From NCBI GenBank assembly GCA_001552765.1, contig KQ959474.1, positions 15,707-79,706 on the forward strand: 64,000 nucleotides of DNA, in the 5' to 3' direction. This document shows, piece after piece, positions 1 to 64,000 of this stretch; positions within the stretch are counted from its first letter, which is position 1, and each line of letters begins with the position of its first letter. This stretch comes from Bacteroidales bacterium KA00344. Its GTDB lineage: Bacteria > Bacteroidota > Bacteroidia > Bacteroidales > Bacteroidaceae. The position numbers and the translations under genes are program-made. The notes under the pieces are model-generated. The model was not told where the DNA came from and made no database searches. It saw only the letters and a list, made by a program, of their open reading frames with translations.

Positions 1-338
1 TCTTACCCAAAAGTTTAGCGGACAGTAATAATTTAAAAATAAAAATCCTTTGAGCCGAAATACGCGAAAATTGCCGTGTTTTGTATTTGTTTGACAATCA
101 GCAGTTTAGAAAAAATGCTCTCGCCTTCGCTGTTTTGCCGTCTGCGATTGCATATCAAACGGCAGCATGGTTAGGCCCTGATCGCAAGGCGAGGAAGCTT
201 CTATCGTGTCGCCATTAAGCCCAAGTCGTACCGTCATTAGATACTCATCGCACTGCTACGGATTTTTTTTCGTTCGTCCAAACAGATTTTAACCGTAAAA
301 ACATGCCCTTTTGCCTCTGGATGCTCCGAAAATAATCA
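1..338 (-). repeat. Interspersed 340-bp element, copy A (22-bp palindromic array)
   Basis: Read on the minus strand this begins with a TGATTATTTTCGGAGC-like block (331-338 leftwards), has an AGGCAAAAGGGCATGTTTTT-like box, then about five 22-bp degenerate units (about 141-258), and later a CGTATTTCGG box near 50-70. The same order of blocks recurs at 20793, 30963, 38676 and 55959. It lies downstream of menB and in the same sense. The window edge cuts the far end, so it may extend beyond position 1. I see no coding potential in it. Confidence 0.75.
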
Positions 339-449
339 TCAGTTTTTGGTTATTTTATTTTACACAGCGCAGGGTGCGTACAGTGGAGGCATGTACTTAG
401 ATTTTAACATCATAAATGTGGCATAGGGGTAAGGATTGGTATTGATTTT

Positions 450-527
450 CCGTTTTTCCCGGTGCATCAGCCTGAGGGAAACTGTACGGTGACAGCACGT
501 TCGTGCAGGTGATATCGGGAAAAACGG
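450..527. terminator. 12-bp inverted repeat downstream of menB
   Basis: Positions 450-461 (CCGTTTTTCCCG) are the exact reverse complement of 516-527, with 54 bases between that hold a smaller hairpin (GCAC-GTTC-GTGC type, 495-506). It lies just past the menB stop codon, so a transcript end or structured 3' UTR is the simplest reading. No clear U-run follows, so a terminator role is an inference. Confidence 0.4.
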
Positions 528-557
528 GGGAGAGCAGGGTTGCTTACGGAGGACTGT

Positions 558-1385
558 CTATGGGAATTTGGGATATTTGTCGAAGTCCGGCTTGCGCTTT
601 TCGAGGAATGCGCGGCCGCCCTCACGGGCTTCGTCGAGCGTATAGTAGAGCATGGTGGCATCTCCGGCCAGCTCTTGGATGCCCGCCTGCCCGTCAAGTT
701 CGGCATTGAAGCCCGCTTTCATCATGCGCAGGGCCAGCGGCGACCGCTCCATCATGATTTCTGCCCAAGCCACGCAGGTGTCTTCAAGCTGCTCAAACGG
801 CACCACCTTGTTGACCAGCCCCATGTCATGTGCCTCTTGAGCGGAGTATTGTTCGCAGAGAAACCATATCTCGCGCGCTTTCTTCTGTCCCACGATGCGA
901 GCCAGGTAGCCGGCGCCGAAACCCGCGTCGAAACTGCCCACCTTGGGGCCGGTTTGTCCGAAAATAGCATTTTCGGAAGCTACGCTGAGGTCGCACATCA
1001 CGTGCAGCACGTGTCCGCCACCGATGGCATAGCCATTGACCATCGCAATGACTGGCTTGGGCAACCGTCGAATCTGCATCTGCACGTCGAGCACGTTCAG
1101 GCGGGGCACACCGTCGTCGCCCACATATCCGCCGTTGCCCTTGACGTGCATGTCGCCTCCTGAGCAGAAGGCCTTGTCGCCGGCACCGGTCAATATCACC
1201 ACGCGAATGTCCATGCAGTCGCGGCAATGGGTGAAGGCCTGCCCCATTTCCATCACTGTTCGTGGGGTGAATGCGTTGCGGTAGCGTGGCCGGTTGATGG
1301 TTATTTTTGCGATGTGATGATACTCCTCAAAGAGTATTTCCTTGAAGTCGAAACCTGCTATCGGTTTCCAATTACGTTGAGTCAT
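558..1385 (-). CDS. menB: 1,4-dihydroxy-2-naphthoyl-CoA synthase MenB
   Basis: MenB closes the second ring of the menaquinone head group by converting o-succinylbenzoyl-CoA into 1,4-dihydroxy-2-naphthoyl-CoA. It belongs to the crotonase superfamily and is cytoplasmic. The 275 residues match the usual length. Visible crotonase elements are [11 protein letters not shown] (about 73-83), the oxyanion-hole glycines in IGGGHVLH (121-128) and the MenB signature [10 protein letters not shown] (144-153). It ends the minus-strand men gene series, 146 bp after menD; that spacer shows no strong promoter, so read-through from menD is likely. MenH, MenA and MenG partners are not in the window. Identity is secure. 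Confidence 0.96.
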
Positions 1386-1531
1386 ATCTTTGGATTTAAG
1401 TTGTTGTTTGGAGAAGATCGCGAAGTTGAGGCAGTTTTAGGTGCCCGAAGGTCAATGATTAGGAGGCGTCTCCTCGTCATGACAATGTCTTTTTGTTCCT
1501 AAGGCATTCTCCTTGATCTCTTTTCTTCTTT

Positions 1532-3202
1532 CTAATTCACCTTTTTCTTATTCCCATAGAGGTAATCTTGCAGCACGCGTTCATCTTCTTCCGGGTCGGT
1601 AAATACTTCTAATAGAACAGGTACCATGCTGTTTGGATTTGTCAGCGCCATGAGACCGTCGTACAGTTCTTCTTGGTTGTGGGCGGCGTAATATTGCACG
1701 TTGTTTTCCTCACATATACCTTTGGCCGTTGTGTGATGGGCTGCGGCAATAAATTCTTTGCTTGCCGGACTATCCTCCAATCCCGGCAGACTTCTGAAAA
1801 TGCCTCCTTCGCCGTTGTTGAGCAGCAGAACTCGGAGGTTGTTGGTGAGGTTATTGTTCCACAAGGCGTTTTGATCGTAGAAGAAACTGAGGTCTCCGAT
1901 GACACAGAACACCAGCTCATCCACGTTGCAGGCATAGCCAACAGCAGTGGAAAGGCTGCCCTCTATGCCGTTCACGCCACGATTGACGAAAAGGTATGAG
2001 TGTGAACAGATGAGCCCCAAGCGCACGGCCATGCTGTTGGCAAACTGGAACTCGCAGTTGATTTCTAATGTCATGTCGAAAAACGCACGCACGACAGCCA
2101 ACTGCGAAAAGTCGGGTTCATAGTTGTTATAGCGTTTCCTGCACTTATATGCCAAGCGGTCCCAGCGGTGCATAAAGGCCGTAGGTTTCTTATTTTCTAC
2201 GGCGTCTCCAAGTGCTGATAAAGTGTCATAGACGGTAGATCGCAACACATCTGTGGCATTCATGAATACGTCGTGCAGCTCGCCATCGCGGTTTACTATG
2301 ATTGTGCGTGCCCCTTTGGCTTTCTGTAAGAATTTCTTGAGCCGTTTGCTCACAAAGGTGTTGCCCAAGTAAACAATAAAGTCGGGTAGATATTTCTCTT
2401 CCTCTCCTTCAATCTCGATGAGCATTTCTTCAATGTGTAGAGGCTCACAGATAATGTCATCGGCCAATTTTTCATAGAGCACGACGGCATACTCTATCAA
2501 ACTGAGCATCGGCAGATGAATATGCTCCAAATGTTCCGGTTTGGTCTGTCCGATAAGAATCATGGGACGTTTGGCCCTCTTAAAATCTTTGGCAATGTCC
2601 ATCAGTGTGAGAAAGTCAGGGAGATCCTGATGCAGTTGAATTTTACGTTCATCGGGAAGCGCTTCGGCAGAAAAATCAAACAGGGGTTCAGAGATGGGCA
2701 CATTGATGTGAACGGGCCCCCCTTCACCGCGTTCCATGGCGATAAGGGCTTCGTTCACGAGACGGTTGCAATACCAGTGCTCGGTTTCGTCGTGCGGTTC
2801 GGGCAGGTTCACGGCTTTGCGCACAAAGTCGCGCAAGGCGTTGGGCTGGTGCAAGGTCTGACCTTGCAGCTGGTCGATCATGCAGGCCGGGCGGTCGGCT
2901 GAAATGATGATGAATTTGCGATGCTGATACAGAGCCTCGGCCGCAGCAGGCGCCACGTTGAGCAATGCCGATCCCGACGTGACACAAATTGCAACGGGCT
3001 CGTCGTCTATCTGACTCAGTCCCAAGGCAAAAAAGCCTGCCGAACGCTCGTCGGTCACGGCGTAACATTCAATTTCGGGACACTCGTTGAGGTTGTGAAC
3101 GATAGCGGCATTGCGACTTCCGGGACAAACTACAGCACTGCGCACCCCCCATTTCACCAGTAGGGCGGTCAGTATGTTTACATTATCTTTATTAGCGTAC
3201 AT
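1532..3202 (-). CDS. menD: 2-succinyl-5-enolpyruvyl-6-hydroxy-3-cyclohexene-1-carboxylate synthase MenD
   Basis: ThDP- and metal-dependent enzyme that joins isochorismate and 2-oxoglutarate, the first committed step of menaquinone synthesis. The open frame runs on to 3754, but the first 184 residues of that frame lie over menF and look like non-coding composition; the ATG at 3200-3202 gives MYANKDNVNILTALL and 556 residues, the usual size. PGSRNAAIV (about 26-34) and TDERSAGFFALG (about 50-61, with the ThDP-activating Glu) mark the N-terminal domain; NRGVNGIEGSLSTAVGYA and GDLSFFYDQNALWN mark the C-terminal ThDP diphosphate and metal site. menF ends 11 bp upstream, which fits an operon and probably translational coupling. 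Confidence 0.96.
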   Translation of the reverse strand: MYANKDNVNILTALLVKWGVRSAVVCPGSRNAAIVHNLNECPEIECYAVTDERSAGFFALGLSQIDDEPVAICVTSGSALLNVAPAAAEALYQHRKFIIISADRPACMIDQLQGQTLHQPNALRDFVRKAVNLPEPHDETEHWYCNRLVNEALIAMERGEGGPVHINVPISEPLFDFSAEALPDERKIQLHQDLPDFLTLMDIAKDFKRAKRPMILIGQTKPEHLEHIHLPMLSLIEYAVVLYEKLADDIICEPLHIEEMLIEIEGEEEKYLPDFIVYLGNTFVSKRLKKFLQKAKGARTIIVNRDGELHDVFMNATDVLRSTVYDTLSALGDAVENKKPTAFMHRWDRLAYKCRKRYNNYEPDFSQLAVVRAFFDMTLEINCEFQFANSMAVRLGLICSHSYLFVNRGVNGIEGSLSTAVGYACNVDELVFCVIGDLSFFYDQNALWNNNLTNNLRVLLLNNGEGGIFRSLPGLEDSPASKEFIAAAHHTTAKGICEENNVQYYAAHNQEELYDGLMALTNPNSMVPVLLEVFTDPEEDERVLQDYLYGNKKKVN

Positions 3203-3213
3203 CGTGTTAGAGG

Positions 3214-4263
3214 TTAGATGGTGAGCAGACGGAGCATTGTTTGCATTTTCGTTTGGGTTTCTTGCCATTCCGACGTCATGTTGCTGTCGTACAGAATTCC
3301 TCCTCCGGCATAGAGCCTTAATTTGTTTTCGAGGATCTCCATACATCTCAAGGCTACATATAAATGGGTTGATCCCTGCAGGGAAAGGGGACCGCAGAAA
3401 CCACTGTAATATTTTCTCTCGATTGATTCGTTGGCGGTTATAAATGCGCGGGCATCCTCTTTGGGAATGCCACACACCGCCGGGGTGGGATAGAGGGCTT
3501 CGATGAGCGTACCGATATGGCTTGCGTTGTGCAGCCTGAATGTAAAATCCGTCCTCAGGTGCAACAGATGAGCCGCTTCTGTGGTATAGGGACCGTGTGC
3601 AGAAACGGTATCGGCAAATTGGCTCAGGACGCTCTTGATATAAGTGCTTACATAGTGTTGTTCCTCCCTGTTCTTCTCCGTCCACACAGCCTTGCTTACG
3701 TCTTGTGCATTCTTTCCACGCTTCATCGTGCCGGCCAAGGCCATAGTGTGCCATTCGTTATTACTGCCGTCGAGCAACACCTCTGGCGTGGCCATGAGCC
3801 ATGTGCCGGCTTGCTGCATGGAGACAAGGGCTATAAACTGGTGGGGATAGAGGTTGCAGGCTTTCATAAAAAGGTCTTTTGCATTGATGGCATCAGGCGA
3901 CTCGATTTGGCAGCATCGCGAAAGCACAATCTTGCCAAATCTTCCTGCTTGGGTCTCTGCATGAAATTTGCGGAAATCTGAAGCATAGGCAGTTTTTCCC
4001 GTTGGCCGTTCCGTTCCGACAGTTGGAGAGCCGACTAAAGTTGCCGACGTTTCCACTTCGTGAGATTCGATTACATCCGGCTGCATCAGCAAGACGGGAT
4101 GTTGTTCTGAAACCACAAAGGGAGCCATTGTAAATCCCGCGCACCCATTCAGTTTGACCACCGAATCAAGCGCCAGCGGGCTGCTTTCCGTCTGTGCCAC
4201 AAACGTATACCGGCTCTGTTCGGGCAACCTGTAATAGGCATAATTCTTCAGTTTCTTATTCAC
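3214..4263 (-). CDS. menF: Isochorismate synthase MenF
   Basis: Converts chorismate to isochorismate at the branch point between folate/aromatic amino acids and menaquinone. The 349 residues carry the chorismate-binding fold in the C-terminal half: LAGTMKRGKN, WTEKNREEQHYVS, AVCGIPKEDARAF and ERKYYSGFCGPLS are the recognisable active-site segments in the order expected for the MenF/EntC/TrpE family. The likely start codon is GTG at 4261-4263, giving MNKKLKNYAYYRLPEQ; no ATG upstream keeps the frame before the thioesterase stop 13 bp away. Short spacing on both sides places it in the middle of the thioesterase-menF-menD-menB operon. A salicylate or siderophore role is unlikely given the neighbours. 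Confidence 0.94.
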   Translation of the reverse strand: MNKKLKNYAYYRLPEQSRYTFVAQTESSPLALDSVVKLNGCAGFTMAPFVVSEQHPVLLMQPDVIESHEVETSATLVGSPTVGTERPTGKTAYASDFRKFHAETQAGRFGKIVLSRCCQIESPDAINAKDLFMKACNLYPHQFIALVSMQQAGTWLMATPEVLLDGSNNEWHTMALAGTMKRGKNAQDVSKAVWTEKNREEQHYVSTYIKSVLSQFADTVSAHGPYTTEAAHLLHLRTDFTFRLHNASHIGTLIEALYPTPAVCGIPKEDARAFITANESIERKYYSGFCGPLSLQGSTHLYVALRCMEILENKLRLYAGGGILYDSNMTSEWQETQTKMQTMLRLLTI

Positions 4264-4275
4264 TGACAGTCCTTT

Positions 4276-4722
4276 CTATTCGTCTTCGGCAGGCTGGAAA
4301 GGCTGATCGCCTTTTTTCGGGTTAATCACGTAGTTGGTTACTTGCACGGTAGACACCAGTTTGCCGAGCGTATTTTTTACCTCCACCTGCCACACGTGCA
4401 GGGTGCGGCCTTGGTGTAGTAATTTGGCGTATGCCGTCACGGTATCGCCTTCACGCACGGCACTGATGTGGTTTCCGCTCACATTGATGCCCACGCTGAT
4501 CTTGTCGGGGCAAAGCGACATCGACCCAACGCCGGCTAGGTTTTCGGCCAGAGCCAGTGTGGCGCCACCTGAGAGAAAGCCAAATGGTTGGCGGTTGAGC
4601 TTGTCCACCTTCATGCGGGCCATACAGGTGCCCGGTTCCGGAGTGGACAAAAATTCCATAGCCAGCGTGTTTGACAAACCGTCTTGCTGTTCTATGAGTA
4701 CTTTTTGTTTTTCTATATTCAT
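4276..4722 (-). CDS. Hotdog-fold thioesterase, probable 1,4-dihydroxy-2-naphthoyl-CoA hydrolase
   Basis: A 148-residue PaaI/YdiI-type hotdog protein. Its position as first gene of the men operon makes hydrolysis of the MenB product DHNA-CoA the most likely job, the MenI step. The core segment PFGFLSGGATLALAENLAGVGS (about 46-67) carries the expected catalytic Glu60 on the central helix. The histidine that usually precedes the double glycine (HGG) is Ser51 here. The start is the ATG at 4720-4722, preceded by AGGATC, and a TATCTTTG promoter box lies 28 bp upstream. Function in menaquinone synthesis is inferred from context; the fold assignment is firm. Confidence 0.88.
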   Translation of the reverse strand: MNIEKQKVLIEQQDGLSNTLAMEFLSTPEPGTCMARMKVDKLNRQPFGFLSGGATLALAENLAGVGSMSLCPDKISVGINVSGNHISAVREGDTVTAYAKLLHQGRTLHVWQVEVKNTLGKLVSTVQVTNYVINPKKGDQPFQPAEDE

Positions 4723-4749
4723 TGTGATCCTCTTTATATGTTATTATTG

Positions 4750-4757
4750 CAAAGATA
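4750..4757 (-). promoter_or_regulatory. Bacteroidetes -7 box TATCTTTG for the men operon
   Basis: The reverse complement of 4750-4757 reads TATCTTTG, matching TAnnTTTG. A good TTTG -33 box is not seen at the 19-21 bp distance. Transcription would start around 4743-4746, giving a leader of about 20 nt before the thioesterase gene. Confidence 0.6.
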
Positions 4758-4797
4758 AGAAAAAGAATCTTAGAAAGACCCTATATGTAAGGTTTTT

Positions 4798-5103
4798 TTA
4801 CAGACTTATTGTATCGGAGACTTCATTCCACATTGCGGCACCGCCAAAACCGCAGGCGGCCACCTGCAGAAGCTTCTCCGTCGTCACTCCTCCTAAAGTG
4901 ATGGCACGCCCCCATTGATAATACCTTCTTCGTGGGACTTGTTTCAGTTGTCGTTTTGAAAAGTCGGAGCGAAGACTTTGTTTGGACTGATAGGGCGTAG
5001 TGCTTGTCATGATAGGAAAAAGAAAGTTTCTTTCCCGAAACAGATGCGATGAGATATACAAATAAGCTGTGTAATAGTCTGGAGAGATGGCAGCAATCTG
5101 CAA
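4798..5103 (-). pseudogene. Truncated ThiE/TenI-like (thiamine phosphate synthase family) remnant
   Basis: The 101-codon frame ends with SKQSLRSDFSKRQLKQ, then AITLGGVTTEKLLQV and CGFGGAAMWNEV. This is the pattern of the C-terminal third of Bacteroidetes TenI/ThiE proteins (SP-[IV]-x-DSISK, ALGG[VI], GFGG[AV]A). The N-terminal two thirds, with the phosphate-binding and pyrimidine-site residues, cannot be found in any minus-strand frame up to 5340, so the gene is a fragment that can hardly be active. A short functional protein of unknown role is possible but less likely. It lies upstream of the men promoter in the same orientation. Confidence 0.45.
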
Positions 5104-5305
5104 AAACTACAGTAGAAGCTTTGTTTTTATGAATGAGGCTGTTTCCGAAAACCGGTCAATTCCAAGCTGCGAGGCTATTTTCCGTAATATATATACAGAA
5201 AAAGGGAAACCAGTGCGGAGATGGGGAATGAAACGCATCGTCTTTACCGATAGCAGATATAGATACAATGCGTAGCCAAACTCTATAATAACGTGAGAAC
5301 TCCCG

Positions 5306-5313
5306 TAACTTTG
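5306..5313 (+). promoter_or_regulatory. -7 box TAACTTTG before the small membrane gene and thrE halves
   Basis: TAACTTTG matches TAnnTTTG; no clear -33 TTTG is seen at the right distance. It sits 31 bp before the ATG at 5345 and would drive the group up to the LysR gene. Confidence 0.55.
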
Positions 5314-5344
5314 CATCGTCAAAACAATTTAAAACGCAATAATT

Positions 5345-5497
5345 ATGGGAAGTCAAGCAGTTATTTGGAGTGCAGTGGTTATTTTACTTTTTGTGCTGTT
5401 CGTATTAAGAGAGGCCATTAAGATGCGTAAGCGTGTAGGTAATAACAAGGTGTTGGAATTTTCGGATGAGTTCGACTTATACGATTGGGAGGACTAA
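5345..5497 (+). CDS. Small single-pass membrane protein (50 aa), unknown function
   Basis: A 50-residue frame starting MGSQAVIWSAVVILLFVLFV: a short periplasmic N-end, one membrane helix (about residues 7-22), a basic patch (KMRKRVG) and an acidic aromatic tail ending DEFDLYDWED. The positive-inside pattern suggests the tail is cytoplasmic. It starts 31 bp after a TAACTTTG promoter box and its stop is 10 bp before the exporter gene, so it looks like the first gene of that operon. I do not recognise a family. The clean helix, promoter spacing and operon position argue that it is real. Confidence 0.65.
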   Translation: MGSQAVIWSAVVILLFVLFVLREAIKMRKRVGNNKVLEFSDEFDLYDWED

Positions 5498-5507
5498 GCC
5501 GTTGACA

Positions 5508-6278
5508 ATGAATGTATTCAATACTAAGTTGGCTTGTCTTTTTGTGGCAGACTATGCGGCGTGGCTCTACGGTTGTGGAGCCACCTGCATTAGAATAGAG
5601 AAGAATGTAAACCGCATTGTGAAGATGTGGGGACTGAATCTCGAAATGATGATTATGCCGGGAAGCATTCATCTCACCCATTTTGACACGCTAACGGGAC
5701 AGTCGCAGGTTTATATCAAGAAGACTCCGCACACGGGCATCAGTTTCTATAAAAATACTCAGTTGAGCAAGCTGAGTTGGGGAATTGCCGATGGGCAAGT
5801 GTCCTTAGAGGAGGCGCAGCAGGAGTTTGCCCGTATCACTTCCGCACCGTTTACGAATAAATGGCTGGTATTGATGCTTACCTCGTTGGCCAATCTGTCG
5901 TTTTGCCGGTTGTTCGGAGGTGACTTGGTAGCCATGATTATTGTGTTCATAGCTACTTTTGTGGGTTTCCGCCTGAAACAGATATTGCTTGAGGAACATA
6001 TCAACGACAAGTTGGTGTTCTTGATATGTGCCTTTTTCTCGTCGGTGATAGGTGCAGCAGGTTATGTGTTCAACCTCGGTACCACACCTGAGGTGGCTTT
6101 GGGTACGTGTGTGTTATATCTTATCCCCGGCATCCCCTATATTAATAGCATTAGCGATATGATACAAGGACAGTACCTTGTATCGTTCAGTCGCTTCATG
6201 AATGCTATGATGCTGACGTTCTGTTTGTCGGTAGGACTGGCGGCGGGAATACTTTTAATGAGTCTTCGGATGTTTTAA
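5508..6278 (+). CDS. Threonine/serine exporter family protein, ThrE N-terminal half (DUF1212)
   Basis: ThrE-type transporters export threonine and serine; in many bacteria the protein is split into two genes. This one matches the first half: a soluble hydrolase-like segment (about 1-120, with the typical MPGSIHLTHFD and SKLSWGIADG stretches), then five membrane helices from FTNKWLVLMLTSLANLSF onward, including PGIPYINSISDMIQGQYL. The start chosen is ATG 5508 (MNVFNTKLACLF), because the longer frame from 5466 overlaps the small gene before it and adds no conserved residues. It is followed after 12 bp by the second half. Substrate is inferred from the family only. Confidence 0.85.
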   Translation: MNVFNTKLACLFVADYAAWLYGCGATCIRIEKNVNRIVKMWGLNLEMMIMPGSIHLTHFDTLTGQSQVYIKKTPHTGISFYKNTQLSKLSWGIADGQVSLEEAQQEFARITSAPFTNKWLVLMLTSLANLSFCRLFGGDLVAMIIVFIATFVGFRLKQILLEEHINDKLVFLICAFFSSVIGAAGYVFNLGTTPEVALGTCVLYLIPGIPYINSISDMIQGQYLVSFSRFMNAMMLTFCLSVGLAAGILLMSLRMF

Positions 6279-6290
6279 AACAAGAGAGAG

Positions 6291-6788
6291 ATGATGTTTA
6301 TTCTTTGTGTGTTGGAAGATGCCTTTTTCGGCGCTTTGGCCGGCATCGGCTTTGCAAGTATCAGTAACCCGCCTCGCAATGCTTATCCGTATTGTGCCTT
6401 AATTTCGGGCGTGGGACACGGCACAAGGTATATTTTGATGAATAACACTATTCATCCGGAGAGCCTTATAGTGGCCAGTTTTATAGCCGCATTGGTCATC
6501 GGATTTCTGTCGGTAGGGTTGGCGAGTAAGGCCAAGTGCCCTCCTGAGACATTCTCGTTCCCCTCGTTGCTGCCAATGATACCCGGAATGTATGCCTATC
6601 GCACGGTGGAGGGGCTGGTGATGTGTTTGTTTACACAAGATGAGGAGTTATTCAACCATTATTTGTACCTTTGTACATCCAATGGATTTACTTGTGCTTT
6701 CGACATTTTTGGTATGGTGTTGGGTGTAACGTTGCCCATATTTATCCTTAACAAGGTGTCATATCGCGTGACGCGTTACTCGGATTAA
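6291..6788 (+). CDS. Threonine/serine exporter family protein, ThrE C-terminal half (DUF3815)
   Basis: A 165-residue protein with about five membrane helices, the small partner of the split ThrE exporter. Recognisable are the first helix with EDAFFGALAGIGFASISN, the PP[RE]-rich loop followed by GVGHGTRYILM, and FPSLLPMIPGMYAYRTVEG, which mirrors the PGIPY turn of the other half. Two ATG codons overlap at the start (MM). It lies 12 bp after the first half and 13 bp before the LysR gene, so the three are probably cotranscribed and the two transporter halves probably assemble together in the inner membrane. Confidence 0.85.
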   Translation: MMFILCVLEDAFFGALAGIGFASISNPPRNAYPYCALISGVGHGTRYILMNNTIHPESLIVASFIAALVIGFLSVGLASKAKCPPETFSFPSLLPMIPGMYAYRTVEGLVMCLFTQDEELFNHYLYLCTSNGFTCAFDIFGMVLGVTLPIFILNKVSYRVTRYSD

Positions 6789-6801
6789 CGAAGAAAAGAT
6801 C

Positions 6802-7710
6802 ATGGAACTAAGACAGATAAAATATTTCCTGAAAGTGGCGGAGTTGCTCAATTTCTCTGAGGCCTCCAAGGCTTTGTTTATAACTCAAAGTACACTCTCC
6901 CAGCAAATCAGACAGTTGGAGCAGGAGTTTGACACGGTGCTGTTTGAGCGAAACAGTCATGAGGTGTCGCTGACCGAGGCCGGAAGGCAGCTCCAACATT
7001 ATGCCCAACGTGTGGTTGTCGATGCTGATGCATGTGTGCAGAAGATGGAAGACCTGAAAAACATGTTGGCCGGCGAACTGAACATAGGGGTCACTTTCAC
7101 ATTTAGTCCGTTGCTCACGGAAACTGTTTTGGAGTTTATGAAACTATATCCCAATGTGCGCCTGAACGTGTTTTACAAGACAATGGGTGAGTTGATGGAT
7201 ATGTTGCAGCAGCGGGAGGTGGACTTTGTGCTGGCCTTCAAGCCAACGGGTAATAACAGCAAAATAGAGAGTCATGTGTTGTTCAATAATCATTTGTCGG
7301 TGGTGGTGAGCGATACCCACCCCCTTGCCTCCCGAAAGTCGGTGTCGCTGGATGATTTGAGGCACTTCGATCTGGCTTTGCCTGCGCGTGGTCTCCAGGC
7401 TCGAAGTTCGTTTGATGAGGTGACACGTAATATGGAAGACGAGTTGAGAGTCAGACTGGAGTTGAACGATGTGAGTATCTTGTTGAAGTTAGTCAGGCAG
7501 AGTAAGCTGGTCACAGTGCTGGCTGAGGCCACTATTCACGATGAAGATGGTGTTGTGGCAGTGCCTTTGGAGATGGCGAACAACGATATGGAGGGTTGTA
7601 TTCATCTGCTCAAACAAGCCTATGTGAAAAATTCTGCACGCGAATTTTACCGTCTTCTGAGTGGTTCCCGAGCCATCTTGAAATATTCTTCACTGGCCAA
7701 ATTGTTGTGA
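6802..7710 (+). CDS. LysR family transcriptional regulator
   Basis: A 302-residue LysR-type regulator. The winged helix-turn-helix is at residues 1-60 (MELRQIKYFLKVAELLNFSE, then ALFITQSTLSQQIRQLEQ), followed by a linker helix and a periplasmic-binding-like effector domain from about residue 90 (ELNIGVTFTFSPLL). The RQ-IKYF start and NFSEAS phrase resemble the CynR/BenM/OxyR branch, but the effector cannot be read from sequence. It lies 13 bp after the exporter genes in the same direction, and menC-menE follow from a separate promoter, so either the exporter or the men genes could be its targets. The arrangement is not the usual divergent one. Confidence 0.92.
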   Translation: MELRQIKYFLKVAELLNFSEASKALFITQSTLSQQIRQLEQEFDTVLFERNSHEVSLTEAGRQLQHYAQRVVVDADACVQKMEDLKNMLAGELNIGVTFTFSPLLTETVLEFMKLYPNVRLNVFYKTMGELMDMLQQREVDFVLAFKPTGNNSKIESHVLFNNHLSVVVSDTHPLASRKSVSLDDLRHFDLALPARGLQARSSFDEVTRNMEDELRVRLELNDVSILLKLVRQSKLVTVLAEATIHDEDGVVAVPLEMANNDMEGCIHLLKQAYVKNSAREFYRLLSGSRAILKYSSLAKLL

Positions 7711-7785
7711 TTGGCAGGAGAGAAGCTCGTTTCCCTCATATTCCGGGATTTCAGGGGTATGGAAGTAAACTAAATCGTAATTTCT

Positions 7786-7816
7786 TTTGCAGCAACACAC
7801 TTATTGTGTATCTTTG
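7786..7816 (+). promoter_or_regulatory. Complete Bacteroidetes promoter for menC-menE
   Basis: TTTG at 7786-7789, a 19-bp spacer, then TATCTTTG at 7809-7816. This is an exact match to TTTG-N19-TAnnTTTG. The start of transcription should be near 7821-7824, about 35 nt before the menC ATG. Confidence 0.8.
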
Positions 7817-7857
7817 CTCTGAGGTTCACCATTGATGGAGCCCAGTTAAAGAACGCA

Positions 7858-8904
7858 ATGAAGATATCATATACAGACAGAGTTCTCCACTTTAAACAAC
7901 CGGCCGGAACAAGCCGTGGCGTGTACACTACGCACCATTCTTACTATGTGCGCATAGAGCAGGATGGTGTGGTGGGCATTGGTGAGTGTTCGGTGTTGCC
8001 TGATTTAAGCAGCGACACCATGCCGGCCAAACGCTATGAACAGATACTAAACAAGGTGTGCGGGTTTGTTGAAAAAACGGGTGGCATACCTTATGAGATG
8101 CTGCGCCCTTATCCGTCCATACTCTTTGGATTTGAAACGGCCTTTGCCCAGATGGATGCAAAGGGTTCTACGGCACTTTTCGACACGCCGTTTTCACGAG
8201 GCGAGGAGGGCATCACCATCAACGGACTGGTGTGGATGGGCACATTCGAGGAGATGTATGCTCGGATGGAAGAAAAGTTGAAGGCCGGTTTCCGATGTGT
8301 GAAACTCAAGATTGGAGCTATCGATTGGCAGAAGGAGATTGCACTTATCAAGCATATCCGACAATATTTTTCTCGTGACCAGATAGAATTGCGCGTGGAT
8401 GCCAACGGCGGCTTTACTCCTGAAAATGCCATGAGCCGTTTGGAGGAGTTGAGCCGATACGACATACATTCTATTGAGCAGCCTATCCGTCAGCACCAGT
8501 GGCGGGAAATGGCAAGGCTGTGTCGGGAATCTCCCCTGCCCATCGCGCTCGACGAAGAACTTATCGGTGTGAATCAGCCGGACATGAAACGGAGGCTGTT
8601 GGAGGAGATACGCCCCGCCTATATCGTGCTGAAACCCAGTCTGCATGGTGGTATGATGGGCACCCGCGAGTGGATAAGTCTTGCGCAGGAGCGTGGCATT
8701 GGGTCATGGATTACGTCGGCATTGGAAAGCAATATTGGTCTGAACGCGGTGGCACAGTTGTGTGCAGATGTGTATGGTCCGGGCATCACAATGCCGCAGG
8801 GACTGGGAACGGGCCTGCTCTACACCGACAACATTGATATGCCTTTGGAAATTCGGGGCGATAAACTATGGACGATTCAAAACGAACACCATGTTGCTGA
8901 ATGA
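7858..8904 (+). CDS. menC: o-Succinylbenzoate synthase MenC
   Basis: Dehydrates SHCHC to o-succinylbenzoate. It is a member of the enolase superfamily and carries the whole catalytic set in order: KLK (Lys149 and Lys151), the metal ligands Asp181 (RVDANGG), Glu207 (HSIEQPI) and Asp232 (ALDEE), and Lys259 (VLKPSLHGG). The start chosen is ATG 7858 (MKISYTDRVLHFKQPAG), 348 residues; the longer frame from 7804 runs through the promoter. It overlaps menE by 14 bp, so the two are translationally coupled. In relatives the men genes usually sit together; here menC-menE are on the opposite strand and 3 kb away from menF-menD-menB. Confidence 0.95.
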   Translation: MKISYTDRVLHFKQPAGTSRGVYTTHHSYYVRIEQDGVVGIGECSVLPDLSSDTMPAKRYEQILNKVCGFVEKTGGIPYEMLRPYPSILFGFETAFAQMDAKGSTALFDTPFSRGEEGITINGLVWMGTFEEMYARMEEKLKAGFRCVKLKIGAIDWQKEIALIKHIRQYFSRDQIELRVDANGGFTPENAMSRLEELSRYDIHSIEQPIRQHQWREMARLCRESPLPIALDEELIGVNQPDMKRRLLEEIRPAYIVLKPSLHGGMMGTREWISLAQERGIGSWITSALESNIGLNAVAQLCADVYGPGITMPQGLGTGLLYTDNIDMPLEIRGDKLWTIQNEHHVAE

Positions 8905-9877
8905 TTTTTTAAAGGAGTGGAGAAATGGAGAGCCGTGTCTGACGGTGAAAACCAGTGGGTCTACGGGCACGCCCAAGACCATGTTGGTAGAGAAGGAGCG
9001 TATGCTCAATTCGGCCAGGATAACCTGTGATTTCTTAGGGCTGACGGCGGCGGACACGGCGCTGCTCTGCATGAATCTCAACTACATCGGAGCCAAGATG
9101 ATGGTGGTGAGGAGTTTGGATCGTGGCATGAAACTCGTAACGGTACCGCCGTCGGGACATCCCTATGCAGATCTTCCTGCAGAATTTCGGGCATTAGGGC
9201 GTATCACGTTTGCCGCGATGGTGCCTCTGCAGGTTTACAATGCACTGCAGGTACCGGAAGAAACTGAGTGGTTGCGCAGCATAGATCATCTGATCATAGG
9301 TGGCGGAGGCATTGATGAGCGTGTTGCTCAACAGCTCAAGACGTTTCCGAAGCACGTATGGAGTACCTACGGTATGACGGAAACGCTCTCGCACATTGCT
9401 CTGCGGCGACTAAACGGCCCCGATGCAAGTGAGTGGTACAGACCGTTCGACACGGTGAAGGTAGGTCGGGACGCGGAGGGGTGTCTTACGATTGACGCGC
9501 CGATGGTGCATGACGGACTGCTGGTAACCAATGACAGGGTGGAATTGCTGTCTGATGGGGCGTTCAGGATATTGGGTCGGAAAGATAATGTCATCGTTTC
9601 CGGTGGAATCAAAATTCAGATTGAGGAAGTGGAACACACACTCCGCCCTTTCATGGATAAGCCTTTTCTCATCACAAAAGCCCCTTCGGAAAAGTTTGGT
9701 GAAGCGGTGGTGATACTCACAGAGGAAACAGATATGGGGCAGGTGGAGGAGATATGCCTGAATACTTTACCTAAGTATTGGGTGCCCCGGAAATACGTTC
9801 ACGTGGACAAGTTGCCCATGACCGAAACCGGGAAGCCGGCGAGATTTAATTCACAATTCATAATTCACAATTCATAA
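8891..9877 (+). CDS. menE: o-Succinylbenzoate--CoA ligase MenE
   Basis: Activates o-succinylbenzoate to its CoA thioester for MenB. It is a short member (328 residues) of the AMP-forming acyl-CoA synthetase family. The phosphate loop TSGSTGTPK is at 21-29, the A5-type motif is STYGMTET, and GRKDNVIVSGGIKI and TETGKPAR mark the C-terminal lid. ATG 8891 is inside the end of menC. The last residues, FNSQFIIHNS, are encoded by a 7-bp AT-rich repeat, and the stop codon lies inside that repeat, so the natural C-terminus has been replaced or extended by repeat DNA just after the conserved TGKPAR. Confidence 0.94.
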   Translation: MLLNDFLKEWRNGEPCLTVKTSGSTGTPKTMLVEKERMLNSARITCDFLGLTAADTALLCMNLNYIGAKMMVVRSLDRGMKLVTVPPSGHPYADLPAEFRALGRITFAAMVPLQVYNALQVPEETEWLRSIDHLIIGGGGIDERVAQQLKTFPKHVWSTYGMTETLSHIALRRLNGPDASEWYRPFDTVKVGRDAEGCLTIDAPMVHDGLLVTNDRVELLSDGAFRILGRKDNVIVSGGIKIQIEEVEHTLRPFMDKPFLITKAPSEKFGEAVVILTEETDMGQVEEICLNTLPKYWVPRKYVHVDKLPMTETGKPARFNSQFIIHNS

Positions 9878-9976
9878 TTCATAATTAGGGCTGCGCGGTG
9901 GCAATTATGAATTGTGAATAGTGAATTATAAATTGCCACCGCGCAGCCTTAATTATGAATTATGAATTATGAATTA
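9845..9976. repeat. Long inverted repeat made of 7-bp units between menE and aroB
   Basis: Arms 9862-9906 and 9931-9975 are complementary over 45 positions with two mismatches, and the loop is 24 nt. The inner 18 bp (9889-9906 and 9931-9948, GGCTGCGCGGTGGCAATT) are perfect; the outer part consists of tandem ATTCATA/ATTCACA heptamers. It lies between convergent genes menE and aroB, where it can act as a bidirectional terminator, and it includes the menE stop codon. The structure resembles a small mobile hairpin element more than an ordinary terminator. Confidence 0.85.
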
Positions 9977-9982
9977 AAAAAA

Positions 9983-11062
9983 CTATGCTTCGCGAAAGAA
10001 GTCGAGCGCTTCTTTCATCTCTTCTTCGGTAGCGGTTTGATTGATACGGATATCTCCAATATCGCCCAAGAGCGTAAAATTGATGATGCCGGCGGTGTTC
10101 TTTTTGTCGTGCATCATCAGCGAGATGAGTTCGGGATAGTCGTTGCAGGTGATGTTGTATGTGCCGTAATAGTCGCAGATGAAGCGAACGGTTTGCTGCA
10201 TCTTGTCGGCAGGAAAGCCCAATTTGACGGCCGAAAGATAGAGTTCGCAGATGAGTCCGAATGCCACCGCATAGCCATGCAATAGAGCGGGTGTGGAGTT
10301 CCCGCTGTTGGAGGAGGGTAGAGCGCCCTTGAGAGAAAAACTTTCGAAAGCGTGGCCGAAGGTGTGACCTAAGTTCAGTGCCTTGCGCAGGCCCTGTTCT
10401 GTGGGGTCTCCTTTTACAATGTGCTCTTTTACCTGCACGGATTCCGCTACCATATTTTTCAGACGGTCGAGGTTGGGAGTACTCAAGTCAAAGCGCAGCA
10501 GCTCACCCCAATGTTCCTCATTGGAAATAAGACCGTGTTTGAGCATCTCGGCATAACCCGATCGGAGATTTAATGCATCGAGCGACTGTAGGAAATTGGT
10601 GTCGATAATCACGAATCGGGCATCATTAAACACGCCTATTTCGTTTTTCAACCCACCGAAATTGATACCGGTCTTACCACCTACGGAAGCATCGACCATA
10701 GCCAACAAGGTGGTGGGGATGTTGATGAAGTTGATGCCTCGCTTAAAGGTTGATGCCGCGAAACCACCTAAGTCGGTTACCATTCCGCCCCCGATGTTCA
10801 CCAGACAAGAATGGCGGGTGGCACCGCCCGCTTGCAAACTCTGCCACACTTGAGAGAGAGAAGCAAGGTTTTTGTGAGTGTCGGTGGCTTCGATGGTGAT
10901 CGGTTGTGCGTCTTTCAGACTTTGGTGGTCTTGCAGAATCGGCCAGCATTTTTCCCGTGTCGTTACGTCTGTCAATACAAAAAGTTTGTCGTGCTCGCAC
11001 TCCGAAATGGCATTAGCAAGCTCAGCCTTAATATTTTTTGATATGATGATGCTTTGGTCCAT
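9983..11062 (-). CDS. aroB: 3-Dehydroquinate synthase AroB
   Basis: Second enzyme of the shikimate pathway; converts DAHP to 3-dehydroquinate using bound NAD and a divalent metal. The 359 residues match the family. GGGMVTDLGGFAAST (NAD site), PTTLLAMVDASVGGKTGIN and the metal-ligand stretches SGYAEMLKHGL and ALNLGHTFGHAFE are all present. The start is ATG 11060-11062. It supplies chorismate, the substrate of MenF, so its place next to the men genes is metabolically sensible, though it is a separate convergent transcription unit. A TACCTTTG box on the same strand at 11267-11274 could be its promoter with a leader of about 200 nt. Confidence 0.96.
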   Translation of the reverse strand: MDQSIIISKNIKAELANAISECEHDKLFVLTDVTTREKCWPILQDHQSLKDAQPITIEATDTHKNLASLSQVWQSLQAGGATRHSCLVNIGGGMVTDLGGFAASTFKRGINFINIPTTLLAMVDASVGGKTGINFGGLKNEIGVFNDARFVIIDTNFLQSLDALNLRSGYAEMLKHGLISNEEHWGELLRFDLSTPNLDRLKNMVAESVQVKEHIVKGDPTEQGLRKALNLGHTFGHAFESFSLKGALPSSNSGNSTPALLHGYAVAFGLICELYLSAVKLGFPADKMQQTVRFICDYYGTYNITCNDYPELISLMMHDKKNTAGIINFTLLGDIGDIRINQTATEEEMKEALDFFREA

Positions 11063-11458
11063 AATTCTATAGAATTTCTTTTGCCGAAAAATAAAGCTAA
11101 GGATATTTTGATTTAATTTTTTTCTTTCGTTATGCGCAAGCTTGAGATGCGCGTTTGTGGTTCATATTTTACCACTTTATGGCTCAATACCGGTGGAAAA
11201 ATCAAATATATAGGGATTCTCCGTTAGCTTCTGCTTTATGTTTTTCGTATGTTGCCAATTTGAAAGCAAAGGTAGTGATATATTATTAATGTTATGTGGT
11301 TTTGAGCTGAAAATGTTTCAAAAGTTTACATATAGGTGTGCTATACATCTGTCGAAAGACCTGTTTTTTGTATTTATTCTGTCTTTTGCATTAAACCAAA
11401 AGACTGTTACCACGTCTTAAGAGTGTAAACTATGATTTAACAATAGCTTTTTAAAAGT
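11063..11458. other. AT-rich divergent spacer between aroB and the outer-membrane barrel gene
   Basis: Holds no open frame with protein-like composition. The only promoter-like word I see is TACCTTTG on the minus strand (11274 to 11267), without a good -33 partner. No canonical TAnnTTTG box could be found on the plus strand before 11459. Confidence 0.5.
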
Positions 11459-14398
11459 ATGAAGAAAGGTGTTCTCCTAACTATACTGATGTTGACATCT
11501 GTTGTGGCGGGAGCTCAAAAGAGAGAGATAAAAGGAACTGTGATGGATGACGAAACCGGCGAATCCATGCCAATGGTAACCGTTCAACTCTTGAAATTGG
11601 ACTCTACTTTTGTTACAGGGGCGGTGTCTGACGATAATGGTAAGTTTGTTCTCCACGCTCCGGCCAATGGACGATACATTTTCAAAGTGTCGAGCATAGG
11701 TTACCTTGCTACCTTTAAGCAGGTACACATAGCATCTAATCGTAACGTGAATATGGGAAACGTTGTGATGAAATCGGATGCGGTGATGTTGAAAGAAGCA
11801 AAAATTACGGCACAGGCTCTGAAGGTGAATGTGAAGGAAGACACCTTTGTATATAATAGTGCAGCCTACCGAACACCGGAGGGATCGGCCATTGAGGAGC
11901 TCGTGAAACGTCTGCCCGGAGCTCAGGTGGATGATGACGGTAAAATCACTATTAATGGTAAAGAAGTCAAGAAAATCCTTGTGGATGGCAAGGAGTTTAT
12001 GACCGGAGACACGAAAACGGCTCTGAAAAATATCCCTACTTCCATTATTGATAAAATAAAGTCGTATGATCAGAAGAGCGATCTATCTCGTGTGACCGGC
12101 ATTGACGATGGCGAGGAGGAAACAGTACTCGATTTCGGTGTGAAGCCCGGTATGAATAAGGGGCTGATGGCCAATATCGATGTGGGCGCCGGAACGAAAG
12201 ACAGGTATGCTACCAGAATGTTTGGAGGTTTTTTCAATAGTAAGATGCGTATATTCGGTATGGGTAATGCCAACAATGTGAATGATATGGGTTTCGGCGG
12301 GAGAGGCGGACGTTTCGGTCGGGGACGCAATGGCCTGAACGCTTCGAAGATGGCCGGCCTGAACATGAACTATGAGAAAAAAGACACGTTGAAGATTGAT
12401 GGTAGCGTAAGATGGAATCATAACGATGGAGATGTGTTCAGCAAGAATTCTTCAGAAAACTTTGTAAGCCGGAACGGATCGTTTTCCAATAGTCTCAACC
12501 AGAACTATTCGCGTGAAAATAGTTGGAATGTCCAGGCCCGTATAGAATGGACGCCCGACACGATGACCAACATCATGTTCAGACCACGGGTAAGCTTAAA
12601 TACCAATGACGGGCTGTCGAGCAGCCGTTCGGCGTCATATAACGCCGACCCGTACCAATACGTCACGGATCCGCTCTCGGAGGAGTCAATGGCCTTGCTG
12701 GGTGAGGACAGCCTGATGGTGAATTCCGGCGTTCGCAACAGTATAAGCTATTTGGACAATAAGAGTTTCGGTGCAATGTTGCAATTTAATCGTAGACTTA
12801 ACAGCAAGGGGCGCAACGTGACCTTAAGAGCCGATGTGGACTACAATGATGGAGATTCCAAAAGTCTGTCGACTAACAACGTACATCTCTATCAAATAGA
12901 AAATATGCTGGGTGCAGACTCCACGTATCAGACTAACAGATATACGGCGACGCCGAGCAAGAACTGGAGTTACAGGTTACAGGCGACCTATAGTGAGCCG
13001 CTGTGGAGAGGCACATTTTTGCAGCTACGCTATCGATTCAGGTATAGTTATAACAAGAGCGATCGTTCGACTTACGACTTCTCTAATCTTGGAGAGACCT
13101 TCTTTTCGGGCATAGATGCCGGTTACCGTGGGTGGGACGGTTATCTGGAACGCCTCAGTAGGCCATATCCCGATTATCGTGACGATGATTTGAGTCGATA
13201 TTCAGAATATAAAAATTATAGACATGATGTTGAATTGATGTTCCGTATGATTCGCGAGAAGTATCAATTAAATGCAGGTGTGTTGATGCAACCGCAGAAT
13301 TCTAAATATGTACAGAACTATCAGGGAGTGAACGTAGATACGACACGCAACGTGTTCAATGTGTCGCCCACGTTCGATTTCCGTTATCGATTTAATAAGG
13401 TGTCTAACCTTCGCATCAACTATCGAGCGAACACAACGCAGCCCGATATTAACCAGCTGCTGGATATCTATGATGATTCAGACCCGTTGAATATTTCTAC
13501 GGGTAATCCCGGCCTCAAGCCTTCGTTTACACAGAACTTTCGTTTCTTCTACAATGGATATTTCGAGGCTACCCAGCGTTCGGTTATGGGCAATTTGAGG
13601 TTCTCTACAACGAGAAACTCTATTAGCAATAAAGTGACGTACAATGAGCAGACGGGTGGGCGAATTATGCGTCCTGAAAATATCAACGGTGATTGGAATG
13701 TGCGTGGTGCGTTTATGTTCAACACACCGTTGGATTCAGCCGCCCACTGGAACATGAACACCTTTAGCTATATGAGCTATTCTAACAACGTTGGATATGT
13801 GAGTCTAAATAAACTCGCAGACTCGGAAAAGAACACGTCGAAGGACTTGAACGTTGGTGAGCGCTTGTCGGGAAGCTACCGCAACGATTGGTTGGAGGTG
13901 GAGTTGGATGGCTCGTTGAATTATCGCCACTCGCGCAATAAACTTCAAAAAACGGCCGATATGGATACGTGGCAGTATGCTTATGGGCTGAATGTGAACG
14001 TAACAGCGCCATGGGGAACATCAGTTTCGACAGATTTGCACATGAACAGCCGTCGGGGCTACAATGACAATTCGTTGAACACGAACGAGATGGTGTGGAA
14101 TGCTCAAATATCCCAAGGTTTGTTGAAAGGGCGTCCGCTGACCATCATGCTGCAGTTCTACGACATTCTACACAACCAAAGCAGTCTCAGTAGAAGCTTT
14201 TCTTCCATGCGCCGCAGCGACACCGAATACAACTCTATCAACAGTTATGTGATGCTCCATGCGAACTATCGGCTCAACCTCTTTGGCACAAAAAATAGCC
14301 GTCAGGGAATGAACAGACCCGGAATGGGACCAGAAAGAGGCCGCCACTGGGGCGGTCAAGGCTTTCATGGCTTTGGTGGACATGGGCGGATGTTTTGA
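11459..14398 (+). CDS. Outer-membrane beta-barrel protein with carboxypeptidase-like regulatory domain (TonB-receptor-like)
   Basis: A 979-residue secreted protein. The signal peptide MKKGVLLTILMLTSVVAGAQ is followed by a carboxypeptidase-regulatory-like beta-sandwich (about 22-105, REIKGTVMDDETGESMPM), a plug-like region (about 120-215, with DTFVYNSAAYRTPEGSAIEELVKRLPG) and a large barrel of alternating aromatic strands. This is the OMP_b-brl_3 architecture of Bacteroidetes. A glycine/arginine loop lies near 280-295 and a glycine/histidine-rich tail ends the protein (GRHWGGQGFHGFGGHGRMF), which replaces the usual C-terminal aromatic strand end. No SusD partner follows, so the cargo is unknown. 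It stands alone and ends at a strong terminator. Confidence 0.88.
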   Translation: MKKGVLLTILMLTSVVAGAQKREIKGTVMDDETGESMPMVTVQLLKLDSTFVTGAVSDDNGKFVLHAPANGRYIFKVSSIGYLATFKQVHIASNRNVNMGNVVMKSDAVMLKEAKITAQALKVNVKEDTFVYNSAAYRTPEGSAIEELVKRLPGAQVDDDGKITINGKEVKKILVDGKEFMTGDTKTALKNIPTSIIDKIKSYDQKSDLSRVTGIDDGEEETVLDFGVKPGMNKGLMANIDVGAGTKDRYATRMFGGFFNSKMRIFGMGNANNVNDMGFGGRGGRFGRGRNGLNASKMAGLNMNYEKKDTLKIDGSVRWNHNDGDVFSKNSSENFVSRNGSFSNSLNQNYSRENSWNVQARIEWTPDTMTNIMFRPRVSLNTNDGLSSSRSASYNADPYQYVTDPLSEESMALLGEDSLMVNSGVRNSISYLDNKSFGAMLQFNRRLNSKGRNVTLRADVDYNDGDSKSLSTNNVHLYQIENMLGADSTYQTNRYTATPSKNWSYRLQATYSEPLWRGTFLQLRYRFRYSYNKSDRSTYDFSNLGETFFSGIDAGYRGWDGYLERLSRPYPDYRDDDLSRYSEYKNYRHDVELMFRMIREKYQLNAGVLMQPQNSKYVQNYQGVNVDTTRNVFNVSPTFDFRYRFNKVSNLRINYRANTTQPDINQLLDIYDDSDPLNISTGNPGLKPSFTQNFRFFYNGYFEATQRSVMGNLRFSTTRNSISNKVTYNEQTGGRIMRPENINGDWNVRGAFMFNTPLDSAAHWNMNTFSYMSYSNNVGYVSLNKLADSEKNTSKDLNVGERLSGSYRNDWLEVELDGSLNYRHSRNKLQKTADMDTWQYAYGLNVNVTAPWGTSVSTDLHMNSRRGYNDNSLNTNEMVWNAQISQGLLKGRPLTIMLQFYDILHNQSSLSRSFSSMRRSDTEYNSINSYVMLHANYRLNLFGTKNSRQGMNRPGMGPERGRHWGGQGFHGFGGHGRMF

Positions 14399-14461
14399 TA
14401 AAGATAGGATAAAAGAGTAAGCATCTCAAAGCGGCTCATACCTGGTGTTTACGCTAAAAGC

Positions 14462-14503
14462 AATCGGAGCAGTTCTGCTGAATAAAGTAGAATTGCTCCG
14501 ATT
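14462..14503. terminator. Bidirectional hairpin terminator
   Basis: Arms 14462-14476 and 14489-14503 pair over 15 bp with one G-T wobble (AATCGGAGCAGTTCT and its partner), loop 12 nt. It lies between the convergent outer-membrane gene and purN. Confidence 0.75.
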
Positions 14504-14531
14504 ATAATTATAGCGGTTAAGGGAGGATGTT

Positions 14532-15104
14532 TTATACCTGTTCGTTGATAATCTTTTCGATGGCTTTCGGGAAATATTCCATTTCCAAAAGGTGTTCTTT
14601 TGCAGCAATGTCATCAGCTGTATCGTTGGGAGATAGGGGTGTTTTATATTGCACAATGATTTCTCCCCCATCAATTTCAGAACTCACCCAATGGATGGTC
14701 ATGCCGGTTTCGGTTTCTCCTGCGGCTTTTACGGCTTCGTGAACATGGTGTCCCCACATGCCCTTGCCTCCAAACTTGGGGAGTAGGGCTGGGTGAAGGT
14801 TGATCATGCGACGGGGAAAAGCATTGATAAGATAGTCCGGAATAAACAGCAGGAAGCCGGCAAGCACGATAAAATTAATGTCGTATTGTTCGAGAATGGG
14901 CATAAGATGGTCGGGTGTGTTGAACTTAGCCTTCGGCACAACACACGTATCTATTCCGAGTTTTTGAGCCCTTACCAAGGCGTATGCATCGGCTTTGTTG
15001 CTCAAAACGAGTTTAATGCGGATGTCTTTGCTGCCTTGAAAATATTTGATGATATTTTCACAGTTAGTGCCACTGCCCGAAACGAAAATGGCTATATTGG
15101 TCAC
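14532..15104 (-). CDS. purN: Phosphoribosylglycinamide formyltransferase PurN
   Basis: Third step of purine synthesis: transfers a formyl group from 10-formyl-THF to GAR. The 190 residues are standard. Visible are the phosphate-binding FVSGSGTNCENI at 7-18, the catalytic MINLHPALLPKFGGKGMWG (the Asn and His of the catalytic triad) and the EIDGGEII Asp loop. The start appears to be GTG at 15102-15104 (MTNIAIFVSG), as the homologous N-terminus begins just before this strand. It lies 113 bp downstream of hsp15 on the same strand with no clear promoter, so it may be the last gene of the rplY-pth-hsp15 transcript. Confidence 0.94.
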   Translation of the reverse strand: MTNIAIFVSGSGTNCENIIKYFQGSKDIRIKLVLSNKADAYALVRAQKLGIDTCVVPKAKFNTPDHLMPILEQYDINFIVLAGFLLFIPDYLINAFPRRMINLHPALLPKFGGKGMWGHHVHEAVKAAGETETGMTIHWVSSEIDGGEIIVQYKTPLSPNDTADDIAAKEHLLEMEYFPKAIEKIINEQV

Positions 15105-15217
15105 GGTTTTATTGTTGAAGGATTCCTATTATATTGATAATGCTGTAAGGCAGGCGTTGACAATACTGAATATTGGAAGTGCTTGTCTGTCTACGGTCTA
15201 TATGCTTCTTGTTCCTA

Positions 15218-15673
15218 TCAGTCTATATCGTCCCAATCATCGTCATCAAAGCCGAACATGATAGGATCTATAAAGGCGTCAATGGCACGTCGTTCCTTCT
15301 TGGTGGGGCGTCCCGTACCCCTTGCTCTGTCTACGAATCCACTGATGCGGCTCATTTCTAGAAGCTCATATTGCTTGGGATCTGTGACGTTCTCATAAAC
15401 TTGGGGTATGAGTTTGGCCCCAACGCGTTGCTCTATACACGCCAACACCTTAAAAGAATAGGTAACGGGAGGTTTCCTGACGCTAACGATTTCTCCCTCC
15501 TTGATGCTTCTGCTTGGCTTGACACTGCTGCCGTCTATGGTCACACGATTGTTCTTTATCGCCTCTGAGGCTACAGTTCGTGTTTTGAAAATGCGTGCTG
15601 CCCATAGCCATTTGTCGATGCGTGCCGATTCTCCGTGCTTGGGAAGCCTGAGATTGGAGTTGCCGTTAGCCAT
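15218..15673 (-). CDS. S4-domain RNA-binding protein, Hsp15 family
   Basis: A 151-residue protein of the Hsp15/HslR family, which binds free 50S subunits carrying stalled nascent chains. The S4 RNA-binding domain is at about 16-80 (ARIDKWLWAARIFKTRTVASEAI, then RVTIDGSSVKPSRSI), with a basic middle (RGTGRPTKKERRAID) and a very acidic tail (FGFDDDDWDDID). The start codon overlaps the pth stop by 8 bp, so the genes are translationally coupled. The ribosome-linked neighbours rplY and pth support a role in translation quality control. Confidence 0.9.
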   Translation of the reverse strand: MANGNSNLRLPKHGESARIDKWLWAARIFKTRTVASEAIKNNRVTIDGSSVKPSRSIKEGEIVSVRKPPVTYSFKVLACIEQRVGAKLIPQVYENVTDPKQYELLEMSRISGFVDRARGTGRPTKKERRAIDAFIDPIMFGFDDDDWDDID

Positions 15674-16250
15674 TCTTTTTGTGTTTACCCAATTTGTTAA
15701 ACTGATTCATAGTGTTGTTAATGCCTTGAAGCACAAAGCTCTTTATAATCTCGACAGAGGTGTCGAAAGTGGGTTGGAGCTGTTTCATCTCATCTTCCGA
15801 ATAATGCCCCAGTACCCAGTCTACTTGCCCTCCACGTGAATAATCATTGCCTACGCCTATGCGCAGACGGGCATAGTTATCGCCAATGAGCTGTATGATG
15901 TGTCCCAGACCGTTGTGTCCGCCGTTGCTACCATTGGCTTTCAGTCGGAATTCACCGAGCGGTAGGGCCACATCGTCACTGATGACAAGCAACCTACTTT
16001 GGTCTATCTTTTCTTCGTTGAGCCAATATCTCACAGCATTTCCGCTTAGGTTCATAAATGTCGTGGGCTTCAGTAATATGATTCTGCGGCCTTTGACAGA
16101 AGTCTCTGCCACGAAGCCATATCGCTTGTCTTCAAAACAGATATTGGACGCCTTAGCAAAAGCGTCCAATACCATAAAACCTGTATTGTGTCTGGTCCCT
16201 GCGTACTCATCACCGGGATTACCCAATCCACAAATCAAAAATTTGTCCAT
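15666..16250 (-). CDS. pth: Peptidyl-tRNA hydrolase Pth
   Basis: Releases peptides from peptidyl-tRNA that drops off the ribosome. The start is ATG 16248-16250 (MDKFLICGLGNPGDEYAGTR); the frame continues upstream into rplY but with a low-complexity basic sequence that is the wrong frame of the L25 tail. From this start the protein has 194 residues, the normal size. GLGNPG at 8-13, the catalytic His21 (TRHNTGF), PTTFMNLSG, the catalytic Asp in ISDDVALPLG and NGSNGGHNG are all present. It sits 10 bp after rplY and overlaps hsp15. Confidence 0.96.
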   Translation of the reverse strand: MDKFLICGLGNPGDEYAGTRHNTGFMVLDAFAKASNICFEDKRYGFVAETSVKGRRIILLKPTTFMNLSGNAVRYWLNEEKIDQSRLLVISDDVALPLGEFRLKANGSNGGHNGLGHIIQLIGDNYARLRIGVGNDYSRGGQVDWVLGHYSEDEMKQLQPTFDTSVEIIKSFVLQGINNTMNQFNKLGKHKKNG

Positions 16251-16260
16251 TTCCGGAGAC

Positions 16261-16917
16261 TTACTCTTGCTCAGCAGTCTTCTCTGTTGCTTTTTCTTCT
16301 TCTCCCTCTGTTGTTTCGCCTTCAGCAACTTCCTCGGTTTCCTCTCCCTGAGCTGCGTTGCGGGTCATCTTAACAGAGCAGATAACAACATCTTTGCTGG
16401 TTGCGAACTTGAGGTTTTCGAAGCTCAGCTCGCCTACCTTAATGCTATCACCGATTTCCATACTTGTAACATCGATTTCGATGCGCTCAGGAATCTGCTG
16501 ATAAGGAGCAACAACATCAAGTTTGCGAACAGCGATATTCATGCGACCACCGTTGCGAACACCCGGTGCAAGTCCTTCCAACTTAACGGGAATGCCAATG
16601 GTAATAGGCTTGTGGTCGTTTACTTCATAGAAGTCAATGTGCAGGGGAGCATCGGTTACCGGGTGGAACTGAATCTCTCTCATGATAGCCGTGTGAACTT
16701 CGCCATCAATGTTTATGTCAATAACATAGATGTGTGGAGTATAAATGAGCTTGCGGAGGTCTTTGAAAGTTGAAGCAAAGGCCAAGGCAACCGGTTTGCC
16801 GTTTTCTGTAGCCTCACCATAAAGGTTACATGGAATAAGACCTTCCTTGCGGAGGGCTTTAGAAGCTTTCTTACCAAGGTCTTCACGCTTCTTACCTGTT
16901 AATTCAAACTTTTTCAT
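16261..16917 (-). CDS. rplY: 50S ribosomal protein L25/general stress protein Ctc
   Basis: The long, two-domain form of L25 (TL5/CTC type), which binds 5S rRNA. The N-terminal L25 domain occupies about 1-95 (FELTGKKREDLGKKASKALRKEGLIPCNLYG) and a second beta domain about 96-185; the last 30 residues are an acidic Glu/Thr-rich tail, common in Bacteroidetes. ATG 16915-16917 lies about 87 nt after the predicted transcription start of a perfect promoter. First gene of rplY-pth-hsp15(-purN). Confidence 0.95.
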   Translation of the reverse strand: MKKFELTGKKREDLGKKASKALRKEGLIPCNLYGEATENGKPVALAFASTFKDLRKLIYTPHIYVIDINIDGEVHTAIMREIQFHPVTDAPLHIDFYEVNDHKPITIGIPVKLEGLAPGVRNGGRMNIAVRKLDVVAPYQQIPERIEIDVTSMEIGDSIKVGELSFENLKFATSKDVVICSVKMTRNAAQGEETEEVAEGETTEGEEEKATEKTAEQE

Positions 16918-17010
16918 GTTTCTACTTTTTTAATGTGTTACTCTAAATTAAATTGTATAATTAATTCGCCATCACACTGGAAATCACTTTACCATAGTGA
17001 AATTGCGGTG

Positions 17011-17043
17011 CAAAGTTACTCTTTTTATTTCATAATGTGCAAA
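17011..17043 (-). promoter_or_regulatory. Complete promoter for rplY operon
   Basis: On the minus strand: TTTG (17043-17040), 21-bp spacer, TAACTTTG (17018-17011). Both boxes match the Bacteroidetes consensus. It is back to back with the nusB promoter. Confidence 0.8.
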
Positions 17044-17078
17044 GTTTCCATAAAAAATATAGTTTTATACTATTCTTT

Positions 17079-17110
17079 CTTGCAGGTATATGGAAATTTA
17101 ACTACTTTTG
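17079..17110 (+). promoter_or_regulatory. Promoter for the nusB-yajC-ybbR-coaE operon
   Basis: CTTG at 17079-17082, 20-bp spacer, TACTTTTG at 17103-17110. The -7 box is exact; the -33 box differs by one base. The nusB ATG is 41 bp downstream of the -7 box. Confidence 0.7.
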
Positions 17111-17150
17111 CATAGTAATTAAACAATACACACATCGAAACGTAAGGGTA

Positions 17151-18260
17151 ATGATTAATCGGGATTTAATACGTGTTAAGATAGTTCAGCTAACCTATGC
17201 CTATTATCAAAACGGGAACAGGAATATGGATAACGCTGAAAAAGAACTGCTTTTCAGTCTATCTAAAGCATACGATCTTTATAATTTTCTCTTAGCGCTT
17301 ATCGTTGCAGTCACCAAGGAAGAACGCTATCGTGTAGATATGCTGAGCCAACGTGCCGAACGAGAAGGCGCGGAAAAGCCCTCACAGCGGTTTGCTTTCA
17401 ATCAGTTTGCCGTGCAGTTGGAGGAAAACAAAATGTTGAATGTTTTTCTTGAAGATAAGAAACTGACATGGGATGACGACATAGAGTTTGTGCGAAAGCT
17501 CTGCAACCAGATAGAGCAGAGCCAGATGTACAAAGACTATATGGCCAATCCGGAAACGGATTACGAAACCGACCGTGAACTGTGGCGCAGGCTATATAAA
17601 ACCCTCATACAGGATAATACCGATTTGGATGCGCTTCTTGAAGAGAAGAGCCTGTATTGGAATGATGACAAAGAGGTTGTCGACACATTCGTTCTTAAGA
17701 CAATCAAGCGGTTCGAACTTAAGAACAGAAGCAAACAGGAACTTTTGCCGGAATATAAAGACGAGGAAGATAAGGATTTTGCTCTTAAGCTTTTCCGTTC
17801 CACCATTCTCAATGCCGATGATTATCACCGCTACATGAGTGAAACATCTCGCAATTGGGATTTCTCCCGTTTAGCTTATATGGATGTGGTGATTATGCAA
17901 ATCGCCATTGCAGAGTTGCTCACTTTCCCCAATATTCCTGCCACCGTAACCATCAATGAGTATGTGGAGTTGGCCAAGTTGTATTCAACTTCTCGCAGCG
18001 GGGCATACATCAATGGCATGCTTGATTCCATAGCCCGCTACCTCATAGATACGGGCAAGATGTTCAAACAAATGCCAGAGCCACGCCAGCACTATCAAGA
18101 GCGAGGCGACGGACAACCCGGCAATGATGGTAAAGCGCCTACGCGTTTTGTCCATCGTCCCAGAATCCAAGCGCAAACGAATCCCGATACTCCTGATGCT
18201 GCCGATAACTCGGAGACTTCAGAAAGCATGGAGACGGGGAACGAAGAAGAGAATATTTAA
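17151..18260 (+). CDS. nusB: Transcription antitermination factor NusB
   Basis: NusB binds boxA RNA with S10 in rRNA antitermination. Bacteroidetes have a long form; this one is 369 residues from ATG 17151 (MINRDLIRVKIVQLTYAYYQ). The upstream extension of the frame to 17037 crosses the promoter. The classical NusB fold is in the C-terminal half (DWDFSRLAYMDVVIMQIAIAEL, then ITINEYVELAKLYSTSRSGAYINGMLD), and the N-terminal half is the lineage-specific helical duplication. The last 60 residues are proline-, charge- and Ser/Glu-rich and look disordered. Leads the conserved nusB-yajC-ybbR-coaE string. Confidence 0.93.
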   Translation: MINRDLIRVKIVQLTYAYYQNGNRNMDNAEKELLFSLSKAYDLYNFLLALIVAVTKEERYRVDMLSQRAEREGAEKPSQRFAFNQFAVQLEENKMLNVFLEDKKLTWDDDIEFVRKLCNQIEQSQMYKDYMANPETDYETDRELWRRLYKTLIQDNTDLDALLEEKSLYWNDDKEVVDTFVLKTIKRFELKNRSKQELLPEYKDEEDKDFALKLFRSTILNADDYHRYMSETSRNWDFSRLAYMDVVIMQIAIAELLTFPNIPATVTINEYVELAKLYSTSRSGAYINGMLDSIARYLIDTGKMFKQMPEPRQHYQERGDGQPGNDGKAPTRFVHRPRIQAQTNPDTPDAADNSETSESMETGNEEENI

Positions 18261-18285
18261 TAGAAAACAAAATAATCAATAAACA

Positions 18286-18606
18286 ATGACTACATTAGTT
18301 TTAGCTGCTCAGTCAGCTCAGGGAGGAGGCATGGGAGGCATGCTCATCATGATGATTGCAATTTTTGCCATCATGTGGTTTTTCATGGTCCGTCCGCAGC
18401 AGAAGAAACAGAAGAAGATCCGTGAGTTTCAGAATTCTCTGCAGGAAGGAACCAAGGTCGTTACCGGCGGTGGCCTCTATGGCACAGTGAAGCGCATAGA
18501 CCAAGCCAGTAGCATTATTGAAGTTGAAATTGCCCGTGGTGTTGTTGTCTCTGTAGACAAGAGCTATGTCTTTGCCGACGTAACTCAACAGCAGCCCAAT
18601 GCCTAA
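18286..18606 (+). CDS. yajC: Preprotein translocase subunit YajC
   Basis: Small inner-membrane partner of SecDF. The 106 residues hold one membrane helix (about 18-36, GMLIMMIAIFAIMWFFMVRP) followed by the diagnostic RPQQKKQKKIREFQNSLQEG and the TGGGLYGTV beta domain. The N-terminus is glycine-rich (AQSAQGGGMGG). It starts 25 bp after nusB and overlaps the ybbR gene by 8 bp. Confidence 0.95.
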   Translation: MTTLVLAAQSAQGGGMGGMLIMMIAIFAIMWFFMVRPQQKKQKKIREFQNSLQEGTKVVTGGGLYGTVKRIDQASSIIEVEIARGVVVSVDKSYVFADVTQQQPNA

Positions 18607-19576
18607 TTTCAAGAAAACATATAACGGCGTCAGAAACTTTTTGTTCAGATTGTTGAACAAAGAGTTTCTGATTTTTCTGTTCTTTCTGTTTCTGAGCGGT
18701 ATCTTCTGGTTGATGATGACGCTCAATGAAACCTATGAGAGAGAACTCCCGGTAGCGGTACACCTTACCGGAGTGCCCAAAAACGTGGTGATTACGACAG
18801 AAATGTCGGACACGGTATATGTTACCGTGCGCGACAAGGGTTTTGTGCTTTTGTCTTATTCTCAAAGCAGCAGACTGCAACCGCTGTCTTTTAATTTCTC
18901 GACCTATGCCAATCGGCAGACGGGTAAGGGTCAGTTGAGAATAGCCGATATACAGAAGTCCATTCGTCAGCAGCTTTATGCCTCTACGACCATCATTGGC
19001 GTCAAGGCCGAAAACCTGGATTTCTATTACAATTACGGACTCAACAAGGAAGTGAAGATAGAACTTGCGGGGCATATCGTTCCGAGCACCAATTACTATC
19101 TTTCCCACACGCAGTTCTCGCCGGAGAAGGTTGTGGTCTATGCGAGCGAGGACAAACTGGACAGTATTCGGTCGGTGACTACCGAATATTTAAACATTGT
19201 AAATTTCAACGATACGGTTGTTCGCACGGTCAGGCTCAAGTCCATCACGGGTGTTAAAATTGTTCCTCATACCGTCAAACTTACGTTGTTCCCTGATATT
19301 CTTACAGAGAAGAGTGTGGAGGTTCCTATTACGGTCATCAACAAGCCCGACAATTTGATCATCCGTACATTCCCACAGCGAGTGAATGTGCGATTTACGG
19401 TTGGAGCCAGTATGTTCCGTATGATCAAGGCTGACGACTTTCATGTTGTGGCAGACTATCGCGAAATTGCTGCCCGCCCGTCTGATAAGTGCAACCTGTA
19501 CCTGCAAAGTAGGCCGCGTGGAGTCAGCAATGCCCATTTGGAAGTAAATCAGGTCGATTATCTCATTGAGCAATAA
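18599..19576 (+). CDS. YbbR-like domain protein (CdaR-like)
   Basis: A 325-residue protein with one N-terminal membrane helix (about 23-42, FLIFLFFLFLSGIFWLMMTL) and extracytoplasmic YbbR-type beta repeats (ELPVAVHLTGVPKNVVITTEM; then further repeats to about 300). In Firmicutes YbbR/CdaR regulates the diadenylate cyclase CdaA; in Bacteroidetes the gene sits between yajC and coaE, and its role is not established. It overlaps yajC by 8 bp and is followed after 3 bp by coaE, so it is certainly within the operon. Confidence 0.88.
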   Translation: MPNFKKTYNGVRNFLFRLLNKEFLIFLFFLFLSGIFWLMMTLNETYERELPVAVHLTGVPKNVVITTEMSDTVYVTVRDKGFVLLSYSQSSRLQPLSFNFSTYANRQTGKGQLRIADIQKSIRQQLYASTTIIGVKAENLDFYYNYGLNKEVKIELAGHIVPSTNYYLSHTQFSPEKVVVYASEDKLDSIRSVTTEYLNIVNFNDTVVRTVRLKSITGVKIVPHTVKLTLFPDILTEKSVEVPITVINKPDNLIIRTFPQRVNVRFTVGASMFRMIKADDFHVVADYREIAARPSDKCNLYLQSRPRGVSNAHLEVNQVDYLIEQ

Positions 19577-19579
19577 TCC

Positions 19580-20176
19580 ATGAAAGTTGCCATCACCGGA
19601 GGAATTGGCAGTGGCAAAAGCTATGTTTGCCGGCTACTTGCTAAACGAGGCATCTGTGTTTACGATTGTGACGTGGCTGCCAAACGGTTGATGCGTGAAG
19701 ACGTGCAGTTGCAACAAGCTTTGAGCGAACTCGTGGGCAGTGCTGTCTATTCGGACGGCATTTTGCAGAAGGCGGTATTGGCAAAATTTCTTTTAGCGTC
19801 GGAACGCAACAAACAGGCCGTTAATAATATTGTTCATCCGGCTGTGGCCCAAGATTTTATGACAAGCGGCTATGCGTGGTTAGAGAGCGCCATACTCTTT
19901 GAGAGCAAATTCAACGAGCGTGTTCCTTTCGACTATATCGTGTGTGTGTCGGCACCTCTCGAAGTCCGCATCCGGCGGATCATGAGCCGTGACGGCATAT
20001 CCCGAGAAGAGGCACTGGATTGGATAAACCGCCAAATGGCTCAGGAAGCCGTTATCGAAAGAAGTGACTACGTTATAGAAAATGACGGGAGGAAATACCT
20101 TGAACAGCAAATAGAAGCATTATTAAAACAAATAAATAACAAGAAAAATGGAAACAATACTATCAATTGCCGGTAA
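19580..20176 (+). CDS. coaE: Dephospho-CoA kinase CoaE
   Basis: Last step of coenzyme A synthesis: phosphorylates the 3'-OH of dephospho-CoA. The P-loop is ITGGIGSGKSYV (5-16), followed by the CoaE-specific VYDCDVAAKRLM and the lid segment RRIMSRDGISREEALDWI. 198 residues, normal length. The gene overlaps the following DUF5606 gene by 29 bp, a tight coupling also seen in relatives. Confidence 0.95.
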   Translation: MKVAITGGIGSGKSYVCRLLAKRGICVYDCDVAAKRLMREDVQLQQALSELVGSAVYSDGILQKAVLAKFLLASERNKQAVNNIVHPAVAQDFMTSGYAWLESAILFESKFNERVPFDYIVCVSAPLEVRIRRIMSRDGISREEALDWINRQMAQEAVIERSDYVIENDGRKYLEQQIEALLKQINNKKNGNNTINCR

Positions 20177-20594
20177 GCCCGGACTTTATAAACTCGTGTC
20201 TCGCGGTAAGCAGAATCTCATCGTAGAAGCCATCGACGAAAGCCATCGCCGTACCCCGGCATTTCCCTCCGACCGCATTACGAGTCTTGGCGACATTGCT
20301 ATGTACACTGATGCAGACGACGTGGCACTATGGGAGGTGCTGTCCAATGTAAGTAAAAAAGAAGACGGCAAGGAGGCTTCCATCAACTACAGGAAGTGTT
20401 CGAGCAAGGAACTTCGTGCCTATTTTGCCGAGGTGCTCCCCAATTACGACCAAGATCGTGTGTACGACAGCGACATCAAGAAACTGTTGCAATGGTACAA
20501 CATCCTTGTGAAGAACGGGTACACGGACTTCAAAACCCTTTTGGCTCCTGCTGAGGGCGACAATGCCGACGACCGCAAGGACGCTGCGGAATAA
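20148..20594 (+). CDS. DUF5606 domain-containing protein
   Basis: A 148-residue cytoplasmic protein typical of Bacteroidetes and found after coaE. The N-terminal beta domain reads METILSIAGKPGLYKLVSRG, then NLIVEAIDESHRRTPAFPSDRITSLGDIAMYTD; a helical part includes ELRAYFAEVLPNYDQDRVYDSDIKKLLQWYNIL. It ends with an acidic tail. The function is unknown; the constant position suggests a link to CoA or protein export genes, but the sequence offers no active-site motif. It is the last gene before a strong terminator. Confidence 0.9.
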   Translation: METILSIAGKPGLYKLVSRGKQNLIVEAIDESHRRTPAFPSDRITSLGDIAMYTDADDVALWEVLSNVSKKEDGKEASINYRKCSSKELRAYFAEVLPNYDQDRVYDSDIKKLLQWYNILVKNGYTDFKTLLAPAEGDNADDRKDAAE

Positions 20595-20603
20595 CACCTA
20601 TAT

Positions 20604-20638
20604 ATCCCGCTATCTATCAAGAATGGCGGGATTTTTTT
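20604..20638 (+). terminator. Rho-independent terminator after DUF5606 gene
   Basis: Stem ATCCCGC (20604-20610) with GCGGGAT (20626-20632), 15-nt loop, followed by seven T. It ends the nusB operon. Confidence 0.8.
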
Positions 20639-20792
20639 CGTCTGTTGTTTGCCGGCGTGATTATTTATCCCGGCAAGCGTTTTTTTGGTTGATGTTATTT
20701 CTCCTATACTGTTTTTTTGAGACGGGGTGATGACGGGCAAACCCTCTCGTCATTATTTCTTGAAGTGTAAAAATAAGATGCTCATTTTTCGG

Positions 20793-21132
20793 TGATTATT
20801 GCTGAGGCTTCCAGCGCAAAAAAAGCTATGTTTTTTGCTCCCAAAAACTGTTCGCACACTGTAAAAATTGTAGGGCTACTGCGTATAGTACCTTATCATG
20901 CTACGGTTAAGGCTTATTGGGCGTACGGTTAAGGCGTTTCCGCATGGTGGTTAAAGCTTAGTCGCTTTACCGTTCGATACTTAATCGCGGATGACAAAAT
21001 AGGGTGTATTATGAGGTTTTTGTGAAATCCTCTGATTATCAGCACGCTACAATTTTCTCAAATTTCGCGAATTTCTGGCGTGAAGGCGTGACGTTTGCAA
21101 ATACGCGAAATATACGCGAGTGTTTGTAAAGA
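20793..21132 (+). repeat. Interspersed 340-bp element, copy B (22-bp palindromic array)
   Basis: Starts TGATTATTGCTGAGGC, then a CCAGCGCAAAAAAAGCTATG box, an array of five 22-bp units at about 20878-20990 (for example GCTACGGTTAAGGCTTATTGGG and ATGGTGGTTAAAGCTTAGTCGC), then a TGATTATCAGCACGC box, and it ends GTTTGTAAAGA. Same block order as the other four copies. The gap 20639-21346 contains this element and the hsp20 promoter and no gene. Confidence 0.75.
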
Positions 21133-21280
21133 TAAATCGCATCCGGCGCCCCCTGCCTTTGTTCCAATCCTTGATCAATCAACAATGATTGAAGACAATG
21201 TTGCGGGTACACCATTGAATTTATATTGTGTTTTTGCCAAATAGTCGTTTTGTTGTGTCAATTTGGCGCAGTTTTGCTGC

Positions 21281-21296
21281 TGGTATAACTCTTGCA
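21281..21296 (+). promoter_or_regulatory. Possible sigma-54-type -24/-12 promoter before hsp20
   Basis: TGGTATAACTCTTGCA has GG and GC exactly 10 bp apart and ends TTGCA, as in TGGCAC-N5-TTGCA, but the -24 box differs at two or three positions. Transcription would start near 21307, 46 nt before the start codon. No TAnnTTTG box was found nearer the gene. The assignment is tentative. Confidence 0.35.
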
Positions 21297-21352
21297 CATT
21301 AGGGGGTGAATAAGATAAACAAAATAACAAATTAAATAAAGGAGAAATGATT

Positions 21353-21763
21353 ATGTATACACGTAATGGATGGCTTCCAGAAGTCTTTAACAGTTTTTTT
21401 GATACAAACAGTATGAACCGCTCAAGCTCAACCTCACCGGCTATCAATGTACGGGAGAGTGACGACAAATACATTGTCGAACTTGCTGCACCGGGTCTGA
21501 AGAAAGAGGATTTTGACGTAAACGTAGATGCTGAGGGTGACCTCACTATCAAGATGGAAAAGCAACATAGCGACAAAGAGGAAAACGGCCGCTATCTGCG
21601 GCGTGAGTTCTCATATGCCAAGTTTGAACAGACACTCATTCTGCCGGATGATGTAGACTGCGAGAAGATAGCTGCGTGCATGGCCGATGGGGTGCTTACC
21701 ATTGACCTTCCGAAGCTTAGCAAGGAAGAGAAGAAGGTGACGAGAGCTATTGAGGTATTGTAA
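21353..21763 (+). CDS. Small heat-shock protein, Hsp20/alpha-crystallin family
   Basis: ATP-independent holdase chaperone. The alpha-crystallin domain spans about 25-125 (SPAINVRESDDKYIVELAAPG through ADGVLTIDLPKLSKEE), with a short N-terminal arm (WLPEVFNSFF) and a basic C-terminal extension lacking a clear I-x-I motif. Two ATG codons are possible, 21347 and 21353; AGGAG at 21340-21344 is 8 nt from the second and only 2 nt from the first, so 21353 (MYTRNGWLPE, 136 residues) is preferred. The gene is monocistronic and closed by a strong terminator. Confidence 0.94.
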   Translation: MYTRNGWLPEVFNSFFDTNSMNRSSSTSPAINVRESDDKYIVELAAPGLKKEDFDVNVDAEGDLTIKMEKQHSDKEENGRYLRREFSYAKFEQTLILPDDVDCEKIAACMADGVLTIDLPKLSKEEKKVTRAIEVL

Positions 21764-21807
21764 TTCTACATAAAATAGACAGGCAAACAGCACTTATATC
21801 ATAAGTT

Positions 21808-21842
21808 AAAGCCCCAAATGCATCAGCATTTGGGGCTTTTTT
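21808..21842 (+). terminator. Rho-independent terminator after hsp20
   Basis: Perfect 14-bp stem (AAAGCCCCAAATGC at 21808-21821 with 21826-21839), 4-nt loop, T-run to 21842. Confidence 0.88.
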
Positions 21843-21843
21843 G

Positions 21844-21851
21844 TAAATTTG
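21844..21851 (+). promoter_or_regulatory. -7 box TAAATTTG for the antiporter gene
   Basis: TAAATTTG matches TAnnTTTG and starts 2 bp after the hsp20 terminator. The -33 position falls inside the terminator stem and does not show TTTG. ATG follows 27 bp later. Confidence 0.5.
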
Positions 21852-21878
21852 CACTTGTTATAAGCTTACATATATAAT

Positions 21879-22862
21879 ATGAGTACATTACTTTTGTTTA
21901 CGTTTGCGGCTCCACAGATGTGGCTTCAAATCGTACTTTTTGTCGTAGGAATTATCGTGGTTACATGGGGTGCTGATCGTCTTACCGATGGTGCTGTGGG
22001 TCTTGCCGAACGCATGGGAATACCACAAATTGTCATTGGCCTCACCATCGTAGCGGTAGGTACATCGATGCCGGAGTTTTTCGTGAGCCTCATGTCGGCC
22101 GTCAATGCCACGCCCGATCTGGCTGTTGGAAACATTGTGGGCAGCAATATCTTCAATGCGCTGTTGATTGTGGGCGTTGCCGCTGCGCTATCTCCGATAA
22201 CTATTCTCCACAGTACGGTGAAGAAAGACATCCCTTTTGCACTCGTTTCTTCTGTGGTGTTGCTTATTATATGTCTTGATGGCGGCATCTCCCGGCTCGA
22301 CGCCGGCATCCTGACGGCCATGTTTGTCCTTTTCATGTATATTGTCTTGAAGGGAGCAAAGGGCGATCCAGAAGTTGCTGCGGAGCCGGAAGAGAGCGAC
22401 AGGGAGCCTATGCCCGTTGTTAAGGCGGTGTTGTTGTTGATAATCGGTTTAGGCTGTCTGATACTCGGCTCCAATGTGTTTGTAGACAACGCTTCGGCCG
22501 TAGCCAAGAGTTTGGGCATGAGTGAGGCGCTGATCGGACTCACCATTGTGTCGTGCGGAACGTCATTGCCCGAATTGGCTACCAGTGTGGTAGCTGCCCG
22601 TCGTGGCAACAGTGGCATTGCCATTGGTAATGTGTTGGGTTCCAACGCATTCAACATCCTCATGACGCTGGGTGTTACAGGACTGATCGCCCCGATGCAT
22701 CTCAATGGCATCACCAGTGTGGATCTCTCCGTCATGGTCATCTCTATGGTGCTACTCTGGCTTTTCTCTTTTACCAAGCACCGCATAGAACGATGGGAGG
22801 GAGGTTTGCTGGTGGCTGTGTTCATAGGTTATATGGCTTATCTTATCATGCAGGCCATATAA
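21879..22862 (+). CDS. Calcium/sodium antiporter, YrbG type (CaCA family)
   Basis: Inner-membrane cation exchanger of 327 residues with the internal duplication of the CaCA family. Alpha-repeat 1 reads VAVGTSMPEFFVSLMSA and GNIVGSNIFNALLIVG; alpha-repeat 2 reads VSCGTSLPELATSVVAA and GNVLGSNAFNILMTLG, giving the acidic Glu of each ion-binding site. About ten membrane helices are visible, with an acidic cytoplasmic loop (PEVAAEPEESDREP) between the halves. Gene is single, between the hsp20 terminator and its own hairpin. Ion specificity is by family. Confidence 0.92.
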   Translation: MSTLLLFTFAAPQMWLQIVLFVVGIIVVTWGADRLTDGAVGLAERMGIPQIVIGLTIVAVGTSMPEFFVSLMSAVNATPDLAVGNIVGSNIFNALLIVGVAAALSPITILHSTVKKDIPFALVSSVVLLIICLDGGISRLDAGILTAMFVLFMYIVLKGAKGDPEVAAEPEESDREPMPVVKAVLLLIIGLGCLILGSNVFVDNASAVAKSLGMSEALIGLTIVSCGTSLPELATSVVAARRGNSGIAIGNVLGSNAFNILMTLGVTGLIAPMHLNGITSVDLSVMVISMVLLWLFSFTKHRIERWEGGLLVAVFIGYMAYLIMQAI

Positions 22863-22885
22863 TGGCGAAGGCAAAATATAATGAG

Positions 22886-22919
22886 CACGCGACTTTCCGT
22901 TCAGGGTTGTCGCGTGTTT
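22886..22919 (+). terminator. Probable terminator after the antiporter gene
   Basis: CACGCGAC (22886-22893) pairs with GTCGCGTG (22909-22916), loop 15 nt, followed by TTT only. The short U-run makes it weak. Confidence 0.55.
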
Positions 22920-23044
22920 GCGTATGGGGCAGATATCTTGGTGTTTTCGATTTTATGGCTCATACAGTTGGCATTGCGTGAAGTTTTGTTTGGGCTGTAG
23001 AACATTTTTCAGCCTTTTTTTATCCATAAGCCAAAATAACTTTG

Positions 23045-23052
23045 TACCTTTG
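23045..23052 (+). promoter_or_regulatory. -7 box TACCTTTG for the queuosine transporter operon
   Basis: TACCTTTG matches TAnnTTTG; a second box, TAACTTTG, overlaps just upstream. The -33 area is T-rich without an exact TTTG. ATG is 43 bp downstream. I saw no preQ1 riboswitch in the leader. Confidence 0.55.
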
Positions 23053-23094
23053 CAGCCGAATAGAGTGCTTGGTAAACCTCTTTAAAAACAAGAA

Positions 23095-23787
23095 ATGGAT
23101 AATAAAAAACAAACAGTGAGTGTGCTGTTTATGCTTGTCAGCATACTCTTTTGCGTTTGCCTCATTGCAGCAAACGTTCTCGAAACAAAGCAGATAGCAG
23201 TAGGTCCTATTAGTCTTACAGGTGGTCTCATCGTGTTCCCCGTGTCTTACATCATCAACGATTGTGTGTGCGAGGTGTGGGGGTATCGCAAGGCGCGTCT
23301 GCTCATTTGGGTGGGTTTTGCCATGAATTTCTTCTTCGTGGCCATGGGAGCCATCTGTGACCTTATTCCTGGAGCTGACTATTGGAACAACGATGAGGGC
23401 TTTCATGCCATCTTTGGGTTGGCTCCACGCATCGCGTTGGCATCGTTTGCGGCATTCGTTGTCGGCAGTTTTGTTAATGCCTATGTGATGAGTCGTATGA
23501 AGATACGAGACGGTGGCAAGCGCTTTTCCGCCCGTGCCATATTGAGTACGATAGCCGGCGAGACGTGCGACTCGGTCATTTTCTTCCCCCTGGCTTTAGC
23601 CGGGGTTGTGCCTACAGAAGAGCTTCCCTGGCTCATGTTATGGCAGGTGGTGCTCAAGACCGTTTACGAGATTATCGCACTGCCGCTCACCATACGGCTG
23701 GTCAGGGCCTTGAAGCGCCATGAAGGAGAGGATGTCTACGATAATGATGTGGACTATAGTGTATGGAAAATATTTAGCATTGGATAG
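23095..23787 (+). CDS. Queuosine precursor transporter (QPTR, YhhQ family)
   Basis: Inner-membrane importer for preQ0/preQ1, 230 residues with about six helices. Family landmarks are ANVLETKQIAVGPISLTGG, PVSYIINDCVCEVWGYRKAR and STIAGETCDSVIFFP. The adjacent queF gene (3 bp away), which reduces preQ0 to preQ1, supports the specificity. Together they would let the cell use imported preQ0; queC, queD and queE are not in the window, so whether de novo synthesis exists cannot be told. Confidence 0.92.
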   Translation: MDNKKQTVSVLFMLVSILFCVCLIAANVLETKQIAVGPISLTGGLIVFPVSYIINDCVCEVWGYRKARLLIWVGFAMNFFFVAMGAICDLIPGADYWNNDEGFHAIFGLAPRIALASFAAFVVGSFVNAYVMSRMKIRDGGKRFSARAILSTIAGETCDSVIFFPLALAGVVPTEELPWLMLWQVVLKTVYEIIALPLTIRLVRALKRHEGEDVYDNDVDYSVWKIFSIG

Positions 23788-23790
23788 AAT

Positions 23791-24261
23791 ATGACGGCAA
23801 ACAGAGAAAAAGAGGGTTTGAAATCGCTTGGTGCGAAGACCTGCTACAGCATGGATTATGCTCCTGAGGTGCTCGAAACATTTGTCAATAAGCATCCCGA
23901 TAACGATTACTGGGTGCAGTTCAACTGTCCTGAGTTCACCTCCCTTTGCCCCATTACGGGGCAGCCAGACTTCGCAGAAATCAAAATCAACTATGTACCG
24001 GCGGAACGTATGGTAGAAAGTAAGAGCTTGAAGCTTTATTTGTTCAGCTTCCGCAATCATGGCGACTTCCACGAAGACTGCGTGAACATCATCATGAAAG
24101 ACCTCATTAAGCTCATGCAGCCCAAATATATTGAGGTGGTGGGACTATTTACTCCGCGTGGCGGCATCAGTATTTATCCCTATGCCAACTATGGAATGCC
24201 GGGTACCAAATACGAGAAGATGGCCGAAACCAGATTTTTCAATCACGAGATACGGGGATAA
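23791..24261 (+). CDS. queF: NADPH-dependent 7-cyano-7-deazaguanine reductase QueF (type I)
   Basis: Reduces the nitrile of preQ0 to the amine of preQ1 for queuosine in tRNA. At 156 residues it is the short unimodular type. The catalytic Cys lies in [17 protein letters not shown], followed by the substrate-binding [21 protein letters not shown] with the catalytic Glu-Ser-Lys-Ser (QueF) motif and FHE. It begins 3 bp after the transporter gene. The next hairpin terminates transcription. Confidence 0.96.
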
Positions 24262-24344
24262 TGACAAAGTAAAGAAAGAAGTAAAAAGCAGTATATGCGT
24301 TCAATTTTTGAACACTAACTTCATAAAATAAACGTGCAATCGAG

Positions 24345-24387
24345 GCAGAATAGCATCTCTGAAAGGAATGAGCTATTCTGCTTTTTT
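24345..24387 (+). terminator. Terminator between queF and the convergent lipoprotein gene
   Basis: GCAGAATAGC (24345-24354) pairs with GCTATTCTGC (24372-24381), followed by six T. The right arm includes the stop codon of the minus-strand gene. Confidence 0.7.
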
Positions 24388-25215
24388 CTGCGGCGTTTGC
24401 TTCGTTTTCACATTGGTGACAGTCTTTATCTTCTTGTTTACTTCGTTAATGTCACTTTTGCGGTAATAGCTTCGCGAGCCTTTGCGGTTGGTGAGTACCA
24501 GTGAATCTTTTCCGAGGTAATCAATGGAGCAGGTGTCGTAGCGGATATCGGAGTAGCCTTCCACCTTATTATCTTTGCCATATTGGGGGTTTCCGCTCAC
24601 CAGCACGAATTTGCCGTTCCAAATATGCCATTTCACAAAGTATGCGAGGGGCGGATAAACTACAGGGTTTTCGTCGAAGGGTGAGTTCGATTCCTGTACA
24701 TGGCCTACGCTCGACGCTTCCCACTGTCGTTTCAGCCAGAACCCATATTCGCGGGGAACGAATAATTTGCGTTTCAGGGAATCGCTCATTTCTCTCGTCA
24801 TTTGGTTTTGCTGTTCCCTATGTTGTGAGTTGGCATCGCGCCATTTTGGCATCACTGTATAGCACCATATACCCTTCAGTTGGTCGAGATCGATGGCCAT
24901 GTCGGCAACACTCATGTCTTTTTTGTTCAGCACAAGCCCAATCCAGTCGCCCGTATTGATATCGCCGAGCACTTTTTGATTGCGTGTGGCGTCTATAATG
25001 TTATATCTCACGGGGTCGCTGCCGTCGTTGGGGAGCAAGACGATGATGGAGTCTGAACAGCCTTCGCAGGCCAAACCGTAAACGGTGCTGTCTCCACTGA
25101 GTTTCAGTTCGTTATTGGAGGGTCCTTTAGCTCCATTATTGTGGAGTGTGCTCTCTTGGCATCCCGTTATTGCAGAAACAAGGAGGGACAAGCCGATTAT
25201 GCATTTGGTTTTCAT
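24373..25215 (-). CDS. Putative lipoprotein, unknown function (280 aa)
   Basis: An SPII signal peptide ends AITGC with the lipid cysteine at residue 19. The mature part opens with an Asn/Gly-rich linker, then a beta domain (STVYGLACEGCSDSIIVLLPNDG, a CxxC pair at about 50-53) and a longer beta-rich C-terminal region with YPPLAYFVKWHIWNGKFVLVSG and DTCSIDYLGKDSLVLTNRKGSRSYY, resembling a lipocalin-like strand pattern. The end is Lys/Thr-rich. The protein is probably periplasmic, as no acidic export signal follows the cysteine. I do not recognise a named family. It stands alone behind a TATCTTTG box. Confidence 0.75.
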   Translation of the reverse strand: MKTKCIIGLSLLVSAITGCQESTLHNNGAKGPSNNELKLSGDSTVYGLACEGCSDSIIVLLPNDGSDPVRYNIIDATRNQKVLGDINTGDWIGLVLNKKDMSVADMAIDLDQLKGIWCYTVMPKWRDANSQHREQQNQMTREMSDSLKRKLFVPREYGFWLKRQWEASSVGHVQESNSPFDENPVVYPPLAYFVKWHIWNGKFVLVSGNPQYGKDNKVEGYSDIRYDTCSIDYLGKDSLVLTNRKGSRSYYRKSDINEVNKKIKTVTNVKTKQTPQKKAE

Positions 25216-25238
25216 TCGATTTGTCTATTTGAACGGTG

Positions 25239-25246
25239 CAAAGATA
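25239..25246 (-). promoter_or_regulatory. -7 box TATCTTTG for the 280-aa lipoprotein
   Basis: Reverse complement of 25239-25246 is TATCTTTG, 24 bp upstream of the start codon; no -33 TTTG seen at 19-21 bp. Confidence 0.5.
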
Positions 25247-25300
25247 GTTATAAATGAATAAAAAAGCAGCGCCTTGCTCGCTAATTTGTTTTTTTTTATC

Positions 25301-25308
25301 TAATTTTG
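25301..25308 (+). promoter_or_regulatory. -7 box TAATTTTG for the carboxyltransferase gene
   Basis: TAATTTTG matches TAnnTTTG and gives a leader of about 75 nt. The -33 box is not at the standard distance. Confidence 0.5.
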
Positions 25309-25387
25309 CAAGTCTAATTACATATATTCCTGTCAGTCAGGCAAGCAACCGGACTGATGTTATGAAATTGCCGGAAAGGAAAAAATA

Positions 25388-27160
25388 ATGAGTAAGAAAA
25401 TTCAGTTTAGTCTCATTTATAGAGATATGTGGCAGAGTTCGGGTAAGTTCCAGCCACGTAAGGATCAGCTGGAGCGTATAGCTCCAATCATTATTGAAAT
25501 GGGATGTTTTTCCCGTGTAGAAACCAATGGTGGTGCTTTTGAGCAAGTACAACTTCTCGCTGGAGAGAATCCAAACGAAGCAGTGCGTGCCTTCTGTAAG
25601 CCTTTCAACGAGGCCGGCATCAAGACTCACATGCTCGATCGAGGTTTGAATGCCCTCCGTATGTATCCCGTGCCTGATGATGTTCGTGCCTTGATGTACA
25701 AAGTAAAACATGCACAGGGCGTGGATATCCCTCGTATTTTTGATGGTTTGAACGATATCCGCAACATCGCGCCCTCTATCAAGTGGGCTAAGGAAGCTGG
25801 GATGACGCCTCAGGGAACGTTGTGCATCACCACATCTCCCGTTCACACACTCGATTACTACGAGCATCTGGCCGATCAGGAAATTGCTGCCGGTGCGGAA
25901 GAAATATGTTTGAAGGATATGGCCGGCATCGGACAGCCGGCGTTCTTGGGACAGCTGACGAAGCGCATCAAGGACAAACATCCCGATATTATCATCGAAT
26001 ATCACGGTCATTCAGGCCCGGGTCTCAGTATGGCTTCTATGCTTGAGGTGTGTCGCAACGGTGCCGACATTATCGATACGGCCATTGAGCCGCTGTCGTG
26101 GGGTAAGGTTCATCCTGATATTATCTCTGTACAAAGTATGCTGAAGAACGCCGGTTTCGACGTTCCGGAAATCAATATGAGTGCCTATATGAAGGCTCGT
26201 GCCATGACTCAAGAGTTTATCGACGAGTGGTTAGGCTACTTTATCAATCCCGGCAACAAGATTATGAGTTCGCTGCTGTTGGGTTGTGGCCTGCCGGGAG
26301 GCATGATGGGATCGATGATGTCAGACCTCAGTGGGATTCATGGCACTATCAACAACTTGCGTAAGAAGAAGGACGAGCCCGAATTGAGCGTAGACGACCT
26401 ACTGATTAAGCTGTTTGATGAAGTTGCTTACGTTTGGCCTCGTGTGGGTTATCCTCCATTGGTTACGCCGTTTTCACAATACACCAAGAACATTGCGCTC
26501 TTCAATCTGCTCACAATGGAGCAGGGCAAGGGACGCTATGCCATGATGGACGATGCCATGTGGGGTATGATTCTTGGTAAGAGCGGTAAGGTGCCCGGCA
26601 AGATTGATGATGAATTGGTAGAGCTTGCCAAGAAGAAAGGCTTCGAGTTTACCGACGCTGACCCTCACACGCTACTTCCAAATGCCCTTGAAGACTTCAA
26701 GAAGGAGATGGACGAGAACGGTTGGGATTACGGTCAGGACAACGAGGAATTGTGGGAGTTGGCCATGCACCCGGAACAATATCGCAACTATAAGAGTGGG
26801 CAGGCTAAGAAAAATATGCTCGCCGACTTGCAAAAGGCCAAGGATGCAAAACTTGGCGGCACAATGACACCGGAACAGGTTGCTGAGTTTAAGCATGCCA
26901 AGGCTGATGCCATTGTGGCTCCGGTCAGGGGTCAGGTGTTCTGGGAATTCCAGGGCGATGGCGAGGCAGCTCCGGCTGTAGAGCCCTATATTGGCAAGAG
27001 CTACAAGGAAGGTGATACATTCTGTTATATCCAGGCACCTTGGGGTGAGTTTGTAGAAGTCAAGGCCAATCTTGGCGGCAAACTCGTGGAAATTAATGCC
27101 AAGCAAGGCTCAAAGGTTCAGAAAGGCAACGTGATAGCCTATATTGAAAGAGAGCATTAA
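25388..27160 (+). CDS. Pyruvate carboxylase/oxaloacetate decarboxylase-type carboxyltransferase with C-terminal biotinyl-like domain
   Basis: A 590-residue protein of the OadA/PycB family. The carboxyltransferase barrel is at about 1-300: YRDMWQSSGKF at the start, the catalytic lysine near 175 in CLKDMAGIG, and the metal-binding H-x-H near 205-207 in YHGHSGPG. The PYC-OADA domain follows to about 480. The last 85 residues (APVRGQVFWEF, SYKEGDTFCYIQAPWGEFVEVKANLGGKLVEI) fold like a biotinyl domain, but the AMKM-type biotinylation motif is absent: the equivalent turn reads QAPWGEFVEV, with no lysine. So the protein probably does not carry its own biotin and either works with a separate biotin carrier or has another role. 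It is monocistronic. Confidence 0.88.
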   Translation: MSKKIQFSLIYRDMWQSSGKFQPRKDQLERIAPIIIEMGCFSRVETNGGAFEQVQLLAGENPNEAVRAFCKPFNEAGIKTHMLDRGLNALRMYPVPDDVRALMYKVKHAQGVDIPRIFDGLNDIRNIAPSIKWAKEAGMTPQGTLCITTSPVHTLDYYEHLADQEIAAGAEEICLKDMAGIGQPAFLGQLTKRIKDKHPDIIIEYHGHSGPGLSMASMLEVCRNGADIIDTAIEPLSWGKVHPDIISVQSMLKNAGFDVPEINMSAYMKARAMTQEFIDEWLGYFINPGNKIMSSLLLGCGLPGGMMGSMMSDLSGIHGTINNLRKKKDEPELSVDDLLIKLFDEVAYVWPRVGYPPLVTPFSQYTKNIALFNLLTMEQGKGRYAMMDDAMWGMILGKSGKVPGKIDDELVELAKKKGFEFTDADPHTLLPNALEDFKKEMDENGWDYGQDNEELWELAMHPEQYRNYKSGQAKKNMLADLQKAKDAKLGGTMTPEQVAEFKHAKADAIVAPVRGQVFWEFQGDGEAAPAVEPYIGKSYKEGDTFCYIQAPWGEFVEVKANLGGKLVEINAKQGSKVQKGNVIAYIEREH

Positions 27161-27207
27161 AGATTGCGTTTGTCTTGAAAGAGTGACGCAATGCAATAAT
27201 CATAAAG

Positions 27208-27243
27208 TTCGCCCTCTTCTCCAACAGTGGAGGAGAGGGCGAA
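27208..27243 (+). terminator. Hairpin between the carboxyltransferase and HD genes
   Basis: Arms 27208-27222 and 27229-27243 pair over 15 bp with one wobble (TTCGCCCTCTTCTCC), 6-nt loop. No U-run follows and the HD start codon is 14 bp later, so it could attenuate rather than fully terminate, or affect translation start. Confidence 0.55.
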
Positions 27244-27256
27244 TGTGTTTCAGACT

Positions 27257-27817
27257 ATGAAAGAAAAGAGAAATACGAAGTGGGTAATGCAGCTTATTGA
27301 CAAGTATTATCCGGAAGATAACGAACTGAAGCGTATCTTGATGGTGCATAGCAAGGACGTTACTGCACGGGCTTTGCAGATATGCGACGCTCACCCCGAA
27401 CTCCATCTCGACCGTCAGTTTGTGGAAGAGGCTGCCATGTTGCACGATATTGGTATTTTCAAATGTGATGCACCGGGAATACAATGCTTTGGTCGGGAGC
27501 CGTATCTTCTGCATGGACGCATAGGAGCAGATTTGCTCAGGGCAGAGGGCTATCCGCGTCATGCTCGGGTGTGCGAGCGGCATACGGGTGCCGGCTTGAG
27601 CAAGGAGGCCATCATAAAGGGAAACTTGCCGTTGCCCGCAGAAGATTTCCTGCCCGAAACTTTGGAAGAGAAGGTGATATGTTATGCGGATAAATTTTAC
27701 AGCAAGTCCAAGTTGGAGCAGGTGAAGTCCATGGAGATGGCAGAACGGAGCCTGGCGCGTTTTGGAGAGGAGGGATTGAACCGCTTCCGGGTGTGGGAAA
27801 AGATGTTTGAGCGGTAA
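27257..27817 (+). CDS. HD domain-containing phosphohydrolase
   Basis: A 186-residue HD-superfamily protein. The start chosen is ATG 27257 (MKEKRNTKWVMQLIDKYYPE); an in-frame GTG at 27227 is inside a hairpin. Metal ligands follow the H...HD...D order: His in MVHSKDVTARAL, His-Asp in AMLHDIGIF, further His in RHTGAGLSKEA and Asp in ICYADKFYSK. The pattern resembles small YedJ/YqeK-type hydrolases acting on nucleotides, but the substrate cannot be deduced. It lies between the carboxyltransferase and lptD without obvious functional link. Confidence 0.88.
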   Translation: MKEKRNTKWVMQLIDKYYPEDNELKRILMVHSKDVTARALQICDAHPELHLDRQFVEEAAMLHDIGIFKCDAPGIQCFGREPYLLHGRIGADLLRAEGYPRHARVCERHTGAGLSKEAIIKGNLPLPAEDFLPETLEEKVICYADKFYSKSKLEQVKSMEMAERSLARFGEEGLNRFRVWEKMFER

Positions 27818-27860
27818 CGTTAAAATTGCGAAAAGGCTCGGTTTTTAATCTTTAATTAAG

Positions 27861-27868
27861 TACTTTTG
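27861..27868 (+). promoter_or_regulatory. -7 box TACTTTTG almost touching the lptD start codon
   Basis: TACTTTTG matches TAnnTTTG and ends only 8 bp before ATG 27877. Transcription would then begin within a few bases of the start codon, giving a leaderless or nearly leaderless mRNA. Confidence 0.55.
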
Positions 27869-27876
27869 CACTCCAA

Positions 27877-30735
27877 ATGAGGACTAAGTTTTCCATCGTA
27901 TTTTTGGTTTTTGCCATAGTCTTTGCTGTGGCCGATAGCAATGTGCTACTCTATCCGAGAAAGAGTCATGTTGTCGTGGACAAAGATACGCTGAAAGCAA
28001 AGGTTTTATCGAACAAAGTAGTTTCGGATAAGGATTCCCTCGATATACCTTCCGAAAAAGGTACACTATCAGACACCACCAAGATGGATTCGCTCGAACT
28101 CGCCATCTATCATCACAACAAGATGATAGATGATTCCATCCGTCTGGACTCCCTGAACAGACAAAAGAAAAACGGTATTGATGCTCCTGTGAAGTATCAG
28201 GCCCAAGACTCGTTGGTCTATGTGGCCGGCACAAACGCGGCTTATCTTTATGGCTCGTCGGTGGTAGACTATGAGAATATGAATCTTAAGAGCGATAAGA
28301 TTTATATGAGTTTGGATAGCAGTATGGTACATGCTGCCGGCAGTGCGGACTCTACAGAGAAGACAGGCCTTAGGGGACGACCGGTATTCAAAATGGGGCA
28401 GGACCAATATGACAGTGATACCATTGCATTTAACTTTAAGACTAAGAAGGGACTTATACAAAATACGTATACCCAGCAAGAGGATGGATTTCTGACGAGT
28501 GAGATCTCCAAGCGCAATGACAATGGGGACATTTTTCTGGCTCATGGGCGTTATACCACCTGCGACCGCGAACATCCTGACTTTTATATTTCGCTTTCGA
28601 GAGCAAAGGTACGTCCCGGTAAGGATGTGGTTTTCGGACCGGCTCATCTTGTGGTGGCCGATGTGCCATTGCCTTTGGCCATTCCCTACGGTTTCTTTCC
28701 ATTCACCAAAAGCTATTCCAGCGGATTTATCATGCCAACATACGGCGATGAAAACAGTCGAGGCTTCTATCTGCGTGATGGAGGATATTATTTTGCAATG
28801 AGTGACAAATGGGACTTAAAGTTGCTTGGTGAAATATATACCAAAGGCTCATGGGGTATTTCTGCTGCCAGCAACTATCGCAAACGCTACAGATATAACG
28901 GCTCTTTTTTTGTAAGTTTTCAGAATACGAAGACCGGCGACAAGGGTATGCCCGACTATCAGCAGCAAAAGAGTTTCAAGTTGCAATGGAGTCATCGGCA
29001 GGATCCTAAGGCCAACCCGTTCAGCTCTTTGTCGGCAAGCGTAAACTTTGCGACGCAGAGCTATGAGCGCAACAACCTGACGAGTATGTACAACCCACAG
29101 GCCATGACACAGTCCACGCGTACGTCTTCGGTGAGCTGGAGTACTACATTTTCAAGTATTGGAATGTCGCTCAGCTCGTCGGCAAACCTTTCACAGAATA
29201 TGCGCGACTCAAGTATAGCCATGACTTTACCCGACTTGAATATCTCGATCAGTCGATTTTACCCTTTTCGTCGTAAACACATGGTGGGTGAGCAGCGTTG
29301 GTACGAGAAAATCTCAATGAGTTATACCGGACAGTTGAGCAATTCGATCAACACTAAGGAAGACCAACTGCTCCATGCTAACCTTATTAAGGATTGGCGC
29401 AACGGAATGCAACATTACATTCCTATCAATGCTAACTTCACGTTGTTTAATTATCTCAATGTTACGCCTTCATTCAGTTTCACCGACCGCATGACGGCCA
29501 GCAAGATCATGAGAGCATGGGATGAGGCCAGTCAAACGGAAGTTGCGGATACAACTTATGGCTTTCATAACATTTACAATTGGAATATGAGCGTGTCGGC
29601 CAGCACAAAGCTGTATGGCTTTTACGTGCCAAGTCGCAAGATTTTCGGTGATAAGATTCAGGCCGTTCGCCATGTCTTCACACCGCAGGTGAGTTTCAGT
29701 TATGCGCCCGATTTTGGCTCGTCGCGCTATGGTTATTATGAAACCTATCAGAAAACCGACGCCAACGGAAATGTGTCGCTGGTTGAATACTCCCCCTATT
29801 CACAGGGGTTGTACGGTGTTCCGGGCAAAGGGCGTACGGGGAGTATATCGTGGGATGTGAGCAACAACATAGAGATGAAAGTCAAGAGCGACAAAGACTC
29901 TACCGGCTTCAAGAAGATAAGTATTATTGATGAGCTTGGTGCTTCGATGTCGTATAATATGGCAGCAGACAAGCATCCGCTGAGCGACTTGTCCATGCGT
30001 ATTCGATTGAAATGGTGGAAGAATTATACATTCAATATGAATGCGGTGTTTGCTACGTATGCCTACGAACTCGACGAGGATGGGAAACCGTATGTAGGAG
30101 AACACACCGAATGGGGAATGGGACGCTTTGGGCGCTTTCAGGGCATGTCTCAGAACTTCTCTTTCACGCTGAATCCTGAAAAAATCAGGAAATGGTTTGG
30201 TGGGGGAGATGACAGGGATGATGGAAAGCATCGGGATGATGAGGAAGGTATTGACGTAGATCGCGAAAGCAACGTCGACGACGAAATGATCAAAGCACAG
30301 CGCGGTGCAAAGAAGAAACGCGAAGGTGGCAAAGCCAGCACAGATGAGGATGGTTATATGACTTTTTCCATGCCCTGGTCGCTGACCTTTGGTTATGGTA
30401 TTACGATGCGCGAGAATACCGGTGGAAAGTTCAATAAAAAGACGATGCGCTATCCTTATAAGTTTACGCAGACGATGAATGTAAGTGGCAATTTGCGTAT
30501 CAGTGATGGTTGGAATATCAGCTTCTCCAGCGGATACGACTTTGAAAACAAGAAGATGTCTATGACCACAGCATCGTTGCAGCGCGATCTCCACTGCTTC
30601 AACATGAGTTGCTCAGTGGTGCTGGCACCCTATACAAGCTATAACTTCTCTTTCCGTGCCAATGCCGCGACATTGACCGATGCATTGAAATACGATAAGC
30701 GAAGCGGTTATAGCAACGCCGTACAGTGGTATTGA
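27877..30735 (+). CDS. LPS-assembly protein LptD-like outer-membrane protein
   Basis: A 952-residue Bacteroidetes LptD (OstA/Imp) homologue, the outer-membrane part of the LPS export bridge. After a signal peptide (MRTKFSIVFLVFAIVFAVAD) and a linker, the OstA-like beta-jellyroll runs about 100-250 (NMNLKSDKIYMSLDSSMVHAAG, YDSDTIAFNFKTKKGLIQ, DGFLTSEISKRNDNG, HGRYTTCDREHPDFYI). The barrel follows from VPLPLAIPYGFFPFTKSYSSG to the end, which closes with NAVQWY. A strongly charged insertion (GGGDDRDDGKHRDDEE) sits near 770-815, probably an extracellular loop. The cysteine pairs of E. coli LptD are not conserved. The start fits the promoter box at 27861. Confidence 0.9.
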   Translation: MRTKFSIVFLVFAIVFAVADSNVLLYPRKSHVVVDKDTLKAKVLSNKVVSDKDSLDIPSEKGTLSDTTKMDSLELAIYHHNKMIDDSIRLDSLNRQKKNGIDAPVKYQAQDSLVYVAGTNAAYLYGSSVVDYENMNLKSDKIYMSLDSSMVHAAGSADSTEKTGLRGRPVFKMGQDQYDSDTIAFNFKTKKGLIQNTYTQQEDGFLTSEISKRNDNGDIFLAHGRYTTCDREHPDFYISLSRAKVRPGKDVVFGPAHLVVADVPLPLAIPYGFFPFTKSYSSGFIMPTYGDENSRGFYLRDGGYYFAMSDKWDLKLLGEIYTKGSWGISAASNYRKRYRYNGSFFVSFQNTKTGDKGMPDYQQQKSFKLQWSHRQDPKANPFSSLSASVNFATQSYERNNLTSMYNPQAMTQSTRTSSVSWSTTFSSIGMSLSSSANLSQNMRDSSIAMTLPDLNISISRFYPFRRKHMVGEQRWYEKISMSYTGQLSNSINTKEDQLLHANLIKDWRNGMQHYIPINANFTLFNYLNVTPSFSFTDRMTASKIMRAWDEASQTEVADTTYGFHNIYNWNMSVSASTKLYGFYVPSRKIFGDKIQAVRHVFTPQVSFSYAPDFGSSRYGYYETYQKTDANGNVSLVEYSPYSQGLYGVPGKGRTGSISWDVSNNIEMKVKSDKDSTGFKKISIIDELGASMSYNMAADKHPLSDLSMRIRLKWWKNYTFNMNAVFATYAYELDEDGKPYVGEHTEWGMGRFGRFQGMSQNFSFTLNPEKIRKWFGGGDDRDDGKHRDDEEGIDVDRESNVDDEMIKAQRGAKKKREGGKASTDEDGYMTFSMPWSLTFGYGITMRENTGGKFNKKTMRYPYKFTQTMNVSGNLRISDGWNISFSSGYDFENKKMSMTTASLQRDLHCFNMSCSVVLAPYTSYNFSFRANAATLTDALKYDKRSGYSNAVQWY

Positions 30736-30837
30736 TTAGTTATGATTTCAAAAGAGACACACGGCAAATTCTTTGTAAGGGCACGGTCTTAGGATTTGAA
30801 GGAGGCGCCAACTGCGCCGAACAGACTACAATTCCAC

Positions 30838-30945
30838 CTTCATTCATTCTTCACCCTAATTTATATTCTTCGTTGTTCACTCTTCACTCTTCACTTTAAT
30901 TTATATTCTTTACTCTTTATTCTTCGTTCTTCATTTTATAAAATA
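30838..30945. repeat. Pyrimidine-rich heptamer repeats after lptD
   Basis: Runs of 7-bp units such as TTCACTC, TTCATTC and TTCGTTG, interrupted twice by TAATTTATATTC, so that two 38-40 bp blocks form a direct repeat. The strand bias (C/T) is almost complete. It lies just before element copy C. No coding frame with protein character is seen here. Confidence 0.7.
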
Positions 30946-30962
30946 TTATTACCGTTTTTGGG

Positions 30963-31297
30963 TCATTATTTTCGTGGCATCCAGCGCAAAAAAGGCTATG
31001 CTTTTTCGATAAAACCGGACCACATATTCCCAAAAATCGCAGGGGTGCTGCGATTGAAGCTTTCTCACAACATGATTAGGCTCTATCGGCAATGCGGAAG
31101 AGCCTCAATCATACTGCGGTTACGCCTTTGTCGTCATGCCATTAGATACCCAATCGCAGACGCGAAAATAGGAAAGCTAAGCTCGATTCTTAAAAATCGT
31201 TGGCAGTCAGGCGTTTACAATCTATCGCAAATTTTGCGTATTTCGAACGAAAGCAAACTTATTTTCAAATAAGCGAATTTGAGAGGGCAGTTTGTTC
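30963..31297 (+). repeat. Interspersed 340-bp element, copy C (22-bp palindromic array)
   Basis: Begins TCATTATTTTCGTGGC, then CCAGCGCAAAAAAGGCTATG, an array of five units at about 31047-31159 (for example ACATGATTAGGCTCTATCGGCA and CTGCGGTTACGCCTTTGTCGTC, last unit with GATACCCAATCGCAG), then GCAAATTTTGCGTATTTCG and AAATAAGCGAA near the 3' end. It fills part of the gap between lptD and the nudix gene; 31298-31534 shows no recognisable feature. Confidence 0.75.
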
Positions 31298-31534
31298 ATA
31301 TATTTGACCATTCCTAATTTTTCAAAACCTGTGTTCGGAATAAGCCGTTTTTTTCAAGATAACAGCTTAAAAAGTGGGTGAACATACATGCTCTACTTTG
31401 AGGGAGATATAGGTTCCAGTCGTCCCTATATTGTGCATGGTCGTTAGCTCCAAAAAATGAATATATGGCCATTTATTTTTATCAGTGGATAGTTTTAATA
31501 ACAAAATAAATCTCCATACTTTTTTCTACAGAGT

Positions 31535-31590
31535 CACTTTAATCTCTTCGTCCTTTTATTCTACACTCTTTGTCCTTCGTTCTTCATTTA
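31535..31590. repeat. Second pyrimidine-rich heptamer block
   Basis: C/T-rich units (CTTCGTC, TTTGTCC, TTCGTTC, TTCATTT) like those at 30838-30945; the word CTTCGTTCTTCATTT occurs in both. The two blocks flank element copy C on the same strand. Confidence 0.5.
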
Positions 31591-31597
31591 CAAAGTC

Positions 31598-32164
31598 CTA
31601 TGACAGGTCGCTGTATTGAACAAAGTATTTCCATAGAGGTGCTACCATCATGGCTTGAAGAAAAATTCCTTGTTCAAGCATTCGACGCACTTCTTCCTTT
31701 GTTTTGAGAAACACCTCTATATCTTCCGTAGCGTCCCACTGCATCTGGGAAGTTTGTTCAACACCTTCTGCAAGAAAACAGTGACAAAGGTTGGTCATGG
31801 TGCTGGGGTTGGGTGCAAGGGTCATCAGCTGTGTCCATGTGCCACTCGTATATCCGGTTTCCTCTTCCAATTCCCTCTTGGCACCTTCGAGTGGTGTTTC
31901 TCCCTTTTCCACACATCCTGCTACGATTTCCGTAGACACCACTCCGAGAGCATGACGATATTGACGTTCGAGGATCATCTTTCCGCCTTTGGTTATGGCC
32001 ACGACATTCACCCATGTGGGATATTCCAACACATAGTATTCGTCGAATCTTTTTCCATTGGGCAGCTCAACCTTATCGCGACGTGCTGTGAGCCAAGGGC
32101 GATTGACCAGATATTCGCTATCGAGTGTTTTCCAGAGTAATTCTTCGTCAGTTCTATGTTTCAT
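31598..32164 (-). CDS. NUDIX hydrolase (ADP-ribose pyrophosphatase-like)
   Basis: A 188-residue NUDIX enzyme. The Nudix box is complete: GCVEKGETPLEGAKRELEEETGY, with the G-x5-E-x7-RE-x-x-EE-x-G-hydrophobic pattern. Upstream strands (YYVLEYPTWVNVVAITKGGKMILERQYRHAL) match the ADP-ribose/nucleoside-diphosphate-sugar group. The exact substrate is uncertain. It starts 24 bp after the trmH gene and is likely the last gene of the Kef-trmH-nudix transcript. Confidence 0.92.
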   Translation of the reverse strand: MKHRTDEELLWKTLDSEYLVNRPWLTARRDKVELPNGKRFDEYYVLEYPTWVNVVAITKGGKMILERQYRHALGVVSTEIVAGCVEKGETPLEGAKRELEEETGYTSGTWTQLMTLAPNPSTMTNLCHCFLAEGVEQTSQMQWDATEDIEVFLKTKEEVRRMLEQGIFLQAMMVAPLWKYFVQYSDLS

Positions 32165-32188
32165 CTCATTGGTCTTTGTACAGTAGTT

Positions 32189-33046
32189 TTATTGATGTTT
32201 CATGGAGTGCGGATGAGCGTCGTTTCTCTGTCTCACGGCCTCGAACATCAATATTGCGGCGCTCACCGACACATTGAGCGAATCCAATTGTCCCAACATG
32301 GGGATGCGGATGTGTGCATCGGCTGCCTTGCGCCATACATTGGTGAGGCCGGTAGATTCCGTGCCCATCACGATGGCTGTTCCCCGGCGCATATCGGCAT
32401 TGTAATAGAGGTCTGAGTCTTGCAGTTGTGCTGTGAGAATCTTTATCTGGCGCGCTTTCAAAAAAGCAATACATTCTTCAGAAGAACACGCCACAGTAGG
32501 TACCGTGAAGATGGCTCCGATACTGCTCCGAATCAAGTTGGGGTTGAAAAGATCGGTCAGCGGGTCGCAAACGATGACCGCGTCTACTTTCGAAGCGTCT
32601 GCACTGCGAAGCACCGCGCCGAGGTTTCCCGGTTTCTCCACGCTCTCCAATACTACAATCATGGGGTTGTCGGGGAGTTGGAGATCGGTTAGCGATTTGT
32701 TCCTGACCTTGATTTCGGCTAATGCTCCCTCCGTGGTGCCACGATAAGCAATCTTTTCGTATACTGCCTTGGTGACTTCATAAGTCGGTACGTGCTGAGT
32801 TACGGTTGTGAGGCCGGATGCTTCAGGATTGCGGTTGAGAATTTCCGGGCAGCAAAACAAGGCCTCTATTTCGTAGCCTGCACGAACGCAATGAATAAGC
32901 TCGCGCACACCTTCCACAACGAACAAGTGCTCCCGGCGTCGCTCGGAGGACTTCTGCTGCAATGCAGCAAGTTTCTTCACTTTAGGGTTTTGCAAGCTGG
33001 ATATCAAATTATCGGATGTCATGTCTTTCTGTTCGTTCACGTGCAT
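32189..33046 (-). CDS. TrmH/SpoU family RNA 2'-O-methyltransferase
   Basis: SAM-dependent ribose methylase of tRNA or rRNA, with the deep trefoil knot of the SPOUT class. The N-terminal substrate-binding domain is at about 15-100 (NPKVKKLAALQQKSSERRREHLFVVEG). The three knot motifs are LESVEKPGNLGAVLRSADA, GTAIVMGTESTGLT and IPMLGQLDSLNVSVSAAILMFE. ATG 33046 (MHVNEQKD) gives 285 residues; ATG 33022 (MTSDNLISS) is an alternative start. The longer frame runs into the antiporter gene. It starts 14 bp after that gene's stop. The target nucleotide is not predictable. Confidence 0.92.
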   Translation of the reverse strand: MHVNEQKDMTSDNLISSLQNPKVKKLAALQQKSSERRREHLFVVEGVRELIHCVRAGYEIEALFCCPEILNRNPEASGLTTVTQHVPTYEVTKAVYEKIAYRGTTEGALAEIKVRNKSLTDLQLPDNPMIVVLESVEKPGNLGAVLRSADASKVDAVIVCDPLTDLFNPNLIRSSIGAIFTVPTVACSSEECIAFLKARQIKILTAQLQDSDLYYNADMRRGTAIVMGTESTGLTNVWRKAADAHIRIPMLGQLDSLNVSVSAAILMFEAVRQRNDAHPHSMKHQ

Positions 33047-33060
33047 GATGAAGGAGAACA

Positions 33061-35313
33061 CTAATTTATCATTGCCAATTGTTTCAAAGATGATCGTTCG
33101 CCCACCACCCAAATAATGTCTCCTTGTTTGAATATATGCGTGGGATTAATCATGGTGAGGTTGGTTTGCCCTTCTTCGATGCCCACAACCATACAGTTGT
33201 ATTTGCTGCGGATGCCACTATCTTTCAATGTCTTACCGATAAATGGGCAGCGAGAAGTGAGGATGAGCTTTTGGAGTTTCATCTCTCGATCTTCAATATG
33301 TTCGTCTTCGGGCACGAGTTCTCCATTCATTGCCTTGCCGAATTGCTGCAACTGCTCGTCGTTTCCGATTACTTGCAGTCGGTCTCCGGGGAACACTATT
33401 GTCTCGCCATTGGGGATATTCATGCGTTGTCGACCACGAAGAATACTGCTCACGTGCACGCCAAACCGATTGCTGAAACGCAGTTGTTGCAGTCGCTTGC
33501 CTGCCCACGTAGAGTTATTTGGTAAATTGAAGTCGGAAATATGGATGTCACGGTCGAGCAGTCTGCCTTCGTAGAGAGGGCGTCTCCGTCCGTGTACCTG
33601 TGCCTCGATGTCTCTGCTCTGGAGGTTTTTAACGAACATTCGTTCCAAACGGATGGAGCGACGTTTGAGATTGCGCGACAGTATCATGAGCACGATGACG
33701 ATGAGGGCCAATGTAATGACAATGGCGTTTGCAATGCGTGATAGATAATTGCAAATATAAAAGAGGATGCTCGCTACGATAACGATGCGCACTAAGATGG
33801 TGAATATCAGTGGAAGACGGTTGAGGCGCCCCTCTATCCATAAAGCCTTGAACTCTTCACTGCGGTTATGCTTCATGATGAGTGATCGCATGAGTGGAGC
33901 AAGAATGACGAGCATAGCAGCTCCACAGACGGCGTTGGCCCACCAATGAGGTAAAAGGGAGCGCACGAAAGGCAAGAAGAAAGTGAGCATTAGGGTAGTT
34001 GTGGCAATGCACAAAATGGTATAAATCAGGGTGCTGACAGCAATTTTTCGCAGTAGCTTTTGCCATTTACTTTCTTCCTGTGGAGTATGTACTTGTGCCG
34101 AGCCGAGGTGGTTTAAGCGTCTGAGCCATTGCTTGGGAAGCCGTTTTTCTAAATGATTGTAGCAGGGCACAGCAAATCGAATCATGTAGGGGGTGAGGAA
34201 GGTTGTAATGACCGATACGGCAACGACAACGGGATAAAGAAACCTACTGATTACGCCGAGCGACAGACCCAGTGAGGCAATGATGAAAGCAAACTCTCCA
34301 ATCTGTGCCATCGAAAATCCACACCGCATGGCCGTCTTTAGGGGTTGTCCGCTGAGCATGAAGCCACCCGTGCCCAAGATGCCCTGTCCCAGAAGTATAG
34401 CAATTACTAAAATGAGGATGGGAAAGGCATACTGTACAATGATAATAGGATCAACGAGCATACCAACTGACACGAAGAATATGGCGCCGAACAGATTTTT
34501 AACGGGCTCTACCAACCGAATGATTTGATCGGCCTCTATCGTTTCGGCTAAAATGCTGCCCATGATGAATGCTCCGAAAGCAGAACTGAATCCAACGGTA
34601 GTGGACACCCATGCCATGAGACAGCATAGACCGAGTGCCACGATGACCATTGTCTCGTCGGTCATGAGCTTTCGGGTGGAGCGCAGAAAAGACGGAATGA
34701 CAAACAATCCTACAACAAACCACAGAATGAGGAAGAAGCCTATGCGAAGGATGGAGCCGAGCATCTCCTCGCCGTCGGGGCTTTGACCGTTGGCAAGTGC
34801 TGACAGCATGACCATCATCACAATGGCCAGGATGTCTTCGAGGATGAGAACGCTCATCACGAGTCCGGCAAACCGCTGCTGCCGGAGCCCCATCTCGTCG
34901 AATGCCTTATAGATAATGGTGGTGGAAGACATGGCCAACATACCACCCAGGAAGATGCTGTCCATCTGGTTCCAACCGAAGGCATGACCAATCCCTACAC
35001 CCAATAGGGCCATCGAGAAAATGATGGACATGGAGGCAATAATGGGCGATATGCCCATCTTGAGAATTTTTTTGAAAGAAAAGTCAAGCCCTAAGGAAAA
35101 CAGTAGGAACATCACTCCGATGTCGGCCCAAGTCTGAATGTCGGCCTTGTCTATCACGTGCATAGTGTAGGGCATGTGCGGACTTACCAGAAATCCGGCC
35201 ACGAGATAGCCTAACACAAGTGGCTGCTTGAGCCATTTGAAAATCAAAGTCACTGTTCCTGCAACTACAAGAATCAGAGCCAAGTCTTTAATAAGGGCGG
35301 GAAGTTCTGCCAT
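33061..35313 (-). CDS. Kef-type cation:proton antiporter with two RCK_C (TrkA-C) domains
   Basis: A 750-residue CPA2 transporter. About twelve membrane helices fill residues 10-400 (LVLGYLVAGFLVSPHMPY, FLLFSLGLDFSF, AMSSTTIIYKAF, VLILEDILAIVMMVML, SSAFGAFIMGSILAET). A second membrane section at about 430-560 follows, which is unusual. The C-terminal half ends with two TrkA-C domains (about 590-670 and 680-750; GDRLQVIGNDEQLQQF and GDIIWVVGERSSLKQL). No NAD-binding TrkA-N domain is seen between them. It leads the Kef-trmH-nudix group. It probably exports K+ or Na+ in exchange for protons in stress. Confidence 0.9.
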   Translation of the reverse strand: MAELPALIKDLALILVVAGTVTLIFKWLKQPLVLGYLVAGFLVSPHMPYTMHVIDKADIQTWADIGVMFLLFSLGLDFSFKKILKMGISPIIASMSIIFSMALLGVGIGHAFGWNQMDSIFLGGMLAMSSTTIIYKAFDEMGLRQQRFAGLVMSVLILEDILAIVMMVMLSALANGQSPDGEEMLGSILRIGFFLILWFVVGLFVIPSFLRSTRKLMTDETMVIVALGLCCLMAWVSTTVGFSSAFGAFIMGSILAETIEADQIIRLVEPVKNLFGAIFFVSVGMLVDPIIIVQYAFPILILVIAILLGQGILGTGGFMLSGQPLKTAMRCGFSMAQIGEFAFIIASLGLSLGVISRFLYPVVVAVSVITTFLTPYMIRFAVPCYNHLEKRLPKQWLRRLNHLGSAQVHTPQEESKWQKLLRKIAVSTLIYTILCIATTTLMLTFFLPFVRSLLPHWWANAVCGAAMLVILAPLMRSLIMKHNRSEEFKALWIEGRLNRLPLIFTILVRIVIVASILFYICNYLSRIANAIVITLALIVIVLMILSRNLKRRSIRLERMFVKNLQSRDIEAQVHGRRRPLYEGRLLDRDIHISDFNLPNNSTWAGKRLQQLRFSNRFGVHVSSILRGRQRMNIPNGETIVFPGDRLQVIGNDEQLQQFGKAMNGELVPEDEHIEDREMKLQKLILTSRCPFIGKTLKDSGIRSKYNCMVVGIEEGQTNLTMINPTHIFKQGDIIWVVGERSSLKQLAMIN

Positions 35314-35515
35314 AGGCCACTCCTAAACAGTTTCCTCCCAAGCACAATCGAAACAGGGGATGATGCCAACAGGATAAAAGGAAACTGCGAAAGGAGTTTG
35401 GAGCTTATAAAATATGATGGTAGAAAATAAGAAAAAACTCTACGACCGCATTGCTTTTCATCCATTCCGAATGGAGACACCCTTGTTTTGGAGGGGCTTG
35501 GGGCGAACAGTTCTT

Positions 35516-36739
35516 TTAATCGTTAAATGTTCCTGTGATTTCGCATATCTTCGTAATGACCTCCACAGCTTTTTCCATCACTTGTACGGAAACGAATTCA
35601 TATGGACCGTGAAAATTCACTCCACCGGCAAAGATGTTGGGACAGGGGAGACCCTTGAACGAGAGTTGTGCTCCGTCGGTACCGCCGCGGATGGGCTCAA
35701 CCTTAGGTGTCACACCACATTCCTGCATGGCTTTCAGCACGATGTCTATAACATACATATTGGGATCAATCTTCTCCTTCATGTTATAATACTGGTCGCG
35801 CAACTCCACACTCACCGTTCCTTCACCGTATTTTTCGTTCATCTGCTTGGCGATAGCTTCCATGAAGTCCTTGCGTTCTTCAAATTTCTTGCGGTCGTGG
35901 TCACGAATGATATAGCTGATTTTGGCCTCTTCGCACCGGCTGTCGATACCGAGGAGATGATAGAATCCCTGATAACCTTCGGTGGTTTCGGGCATGTCAG
36001 TTTCCGGAATATGGCTGTTGAACTCGCAGGCTAGTCTGCTGGCATTCACCATCTTGTCTTTGGCATATCCTGTGTGCACACTCACGCCCTTAATCAGGAC
36101 TTTCGCTGCAGCTGCATTGAAGTTCTCGTATTCCAGATTGCCTATGTCGCCACCGTCCATTGTGTATGCCCATTTGCAGCCAAACTTCTCCACGTCGAAA
36201 TGGTGGGCACCCTTGCCAATTTCCTCATCGGGATTGAAGCCGATGCGAATATCTCCATGCTTTATCTCGTCGTGGTCTCGCAGGTAGCACATGGCTTGAA
36301 CAATCTCGGCAATACCAGCCTTGTCGTCGGCACCGAGCAGGGTTGTACCGTCGGTCACGATAATGTCTTCGCCTTTGTGAGCCAGCAGCTCCGGGAACTT
36401 CTTGGGGGATGATATGATGCCGGGTGAAAGTTCTATGTCGCCGCCGTCGTAGTTTTTGATGACACGCGCCTTAATGTTGGCACCACTGGCATCGAGTGCG
36501 GTGTCATAGTGGGCGATGAACCCGATGGTGGGTACGTCTTTCTTGGTATTGGAGGGCAATGTGGCATAGATATAGCCCTTATCGTCCATTTCTACATCTT
36601 TCAGACCTTCAGCCTCAAGCTCCTCCTTTAAATATTTTGCAAAGATAAGCTGTTTAGAGGTGCTGGGAACGGTGTCGGAGTCTTCAGCCGACTGCGTATC
36701 AAACTTAGTGTAATTAATAAATCTTTCAGTGATGTTCAT
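35516..36739 (-). CDS. pepT: Peptidase T (tripeptidase) PepT
   Basis: M20B zinc aminotripeptidase, 407 residues. Metal ligands appear in order: His in [14 protein letters not shown], the bridging Asp in [13 protein letters not shown], Glu-Glu in [15 protein letters not shown], Asp in [14 protein letters not shown] and the last His in [13 protein letters not shown]. The lid/dimerisation domain is at about 205-320. It lies only 36 bp downstream of a tRNA-Arg gene on the same strand, and no promoter box is seen between them, so the mRNA may come from the tRNA promoter. Confidence 0.95.
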
Positions 36740-36775
36740 ATTATAGGAAAAAGATGGTTGTGAAGCTTGGCTTCA

Positions 36776-36852
36776 TGGTGACCTCGGCGGGACTCAAACC
36801 CGCGACACCAAGCTCCGGAAACTTGTGCTCTATTCAACTGAGCTACGAGGCC
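36776..36852 (-). tRNA. tRNA-Arg (anticodon CCG)
   Basis: The minus strand reads GGCCTCGTAGCTCAGTTGAA from 36852 and folds into a full cloverleaf: 7-bp acceptor stem with one G-U pair, anticodon stem CAAGT/GCTTG with loop TTCCGGA (anticodon CCG), T-stem around GGGTTTGAGTCCC, discriminator A at 36779 and an encoded CCA (36776-36778). It reads CGG codons. Confidence 0.96.
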
Positions 36853-36869
36853 ATGCAATGAAATATGTG

Positions 36870-36900
36870 CAAAAATAATAATTATTTTGGGAAATACAAA
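36870..36900 (-). promoter_or_regulatory. Complete promoter for tRNA-Arg
   Basis: On the minus strand TTTG (36900-36897), 19-bp spacer, TATTTTTG (36877-36870). Exact consensus, ending 18 bp before the tRNA 5' end. The rest of the gap up to the asnA promoter (36901-37205) shows no gene. Confidence 0.8.
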
Positions 36901-37210
36901 GACAATGGGAGAAAATGTAGTGCGCTTTTGTTTTTTTGTCGAATTTCCATGTTCATGATCATGTGAAAGTAATTTCTTGTAGATTTCGAGAAATTCGGAT
37001 CAGTCGATATAAGTTATTGAATTTGCGGCACAAAAGGTGGTTAGTGTAAGAAAGAACAGGATAATAGGTATATGTTTAGTTTCAAACACCTGCTGAACAC
37101 GCACCACTGTGTAAGAAAACTTTTTGCAAAAATATGATGCCGCAGTTTCGTCAAATAGTTATATAAGGGTTGAAACTTCTGTCTTTTTGCAAAATAAACG
37201 GATAATATTG

Positions 37211-37240
37211 TTGCAATATAGTGATTATTGGTTAACTTTG
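37211..37240 (+). promoter_or_regulatory. Promoter for asnA
   Basis: TTG at 37211-37213 (GTTG, one base off TTTG), 19-bp spacer, TAACTTTG at 37233-37240, 36 bp before the ATG. Confidence 0.65.
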
Positions 37241-37275
37241 TATCCAAAATAGAAAAAGTATATAGATTATAGCTT

Positions 37276-38313
37276 ATGAGCAATCTGATAAAACCGGAAG
37301 GATATACCGCGCTGCTCGATATGCGCGAAACTGAACAAGGCATCAAGCAAATCAAGGATTTTTTTCAACAAAATCTGTCTACGGAGCTTCGGCTGCGTCG
37401 TGTAACGGCTCCGCTTTTTGTATTGCAGGGGCTGGGTATCAACGACGATTTAAATGGAGTGGAACGTCCGGTCTGTTTTCCTATCAAGGATTTAGGCGAG
37501 GCCAAGGCAGAGGTGGTACACTCTCTGGCGAAGTGGAAGCGCTTGACCTTGGCCGAATACAACATCGAGCCTGGCTATGGCATCTATACCGACATGAATG
37601 CTATTCGTGCCGATGAGGAGTTGGATAACCTCCATTCCCTCTATGTGGACCAATGGGACTGGGAGGCTGTTATTACAGAACAGGAACGCACCATAAGTTT
37701 TTTAGAAGATGTGGTGCGACGCATTTATGCTGCGATTCTCCGTACGGAGTTCCTCACCTGTGAACGTTATTCCCAAATCAAACCTTTCCTGCCCAAGGAA
37801 ATACATTTTATACACAGTCAGGATTTGTTGGATGCCTATCCCAACCTTTCGGCGAAAGAGCGTGAGGATGCAGTGTGTAGGAAATACGGGGCTGTGTTTA
37901 TAGAGGGCATTGGTGGCAAACTGTCGAACGGCGAGAAGCACGACGGGCGCGCACCGGACTATGACGACTGGTCCACGGTGGCCGAGAACGGCAAGACCGG
38001 ATTGAATGGCGACATCTTGATTTGGTACCCGGTATTGCAACGTTCCATAGAGTTGAGTTCAATGGGCATCCGTGTAGACAAGGAGGCATTGCTGCGCCAA
38101 TTGAAGTGCACAGGTAAGGAAGACCGCGAAAAACTTTACTTTCATCAGCAACTGCTCAACGACCAACTTCCTCTGTGCATCGGTGGTGGTATCGGGCAGA
38201 GCCGTCTGTGCATGATTATGTTGCACAAAGCCCATGTGGGCGAAATCCAAGCGAGTATCTGGCCCGAAGACATGAGGAAGGAATGTCTGATGTTGGGGAT
38301 GCCACTCATTTAA
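37276..38313 (+). CDS. asnA: Aspartate--ammonia ligase AsnA
   Basis: Ammonia-dependent asparagine synthetase, related to class II aminoacyl-tRNA synthetases. The 345 residues agree with the family (E. coli 330). Recognisable are LRRVTAPLFVLQGLGINDDLNG, VCFPIKDLGEAKAEVVHSLAKWKR, GYGIYTDMNAIRADEELDNLHS, YVDQWDWE and the C-terminal GGGIGQSRLCMIMLHKAHVGEIQ. It is a single gene with its own promoter. No terminator hairpin is obvious after it, and the region downstream holds element copy E. Confidence 0.96.
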   Translation: MSNLIKPEGYTALLDMRETEQGIKQIKDFFQQNLSTELRLRRVTAPLFVLQGLGINDDLNGVERPVCFPIKDLGEAKAEVVHSLAKWKRLTLAEYNIEPGYGIYTDMNAIRADEELDNLHSLYVDQWDWEAVITEQERTISFLEDVVRRIYAAILRTEFLTCERYSQIKPFLPKEIHFIHSQDLLDAYPNLSAKEREDAVCRKYGAVFIEGIGGKLSNGEKHDGRAPDYDDWSTVAENGKTGLNGDILIWYPVLQRSIELSSMGIRVDKEALLRQLKCTGKEDREKLYFHQQLLNDQLPLCIGGGIGQSRLCMIMLHKAHVGEIQASIWPEDMRKECLMLGMPLI

Positions 38314-38675
38314 TACAGATTGTTAAGCGACTTTCAAGGCTATAGTTCATCAATATTATACAAGGAACTCCATCTGTCCAGAGACAAAAATTTCCGACTG
38401 TATTTTCAGTGTTTTACCAATACCGGCTTATAGTGAAACATATTTGTTTTTCGTGATATAATGCTGTGAATGATGGAGAATACAAAGATAGCTATAATTT
38501 AACATATAGGCAAATAGCAGCTCATACATGAACGGAGAGTTGGTAGGGACGTTTCATTTTAGTTTGAGAAGACAGATGCCACCGTTCAATCTTATGATAG
38601 CTGATATGAGGTTTTTGTCAAGAAAATGTAACGGTAATCCGGAGTGTTTTTTCAGATGAAATAGAGTAGAAAATC

Positions 38676-38990
38676 TGATGTATGCGTGGTTTCACGTGCT
38701 TTTTGAGCAGAGCAAACTGTCGGGTGTTGGCGAGAAGGGGCTAATCGCATTGCGTCCAAGCTCTAACCGCGATGCGTTTAAGGCCTTCCCGTATCGTAAC
38801 TAAGGCCTATTGCGCGTGCCGTTAGGGCTTAGTCGCGGTCGGATTGAAAGGAGAAAAAATGAGCAATAGAAGGTATTGAAAGACAAACGGCTGAGTGTCA
38901 GGAGGTTGCAAAGGTGTGCTATTTTTCGAGTATTTCGGAGAAAAGGTTTTGTGTTTCAGAATACGAGAAAAATAGAGGCCTGTTTGTTCG
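38676..38990 (+). repeat. Interspersed 340-bp element, copy E (diverged, 22-bp array intact)
   Basis: The 5' block is poorly conserved, but the array at about 38731-38840 is clear, with units such as TTGCGTCCAAGCTCTAACCGCG, ATGCGTTTAAGGCCTTCCCGTA, TCGTAACTAAGGCCTATTGCGC and GTGCCGTTAGGGCTTAGTCGCG, each 22 bp. TTTTTCGAGTATTTCGG and CTGTTTGTTCG match the 3' blocks. It lies between the convergent asnA and dnaX. The rest of 38314-39065 shows nothing I can identify. Confidence 0.65.
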
Positions 38991-39065
38991 TATTTTTCGT
39001 AGAATATAAGTGGTGTGGATTTGCAGTAGAATGATGGCTGCAAAGAGAAAAGAAGTGTATGCCCG

Positions 39066-40874
39066 TCAGGCGAGTTCCAGCCCCAGTTTGAGCCTGAGCT
39101 TTTCGATAGCCGGGTTTTTTCGTCGCAACTCGTCGAAGAGTTCACGCTTGGTGTAGGCTTTTCGCGAGCTGTCGATATCGGCAAGTTTCAGGCTGAGGGT
39201 TATCTGATCGTTGCCTAATGTTTTCTTCATTGTAGCCTCTATATTGCCCTTGATGTCGTTTACTTGGCTGAGCAATATCTCATTATCGATCACCACCTCA
39301 ATGTTGGGATAGTCTACGATATGTGGCATGATATTCTTTAGTCGTGACGCCAAGCCCACCAAATGTTGGGGCATACGGTTGCACATCAGCGTCCATTGAA
39401 TACTGAGCTGCTCTTCGGTGAACTCCTTGTTGCTGTCGGCTGCGGTTTTTGTGCCTGCCTGTTGTGCAACAAGATAGGCAGGCTGCTTAGGCCCTTGTCT
39501 CAGAGAACTGAAGGTGGTGCCGATGTTCTTGAGTTTAATGCGTGGCGTGGATGACTTCGTGACGCTTGCAATCTCCTTGGACGGGCGTTGTGGCGCATCG
39601 GTTGGTTGGGGTGTAGAAGGTTGTGTGGCAACAGTTGGGGTTGCTGTTGCTGCCACAGTTTCTTTTTTCTCAACCCCGGCTACCTGCTGGGCTGGTTTTG
39701 GTTGAGACTTCTTGATATTCTTGAACAGGATTTTCAAACGCTTAGGGCTACGCCCCGCCCCGTCGGCATCGTCATCGGCAGGTTGAGTAATCTGTGCCAC
39801 GCGAATGAGGGTGAGTTCTACCAAGAGCCGCTTGTTGCTGCTCTGTCGATAGTTCACGTCACACTCGTTCATGATTTTCAAGGCACGATACAGGAAACGC
39901 TTGGGGCATTTTTGAGCTTGCTCCTGATATTTCTGCCGTTGCTGTTGGCTCACTTCGAGCAGTGGAAGGGTCTGCGGGTCGTTGGCCATCATGACGTTGC
40001 GCACGTGAGAGGCCAGTCCGTTGATGAGATGCCCCGCATCGAATCCCTTGGCAATGATGCTGTTGAGCAGCACCATAATGTCGCTCACTTTATTCTCCAA
40101 AGCGAGGTCTACGATACGAAAATAGTTGTCTGCGGCAAGCACATTGAGGTCTTCAAGCACCTTCTGAAAGGTGATGTTGCCCTGACAGTAACTGGCCACT
40201 TGGTCGAAGATAGACAGTGCATCGCGCATGCCGCCATCAGCTTTTTCGGCTATAACGCTGAGTGCCTCCTCTTCGTAAGCAATGTTCTCGCGTTCGGCCA
40301 CCATCTTCAAATGGTCGATGATTTTAGGCACCGTCATACGCTCGAAGTCGTAAATCTGGCATCGTGACAGGATGGTGGGCAGAATTTTATGTTTTTCTGT
40401 AGTGGCGAGAATAAAAATGACGTGTGCCGGCGGTTCCTCAAGGGTTTTCAGAAAAGCGTTGAAAGCCGCAGTGGAAAGCATGTGGACCTCGTCGATGATG
40501 AACACCTTGTAACGCCCGGTCTGTGGTGGAATCTGTGTCTGCTCCATCAAGGTCTTGATGTTTTCCACCGAGTTGTTGCTGGCTGCGTCGAGTTCAAAAA
40601 TGTTCATTGAGCGGCCGTCGTTGAACGATTTGCAGCTGCCGCACTCGTTGCAAGCCTCGCCATCGGCTGTGATATGTTCGCAGTTGATGGTCTTTGCAAA
40701 TATGCGGGCACAAGTGGTTTTGCCTACTCCTCGTGGCCCGCAGAACAGATAGGCATGCGCCAGTTTCCCGCTTTTGACGGCATTCTTCAGCGTAGTGGTC
40801 AGCGCCTCCTGACCGACTACGGAACTAAACGTCATCGGGCGGTATTTCCTGGCCGATACTATGTAGTTGTCCAT
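39066..40874 (-). CDS. dnaX: DNA polymerase III subunit gamma/tau DnaX
   Basis: Clamp-loader ATPase. The start is ATG 40872-40874 (MDNYIVSARKYRPMTFSSVV), 602 residues; the upstream 100 residues of the open frame cross the promoter and the ftsB-like gene. Walker A is GPRGVGKTT (about 46-54), the zinc cysteines are CEHITADGEACNECGSC, Walker B is IDEVHML and the sensor/arginine finger is SRCQIYDF. A Pro/Thr/Ala-rich linker follows at about 395-440 and the tau-like tail runs to the end. No programmed-frameshift heptamer was noticed. It has a perfect divergent promoter. Confidence 0.96.
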   Translation of the reverse strand: MDNYIVSARKYRPMTFSSVVGQEALTTTLKNAVKSGKLAHAYLFCGPRGVGKTTCARIFAKTINCEHITADGEACNECGSCKSFNDGRSMNIFELDAASNNSVENIKTLMEQTQIPPQTGRYKVFIIDEVHMLSTAAFNAFLKTLEEPPAHVIFILATTEKHKILPTILSRCQIYDFERMTVPKIIDHLKMVAERENIAYEEEALSVIAEKADGGMRDALSIFDQVASYCQGNITFQKVLEDLNVLAADNYFRIVDLALENKVSDIMVLLNSIIAKGFDAGHLINGLASHVRNVMMANDPQTLPLLEVSQQQRQKYQEQAQKCPKRFLYRALKIMNECDVNYRQSSNKRLLVELTLIRVAQITQPADDDADGAGRSPKRLKILFKNIKKSQPKPAQQVAGVEKKETVAATATPTVATQPSTPQPTDAPQRPSKEIASVTKSSTPRIKLKNIGTTFSSLRQGPKQPAYLVAQQAGTKTAADSNKEFTEEQLSIQWTLMCNRMPQHLVGLASRLKNIMPHIVDYPNIEVVIDNEILLSQVNDIKGNIEATMKKTLGNDQITLSLKLADIDSSRKAYTKRELFDELRRKNPAIEKLRLKLGLELA

Positions 40875-40901
40875 AATGTAAAGTCTGATTGTTAGTAGTT
40901 G

Positions 40902-40932
40902 CAAAGATAGTGCCTTTTGGGTGAAGGGCAAA
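40902..40932 (-). promoter_or_regulatory. Complete promoter for dnaX
   Basis: Minus strand TTTG (40932-40929), 19-bp spacer, TATCTTTG (40909-40902), 28 bp before the dnaX start codon. Exact consensus. Confidence 0.82.
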
Positions 40933-40950
40933 ACAAATATTACCTTTTCT

Positions 40951-40981
40951 TTTGCTTTTTGGCCTATTTGCATTAACTTTG
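40951..40981 (+). promoter_or_regulatory. Complete promoter for the ftsB-like gene
   Basis: TTTG (40951-40954), 19-bp spacer, TAACTTTG (40974-40981), 24 bp before ATG 41005. The two divergent -33 boxes are only 18 bp apart. Confidence 0.82.
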
Positions 40982-41004
40982 CAAATGTTAATAGCGAAGG
41001 AAAC

Positions 41005-41364
41005 ATGGGCAGCAGATTACCTAAGATATGGAACGTTCTGGCACGGTATAAATATCTGATAACAATCGTTATCGGTGTGGCCGTGGTGGGGTTTATCGAT
41101 GAAAACAGTTTCATGAAGCGTATACAATATGATATGCAGATAGGCCAGATGAAGAGCGAGATTAGGAAATACAACCTTCAGAACGAGAAGGCGATGAAGG
41201 CGCTGGACGAGTTGAAGCGTAATCCGAAAGCCATTCAGAAGATAGCGCGCGAACGCTATTTCATGAAAGCCGATGATGAGGATATCTATGTGTTGAGTAC
41301 CGATCAGGAGGCTGCCGAAGAGGCTCGGACAAAAGCAAACGAAATCAATGAAACAGTTAAGTAA
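41005..41364 (+). CDS. Septum formation initiator (FtsB/DivIC-like) protein
   Basis: A 119-residue bitopic cell-division protein. ATG 41005 (MGSRLPKIWNVLARYKYLIT) follows AAGGAAAC; the longer frame from 40921 crosses the promoter. One membrane helix (about 18-36), then a coiled coil (RIQYDMQIGQMKSEIRKYNLQNEKAMKALDELK) and the DivIC signature NPKAIQKIARERYFMKADDEDIYVL. It should act in the FtsQLB subcomplex at the septum. It overlaps the next gene by 17 bp. Confidence 0.9.
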   Translation: MGSRLPKIWNVLARYKYLITIVIGVAVVGFIDENSFMKRIQYDMQIGQMKSEIRKYNLQNEKAMKALDELKRNPKAIQKIARERYFMKADDEDIYVLSTDQEAAEEARTKANEINETVK

Positions 41365-41764
41365 AATTCAGAGTATGCTATTTTTGGCGGGTGGTGCGCT
41401 CATGGTTGCTGGTGCCGGCTGTTTTGCCTTTTTGTGGCAGCAGCAGGTGGCTTGCTGGGTGTTCCTGTTGGGCGCATTGCTGTTTGCCGTGATGCAGATG
41501 ATGCAGTCGTATGATGGGCGAGACATCACCCTCATGCGTCTGAAGCGTATCCAGAGCCTGGCCGACATTCTTTTTATCATAGCCGGCATCTTGATGGTCG
41601 ATAACGTTTTTGGTTTTTTCCGTCCCCTTTTCTCCAATATGATAGACTATGTCACCTATGTGTCCAACAAGTGGGTGATAGTGCTGCTCATCGCGGCAAT
41701 ATTAGAGGTATATACCGTTCATCGAATCGATCATGAACTTTCCAAAAAAAATATAAAAGAGTAA
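41348..41764 (+). CDS. Small inner-membrane protein, unknown function (138 aa)
   Basis: Four membrane helices are clear: MLFLAGGALMVAGAGCFAFLW, VACWVFLLGALLFAVMQMM, SLADILFIIAGILMVDNVFGFF and KWVIVLLIAAILEVYTVHRI. No enzymatic motif is visible. The start codon lies inside the ftsB-like gene, so both are translationally coupled and probably made together. This suggests, but does not show, a link to division or envelope work. The family recurs beside ftsB in related bacteria as a hypothetical protein. Confidence 0.85.
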   Translation: MKQLSKIQSMLFLAGGALMVAGAGCFAFLWQQQVACWVFLLGALLFAVMQMMQSYDGRDITLMRLKRIQSLADILFIIAGILMVDNVFGFFRPLFSNMIDYVTYVSNKWVIVLLIAAILEVYTVHRIDHELSKKNIKE

Positions 41765-41814
41765 GATATATCTTTAAATAGCATAAATTTTTTTTATGCT
41801 TCGTGAATAGGTAT

Positions 41815-41822
41815 TATCTTTG
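41815..41822 (+). promoter_or_regulatory. -7 box TATCTTTG for the DUF4369 lipoprotein operon
   Basis: TATCTTTG matches the consensus, 24 bp before ATG 41847. The -33 region is a T-run without an exact TTTG. Confidence 0.55.
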
Positions 41823-41846
41823 TGTGACTTGAAGAAACATTGGTTT

Positions 41847-42674
41847 ATGAATAAAGTTTTATACGCAGTAATCAGTATATTGACCCTTACGTCGTGCGCC
41901 AATACGTACACTATAGCCGGTTTGTCGAATGTTTCTATGCTCGACGGACAGAAGCTGTATTTAAAGGTATATAAGGACACGGTGTTGAAGAATGTCGACT
42001 CTTGCGATGTGGTGCATGGACAGTTCCAATTTCAGGGGTCGATAGATTCGGTGCGTATGGCCAATATTTTTATAGACGATAATGTAGGTCTGCCGGTGGT
42101 GCTCGAAAGCGGTGAGATTCTTGTCAAAATAGACAACACGCAGGAGACTGTTACGGGAACGCCGCTGAATGACAAGCTGACGAAGTTTCGTGAGCAGTTC
42201 ACACAGCTTATGAATCAGAGCATGGACTTGGTACATCGACATGATCAGGCTATCATGAACGGCAAGGATATGACGGTGGTTAATGCCAAGTTGGCTGCCG
42301 AAGATGCCGCTATCAACCAAAAGATGGATAAGCTCGTGACTATGTTTGTGACCGATAATTTTGACAACATCCTTGGTCCGTATGTGTTTATCAATACCTG
42401 CTTGAGCCGTTATGAGGTGCCGATGCTGGATGCGTGGATAGAAGACATTATGAGTAAGGCGACAGACAAGTTCAAGAACGACATCCATGTGAAGGAATAT
42501 TATGAGGCTGCGCAGCAGAATCAAAATATCATGAATGGTCTGCAGGAACAGCCACATCAAGCGCCGGTATCTCCTGTTGCTCCGCCAATGGATGGCCCGA
42601 CGCCTAATCAGATGGCAGCGCCACAGGATGCTCCACAGAATTCTGCTGAGCAAACTCCTGTCCCAACAGAATAA
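41847..42674 (+). CDS. DUF4369 domain-containing lipoprotein
   Basis: The SPII signal peptide of MNKVLYAVISILTLTSC puts the lipid cysteine at 17. The DUF4369 beta domain runs about 20-120 (YTIAGLSNVSMLDGQKLYLK, then DSCDVVHGQFQFQGSIDSVRMANIF), a domain often fused to thioredoxin-like domains in Bacteroidetes; here a helical section follows instead (about 120-235), and a Pro/Gln-rich tail ends the protein. ATG 41847 is preferred over 41820 because it starts the signal peptide. The pyrC gene starts 24 bp later. The function is unknown. Confidence 0.85.
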   Translation: MNKVLYAVISILTLTSCANTYTIAGLSNVSMLDGQKLYLKVYKDTVLKNVDSCDVVHGQFQFQGSIDSVRMANIFIDDNVGLPVVLESGEILVKIDNTQETVTGTPLNDKLTKFREQFTQLMNQSMDLVHRHDQAIMNGKDMTVVNAKLAAEDAAINQKMDKLVTMFVTDNFDNILGPYVFINTCLSRYEVPMLDAWIEDIMSKATDKFKNDIHVKEYYEAAQQNQNIMNGLQEQPHQAPVSPVAPPMDGPTPNQMAAPQDAPQNSAEQTPVPTE

Positions 42675-42698
42675 AGACATACCATAATTTCATGTACT

Positions 42699-44060
42699 AT
42701 GAGAACAATCATTGATGGCGGTACCATTGTCAATGAAGGCAGAAAGTTTACAGGCACTGTCATTATAGACGACGACCGCATCTCTGATATTATCGAAGGA
42801 AACAGTAATCCCCGTGCACACTGCGAACGATTCGTGGATGCCACGGGGTGTTTTGTGTTGCCGGGTGTCATCGACGAACACGTGCATTTTCGTGAGCCGG
42901 GACTGACGCGCAAGGCCGATATGGAGAGCGAAACGCGTGCAGCGGCAGCAGGTGGGGTCACGTCGTTTTTTGATATGCCCAACACGGTGCCACAGACAAC
43001 AACTGTTGAGGCGTTGAGCGATAAAATAAGGCTGGCTGCCGATCGGAGCCATATCAACTACGGATTCTTTTTTGGAGCCACCAAAGACAACACCGGAGAT
43101 TTTTCCAAGATAGACAGAACGCGTGTTCCCGGCTTCAAGCTCTTTATGGGTGCGTCTACGGGAAATATGCTGGTGGATCGCAGAGATGCGCTTGAGTGTA
43201 TATTCAAGACCTGCGCCGATCTTGACTTGCCACTGATGACACATTGCGAAGACACGGCGATGATCAATAAAAACATGGCGGAGGCAAAACGGCAGTACGG
43301 TGATGATCCCGATATTGCGCTGCATCCAATAATTCGTTCGGCCGAAGCCTGCTATACCTCCTCATCTTTGGCTGTGAAGTTGGCACGCCGGTTTGGCACC
43401 CGTCTGCACATCGCCCATGTGACCACAGCCCGTGAGTTGTCGTTTTTTGAACCGAGTCGTCCGGGCAAGCCGTTGCCACAAATCACGGGAGAGGCAACTG
43501 TTACACACCTGTGGTTTAGCGAGGAAGACTATAAAACAAAGGGGGCACTCATCAAATGCAACCCATCGGTGAAGCGCAAAGAAGACCGTGCGGCTCTGCG
43601 CGAGGCGTTGGATGACGGGCGTATTGTTGCTGTCGGCACCGACCACGCACCGCACGAGATGAAAGATAAAATCGGAGGTTGCGCCAAGGCGGCTTCCGGA
43701 ATGCCAAGCATACAGTTTTCGCTGATTTCCATGCTGACGTTGGTGGACGAAGGTGTACTCTCCATCGTGCGGTTGGTGGAGCTCATGGCACATCATCCGG
43801 CTCAGTTGTTCTCGGTAAGTGAGCGTGGATTTCTGCGCAAAGGATATAAGGCCGACATTGCGATCGTACAGCGAACGGATCCATGGAAAGTTTCTGAGAA
43901 TCTGATTGAAAGCAAGTGTGGATGGAGCCCACTGATGGGACAACAATATCGGTGGAAAGTAAGACAGACTTTCTGCAACGGCCATTCGGTCTACGACAAT
44001 GGTCATGTTGATGAAGACTACTTTGGCGAAGCTCTGCGATTCAGACTCAACGAGGAATAA
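42699..44060 (+). CDS. pyrC: Dihydroorotase (multifunctional-type, class I)
   Basis: Zinc amidohydrolase that closes the dihydroorotate ring in pyrimidine synthesis. The 453 residues contain GVIDEHVHFREPGLTRKADME (HxH metal ligands), the Lys carboxylated as bridging ligand in GFKLFMGASTGN, the His ligands in LMTHCED and LHIAHVTTA and the catalytic Asp in GTDHAPHE. The length and the EPG-LT-KAD phrase fit class I dihydroorotases; allantoinase is the main alternative but less likely. The gene is followed by a metallophosphoesterase and plsC, probably one transcript. Confidence 0.93.
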   Translation: MRTIIDGGTIVNEGRKFTGTVIIDDDRISDIIEGNSNPRAHCERFVDATGCFVLPGVIDEHVHFREPGLTRKADMESETRAAAAGGVTSFFDMPNTVPQTTTVEALSDKIRLAADRSHINYGFFFGATKDNTGDFSKIDRTRVPGFKLFMGASTGNMLVDRRDALECIFKTCADLDLPLMTHCEDTAMINKNMAEAKRQYGDDPDIALHPIIRSAEACYTSSSLAVKLARRFGTRLHIAHVTTARELSFFEPSRPGKPLPQITGEATVTHLWFSEEDYKTKGALIKCNPSVKRKEDRAALREALDDGRIVAVGTDHAPHEMKDKIGGCAKAASGMPSIQFSLISMLTLVDEGVLSIVRLVELMAHHPAQLFSVSERGFLRKGYKADIAIVQRTDPWKVSENLIESKCGWSPLMGQQYRWKVRQTFCNGHSVYDNGHVDEDYFGEALRFRLNEE

Positions 44061-44148
44061 ATGCCTTGCCGGTTTTTGACTGCTTCTGCCCTATGTTATG
44101 GACAGTTTCCTGTTATCCACAACAGCTAACCCTTAAAAATAATATCTC

Positions 44149-45306
44149 TTGATAGCCCGGATATTTTTATTAGTCGTTCTCGCCATCGTATTGCCGGAGC
44201 TTTACGTTGAATGGTATATGCGCAATCGCCGCCGCGACCAATCGTGGTGGAGACGTGTGCTGAATTGGATACCTACGCTGATCATGCTGGTCTACACGAC
44301 GGTGTTGGCGATGAACAGAAACTTTGTACCCGATGATATGAGGATAATCAATGTCTATCTTCTGCTCACGGGACTATATGTCGTGCCTAAGGCTCTCTTT
44401 GCTTTGTGCTCGTTGGGGGGCGTGGCATGGAGGCGCTTGACACATTGCCGTTATAATTGGGGTAACCTTGTGGCATTCTTCCTTATTTTGTTTTGCTGGT
44501 ACTGCATCATTTACGGCTCAACGTTAGGTTTTCGCAAGCTCGAAGTGAGACATATAGATTTGTATTTTGACGACCTTCCCGAAAGTTTTGAAGGATATAA
44601 GATAGTTCATTTTACAGATGCACATGTTGGTAGTTTCAGCACAAGCGGTAGAAAAATCCTACAAAAAACTCTCGACAGCATCAATGCGCAGAAACCGGAT
44701 CTCATAGCTTTTACGGGTGATTTGCAGAATCTTAAGCCACGCGAACTGATTCCTGTCCGGAAGCAGTTGGCAGGATTGAAAGCCAAGGACGGTGTTGTTT
44801 CGGTTTTGGGAAATCACGATTACTGTGAATATATTGATGAGGACCCTATGATAGAAGCAGCCTACTGTAGAGAGATGATTACCCGACAGCGGCAACTGGG
44901 GTGGCAATTGCTGCTCAATGAGCATAAAGTTGTTTATCGCGGTGGGGACTCAATCATTGTTGCCGGAGAAGAAAATTTGGAAAAACCTGCCCGTGCCGAT
45001 TTTGCCAAAGCAATGAAAAAGGTAAACAAGGGAGCCTTTGTGGTGATGCTCCAACACAACCCTGAGGCATGGGATAAATACATAAAACCGAGCGGTCGTG
45101 TACAGCTCACGTTGAGCGGACATACGCATGGAGGGCAGGTGGCATTTTTCGGCTTTCGTCCGATATCCTTGAAATATAAGCAGGACTATGGTCTTTATGA
45201 AGAAGACAACAAAGCTCTGTACGTTTCTTCCGGTATAGGGGCACTCATCCCGTTCCGCTTCGGCATCTCCGGAGAGATTGCAGTCATCACATTACATACC
45301 AAATAA
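44149..45306 (+). CDS. Membrane-anchored metallophosphoesterase (YaeI/LpxG-like)
   Basis: A 385-residue calcineurin-like phosphoesterase with four N-terminal membrane helices (residues 1-130). The dinuclear metal site is complete: HFTDAHVGSF, AFTGDLQN, LGNHDY, and LSGHTHGGQ. The likely start is TTG at 44149, giving MIARIFLLVVLAIVLPELYV with an intact first helix; a later ATG would break it. Related proteins cleave UDP-diacylglucosamine or other phospho-diesters in the membrane, but the substrate is unproved. It is followed after 2 bp by plsC, which points to lipid metabolism. Confidence 0.88.
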   Translation: MIARIFLLVVLAIVLPELYVEWYMRNRRRDQSWWRRVLNWIPTLIMLVYTTVLAMNRNFVPDDMRIINVYLLLTGLYVVPKALFALCSLGGVAWRRLTHCRYNWGNLVAFFLILFCWYCIIYGSTLGFRKLEVRHIDLYFDDLPESFEGYKIVHFTDAHVGSFSTSGRKILQKTLDSINAQKPDLIAFTGDLQNLKPRELIPVRKQLAGLKAKDGVVSVLGNHDYCEYIDEDPMIEAAYCREMITRQRQLGWQLLLNEHKVVYRGGDSIIVAGEENLEKPARADFAKAMKKVNKGAFVVMLQHNPEAWDKYIKPSGRVQLTLSGHTHGGQVAFFGFRPISLKYKQDYGLYEEDNKALYVSSGIGALIPFRFGISGEIAVITLHTK

Positions 45307-45308
45307 TC

Positions 45309-46067
45309 ATGATGTATCTCTACAGACTGTATCAACTATTCATCTTTCTCCCCCTTATCTTAGTGGCAACAATTCTTACGGCTGTTGTTACAGTGACGGG
45401 GTGTTTCTTAGGTAACGGGCATTTTTGGGGTTATTATCCCGGCAAACTATGGTCACAACTCACCATCCGTTTGCTGTTTCTGCCTGTAAAGGTAGAGGGA
45501 TGCGAAAATCTGGTAAAGGGGCAGTCGTATGTGTTTGTGGCCAATCATCAGGGAATGTTCGATATTTTTCTTATTTACGGCTTTCTCAACCGCAACTTCA
45601 AATGGATGATGAAGAAGTCGCTCCGCAAGGTTCCTTTTGTGGGAGCGGCCAGCCAGGCAGCCCATCATATCTTTGTAGACCGCAGTGGAGCATCGGCCAT
45701 AAAACGCACCTATGACGAAGCTCGAAAGATACTGGACGAGGGAATGTCACTGGTAGTATTTCCCGAAGGTGCTCGGACCTTTACCGGACACATGGGCTTC
45801 TTTCGTCGCGGGGCGTTTGCCTTAGCCGATGAATTAGGTCTGCCGGTATGTCCACTCACCATCAACGGCTCGTTCCAAGTCATGCCTCGTATGCGTGACT
45901 ATCGCTGGGTGGAGTGGCATCCGCTCAGTCTGACGATACACAAGCCCATCGCTCCGATAGGTCAGGGGCGTGAGAATATTGACTATCTGAAAAATGAAAG
46001 CTACCGGGTGGTGATGGGAGGCCTTGTGAAAAACCATCAGGGTTATGTCGAAAATCCTGACCAATAA
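45309..46067 (+). CDS. 1-acyl-sn-glycerol-3-phosphate acyltransferase (PlsC family)
   Basis: A 252-residue acyltransferase that makes phosphatidic acid from lysophosphatidate. An N-terminal hydrophobic segment (about 8-35) precedes the catalytic ANHQGMFDIFL (HX4D), the GXXFVDR-like IFVDRSGA, the substrate-binding FPEGARTFTG and the LTINGSF block. Start ATG 45309, 2 bp after the phosphoesterase stop. The location at the end of a DUF4369-pyrC-phosphoesterase-plsC group suggests joint expression. Confidence 0.93.
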   Translation: MMYLYRLYQLFIFLPLILVATILTAVVTVTGCFLGNGHFWGYYPGKLWSQLTIRLLFLPVKVEGCENLVKGQSYVFVANHQGMFDIFLIYGFLNRNFKWMMKKSLRKVPFVGAASQAAHHIFVDRSGASAIKRTYDEARKILDEGMSLVVFPEGARTFTGHMGFFRRGAFALADELGLPVCPLTINGSFQVMPRMRDYRWVEWHPLSLTIHKPIAPIGQGRENIDYLKNESYRVVMGGLVKNHQGYVENPDQ

Positions 46068-46081
46068 ATATTGCGTTAATC

Positions 46082-46112
46082 ATTGTTTTTATCATTTTAT
46101 TTTATAATTTTG
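46082..46112 (+). promoter_or_regulatory. Promoter for the dolichol-phosphate-type glycosyltransferase
   Basis: ATTG (46082-46085, one base off TTTG), 19-bp spacer, TAATTTTG (46105-46112), 25 bp before the ATG. Confidence 0.65.
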
Positions 46113-46137
46113 CACTAAACGGAAATCCTATACCACT

Positions 46138-46890
46138 ATGCATGAAAGTGATTCTATAGTTATCATTCCCACATTCAATGAAAAGGAAAACATGGAAAAG
46201 ATTATTCGTGCCGTCTTTTCATTGGATAAGTGTTTTCATATTCTTGTGATTGACGATGGCAGTCCAGACGGAACGGCACAGATAGTGAAGGATCTGATGG
46301 CTTCTGAGTTTGCCGATCGTCTATTCTTGATTGAACGAAGCGGCAAGCAGGGCTTGGGGACGGCATATATCACAGGCTTTAAATGGGCATTGGAACGCAA
46401 TTATGAGTATGTTTTTGAGATGGATGCCGATTTCAGCCACAACCCCAACGATTTACCTCGCCTTTATGCTGCTTGTCACGATGAGGGTGCCGATGTGGCT
46501 GTAGGCTCGCGATATGTTACGGGGGTAAATGTGGTTAATTGGCCCATTGGACGCGTTTTGATGAGCTATTTTGCCTCACTGTATGTGAAATTTGTTACAG
46601 GTTTCAATGTCCACGACACTACTGCGGGCTTTGTTTGCTATCGCCGTCAGGTGCTGGAAACCATTGAACTCGACAAGATCCGTTTCAAGGGCTATGCCTT
46701 CCAGATTGAGATGAAGTACACTGCCTATAAGATTGGTTTTAAGATTAAAGAGGTTTCTGTGGTGTTTGTCAACCGCAAGGAGGGCACAAGCAAAATGAGT
46801 GGCGGTATCTTTAGCGAGGCTCTGTTTGGCGTGATGCGCTTGCGGTTAGATGGATGGTTTCGTAAATATCCAACCAAGAAACTCTCCTGA
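46138..46890 (+). CDS. Polyprenol monophosphomannose synthase-like glycosyltransferase (GT2)
   Basis: A 250-residue GT-A fold enzyme of the DPM1/Ppm1 group, which transfers a sugar from a nucleotide donor to polyprenyl phosphate. It has IPTFNEKENMEKII, the donor site VIDDGSPDGTA, the metal-binding EMDADFSHNP (DxD-like) and the acceptor-side TTAGFVCYRRQVLE and RKEGTSKMSGG. No C-terminal membrane anchor follows, so it is the short form. The sugar is not certain. It is a single gene with its own promoter. Confidence 0.92.
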   Translation: MHESDSIVIIPTFNEKENMEKIIRAVFSLDKCFHILVIDDGSPDGTAQIVKDLMASEFADRLFLIERSGKQGLGTAYITGFKWALERNYEYVFEMDADFSHNPNDLPRLYAACHDEGADVAVGSRYVTGVNVVNWPIGRVLMSYFASLYVKFVTGFNVHDTTAGFVCYRRQVLETIELDKIRFKGYAFQIEMKYTAYKIGFKIKEVSVVFVNRKEGTSKMSGGIFSEALFGVMRLRLDGWFRKYPTKKLS

Positions 46891-47376
46891 CTCTCTCCTG
46901 ATAACAGGAACACGGTGATGTAAGGGAAGGTAGGCTACACACTTTCGTATAAACGATTAAGCCGATAGACCAGTAAGACAGAACGAATAGGTGTGTTTTG
47001 TCCTAAGTATCAAGCATTATCGCAATGTCTATGAGACGCCATGCTGATGCGTTTTAAGCAACACTTCGGTGCCTTTGGGGTTGATTTACGGAGAGGGTAG
47101 ACTGTGTCATGGTGTGTTTGAGATAGAAATATACCATACTTTATGACTTAAATATTGGAAAAGGAGAATGTAAAAGAAGGAGGAGGGAGCTGTGACGGCT
47201 CTATACAAAGACATGGAGCTAATAATGCTTTCATAGTCTTCCAAAGAAAAAATAATACATAATATAAAGATTTCAGGCTCTACTATGGTTTTGTCCAAAT
47301 TGCTTTGCGGCAACCTTCCTTCTTTCAGTGGAATATGGGGAGACAGGACAGGAGCTGCGTATGAGCTTCTTGTTTA
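46891..47376. other. Intergenic region before mfd with no recognised feature
   Basis: No ORF with protein-like composition, tRNA, or exact promoter box was found. A minus-strand frame at 47107-47313 looks random. The 22-bp units of the interspersed element are not clearly present. Confidence 0.5.
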
Positions 47377-50300
47377 ATGACAATACAAGATTTACAACAA
47401 CTGTATGCAATGCTTCCACAAGGAGAAGCATTTGTGAAACTACTGGAAAACAAATCTATAAATAACGTTTTCCTGCGGGGACTTGTGGCTTCTTCTGCTC
47501 CCATGTTTTTTGCTTCAATTGCTCAAAAGCTAAAGTATCCCTTTGTTTTTATTCTCCATGATGCCGATGAGGCCGGTTATTTTTATAATGATTTAAACAC
47601 CTCTGATATCTCTGATGCGCGGAAAAATGGGCACGTTTTATTCTTCCCCTCAAGCTATCGCAGAGCTGTAAAATATGGGCAGCGGGATGCTGCCAATGAA
47701 ATTTTACGCACCGAAACACTTTCCCGGCTTCGTAGTTCCTACGCTGAGAATACTTCACAGTTGTCTTCTTCTAAGGGGAACGGGCAGACGGAAGAACTGC
47801 TTTTCATCGTGACCTATCCGGAGGCAATAGCCGAACTTGTTGTGTCTCAAAGCCATTTGGACGAACGGCGCATCTCGTTAAGAACATCACAAAATATAGA
47901 TGTCACTGAATTGCAGCATCGACTGCGCGAACTCGGCTTTGAAGAGAAAGATTATGTCTATGAGCCTGGCGAGTTTGCTGTGCGTGGAAGTATTCTTGAT
48001 GTTTATTCTTTTTCCGGCGAATTGCCTTTTCGCATAGACTTCTTCGGTGATGAAATAGATACCATTCGGACGTTTTCGGTTGAAGATCAGCTTTCCAAGG
48101 CCAAATTGAGCGAGGTTGATATTGTGCCCGAATTGGGTACTCTTGTATCCAACAAGATACCTTTTTTGCAATTTTTACCGCAAGACACAGTGATTGTTGC
48201 TAAGGATATGGACTATGTTCTTGATGTCATAGAGCGCATATACAATGAGGGCTTCTCTACGCAAGCGTTCACCGAACGCATGGAAGGGGCCACCGAGATG
48301 GAACAAGCACAAATTCAACGTGAGATGAACAAGGAGAGTACGCTTTGCACATCAACCCAGTTTGCGGCCGATGTGGAGAGATTCAGGCAGGTGAGTTTAG
48401 CTCCTCCCAATCCCTCCGAAAGCCGAAAGTCGAAAGCGTCGACCGTTGATGGCGATGCCGTTAGTTCTTCTTCTCTTTCGGGAAAAATTGCAGACGCCTC
48501 TATTCCCTTCCATATCAGCGCACAACCTTTGTTTCATAAGAATTTCACGTTGCTGCGACAGTCACTTGAAGACTATTTGTTGAAGGGTTATAAACTATAT
48601 ATTTTAGCCGACAGCAAAAAGCAACAGCAGCGCTTGCGCGATATATTTGATGAGATGGGAGGTGATTTGGAACGTTCCGGAGCTAATGCCCAGCGGTCGA
48701 GAATAGCGTTTACCCCTGTAGACCGCACACTTCATGAGGGTTTTGTAGATAACGACTTGAAGGTGTGCTTCTTCACCGATCATCAGATTTTCGACCGCTT
48801 TCACAAATACCAACTCAAGTCCGACGGTGCCCGTGCAGGAAAGATGGCACTCACCATGAAGGAGCTTCGGGAGATGGAGCCGGGCGATTTCATCGTTCAT
48901 GTAGACTTCGGAATAGGTAAATTCGGTGGGCTTGTAAGGGTGCCGATAACGTCTCAGGCTCCGTCTTCTATAGGGAAGGACAGCAGCAGTTCCGGTGAAA
49001 CAGATTCATATCAGGAAGTTATCCGCATCATCTATCAGAACAATGACAAGGTGGATGTTTCCATCCATTCGCTCTACAAAATATCCAAATATCGGAGCAG
49101 TGAAGCGGGGGAAGCTCCGCGTTTGAGCACACTCGGTACGGGGGCATGGGAGCGATTGAAAGAAAAGGCAAAGAAGCGTGTCAAAGATATTGCGCGAGAT
49201 TTGATACGTCTCTATGCCAAGCGCCGTGGGGAGAAAGGGTATTCGTTCAGCCCCGACAGTTTTATGCAGCATGAGTTGGAGGCCAGTTTCCTCTATGAAG
49301 ATACTCCCGACCAGCTCAAGGCCACGCAGGACGTGAAGGCCGACATGGAGCGTGCTCAACCCATGGACCGCCTGATCTGCGGCGATGTGGGTTTCGGCAA
49401 GACAGAGGTTGCGGTGCGTGCGGCGTTCAAAGCAGCCTGCGACTCCAAACAGGTAGCTGTGCTTGTACCTACTACCGTACTGGCTTTCCAGCATTTCCAG
49501 ACCTTCCGCGACCGTTTGCGAGACTTTCCCGTGCGTGTAGATTATCTTTCCCGGGCACGCTCCACGAAGCAAACCAAACAAGTATTGGAAGATCTTGAGA
49601 GCGGAAAGATAGATATTATCATCGGCACACACAAACTATTGGGCAAGACGGTGAAGTGGCACGATCTTGGATTACTGATTATCGACGAGGAGCATAAATT
49701 TGGCGTGAGCACCAAGGAGAAGCTCCGCAAGATGAAAACCAATGTCGATACCATCACCATGTCGGCTACCCCGATACCGCGAACGTTGCAGTTCTCACTG
49801 ATGGGGGCCCGCGACATGAGCATCATGCGCACCCCACCACCTAATCGTTATCCTATCTACACCGAGCTAAGTACGTTTGGTCATGAGGTGATAACCGATG
49901 CCATTAACTTCGAGATGAGCCGCAACGGTCAAGTGTTCTTCGTAAACAACCGTATCTCCAACCTCCAGGAAATTGCCAACTTGATACATAAGCATATACC
50001 CGACTGCCGTGTAGCCATCGGGCATGGGCAGATGTCGCCCGAACAATTGGAGAAAGTCGTCATGGGATTCATCAATTACGACTATGATGTGCTGCTTTCT
50101 ACGACCATTGTGGAGAATGGCATAGACATCCCCAATGCCAATACGATCATCATCAACGGTGCGCATCGCTTTGGACTTTCTGACCTTCACCAGATGCGTG
50201 GACGTGTGGGACGCTCCAATCGCAAGGCTTTCTGCTACCTGCTTGCTCCTCCCAAAAGCGTTCTTACGCCAGAGGCGCGTCGACGGTTAGAGGCTCTCGA

Positions 50301-50988
50301 AGCCTTCTCGGAGTTGGGCAGCGGATTCAATTTGGCTATGCAGGATTTGGATATACGGGGTGCCGGTAACCTGTTGGGGGCCGAACAGAGTGGTTTCATG
50401 GAGGATCTGGGCTACGAAACCTATCAGAAAATATTGAGCCAGGCGGTTACCGAACTTCGCAACGAAGAATTTTCAGATCTCTATTCCGAAGCAATCGAGC
50501 AAGGGAAGGAAATCTGCGGTAGTGATTTTGTGGAAGATTGTGCGGTGGAAAGCGATTTAGAGATGTATTTCCCCGACACCTACGTGCCGGGCAGCAGCGA
50601 GCGGATGTTGCTCTATCGTGAACTCGACAACATCGAGAACGATGATGACCTCTCGGCCTATCGTGACCGACTCATCGACCGTTTTGGGCCGGTGCCGCCC
50701 GAAGGAGAAGAGTTGATGCAGGTTGTTGCACTCCGACGTGTAGGCAAGCGGCTTGGCTGCGAGAAGGTAACGCTGAAATCGGGCGTGATGAATCTTCAAT
50801 TTGTTTCTAATCAGGATAGTCCATTCTACCAGAGTCCCGCCTTTGGCCGCATTATCAAATATGTGATGGCCAACCCTCGTCGCTGCAATTTCAAGGATAG
50901 TCGGGGCCGCCGCCTTATCCACGTGGAAGATGTGCCAAGTGTCGCTGAGGCTGTCGGTATTATGCGGCAGATGGAAAAGCAGGAATAA
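47377..50988 (+). CDS. mfd: Transcription-repair coupling factor Mfd
   Basis: ATP-driven translocase that removes stalled RNA polymerase and recruits UvrA. At 1203 residues it is a little long. The UvrB-like N-terminal part is at about 1-330, the CarD-like RNA-polymerase-interaction domain at about 490-570 (EPGDFIVHVDFGIGKFGGLV), the helicase core has Walker A GDVGFGKTEVAVRAAF near 669 and the DEEH box near 770, and the TRCF domain is near 1040-1150. Two serine-rich insertions occur, near 340-372 and 525-546, the second inside the RID. Start ATG 47377 (MTIQDLQQLYAM). No promoter box was found nearby. Confidence 0.96.
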   Translation: MTIQDLQQLYAMLPQGEAFVKLLENKSINNVFLRGLVASSAPMFFASIAQKLKYPFVFILHDADEAGYFYNDLNTSDISDARKNGHVLFFPSSYRRAVKYGQRDAANEILRTETLSRLRSSYAENTSQLSSSKGNGQTEELLFIVTYPEAIAELVVSQSHLDERRISLRTSQNIDVTELQHRLRELGFEEKDYVYEPGEFAVRGSILDVYSFSGELPFRIDFFGDEIDTIRTFSVEDQLSKAKLSEVDIVPELGTLVSNKIPFLQFLPQDTVIVAKDMDYVLDVIERIYNEGFSTQAFTERMEGATEMEQAQIQREMNKESTLCTSTQFAADVERFRQVSLAPPNPSESRKSKASTVDGDAVSSSSLSGKIADASIPFHISAQPLFHKNFTLLRQSLEDYLLKGYKLYILADSKKQQQRLRDIFDEMGGDLERSGANAQRSRIAFTPVDRTLHEGFVDNDLKVCFFTDHQIFDRFHKYQLKSDGARAGKMALTMKELREMEPGDFIVHVDFGIGKFGGLVRVPITSQAPSSIGKDSSSSGETDSYQEVIRIIYQNNDKVDVSIHSLYKISKYRSSEAGEAPRLSTLGTGAWERLKEKAKKRVKDIARDLIRLYAKRRGEKGYSFSPDSFMQHELEASFLYEDTPDQLKATQDVKADMERAQPMDRLICGDVGFGKTEVAVRAAFKAACDSKQVAVLVPTTVLAFQHFQTFRDRLRDFPVRVDYLSRARSTKQTKQVLEDLESGKIDIIIGTHKLLGKTVKWHDLGLLIIDEEHKFGVSTKEKLRKMKTNVDTITMSATPIPRTLQFSLMGARDMSIMRTPPPNRYPIYTELSTFGHEVITDAINFEMSRNGQVFFVNNRISNLQEIANLIHKHIPDCRVAIGHGQMSPEQLEKVVMGFINYDYDVLLSTTIVENGIDIPNANTIIINGAHRFGLSDLHQMRGRVGRSNRKAFCYLLAPPKSVLTPEARRRLEALEAFSELGSGFNLAMQDLDIRGAGNLLGAEQSGFMEDLGYETYQKILSQAVTELRNEEFSDLYSEAIEQGKEICGSDFVEDCAVESDLEMYFPDTYVPGSSERMLLYRELDNIENDDDLSAYRDRLIDRFGPVPPEGEELMQVVALRRVGKRLGCEKVTLKSGVMNLQFVSNQDSPFYQSPAFGRIIKYVMANPRRCNFKDSRGRRLIHVEDVPSVAEAVGIMRQMEKQE

Positions 50989-51045
50989 AACATGGCGTTT
51001 GCCATTACAGTTTCTTGCGGTCTCAATGGGATGATGCAACTTTGA

Positions 51046-51143
51046 CGTCAGCCTGTTGCGTTTGTCGCGTGTTTATATTTTGTTTGTCATACGATGTTGT
51101 CTTGTATGAAATTTGTCCATATTCCAAACGCAACACGCTGACG
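51046..51143. repeat. 19-bp inverted repeat downstream of mfd
   Basis: 51046-51064 (CGTCAGCCTGTTGCGTTTG) and 51125-51143 are complementary at 18 of 19 positions. The 60-nt interior contains a smaller stem (TCATAC with GTATGA). It could form a cruciform or a large terminator after mfd. The rest of 50989-51300 holds nothing else recognised. Confidence 0.7.
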
Positions 51144-51301
51144 CCAGTGTAGAGTCGCGATACGAAGACATTAAGAATAAACTACGAAGAAGTATTATCA
51201 AAAACTTGCACAATATTTTTTAAGTGTGCAAGTAATCGGTTTTTTTGTGTAAAAGTCGTTAAAAATAAAGGAAGCTCCAATCCCTAAAGTCGTTTTTTAT
51301 T

Positions 51302-51309
51302 TATCTTTG
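51302..51309 (+). promoter_or_regulatory. -7 box TATCTTTG for the oxidoreductase operon
   Basis: TATCTTTG matches TAnnTTTG and lies 31 bp before ATG 51341. The -33 TTTG is not evident. Confidence 0.55.
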
Positions 51310-51340
51310 TATATATGGACATGAAGAAAAATAAGTACAA

Positions 51341-51520
51341 ATGACTGCTCATGAATATTATCTTGAGGGCAATGAGCACCGCAGGAAGGGAAATTTCGCC
51401 GCAGCCATGAACTGTTATAGCGAGGCCATCAGGCTTGATGGAAACAGTCCGGCGGCAGAAGCCCGACAGATGCTCGAAAACATTATGAACTTCTATTGTA
51501 AGGATTACTATAATCCTTGA
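51341..51520 (+). CDS. Small tetratricopeptide-repeat protein (59 aa)
   Basis: A 59-residue protein starting MTAHEYYLEGNEHRRKGNFA with one full TPR motif (about 5-38: G-x-x-x-x-x-x-G-N-[FY]-x-x-A-x-x-x-Y-x-x-A-[IL]) and a capping helix (PAAEARQMLENIMNFY). It is the first gene after the promoter box and is followed 25 bp later by the ferredoxin subunit, so it belongs to the 2-oxoacid:ferredoxin oxidoreductase operon. A small TPR protein at this spot is a recurrent arrangement in Bacteroidales. It may help assembly, but this is an inference. Confidence 0.85.
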   Translation: MTAHEYYLEGNEHRRKGNFAAAMNCYSEAIRLDGNSPAAEARQMLENIMNFYCKDYYNP

Positions 51521-51545
51521 ACAATTCAAAAAAATCAAAACTTAT

Positions 51546-51779
51546 ATGGGCAAGATAAAAGGTGCCATTGTAGTGAATGTCGAACGGTGCAAAGGGTGCA
51601 CGTTGTGCATTGTGGCATGTCCGAAAAATGTCATTGCTTTGGCCAATAGAAAAGTGAACGCACGTGGATATACCTACGTGGAGGCTGCACGCCCCGATGA
51701 TTGCATAGGCTGTGCGTCCTGCGGAATCGTATGTCCGGACGGATGCATTACGGTGTATCGTAAGAAGATGGAGGACTGA
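51546..51779 (+). CDS. 2-oxoacid:ferredoxin oxidoreductase, ferredoxin-like delta subunit
   Basis: A 77-residue protein with two 4Fe-4S motifs: CKGCTLCIVACPK (about 15-27) and CIGCASCGIVCPDG (about 53-66). It carries electrons from the ThDP site to ferredoxin. The gene stands first of the four subunit genes and is followed by the alpha subunit after 2 bp. Confidence 0.94.
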   Translation: MGKIKGAIVVNVERCKGCTLCIVACPKNVIALANRKVNARGYTYVEAARPDDCIGCASCGIVCPDGCITVYRKKMED

Positions 51780-51781
51780 CA

Positions 51782-52879
51782 ATGAACAATAATGATGTAG
51801 TGTTGATGAAAGGCAATGAGGCTGTCGCCCATGCGGCAGTGCGTTGCGGGTGTGATGCTTTTTTCGGTTATCCCATCACACCTCAGACAGAGATTATCGA
51901 GACGCTGGCCCTGCTGAAACCATGGGAGACCACCGGTATGGTGGTGGTGCAGGCCGAGAGCGAAGTGGCGTCTATTAATATGGTATATGGTGGAGGCGGC
52001 GCAGGCAAGCGGGTGTTCACCACTTCGTCGAGTCCCGGAGTAGCGCTGATGCAGGAGGGCATCTCCTACATGGCAGGTGCAGAGGTGCCGGGAGTGATTG
52101 TGAATGTGCAGAGAGGCGGTCCCGGATTGGGTACCATACAGCCCAGTCAGGGCGATTATTTCCAAGCCACTCGGGGGGGGGGCAACGGCGACTATAACGT
52201 CATTGTGCTGGCACCGGCCTCTGTGCAGGAGATGGCCGACTTTGTAGACCTTGCTTTCGAGTTGGCCTTCCGCTACCGCACCCCTGTCATGATTCTATCC
52301 GATGGCATCATCGGGCAGATGATGGAGAAAGTGGTGCTGCCACCGATGAAGCCCCGACGCACGGAGGAACAGATCCTGAAGGAGTGTCCTTGGGCCTCTA
52401 CGGGACGCAGCAAGGATCGCCGACCCAATGTCATCACATCGCTCGAACTGAGTCCGGATGTGATGGAGCAGCGCAACCTTAAGCTTCAGGAAAAATACAG
52501 AAACATTCAAGAGCATGAGGTGCGCTACGAAACACAGCAATGTGACGATGCTGATTACGTGATTGTAGCCTTTGGCAGTGCTTCTCGTATAGCCGAAAAG
52601 AGTGTGGAAATCTGTCGTGAGCAAGGCATCAGGGTGGGGTTGTTCCGCCCCATTACGCTCTGGCCGTTCCCATCGAAGGAATTGGTAGCTCTGTGCAAGG
52701 GAAAGAAGGGTATTCTTGTGGCCGAAATCAATGCCGGCCAGATGGTGCAGGATGTGCGCCTGGCTGTTGACGGCGCGTTGCCTGTAGAATATTTCGGACG
52801 TTTGGGAGGCGTAGTGCCCAGTCCGCAGGAAATAGTAGAAGCACTGAATACAAAACTGATGAACAATGACAAATCATGA
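51782..52879 (+). CDS. vorB: 2-oxoacid:ferredoxin oxidoreductase alpha subunit (VorB/KorA-like)
   Basis: Large pyrimidine-domain subunit, 365 residues. GYPITPQTEIIETLA (about 30-44), ESEVASINMVYGGGGAGKRVFTTSSSPG, ISYMAGAEVPGVIVNVQRGGPGLGTIQPSQGDYF and the C-terminal PFPSKELVALCKGKKGILVAEINAGQM define the family. Substrate could be branched-chain 2-oxoacids or 2-oxoglutarate; sequence cannot fix it. Codons 131-134 (Arg-Gly-Gly-Gly) contain an uninterrupted run of ten G (52173-52182). The gene overlaps the beta subunit by 14 bp. Confidence 0.93.
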   Translation: MNNNDVVLMKGNEAVAHAAVRCGCDAFFGYPITPQTEIIETLALLKPWETTGMVVVQAESEVASINMVYGGGGAGKRVFTTSSSPGVALMQEGISYMAGAEVPGVIVNVQRGGPGLGTIQPSQGDYFQATRGGGNGDYNVIVLAPASVQEMADFVDLAFELAFRYRTPVMILSDGIIGQMMEKVVLPPMKPRRTEEQILKECPWASTGRSKDRRPNVITSLELSPDVMEQRNLKLQEKYRNIQEHEVRYETQQCDDADYVIVAFGSASRIAEKSVEICREQGIRVGLFRPITLWPFPSKELVALCKGKKGILVAEINAGQMVQDVRLAVDGALPVEYFGRLGGVVPSPQEIVEALNTKLMNNDKS

Positions 52880-53639
52880 TATTATAGCTCCGGAGAACTT
52901 GGTTTATGCCAAGCCCGAACTGATGAATGACAACCCGATGCACTACTGTCCGGGCTGTTCGCATGGCGAAGTACACAAACTGGTGGCAGAAGTCATCGAT
53001 GAAATGGGAATGGCAGACAAGACTGTGGGCGTTTCGCCCGTTGGATGCGCCGTGTTTGCCTATCGCTATATAGACATCGATTGGCAGGAGGCTCCTCACG
53101 GGCGTGCCCCCGCGCTGGCTACAGGCATCAAGCGTGTGTGGCCCGACAGGCTTGTGTTTACCTATCAGGGAGACGGCGATCTGGCGTGTATCGGCACGGC
53201 AGAGACCATTCATGCACTGAATCGTGGCGAGCATATCACCATTATCTTCATCAACAATGCCATCTATGGCATGACGGGAGGACAGATGGCACCCACCACG
53301 CTCATCGGACAGAAGACATCGACGTGCCCGTATGGGCGTGAGCCGGACCTACACGGCTATCCGCTCAATATCACAGAGTTGGCTTCCCGACTACGTGGCA
53401 CGTGTTACGTCACACGTCAGAGCGTAGACACGGTGGCCTCGATTCGACAGGCCAAGAAAGCCATACGCAAAGCCTTTGAGGCGTCAATGCAGGGACTTGG
53501 CTCGTCGTTGGTGGAGATAGTTTCTACTTGCAGCAGCGGGTGGAAACTCCCGGCAGTGAAGGCCAACGAGTGGATGCGTGAGCACATGTTCCCTGAATAC
53601 GAAAAGGGAGACTTAAAAGACACCACAAATCTGAAGTAG
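52866..53639 (+). CDS. vorA: 2-oxoacid:ferredoxin oxidoreductase beta subunit (ThDP-binding)
   Basis: A 257-residue ThDP-binding subunit. It has YCPGCSHGEVHKLVAEVI, VGVSPVGCAVF, HGRAPALATGIKRVWPD, the ThDP/metal motif QGDGDLACIGTAE followed by NRGEHITIIFINNAIYGMTGGQMAPTT. The CPGC start and GDGD-N motif are diagnostic. It starts inside the alpha gene and the gamma gene begins 1 bp after its stop. With the alpha subunit it decarboxylates the 2-oxoacid and forms the acyl-CoA. Confidence 0.93.
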   Translation: MTNHDIIAPENLVYAKPELMNDNPMHYCPGCSHGEVHKLVAEVIDEMGMADKTVGVSPVGCAVFAYRYIDIDWQEAPHGRAPALATGIKRVWPDRLVFTYQGDGDLACIGTAETIHALNRGEHITIIFINNAIYGMTGGQMAPTTLIGQKTSTCPYGREPDLHGYPLNITELASRLRGTCYVTRQSVDTVASIRQAKKAIRKAFEASMQGLGSSLVEIVSTCSSGWKLPAVKANEWMREHMFPEYEKGDLKDTTNLK

Positions 53640-53640
53640 T

Positions 53641-54183
53641 ATGAAAAAGGAAATCATTATATCGGGCTTTGGTGGACAGGGCGTTCTGTCGATGGGTAAG
53701 ATTTTGGCCTATTCCGGTCTCATGGAAGACAGGGAGGTGACATGGATGCCTGCCTACGGCCCTGAACAACGGGGAGGTACGGCCAATGTTACTGTCATCG
53801 TGAGCGACGAACGTATATCTTCTCCTATCCTGAGCCAATACGACATCGCCATCGTGCTCAATCAGCCGTCTTTAGACAAGTTTATGCCAAAGGTGAAACC
53901 CGGAGGCATCCTGATTTATGACGGTTTCGGAATTGTGGAGACACCACAACGTGACGACATCACTATCTATCGCATCGATGCGATGGACAAGGCGGCGGAA
54001 ATGAAAAACGCAAAGGTGTTCAACATGATTGTGCTCGGCGGATTGTTGAAAGTTGCTCCCGTAGTGAGTGGAGACGGAGTGGGCAAGACCTTATACAAGA
54101 CATTGCCTGAACGCCATCACGACTTGATACCGCTCAATATGCAGGCACTCGCTGTAGGCATGGAGATTATACGGAAAGTGTAA
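53641..54183 (+). CDS. vorC: 2-oxoacid:ferredoxin oxidoreductase gamma subunit
   Basis: A 180-residue Rossmann-like subunit that binds CoA. ISGFGGQGVLSMGKILAYSGL (7-27) and the WMPAYGPEQRGGTANVTVIVSDERISSP block define the POR gamma family. It ends the four-subunit operon and is followed by a perfect 18-bp hairpin. The assembled complex would be cytoplasmic and give reduced ferredoxin under anaerobic growth. Confidence 0.94.
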   Translation: MKKEIIISGFGGQGVLSMGKILAYSGLMEDREVTWMPAYGPEQRGGTANVTVIVSDERISSPILSQYDIAIVLNQPSLDKFMPKVKPGGILIYDGFGIVETPQRDDITIYRIDAMDKAAEMKNAKVFNMIVLGGLLKVAPVVSGDGVGKTLYKTLPERHHDLIPLNMQALAVGMEIIRKV

Positions 54184-54206
54184 CACGCGCTGAGGCGCAG
54201 AAAATA

Positions 54207-54248
54207 CAACCGCCCCGCTTCGTCTAATCGGACGAAGCGGGGCGGTTG
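54207..54248. terminator. Strong 18-bp hairpin terminator
   Basis: CAACCGCCCCGCTTCGTC (54207-54224) is the exact reverse complement of 54231-54248, loop 6 nt. It separates the convergent oxidoreductase and trpB2 genes. On the minus strand the stem is followed by a T-rich stretch. Confidence 0.88.
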
Positions 54249-54355
54249 AGTTTTGCAAAGATAATGATTGCTGCGGATGGGCGAGCATCTATTGCGGAGT
54301 TATGACATGGGCAACGGCTGATGATGCACGATACTTCCGCAGTGTGCAGCCGGAG

Positions 54356-55717
54356 TTACATCTCAGGCACGTTGGCAAGAAACTCCTCTATCTGCTCATC
54401 GGTCACGGCGTAATTGGTCAGGTCGCCGTTGATATAACTGTTGTATGACGGCATATCGATCAGGCCGTGTCCGGAAAGACAGAACAACAACACCGGAGCC
54501 TTGCCTTCAATTTTGGCTTGCTTGGCCTCGCGTATGGTGGCGGCGATGGCATGGCAGCTCTCCGGGGCAGGAATAATGCCTTCAGTCTGTGCAAAGAGCA
54601 TACCGGCACTGAAACTTTCCAACTGCGGAATATCAATCCCTTTCATAAATCCGTCCTTGACAAGCTGGGAGATGATCATGCCCGCTCCGTGATAGCGCAG
54701 TCCGCCGGCATGGATATTGGCCGGTTTGAAGTCGTGTCCGAGCGTGTACATGGGCAGCAGGGGCGTGTAGCCGGCCTCGTCGCCAAAGTCATATCTGAAC
54801 TTGCCTCGGGTGAGTTTCGGACAGCTATTGGGCTCGGCGGCAATAAACTCCGTTTGCTTGTGACTACCATCGAAGACATGGCGCATGAACGGGAAGGCGA
54901 TACCGCCAAAGTTTGAGCCACCTCCGAAACAGGCAATCACCTTGTCGGGATATTCACCCGCCATCTCCATTTGTTTCTCAGCTTCAAGTCCCATGACGGT
55001 TTGGTGAAGGGCAACATGGTTGAGCACGGAGCCTAAGGTGTATTTGCAACCCGGCGTGGTGGTTGCCAGTTCGATGGCCTCAGAGATTGCAGTTCCGAGC
55101 GAGCCGGGATGATGTGGGTCTGCGGTGATGATGTTTTTTCCAGCCCGGGTAGACATCGAGGGCGATCCCTCTACCGTGGCTCCGAAGGTTCGCATGATGA
55201 TGGAGCGGTAGGGCTTTTGCTGCAAAGTAATTTTCACTTGGTACACGGCCGCTTCCAGTCCGTAGAGTTTGGCTGCGTAGGAGAGTGCTGCGCCCCATTG
55301 TCCGGCACCGGTTTCGGTGGTGACATTGGTTATGCCTTCCTGTTTGCAGTAGTAGCATTGGGGGATGGCGGAGTTCACCTTGTGTGACCCTAAGGGGTTG
55401 GTGGATTCGTTTTTAAAGTAGATATGAGCAGGAGTGTCGAGAGCTTTCTCAAGGGCGTAGGCACGAACGAGTGGCGTGGAACGATAGAAAGTATATTTTT
55501 CCTGCACTTCATCGGGAATGTCAATCCAAGCGTGCTCTTGGTCGAGTTCCTGTTTGGAACATTCCCGGTTGAATATGTGGGCCAAGTCTTCCGCTTTCAT
55601 GGGCTGCTTGGTGGCAGGATTGAGCGGTGGCAGAGGTTTGTTTGGCATTTCGGCCTGAATGTTGTACCACTGCGTGGGAATATCTTTCTCGGCTAATATA
55701 AATTTCTTCTGTCTCAT
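54356..55717 (-). CDS. Tryptophan synthase beta-like protein TrpB2
   Basis: A PLP enzyme of the TrpB2 subfamily, 453 residues against about 400 for TrpB1. The PLP lysine is K113 in NPLGSHKVNSA; the phosphate-binding loop is ACFGGGSNFGG and TTETGAGQWGAALSYAA forms the catalytic loop. The long N-terminal extension (WYNIQAEMPNKPLPPLNP) is typical of TrpB2. No trpA is adjacent, so it stands alone and may recycle indole and serine into tryptophan. A TATCTTTG box lies 35 bp upstream of the start. Confidence 0.92.
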   Translation of the reverse strand: MRQKKFILAEKDIPTQWYNIQAEMPNKPLPPLNPATKQPMKAEDLAHIFNRECSKQELDQEHAWIDIPDEVQEKYTFYRSTPLVRAYALEKALDTPAHIYFKNESTNPLGSHKVNSAIPQCYYCKQEGITNVTTETGAGQWGAALSYAAKLYGLEAAVYQVKITLQQKPYRSIIMRTFGATVEGSPSMSTRAGKNIITADPHHPGSLGTAISEAIELATTTPGCKYTLGSVLNHVALHQTVMGLEAEKQMEMAGEYPDKVIACFGGGSNFGGIAFPFMRHVFDGSHKQTEFIAAEPNSCPKLTRGKFRYDFGDEAGYTPLLPMYTLGHDFKPANIHAGGLRYHGAGMIISQLVKDGFMKGIDIPQLESFSAGMLFAQTEGIIPAPESCHAIAATIREAKQAKIEGKAPVLLFCLSGHGLIDMPSYNSYINGDLTNYAVTDEQIEEFLANVPEM

Positions 55718-55751
55718 ATTGCTATTCCTTTTGAATTTCTAATGATGTGTG

Positions 55752-55759
55752 CAAAGATA
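55752..55759 (-). promoter_or_regulatory. -7 box TATCTTTG for trpB2
   Basis: Reverse complement of 55752-55759. A CAAA at 55774-55777 is only 14 bp away, too close for a standard -33 box. Confidence 0.5.
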
Positions 55760-55958
55760 GAAAAAAAACAGAACAAAAGGTAAGGTTTTGTGAATAATAT
55801 GTAGTCAATATGATAGTTCTCATATTGAATTTGAATAGTAATCAAATGCCAATGCCCAATGGATGGAGAAGCGAGGCAAGAGGGCAGACGAGTTTTTTGC
55901 TGCCGATTTCGGCTCACTCTAATTGCTAAATGTGTCAAATATAATGACTGAATTCCAG

Positions 55959-56296
55959 TGATTATTTTTGGAGCCTCCAGCACAAAAAGGGCTATGTTTT
56001 TGCGAAGAAAATCAGTTCGGATAAGCGAAAAATCTCTGTACTCGTGTGGATGCTATCTTTTCGTACTGCCATTTGAGCCTAATGACAATCTGAAAGAGGC
56101 TTAGTGACAGTGCGAAAGAGGCTTCATCGCACTGCCGTTTGATACTCAATCGCAGGTGATAAAAATGTTGCCCAAACGGCAAAATTTGCAAATGGTTGAT
56201 TATCAACGCCATGCAAACTATCGTAAAAATCGCGTATTTCGGACGGAGGAAAGAATATTTTTAAATAAGCGAAATATGGAAGGGTGTTTGTAAAGA
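55959..56296 (+). repeat. Interspersed 340-bp element, copy D (22-bp palindromic array)
   Basis: The best preserved copy. It starts TGATTATTTTTGGAGCCTCC, then AGCACAAAAAGGGCTATG, the array at about 56065-56155 (units ATCTGAAAGAGGCTTAGTGACA and GTGCGAAAGAGGCTTCATCGCA; last unit CTGCCGTTTGATACTCAATCGC), then TGATTATCAACGCCATGC, CGCGTATTTCGGACGG, TTTTTAAATAAGCGAAATAT and the end GTTTGTAAAGA. Its sense is opposite to the flanking genes trpB2 and trxB. The gap 55760-55958 shows nothing else. Confidence 0.78.
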
Positions 56297-56340
56297 ATAA
56301 TCCGAATCTTATGATGGATGACCGACAATCTACAACGAGA

Positions 56341-56394
56341 AATTGGCTAACGTGTTGATGATTTGTAATTGGATGATCAACGCGTTAGCCAATT
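56341..56394 (-). terminator. Hairpin after trxB
   Basis: AATTGGCTAACG (56341-56352) pairs with CGTTAGCCAATT (56383-56394); the inner GTTGAT and ATCAAC extend the stem. It starts 20 bp after the trxB stop on the minus strand. Confidence 0.7.
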
Positions 56395-56413
56395 TTGAAT
56401 TTTAACTTTTGAC

Positions 56414-57343
56414 TTACGAATTGCAATAGCGTTCGGCTTCCAAGGCTGCCTTGCATCCGGAGCCTGCGGCTACCACTGCTTGTCTGTAAACGGGGTCGGC
56501 ACAGTCGCCGGCGGCAAAGACACCTTCTACGCTGGTGCGTGTGGTGTTGTCCTGCACCTTGATGTATCCGGTTTTGTCCATGTCGAGCTTACCCTTGAAG
56601 ATACTCGTGTTGGGGGTGTGACCGATGGCCAGGAAGAAACCGTCAATGGGCAGGTCGTATAATTTTTCGTCGGTTTCGCCCTTCCGATAAACGAGGTGTG
56701 CGCCCTCGACACCGTTCTCTCCATAAAGTCCAACAGTGTTGGTTTCGTAGAGAACTTCAATTTTGGGATTGTCATTTACGCGTTTTTGCATGATGTCGGA
56801 AGCCCTCATATATGGTTTCCGGACAATGATATAAACTTTGGAGCAAAGGCCGGCGAGATAAACTGCTTCCTCGCAAGCCGTGTCTCCACCGCCCACTACG
56901 GCTACTACTTTTTTGCGATAGAAGAAACCGTCGCATGTGGCGCAGGCACTGACACCCTGTCCGTTGTATTTCTTTTCATCGGGAAGTCCGAGATATTTTG
57001 CCGATGCACCGGTGGCAACGATGATGGTGTCGGCTTCCACTTGGTCGCCCCGGTCGGTGGTTACGACGTAGGGCTTCTTACTGAGGTCTACATCTTTGAT
57101 GATGCCGTCGCGCACGTCGGTTCCAAAACGCTCTGCCTGTTGGCAAAGTTCCATCATCATTTGGGTGCCGTCTACACCTTCAGGATAGCCGGGAAAGTTT
57201 TCGACGATGGTTGTCTGGGTGAGCTGACCTCCGGTTTGCAAACCGCAATATTGAATGGGGTTGAGGTTGGCGCGTCCGGCATAGATAGCTGCCGTATAGC
57301 CTGCGGGACCACTACCGATAATCAAACATTTTGTATGTTCCAT
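56414..57343 (-). CDS. trxB: Thioredoxin-disulfide reductase TrxB
   Basis: NADPH-dependent flavoenzyme that reduces thioredoxin. 309 residues with the FAD site IIGSGPAGYTAAIYAGRA (8-25), the redox pair C134 and C137 in SACATCDGFF, the NADPH site VVGGGDTACEEA and the second FAD motif GVFAAGDCADPVYRQ. Start ATG 57341-57343. The glutathione peroxidase gene is 198 bp upstream on the same strand, an arrangement fitting shared peroxide defence, as many bacterial GPx enzymes are reduced by thioredoxin. Confidence 0.97.
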   Translation of the reverse strand: MEHTKCLIIGSGPAGYTAAIYAGRANLNPIQYCGLQTGGQLTQTTIVENFPGYPEGVDGTQMMMELCQQAERFGTDVRDGIIKDVDLSKKPYVVTTDRGDQVEADTIIVATGASAKYLGLPDEKKYNGQGVSACATCDGFFYRKKVVAVVGGGDTACEEAVYLAGLCSKVYIIVRKPYMRASDIMQKRVNDNPKIEVLYETNTVGLYGENGVEGAHLVYRKGETDEKLYDLPIDGFFLAIGHTPNTSIFKGKLDMDKTGYIKVQDNTTRTSVEGVFAAGDCADPVYRQAVVAAGSGCKAALEAERYCNS

Positions 57344-57541
57344 ATTCTTTGTATGTTTTTCTCCGGAAGGAGAGTGACTTTTAACTGTTTAATATTCTAT
57401 TGTTACCACATCAGCAACAAGAGGTGTGCTGACGTGAAGCACCGGGAGATTTGTTTTTCCTGCCGCCGAGTCTCCGTGTGCCTTGTAAATGCTTGTCGAT
57501 ATGAATACTGGTGGGGCTTCACGGGAGATGTCGATAGTCTG

Positions 57542-58096
57542 CTATTCTGCGAGTAGAGTTTCGATGTCAGCGCAGATATTATCAATCTTCTCCGTTGGCT
57601 CGTAACGCTTGACAACTTGTCCTTTCTTGTTGATGAGAAACTTGGTGAAGTTCCATTTGATGTCGGCAGAATCCTTGTAGTTAGGGTCTGCCTCTGAAAG
57701 CATCTTGTCGAGGACGGGGAACAACTCATGACTCTCGTCCCAACCGGCAAAGCCTTTCTGCTTCTTGAGAAATTTATAGAGCGGGTCGGCATCGTCGCCG
57801 TTTACCTTAATCTTCTTGAATCGTGGAAAGTCCGTGCCGTAGGTGAGTTTGCAAAACTTGTGGATGGATGCGTCGGTTCCCGGTGCCTGCTGACCAAACT
57901 GGTTGCAGGGGAAGTCGAGAATCTCAAAGCCTTGCGCGTGATATTTCTGAAAAGTGTTTTCCAGCTCGGTATAAGTGGGAGTGAATCCGCATTTGGTTGC
58001 TGTGTTTACAATAAGGAGTACTTCATTGGCATACTCTTTTAGTGATACGTCTTTACCTTTTCTGTCTTTCACAGAGAATTCGTAAACAGTTCTCAT
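57542..58096 (-). CDS. Glutathione peroxidase family protein (thioredoxin-dependent peroxidase type)
   Basis: A 184-residue GPx. The peroxidatic Cys36 replaces selenocysteine in NTATKCGFTPTY; the tetrad is completed by Gln in FPCNQFGQQAPG and Trp-Asn in DIKWNFTKFL. The resolving cysteine of thioredoxin-type GPx would be expected in the PCNQFGQQ region (the Cys here). No signal peptide, so it is cytoplasmic. The neighbouring trxB supports thioredoxin as reductant. Confidence 0.94.
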   Translation of the reverse strand: MRTVYEFSVKDRKGKDVSLKEYANEVLLIVNTATKCGFTPTYTELENTFQKYHAQGFEILDFPCNQFGQQAPGTDASIHKFCKLTYGTDFPRFKKIKVNGDDADPLYKFLKKQKGFAGWDESHELFPVLDKMLSEADPNYKDSADIKWNFTKFLINKKGQVVKRYEPTEKIDNICADIETLLAE

Positions 58097-58130
58097 TTCC
58101 TTTTTTCTAAAATTAATTTTGATGTTTACA

Positions 58131-58138
58131 CAAAAGTA
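58131..58138 (-). promoter_or_regulatory. -7 box TACTTTTG for the peroxidase gene
   Basis: Reverse complement of 58131-58138, 35 bp before the start codon; -33 box not evident. Confidence 0.5.
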
Positions 58139-58253
58139 ATAAAAAAGATTGGAGATTTCGGAGGAGTGTTAAATGATTTTCTGAGAATTAAACTTATTTA
58201 GGGATTTCCCTTTCAAGGTTAGGGAATTCCTACGCAGGAATATACATTTTACA

Positions 58254-58284
58254 TTTGAAGGTAGGTGGAAATAGCTTATCTTTG
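58254..58284 (+). promoter_or_regulatory. Complete promoter for two lipoprotein genes
   Basis: TTTG (58254-58257), 19-bp spacer, TATCTTTG (58277-58284), exact consensus, 37 bp before ATG 58322. Confidence 0.8.
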
Positions 58285-58321
58285 CAATGTAAACAAGATT
58301 ATAAACGAAAAATACAAGGAT

Positions 58322-58882
58322 ATGAAAAGACTGACTTCTCTCTTGGCTGTGGCTCTGATGGCGATGCTGACACTGTCTCTTGTTTCTTGTGACGATGACC
58401 CGTATATCGCTGATTCCCTTGCGGGTACATGGAATGGTAAAATGTATGTCTCGTCGGTCTACGACGGCTACACCTACGATGCTACCTATTCGGAGTTGTA
58501 TTTCGACCAGGATCCCTATTCCTACAGTTCAGGAGTGGGGTACTGGGTAGATCACTATGCGGGTGACGCACCGTATGCTTATGTCGCCAATCATACGAGG
58601 TGGACGGTTAGAAACGGTAGTATTCAAATTTATTTGGTAGAAGAGGATGTGGAAGTATGGATAGAAAACTATCACTTGACCGATGGCTATTTTACGGGAA
58701 CGATTTATGATGGAGACAATCGGGTGGATTTCAGGTTAAGACACACGTCATCGCCAAACTGGGGTGACTATCACTATGGATTCGGTTACTACGGCTTTGC
58801 CAAGCAAAATACGTATGTAACTCGTGGTGTGAGCGATGATAATGCAGTGAAAATACCTCATAGAATAATTGGAAAAAAGTAG
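58322..58882 (+). CDS. Putative surface lipoprotein (186 aa), unknown function
   Basis: ATG 58322 gives an SPII signal peptide ending LVSC, lipid cysteine at 23. It is followed by Asp-Asp-Asp-Pro-Tyr, the acidic type of Bacteroidetes lipoprotein export signal, so surface exposure is likely. The mature protein is a small, Tyr/Asp-rich beta domain (LAGTWNGKMYVSSVYDGYTYDATYS, then WTVRNGSIQIYLVEEDVEVWI and FTGTIYDGDNRVDFRLRH), like a lipocalin-like barrel. The C-terminal end is basic. Neighbour at 58895 is similar. I do not recognise a named family. Confidence 0.8.
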   Translation: MKRLTSLLAVALMAMLTLSLVSCDDDPYIADSLAGTWNGKMYVSSVYDGYTYDATYSELYFDQDPYSYSSGVGYWVDHYAGDAPYAYVANHTRWTVRNGSIQIYLVEEDVEVWIENYHLTDGYFTGTIYDGDNRVDFRLRHTSSPNWGDYHYGFGYYGFAKQNTYVTRGVSDDNAVKIPHRIIGKK

Positions 58883-58894
58883 GAGGATGTGAAT

Positions 58895-59521
58895 ATGAAA
58901 AGAATTACGACAAAGGTTTTTGCAGTCTTGTTGATGACTGTTCCGATGCTTTTTGCAAGCTGCAGTAGTGACCCTTGGTATGATGACTACTGGTATGATG
59001 ATTGGAGTTGGGGAAAAGACTATCAACATCGACCCGACAACGGGAATGTGAGCGATGAAGATTTTTTGGTTTCTATGGCACAAACACTTGCCGGACAGTG
59101 GCGGGGTGACTTGAAGGCCTATCAGTTAGACGACCAAGGCAAGGCGCTGGATAGTATCTATTACAAGACCGATATAGAGTTCAAGCAGTACAACAACCGA
59201 AGCATATCGGGCACGGGAACACAATATGATTTCCATCCTGATACTGAGAAGCTGGAGCTACAGCGTGATTTCACGTGGTATATAGACCCTAAAACGGGCG
59301 ATATTTACATGACCTATAAGGAGCAGGAGAGCGACGGTAGCATGCGAGACTACGTGATGAGTGTGAGCTATGACGATCTGAATTTGGATAATCGTACATT
59401 CACCGGATTCCTTTGGGCAGCAGATGGTTATGAGGTGGACGACTTCTGGTTTGACCGCTACAAGGAAACACGGGCTTCGGTCAGGAAGAATGTGAAGAAG
59501 ATTAAGTTTGTGATGAGATAA
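58895..59521 (+). CDS. Putative surface lipoprotein (208 aa), paralogue-like neighbour
   Basis: ATG 58895 is preferred over GTG 58889, because a strong AGGAGG (58881-58886, overlapping the previous stop) is 8 nt upstream. SPII signal, lipid cysteine at 23 (FASC). The mature start is striking: SSDPWYDDYWYDDWSWGKDY, acidic and aromatic, probably an export signal plus surface linker. The body resembles the preceding lipoprotein (LAGQWRGDLKAYQLDDQGKA, then ISGTGTQYDFHP and FTGFLWAADGYEVDDFWFDR). The two genes are one operon, 12 bp apart, closed by a strong terminator. Function unknown. Confidence 0.8.
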   Translation: MKRITTKVFAVLLMTVPMLFASCSSDPWYDDYWYDDWSWGKDYQHRPDNGNVSDEDFLVSMAQTLAGQWRGDLKAYQLDDQGKALDSIYYKTDIEFKQYNNRSISGTGTQYDFHPDTEKLELQRDFTWYIDPKTGDIYMTYKEQESDGSMRDYVMSVSYDDLNLDNRTFTGFLWAADGYEVDDFWFDRYKETRASVRKNVKKIKFVMR

Positions 59522-59524
59522 TAG

Positions 59525-59567
59525 AAAAATCCCGCTCTGCAACCAAAGTGTTAAGAGCGGGATTTTT
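59525..59567. terminator. Bidirectional terminator
   Basis: AAAAATCCCGCTCT (59525-59538) pairs perfectly with AGAGCGGGATTTTT (59554-59567), loop 15 nt. It separates the lipoproteins from the convergent nuclease gene. Confidence 0.85.
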
Positions 59568-59629
59568 CTGTGCCTTTCTGATTGTGCCTGTCATGCCTCG
59601 ATAGCCGACGGGATGCGGCAAACAGGGGT

Positions 59630-60535
59630 TTATAATCTCCAAGAAAGTGCTGAGTTAAACGACCTTTCGACTTCTTTTTCAATGGCGTCGGGCAGGTTGC
59701 AGAAGAAGTCGATGCCGGTTCTCTTTTCCAATTCATCTATGCTGATAGCGTATTGTGCCAGATTGATGCCATTGTCGTTGGCATTCAATATTTGGTCGGT
59801 CCATATTCCGATGGCAGTGTATTTGCCTCTGTTTACGCGCAATAGGGCCATAAAGAAATAGCGGGGCATGATGAGCCCGTTGTCCAATGTGTGGTATATC
59901 TTGTTGTATCCGCCGTATTTTCCTTCGTCAATGGTGCCTCCCTTACAGATGTAAAGCGTGTCGCAGGTGGCTGCTATCTGGCGTACTTTCTTTTCCAATT
60001 TGGCCCAGACTCCGGCATTGAAGGAGTTGAACTGGGGTTGCATATTGGTGAGAAAGAAGGTTTGATAGTTCATGTCGAAAGACGACAGACGGTCGGCTGA
60101 TGGACAGATGTGCCCATGATCTAATTTCTGCCCGTTGAAATAATAAGGGTCAAAGTCCCATTGCATGGATGTGGGGATGAGCGGGTTGTTGGGATATTGG
60201 TTGTTTTTGCTGTAATAGCGATGTACATTCGGACGTGCATAATCCTTGTCAAGCACGTAGCAACTCCATCGCTGCGATTTCTTAGCGTAGTCCCATTCCG
60301 TGATATAATTCACAATGCCATCGCCGGTTTTATGAATCAGTATGGTATCAGTACCCTGATGCAGACGTGGCATTTCGAGCCGACTGTATTCTTTGATGTG
60401 TGACGGATTGGCATTGATGTTGATATTATCAGTGGGAGGAGTGATGGGCTTTTTCTTCTCGTCGAACTCATTATCATTGCTGCACGCTGCTAAAAACAGC
60501 AGTCCGCATAATAGGATAGAGGCTTTGTTAATCAT
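59630..60535 (-). CDS. DNA/RNA non-specific endonuclease (NUC1 family), lipoprotein
   Basis: A 301-residue secreted nuclease of the beta-beta-alpha-metal class. The SPII signal ends LAAC with the lipid cysteine at 18; SNDNEFDE after it is an acidic export signal, so it is likely on the cell surface. The active site is LDHGHICPSADR (138-149): the general base His142 is in place, but the usual DRGH is DHGH. The metal-binding Asn is in FFLTNMQPQFNSFN (about 161-174). The catalytic domain fills residues 75-290. It cleaves DNA or RNA outside the cell and may feed the TonB locus beyond rpmE. Confidence 0.92.
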   Translation of the reverse strand: MINKASILLCGLLFLAACSNDNEFDEKKKPITPPTDNININANPSHIKEYSRLEMPRLHQGTDTILIHKTGDGIVNYITEWDYAKKSQRWSCYVLDKDYARPNVHRYYSKNNQYPNNPLIPTSMQWDFDPYYFNGQKLDHGHICPSADRLSSFDMNYQTFFLTNMQPQFNSFNAGVWAKLEKKVRQIAATCDTLYICKGGTIDEGKYGGYNKIYHTLDNGLIMPRYFFMALLRVNRGKYTAIGIWTDQILNANDNGINLAQYAISIDELEKRTGIDFFCNLPDAIEKEVERSFNSALSWRL

Positions 60536-60569
60536 AGTTTACCGAAGATTATTGGTAGGGATATATAGA

Positions 60570-60615
60570 AAAAGTGCGATAGAACGCATATGCAACTACG
60601 TTCGACCGCACTTTT
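60570..60615 (-). terminator. Terminator between rpmE and the nuclease gene
   Basis: 60570-60586 pairs with 60599-60615 at 15 of 17 positions (AAAAGTGCG arm). On the minus strand it is followed by TTTTT-like bases, so it ends rpmE transcription. Confidence 0.7.
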
Positions 60616-60652
60616 GTTAATTTCCTGTGTACAGTAAAATGTATGTCGAGTA

Positions 60653-60904
60653 TTACTTCTTCAACTTACCGTAACGGTTCATGAAGCGGTCAACACGACC
60701 TGCTGTATCGACAAGCTTCTTCTTACCGGTATAGAATGGGTGAGAAGAACTTGAGATTTCAAGCTTTACCACTGGGTAAGTTTCGCCTTCAAACTCTACG
60801 GTGTCATTAGTTTTGCATGTAGACTTTGACAGGAACATATCGCCGTTGGACATATCTTTGAATACGACGGGGCGATAGTTTTCGGGATGAATACCTTTTT
60901 TCAT
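60653..60904 (-). CDS. rpmE: 50S ribosomal protein L31 type B
   Basis: An 83-residue type B L31. [21 protein letters not shown] and the C-terminal [29 protein letters not shown] are diagnostic. The zinc-binding CxxC of the type A form is missing and only one cysteine remains, as expected for the zinc-independent form. It has a perfect promoter upstream and a terminator after it, so it is independent of the lipoprotein operon. Confidence 0.97.
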
Positions 60905-60956
60905 TTTAATATTTATTGTTTTATGAATAATGTCTCCGCTAAAGTAATAGCGGCTG

Positions 60957-60988
60957 CAAAATTACAAAGAATTCTGCATGCCGCCAAA
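60957..60988 (-). promoter_or_regulatory. Complete promoter for rpmE
   Basis: Minus strand TTTG (60988-60985), 20-bp spacer, TAATTTTG (60964-60957). Leader about 45-50 nt. Confidence 0.78.
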
Positions 60989-61014
60989 TAATTCAGAAAC
61001 TATTTGCCCATTAC

Positions 61015-62451
61015 TTATTTCAAAGTAACGACAATCTTCATAATAAATGCAGCTCCAACCTTGTCGTTGGCAATGGTGAAATGCTTGTAGCTGCCACTGC
61101 TTAAGTCGAAGGTATATGTATAATATTTGTACTCCCCTTCTCCCTCTTTAACGGTGGGTTCGGGATTGATGCTAGTAGTCGTGGGATGTGCACTGCCTCC
61201 AACATAAAAACTGTAGTTTGGAGCATAGGTGCTTGATTTCTTCACGCTCATCACCACCATAACACTCTTGATGTCTTTGCTGAAAGGATCAGCATTAAAT
61301 AGGAACCCTTGCTTAGATTTATCACTTGCATTGCCTTGCATTTGCAGGCCTTCACCCCATGTTCCATCGCCTAAACTGATTCTTGCTCCCTTAAAGGTGA
61401 TGTTGTTGAACTTCCAAGTGTACCAAGTACTTTCATCAGCGGTGTTCTGACTGCCATACTTGCCTGTGTCAAGTGTAATGCTTCCGATGGCTCCGTTTTT
61501 GATTAAATCGAATGTCATGTCTTCACCGGTAACACCTGCTCCGCCAGGATTGTCTTCTCCGCCGGACTCTCCACCGACGTTTTCGAATTTTGTTTTGCCG
61601 TTAACGGATATAAGTTTGTTGCCTTGTGCCATTTCCGGTGTGTTGCCGAAGTAGTTGAGTAGCTTACCATAGACGATAACTTTATCACCTGCTTTGAGTT
61701 GGTCGGCTGCGGCAAATTTCTCCCCGTTGAAAGCGAAGCCGCGGAAAATCTTAAACGTAACGGTTGACGATCCACCATCAGAAATTTCGTAGGTGGCGTT
61801 GCCATAAATGCCTGTATCAATGTTGGGCGTGCCGACAATGGTTCCTTCTACGTAAACGTTGTCTGATGTGCCGTCTTTGGGAAGTGCATTGGTCAATGCA
61901 AGTGCCTTGGATACGTTGTAGGGAGACTCCTTCGTGCCCTCTCCGGCTGGCTCTGTTTCCTCAGGTGCTACACCTCCCTTGCCATTGATGGAGATAATTT
62001 TGCTGCCCTTAGGGGATTGGAATTTGCCATTATATATGGTCAGCTGCCCTAGCACGACCACCGTGTCGCCCACGTTAATCTCGTTTCCGGAGGTAAACTT
62101 CTGGCCGTTCAAGCCTTTGCCACGATATACTAAGAAGGGATTTTTGCCCTCTTTCGTGTCGCTGATAGAGTAGGTGGCGTTGCCGTAGTTTTCTGTATCA
62201 ATCTCCTCAATTTTGGTAATGATACCCCTGAAATACACTTCGTTCTTGGTTTGTTCGCCAGCTTTGATAATCTGATTCACCTTGGCCACGTTGTATGGAG
62301 AGGCCAGAGTACCTTCGCCGGTTGGGTCTGTGGGGATTGTGCCTCCATTTTCGTGGTAGTCGGTATCGAATGGTGCGGGAACATCCTCACAACTTGTAAA
62401 TGCAAACGTGGCAATGGCCAACGCCAGCATTGAATAGATAAGTTTCTTCAT
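61015..62451 (-). CDS. Surface lipoprotein with two OB-fold-like (DUF6359-type) repeats
   Basis: A 478-residue lipoprotein, SPII cysteine at 21 (AFTSC). Two homologous domains follow: repeat 1 at about 46-155 (GEGTLASPYNVAKVNQII, VYFRGIITKIEEIDTENYGNATY) and repeat 2 at about 168-285 (GEGTKESPYNVSKALAL, VYVEGTIVGTPNIDTGIYGNATY). Both have the strand pattern and SVNG-KI end of OB-fold, nucleic-acid-binding-like domains. A Gly-rich linker leads to a C-terminal beta-sandwich (305-478). It is the third gene after the TonB receptor and DUF5689 gene, 18 bp after the latter. Binding of nucleic acid is a suggestion from the fold only. Confidence 0.82.
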   Translation of the reverse strand: MKKLIYSMLALAIATFAFTSCEDVPAPFDTDYHENGGTIPTDPTGEGTLASPYNVAKVNQIIKAGEQTKNEVYFRGIITKIEEIDTENYGNATYSISDTKEGKNPFLVYRGKGLNGQKFTSGNEINVGDTVVVLGQLTIYNGKFQSPKGSKIISINGKGGVAPEETEPAGEGTKESPYNVSKALALTNALPKDGTSDNVYVEGTIVGTPNIDTGIYGNATYEISDGGSSTVTFKIFRGFAFNGEKFAAADQLKAGDKVIVYGKLLNYFGNTPEMAQGNKLISVNGKTKFENVGGESGGEDNPGGAGVTGEDMTFDLIKNGAIGSITLDTGKYGSQNTADESTWYTWKFNNITFKGARISLGDGTWGEGLQMQGNASDKSKQGFLFNADPFSKDIKSVMVVMSVKKSSTYAPNYSFYVGGSAHPTTTSINPEPTVKEGEGEYKYYTYTFDLSSGSYKHFTIANDKVGAAFIMKIVVTLK

Positions 62452-62469
62452 TTCTTATGTTTTTTATTA

Positions 62470-63327
62470 TTATTTTACTTCCTCTACATCATCCAATGTA
62501 CGGATGATGATTTCCCATGTGTTGTTGAAACGCTTCATGATACCCGTCACGTTCACCTTGCCGGTAGGCAGTGGATTGGCGGCGAATTTAGCGAAGTTGC
62601 TGGTGTAAAGCATTATCAACTTGCTGTTGTACTCGTTGAAATAAACCTGCTTCGAGCCCGGGCCTCCGCCTGCGTACGCGTAAGTGGCTTTGCCGTCAGC
62701 ACTCTTGAAGCTCACGTTTTTCAGTGTGACGAGCTTCCCATCGTACACATTACCATACTTACTGATGGTCATGCTCTCGTCAAACACAATAGGCTCTATA
62801 ATCTTATTGGTGCCTGTAGCCTTGAAATGCTGTGCCCACATAAAGCGGGTCATGCGGCTCACGTAGGTCTGTCCGCGTGAATTGGTATAGGGAGTGCCTA
62901 TTTCTGCCTGCTTGCCGTAGTTGCCCACGTAGAGCCCTTTCAGATCCACGACAATCTCTGTGCCTATGGGGAGCTGGCCGTATATGCCACCTTGTGCTAT
63001 GGCAATGATGATGGCTCCGGTGCCATCGTCCACGGCTATCTCGTTGTAGAGATTTCCCTGCACGTCGTTTCCGGTCACGACAGCTTTGATTTGCATGTCT
63101 TCCGTGACCTGCGCGAAAGAGTTGCCGTCGCGATAATCGGTGTTGATGTAGTCCTTGAATTTCGTTTTCAGGTCGGCGATGCTCACAACGTTGGTTTCCT
63201 GAATGGCGTTGTTGCCGATGCCTGCCTGTTCGGGAGTAAGCTCCGGCTCGTCCCAATTGCTGTTCATGCAGGCCATATTGACGCTGCACGCCATGGCCAT
63301 GATCATGATATATTTCAATGTTTTCAT
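62470..63327 (-). CDS. DUF5689 domain-containing lipoprotein
   Basis: ATG 63325-63327 (MKTLKYIMIMAMACSVNMAC) is preferred; the longer frame runs into the receptor gene. 285 residues, lipid cysteine probably at 20, although the lipobox NMAC is weak; then NSNWDEPEL, an acidic export-signal-like stretch. The DUF5689 body (about 45-280) starts VVSIADLKTKFKDYINTDYRDG and continues with beta strands EDMQIKAVVTGNDVQGNLYNEIAV and DGTGAIIIAIAQGGIYGQLPIGTEIVV, again OB-fold-like. DUF5689 proteins commonly follow TonB receptors in Bacteroidetes. The gene begins 10 bp after the receptor's stop. Confidence 0.85.
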   Translation of the reverse strand: MKTLKYIMIMAMACSVNMACMNSNWDEPELTPEQAGIGNNAIQETNVVSIADLKTKFKDYINTDYRDGNSFAQVTEDMQIKAVVTGNDVQGNLYNEIAVDDGTGAIIIAIAQGGIYGQLPIGTEIVVDLKGLYVGNYGKQAEIGTPYTNSRGQTYVSRMTRFMWAQHFKATGTNKIIEPIVFDESMTISKYGNVYDGKLVTLKNVSFKSADGKATYAYAGGGPGSKQVYFNEYNSKLIMLYTSNFAKFAANPLPTGKVNVTGIMKRFNNTWEIIIRTLDDVEEVK

Positions 63328-63337
63328 AGTGGTTTTG

Positions 63338-64000
63338 TTAGAATTTGTAAGCGATGTTAAGCATGCCATTCGTGCCAAGAGCATAATATTTCTTCGGATT
63401 TTTGGAGAAGATATACGTGCGGTTGTTGCCTGATGCGCTGTAGTCGGAACGGCTCTGTTCGTATCCTCCGGTCACAATCTTCTGGTTGTTCAGGATATTG
63501 GTCACCATGAGGTTGATGGAGAGGCTGCCATGTTTGAGATAAATGCTCCGGCCGATAGAGCCGTCGAGCATCCAGCCGCCGTGTCCTTTATCTTGTGGTG
63601 ATACTTCACCGCCAGTGCGTTCCAATGCGCTCTTGTATCTGTAGTAGGGCGAATAGCTCAGGTAGATGCGGTCATACCAGTTGCCATTGAGGTCGATAAA
63701 CCATCCGCCTTGATGATAGCTCATTCCTATTGAGGTCGCCGTGAGTGGCGTACCGTTCTCTCTCATATTCTTCACCAAGGCCACGTCGTCGTTGTATATG
63801 CCCTGTGTGGAGTTCAGGTAGCGCACATTGGCGTCACTCACGTTCTTTGCATCGCTCATCGTTCCGATGAGTTTCAGGTCGAGTGCCGAAGACAATTTGA
63901 ACTTCAATCCGGCTTCTATGCCGTAATATTCCTTGGTGAGGTTGCTCAGGGAGTTGTACGAGAAGCTGTTGATGTCGTCAAAATAGAAGCACGTCCACTC
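63338..64000 (-). CDS. TonB-dependent receptor, C-terminal part (cut by window edge)
   Basis: The minus-strand frame is open from the window end at 64000 (EWTCFYFDDINSFSYNSLSN) to the stop at 63338; the 221 codons visible are the end of a barrel. Alternating strands include WFIDLNGNWYDRIYLSYSPYYRY and GSLSINLMVTNILNN, the final strand ends GTNGMLNIAYKF with the terminal Phe needed for BAM insertion. The TonB box, plug and most of the barrel are outside the window, so substrate and family branch cannot be judged. First gene of the DUF5689/OB-fold operon. Confidence 0.85.
   Translation of the reverse strand, partial: EWTCFYFDDINSFSYNSLSNLTKEYYGIEAGLKFKLSSALDLKLIGTMSDAKNVSDANVRYLNSTQGIYNDDVALVKNMRENGTPLTATSIGMSYHQGGWFIDLNGNWYDRIYLSYSPYYRYKSALERTGGEVSPQDKGHGGWMLDGSIGRSIYLKHGSLSINLMVTNILNNQKIVTGGYEQSRSDYSASGNNRTYIFSKNPKKYYALGTNGMLNIAYKF

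Follow-up and report, generated by a model that had tools for sequence, protein, structure and literature searches.

The OadA-type gene and its catalytic barrel

Within the window (the whole 64,000-nucleotide stretch analyzed here), a single uninterrupted frame encodes a 590-aa carboxyltransferase of the OadA/PycB type whose C-terminal biotinyl domain lacks the lysine to which biotin is attached. Its features are given below, with residue conservation counted in a family alignment of 174 sequences.

25388..27160, forward strand: lysine-less OadA/PycB-type carboxyltransferase gene (PYC_OADA and HMGL-like matches)
25421..25438, forward strand: RDMWQS (residues 12-17), metal and substrate motif with Asp13; Asp13 and Gln16 invariant
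25913..25915, forward strand: Lys176 of LKDMAG, by homology the carbamylated metal-ligand lysine; invariant, and aligned with LKDMA of 1rqb
26003..26011, forward strand: His206-Gly-His208 (YHGHS), metal ligands by homology; His206 in 174/174, His208 in 168/174 (Gln in the other 6)
26465..26467, forward strand: Thr360 of PPLVTP, by homology the catalytic threonine (carboxybiotin proton shuttle); invariant
26903..27151, forward strand: degenerate biotinyl domain (residues 506-588); Biotin_lipoyl below cut-off, with assignment by AF2 and Foldseek to 1bdo, and under purifying selection
27032..27052, forward strand: QAPWGEF hairpin, with Trp552 (27041-27043) at the place of the biotinyl lysine in EAMKT/EAMKM relatives

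The flanking genes are an ordinary queuosine pair (23095-24261; a Vut_1-family, probable queuosine precursor, transporter followed directly by a QueF-like reductase) and, downstream of the OadA-type gene (27227-30735), an HD-domain protein and an LptD-type outer-membrane protein that bear no relation to biotin enzymes.

Family models for OadA and PycB match the protein, every one of them under its curated cut-off: the best full-length model is pyruvate carboxylase subunit B (NF006761, 252 bits vs. a cut-off of 402), and the OadA model TIGR01108 reaches 233.5 of 756.5 bits. We liken the protein to the 5S subunit of Propionibacterium transcarboxylase in its working, yet by its score against PRK12330 (182 vs. 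827 bits) it falls outside the curated 5S family. The nearest PDB sequences are Propionibacterium 5S (1rqb), Vibrio cholerae OadA (2nx9) and pyruvate carboxylase B (PC beta; 5ks8), and the full-length predicted model, which is of only fair quality (mean pLDDT 72), has a fold closest to 5ks8 (the best Foldseek match), then to 5S and OadA.

The initial annotation held that the barrel keeps its catalytic residues, and this is borne out: RDMWQS, LKDMAG and YHGHS are all found, and PLVTP, with Thr360, is intact as well. By sequence, alignment and fold, the features of a 5S-type barrel are present (i.e., metal ligands and the catalytic threonine, with no biotin of its own), and the invariance of Asp13, Gln16, Lys176, His206 and Thr360 suggests a barrel capable of catalysis.

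A conserved biotinyl domain without its lysine

The C-terminal domain (about residues 506-588) contains no AMKM; as first noted from the sequence, QAPWGEF stands in its place, and in the alignment Trp552 occupies the column of the biotinyl lysine of EAMKT/EAMKV relatives. The domain is otherwise well formed, as had also been claimed: modeled alone with AF2 it has a mean pLDDT of 86.6, and its best PDB match is the Escherichia coli biotin carrier BCCP (1bdo; TM 0.74/0.80). The alignment of orthologs across Bacteroidales that had been proposed as a check places Trp at the lysine column in every one of 81 Prevotellaceae sequences, drawn from independent genomes, which rules out a sequencing error. 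In 45 lysine-less proteins from other Bacteroidales, this column most often holds Tyr (23 sequences), with Trp in 4, Leu in 4 and Phe in 3. The lysine is thus missing across much of Bacteroidales, where an aromatic residue mostly replaces it.

This domain evolves faster than the core, yet purifying selection acts on it (median dN/dS 0.08 vs. 0.054 for the core, values that are meaningful only to an order of magnitude with dS near saturation). That selection, together with the folded model, rules out a decaying remnant, and because the lysine-less domain is so constrained, it appears to be retained for something besides carrying biotin.

Partner genes in the same genome

The genome from which the window comes is a draft assembly of 142 contigs, estimated to be 99.91% complete. 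Profile searches of it returned no match to biotin carboxylase (PF02785) and none to the membrane decarboxylase subunit OadB (PF03977), together with exactly one carboxyltransferase (PF01039), exactly one Biotin_lipoyl carrier (at E≤1e-5) and exactly one OadA-type enzyme. The carboxyltransferase and the carrier lie together elsewhere in the genome (G000:C85; locus L241), separated by a 49-aa ORF:

G000:C85:82689-84158: acyl-CoA carboxyltransferase; matches transcarboxylase 12S (1on3, 1.7e-171), with PCC beta scoring better
L241:8614-8763: OadG-like 49-aa tail ORF, a C-terminal OadG tail without membrane helix
L241:8770-9204: separate biotin carrier of 145 aa with an intact EAMKM; matches transcarboxylase 1.3S (1dcz)

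Genomes with OadB carry a helix-bearing OadG form of 118-128 aa. In genomes without OadB, the OadG-like subunit is cut to a soluble tail of 49-85 aa (L241:8614-8763; L254:6395-6619; L257:7466-7720), and absence of the helix is as expected because OadB is gone. An ORF of 50 aa at the same place in Xylanibacter ruminicola KHP1 was reported as hypothetical (PMC11575231).

Since there is neither a biotin carboxylase nor a membrane decarboxylase, the carrier and carboxyltransferase need another carboxyl donor or acceptor, and on this gene inventory no candidate other than the lysine-less OadA was found. FabD is present in this genome (and in 37/38 genomes tested), and malonyl-CoA is therefore needed where acetyl-CoA carboxylase is missing.

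Partner genes across relatives

None of the 23 named Prevotellaceae genomes with the lysine-less gene has a biotin carboxylase, and OadB occurs in only 3 of them; it is also absent from two further genomes, G492 and G366. A membrane decarboxylase partner, which had been proposed as something to look for, is thus missing from the genome itself and from 20/23 named Prevotellaceae. The suggestion that biotin comes from a separate carrier has fared better, given that the sole intact EAMKM carrier lies beside the only acyl-CoA carboxyltransferase, and that G366, which lacks both OadB and biotin carboxylase, holds lysine-less OadA, carboxyltransferase, a 75-aa OadG-like tail and carrier in one operon. 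The carrier lies within 2 kb of the carboxyltransferase in 30 of 31 checked genomes with lysine-less OadA, the carrier row of the 31st not being listed. G366 is the exception in its linkage of OadA: in most genomes the lysine-less OadA gene stands as an orphan, and in Prevotellaceae it is unlinked to the carboxyltransferase/carrier locus, with no carrier gene found near it at 80 loci (within up to 8 kb).

Across the order, strict complementarity with biotin carboxylase was considered and rejected as only partial. The lysine-less form is the only form in 51 of 296 Bacteroidales genomes, 34 without and 17 with biotin carboxylase, and a further 65/296 have neither biotin carboxylase nor the OadA family studied here; of 33 of these that were tested, 24 have another OadA-type enzyme, in some cases without a biotin domain. 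A second, distant OadA family (DLTLRDGQQS type) occurs in Bacteroidales without biotin carboxylase, with members that lack the biotin domain (L270, L272, L281, L283-L287, L290) and two, L267 and L268, that have an OadG-like tail and an adjacent carrier gene.

One core, four architectures

Four architectures share one common core across Bacteroidales, and the lysine state follows the partner, in that lysine-bearing relatives lie beside OadB or beside methylcrotonyl-CoA carboxylase (MCC) beta. In the first lysine-bearing group (K28; motif EAMKT/EAMKV/ESMKT), OadB is directly adjacent in 28/28, which marks these proteins, by gene context, as ordinary sodium-pump decarboxylases. The second (K14) joins the core to a BT-like stretch of ~100 aa and a BCCP with AMKM/SMKM, and adjoins an MCC-beta-type carboxyltransferase in 12/14, the remaining two lying at contig ends. 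At the K14 loci read, a crotonase of the methylglutaconyl-CoA-hydratase type stands between the K14 gene and MCC beta, and two loci also have acyl-CoA dehydrogenase and HMG-CoA lyase (one of them with 3-oxoacid CoA-transferase). From their gene content these loci look like leucine-degradation operons with an OadA core in the position that biotin carboxylase has in the MCC alpha chain, and the fused protein probably acts as an oxaloacetate:3-methylcrotonyl-CoA transcarboxylase that needs no biotin carboxylase. Operons of this type, with the fused core beside MCC beta, are found at L171:5419-12281 and also at L150, L159, L164, L166, L169, L170, L178-L181 and L190.

The third architecture is the lysine-less form, and in the fourth (L137 and L148) the biotinyl domain is gone, a short tail like the end of OadG standing in its place. 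This bears on the initial annotation's guess that the domain had become a docking module: the dead domain is conserved, and the OadG-like tail that these two relatives carry instead is of the assembly kind, which leaves the guess plausible. In the core tree, K28 and K14 each form one group; the root is uncertain (rooting by the second OadA family gave branches too long), so gain and loss of the lysine are indistinguishable, and counts by tree are independent of the root.

A probable transcarboxylase with its carrier in trans

From the observed lysine loss, catalytic site, folds, partner gene inventory and gene neighborhoods, we infer that this protein probably belongs to a soluble multi-gene transcarboxylase complex (5S-like OadA with 12S-like and 1.3S-like partners) that uses its carrier in trans, with oxaloacetate + acyl-CoA (acetyl-CoA) -> pyruvate + malonyl-CoA as the likeliest net reaction. 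The protein would supply the 2-oxo-acid half, the metal site of its TIM barrel exchanging carboxyl between oxaloacetate/pyruvate and N-carboxybiotin, with the biotin borne by the 145-aa carrier from G000:C85 and not by its own C-terminal domain. Oxaloacetate would be decarboxylated at the OadA metal site and its carboxyl passed to carrier biotin; the carrier would then swing to the acyl-CoA carboxyltransferase, where acetyl-CoA (or propionyl-CoA) would be carboxylated, so that CO2 is shuttled between both enzymes as in Propionibacterium 5S + 1.3S + 12S. The dead biotinyl domain is probably an assembly or docking module, an aromatic residue filling the hairpin tip. Net conversion of oxaloacetate and acetyl-CoA to pyruvate and malonyl-CoA would stand in for the missing ATP-dependent acetyl-CoA carboxylase. 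We favor the direction toward acyl-CoA because the same core must feed carboxyl into acyl-CoA in the leucine operons. The acyl product or substrate could be methylmalonyl-CoA instead of malonyl-CoA. OadA/MmdA systems can run in reverse, and 12S accepts acetyl-CoA.

A broader proposition, which we advance more tentatively and hold to be possible rather than probable, has two parts stated jointly: that Prevotella and many other Bacteroidales lack acetyl-CoA carboxylase and obtain malonyl-CoA for fatty-acid synthesis via an oxaloacetate:acetyl-CoA transcarboxylase in which lysine-less OadA and an MmdA-like carboxyltransferase share a single carrier, and that Bacteroidales repeatedly swapped biotin carboxylase for the OadA core, the fused leucine-degradation protein being one instance. 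A literature search, with most subscription journals outside its reach, found no paper proposing a transcarboxylase in Prevotella or Bacteroidales or describing the lysine-less domain.

The same three parts could instead catalyze the Propionibacterium reaction (methylmalonyl-CoA + pyruvate -> propionyl-CoA + oxaloacetate) in succinate/propionate metabolism, which we regard as unlikely. It would suit a carboxyltransferase that scores best against PCC beta and 12S, and in X. ruminicola mmdA-mmdC are located with an epimerase (PMC11575231). However, no epimerase is among the ORFs listed beside this genome's own carboxyltransferase, the group's propionate formers have the OadB that this genome lacks, and the acyl-CoA feeding required of the core in the leucine operons is the opposite direction.

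Lower still is the probability of a Na+-pumping oxaloacetate decarboxylase put together in trans, with lysine-less OadA as its alpha subunit beside a separate carrier, OadB and OadG. Many lysine-less genomes do have one OadB beside a carrier, and the mmdB-mmdC-oadG locus of X. ruminicola KHP1 does not include an alpha subunit (PMC11575231), but the absences of OadB reported above, from the genome itself, most named Prevotellaceae, G492 and G366, count against such a pump, as does the finding that the lysine is kept in precisely the clade linked to OadB (28/28). For this genome the pump is already refuted, barring an OadB in an assembly gap.

It is more doubtful again that the protein has given up biotin, its C-terminal domain being a structural leftover and its barrel working unaided, either as a soluble oxaloacetate decarboxylase or as some other lyase of the aldolase type. 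The lost lysine, the orphan gene in most genomes and the two relatives without the domain would fit. Against this, the catalytic threonine of carboxybiotin-dependent enzymes, Thr360, does not vary across the family, one relative shares an operon with carboxyltransferase and carrier genes, the fused relatives have a carrier again, and the genome's own carrier and carboxyltransferase would be left without a carboxyl donor. Finally, a B subunit of an ATP-dependent pyruvate carboxylase with biotin carboxylase and carrier as separate genes is hardly credible here, for although NF006761 is the best full-length family model and 17/51 lysine-less-only genomes have a biotin carboxylase, the other 34, the 23 named relatives and this genome have none.

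If the malonyl-CoA reading is true, bacteria abundant in the gut and mouth avoid the ATP-dependent carboxylase with which most bacteria begin fatty-acid synthesis, with oxaloacetate as payment; a missing step in Prevotella metabolic models would be filled, and Prevotella-type species may be indifferent to biotin carboxylase inhibitors. It would also provide a clean case of a cofactor-carrying domain kept after loss of the cofactor.

Comparison with known systems

The closest likeness is to the Propionibacterium methylmalonyl-CoA:pyruvate transcarboxylase (EC 2.1.3.1), whose 5S subunit (1rqb) shares the barrel, the metal site and the predicted role of a pyruvate/oxaloacetate-type carboxyltransferase without its own biotin, and for which 12S- and 1.3S-type partners exist in the genome studied here. 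Unlike 5S, to which it is ~28% identical, the present protein has a lysine-less biotinyl domain, and the genes of the proposed system are unlinked. A gut-genome survey found transcarboxylase only in Propionibacterium and Corynebacterium, and the system proposed here, if real, would extend transcarboxylases beyond the Actinobacteria that it reported (PMC9403272).

With Na+-translocating OadA (2nx9), the protein shares the domain order (barrel, PYC_OADA, biotinyl) and has close Bacteroidales paralogs of this kind beside OadB; it differs in having no biotin lysine, no OadB in its genome and an OadG shrunk to a soluble tail. The B subunit of two-subunit pyruvate carboxylase (5ks8) likewise has the same domain order and is the best Foldseek match of the full model, whereas here both the biotin lysine and a biotin carboxylase partner are missing. 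A fused ACC-carboxyltransferase/BCCP/PC-carboxyltransferase of Giardia is called a "transcarboxylase" (Jordan et al., 2003, as cited in passages of PMC3199775 and PMC8700996). In Giardia this trio of activities without biotin carboxylase resides on one eukaryotic polypeptide, whereas here the same trio would be encoded by three separate bacterial genes.
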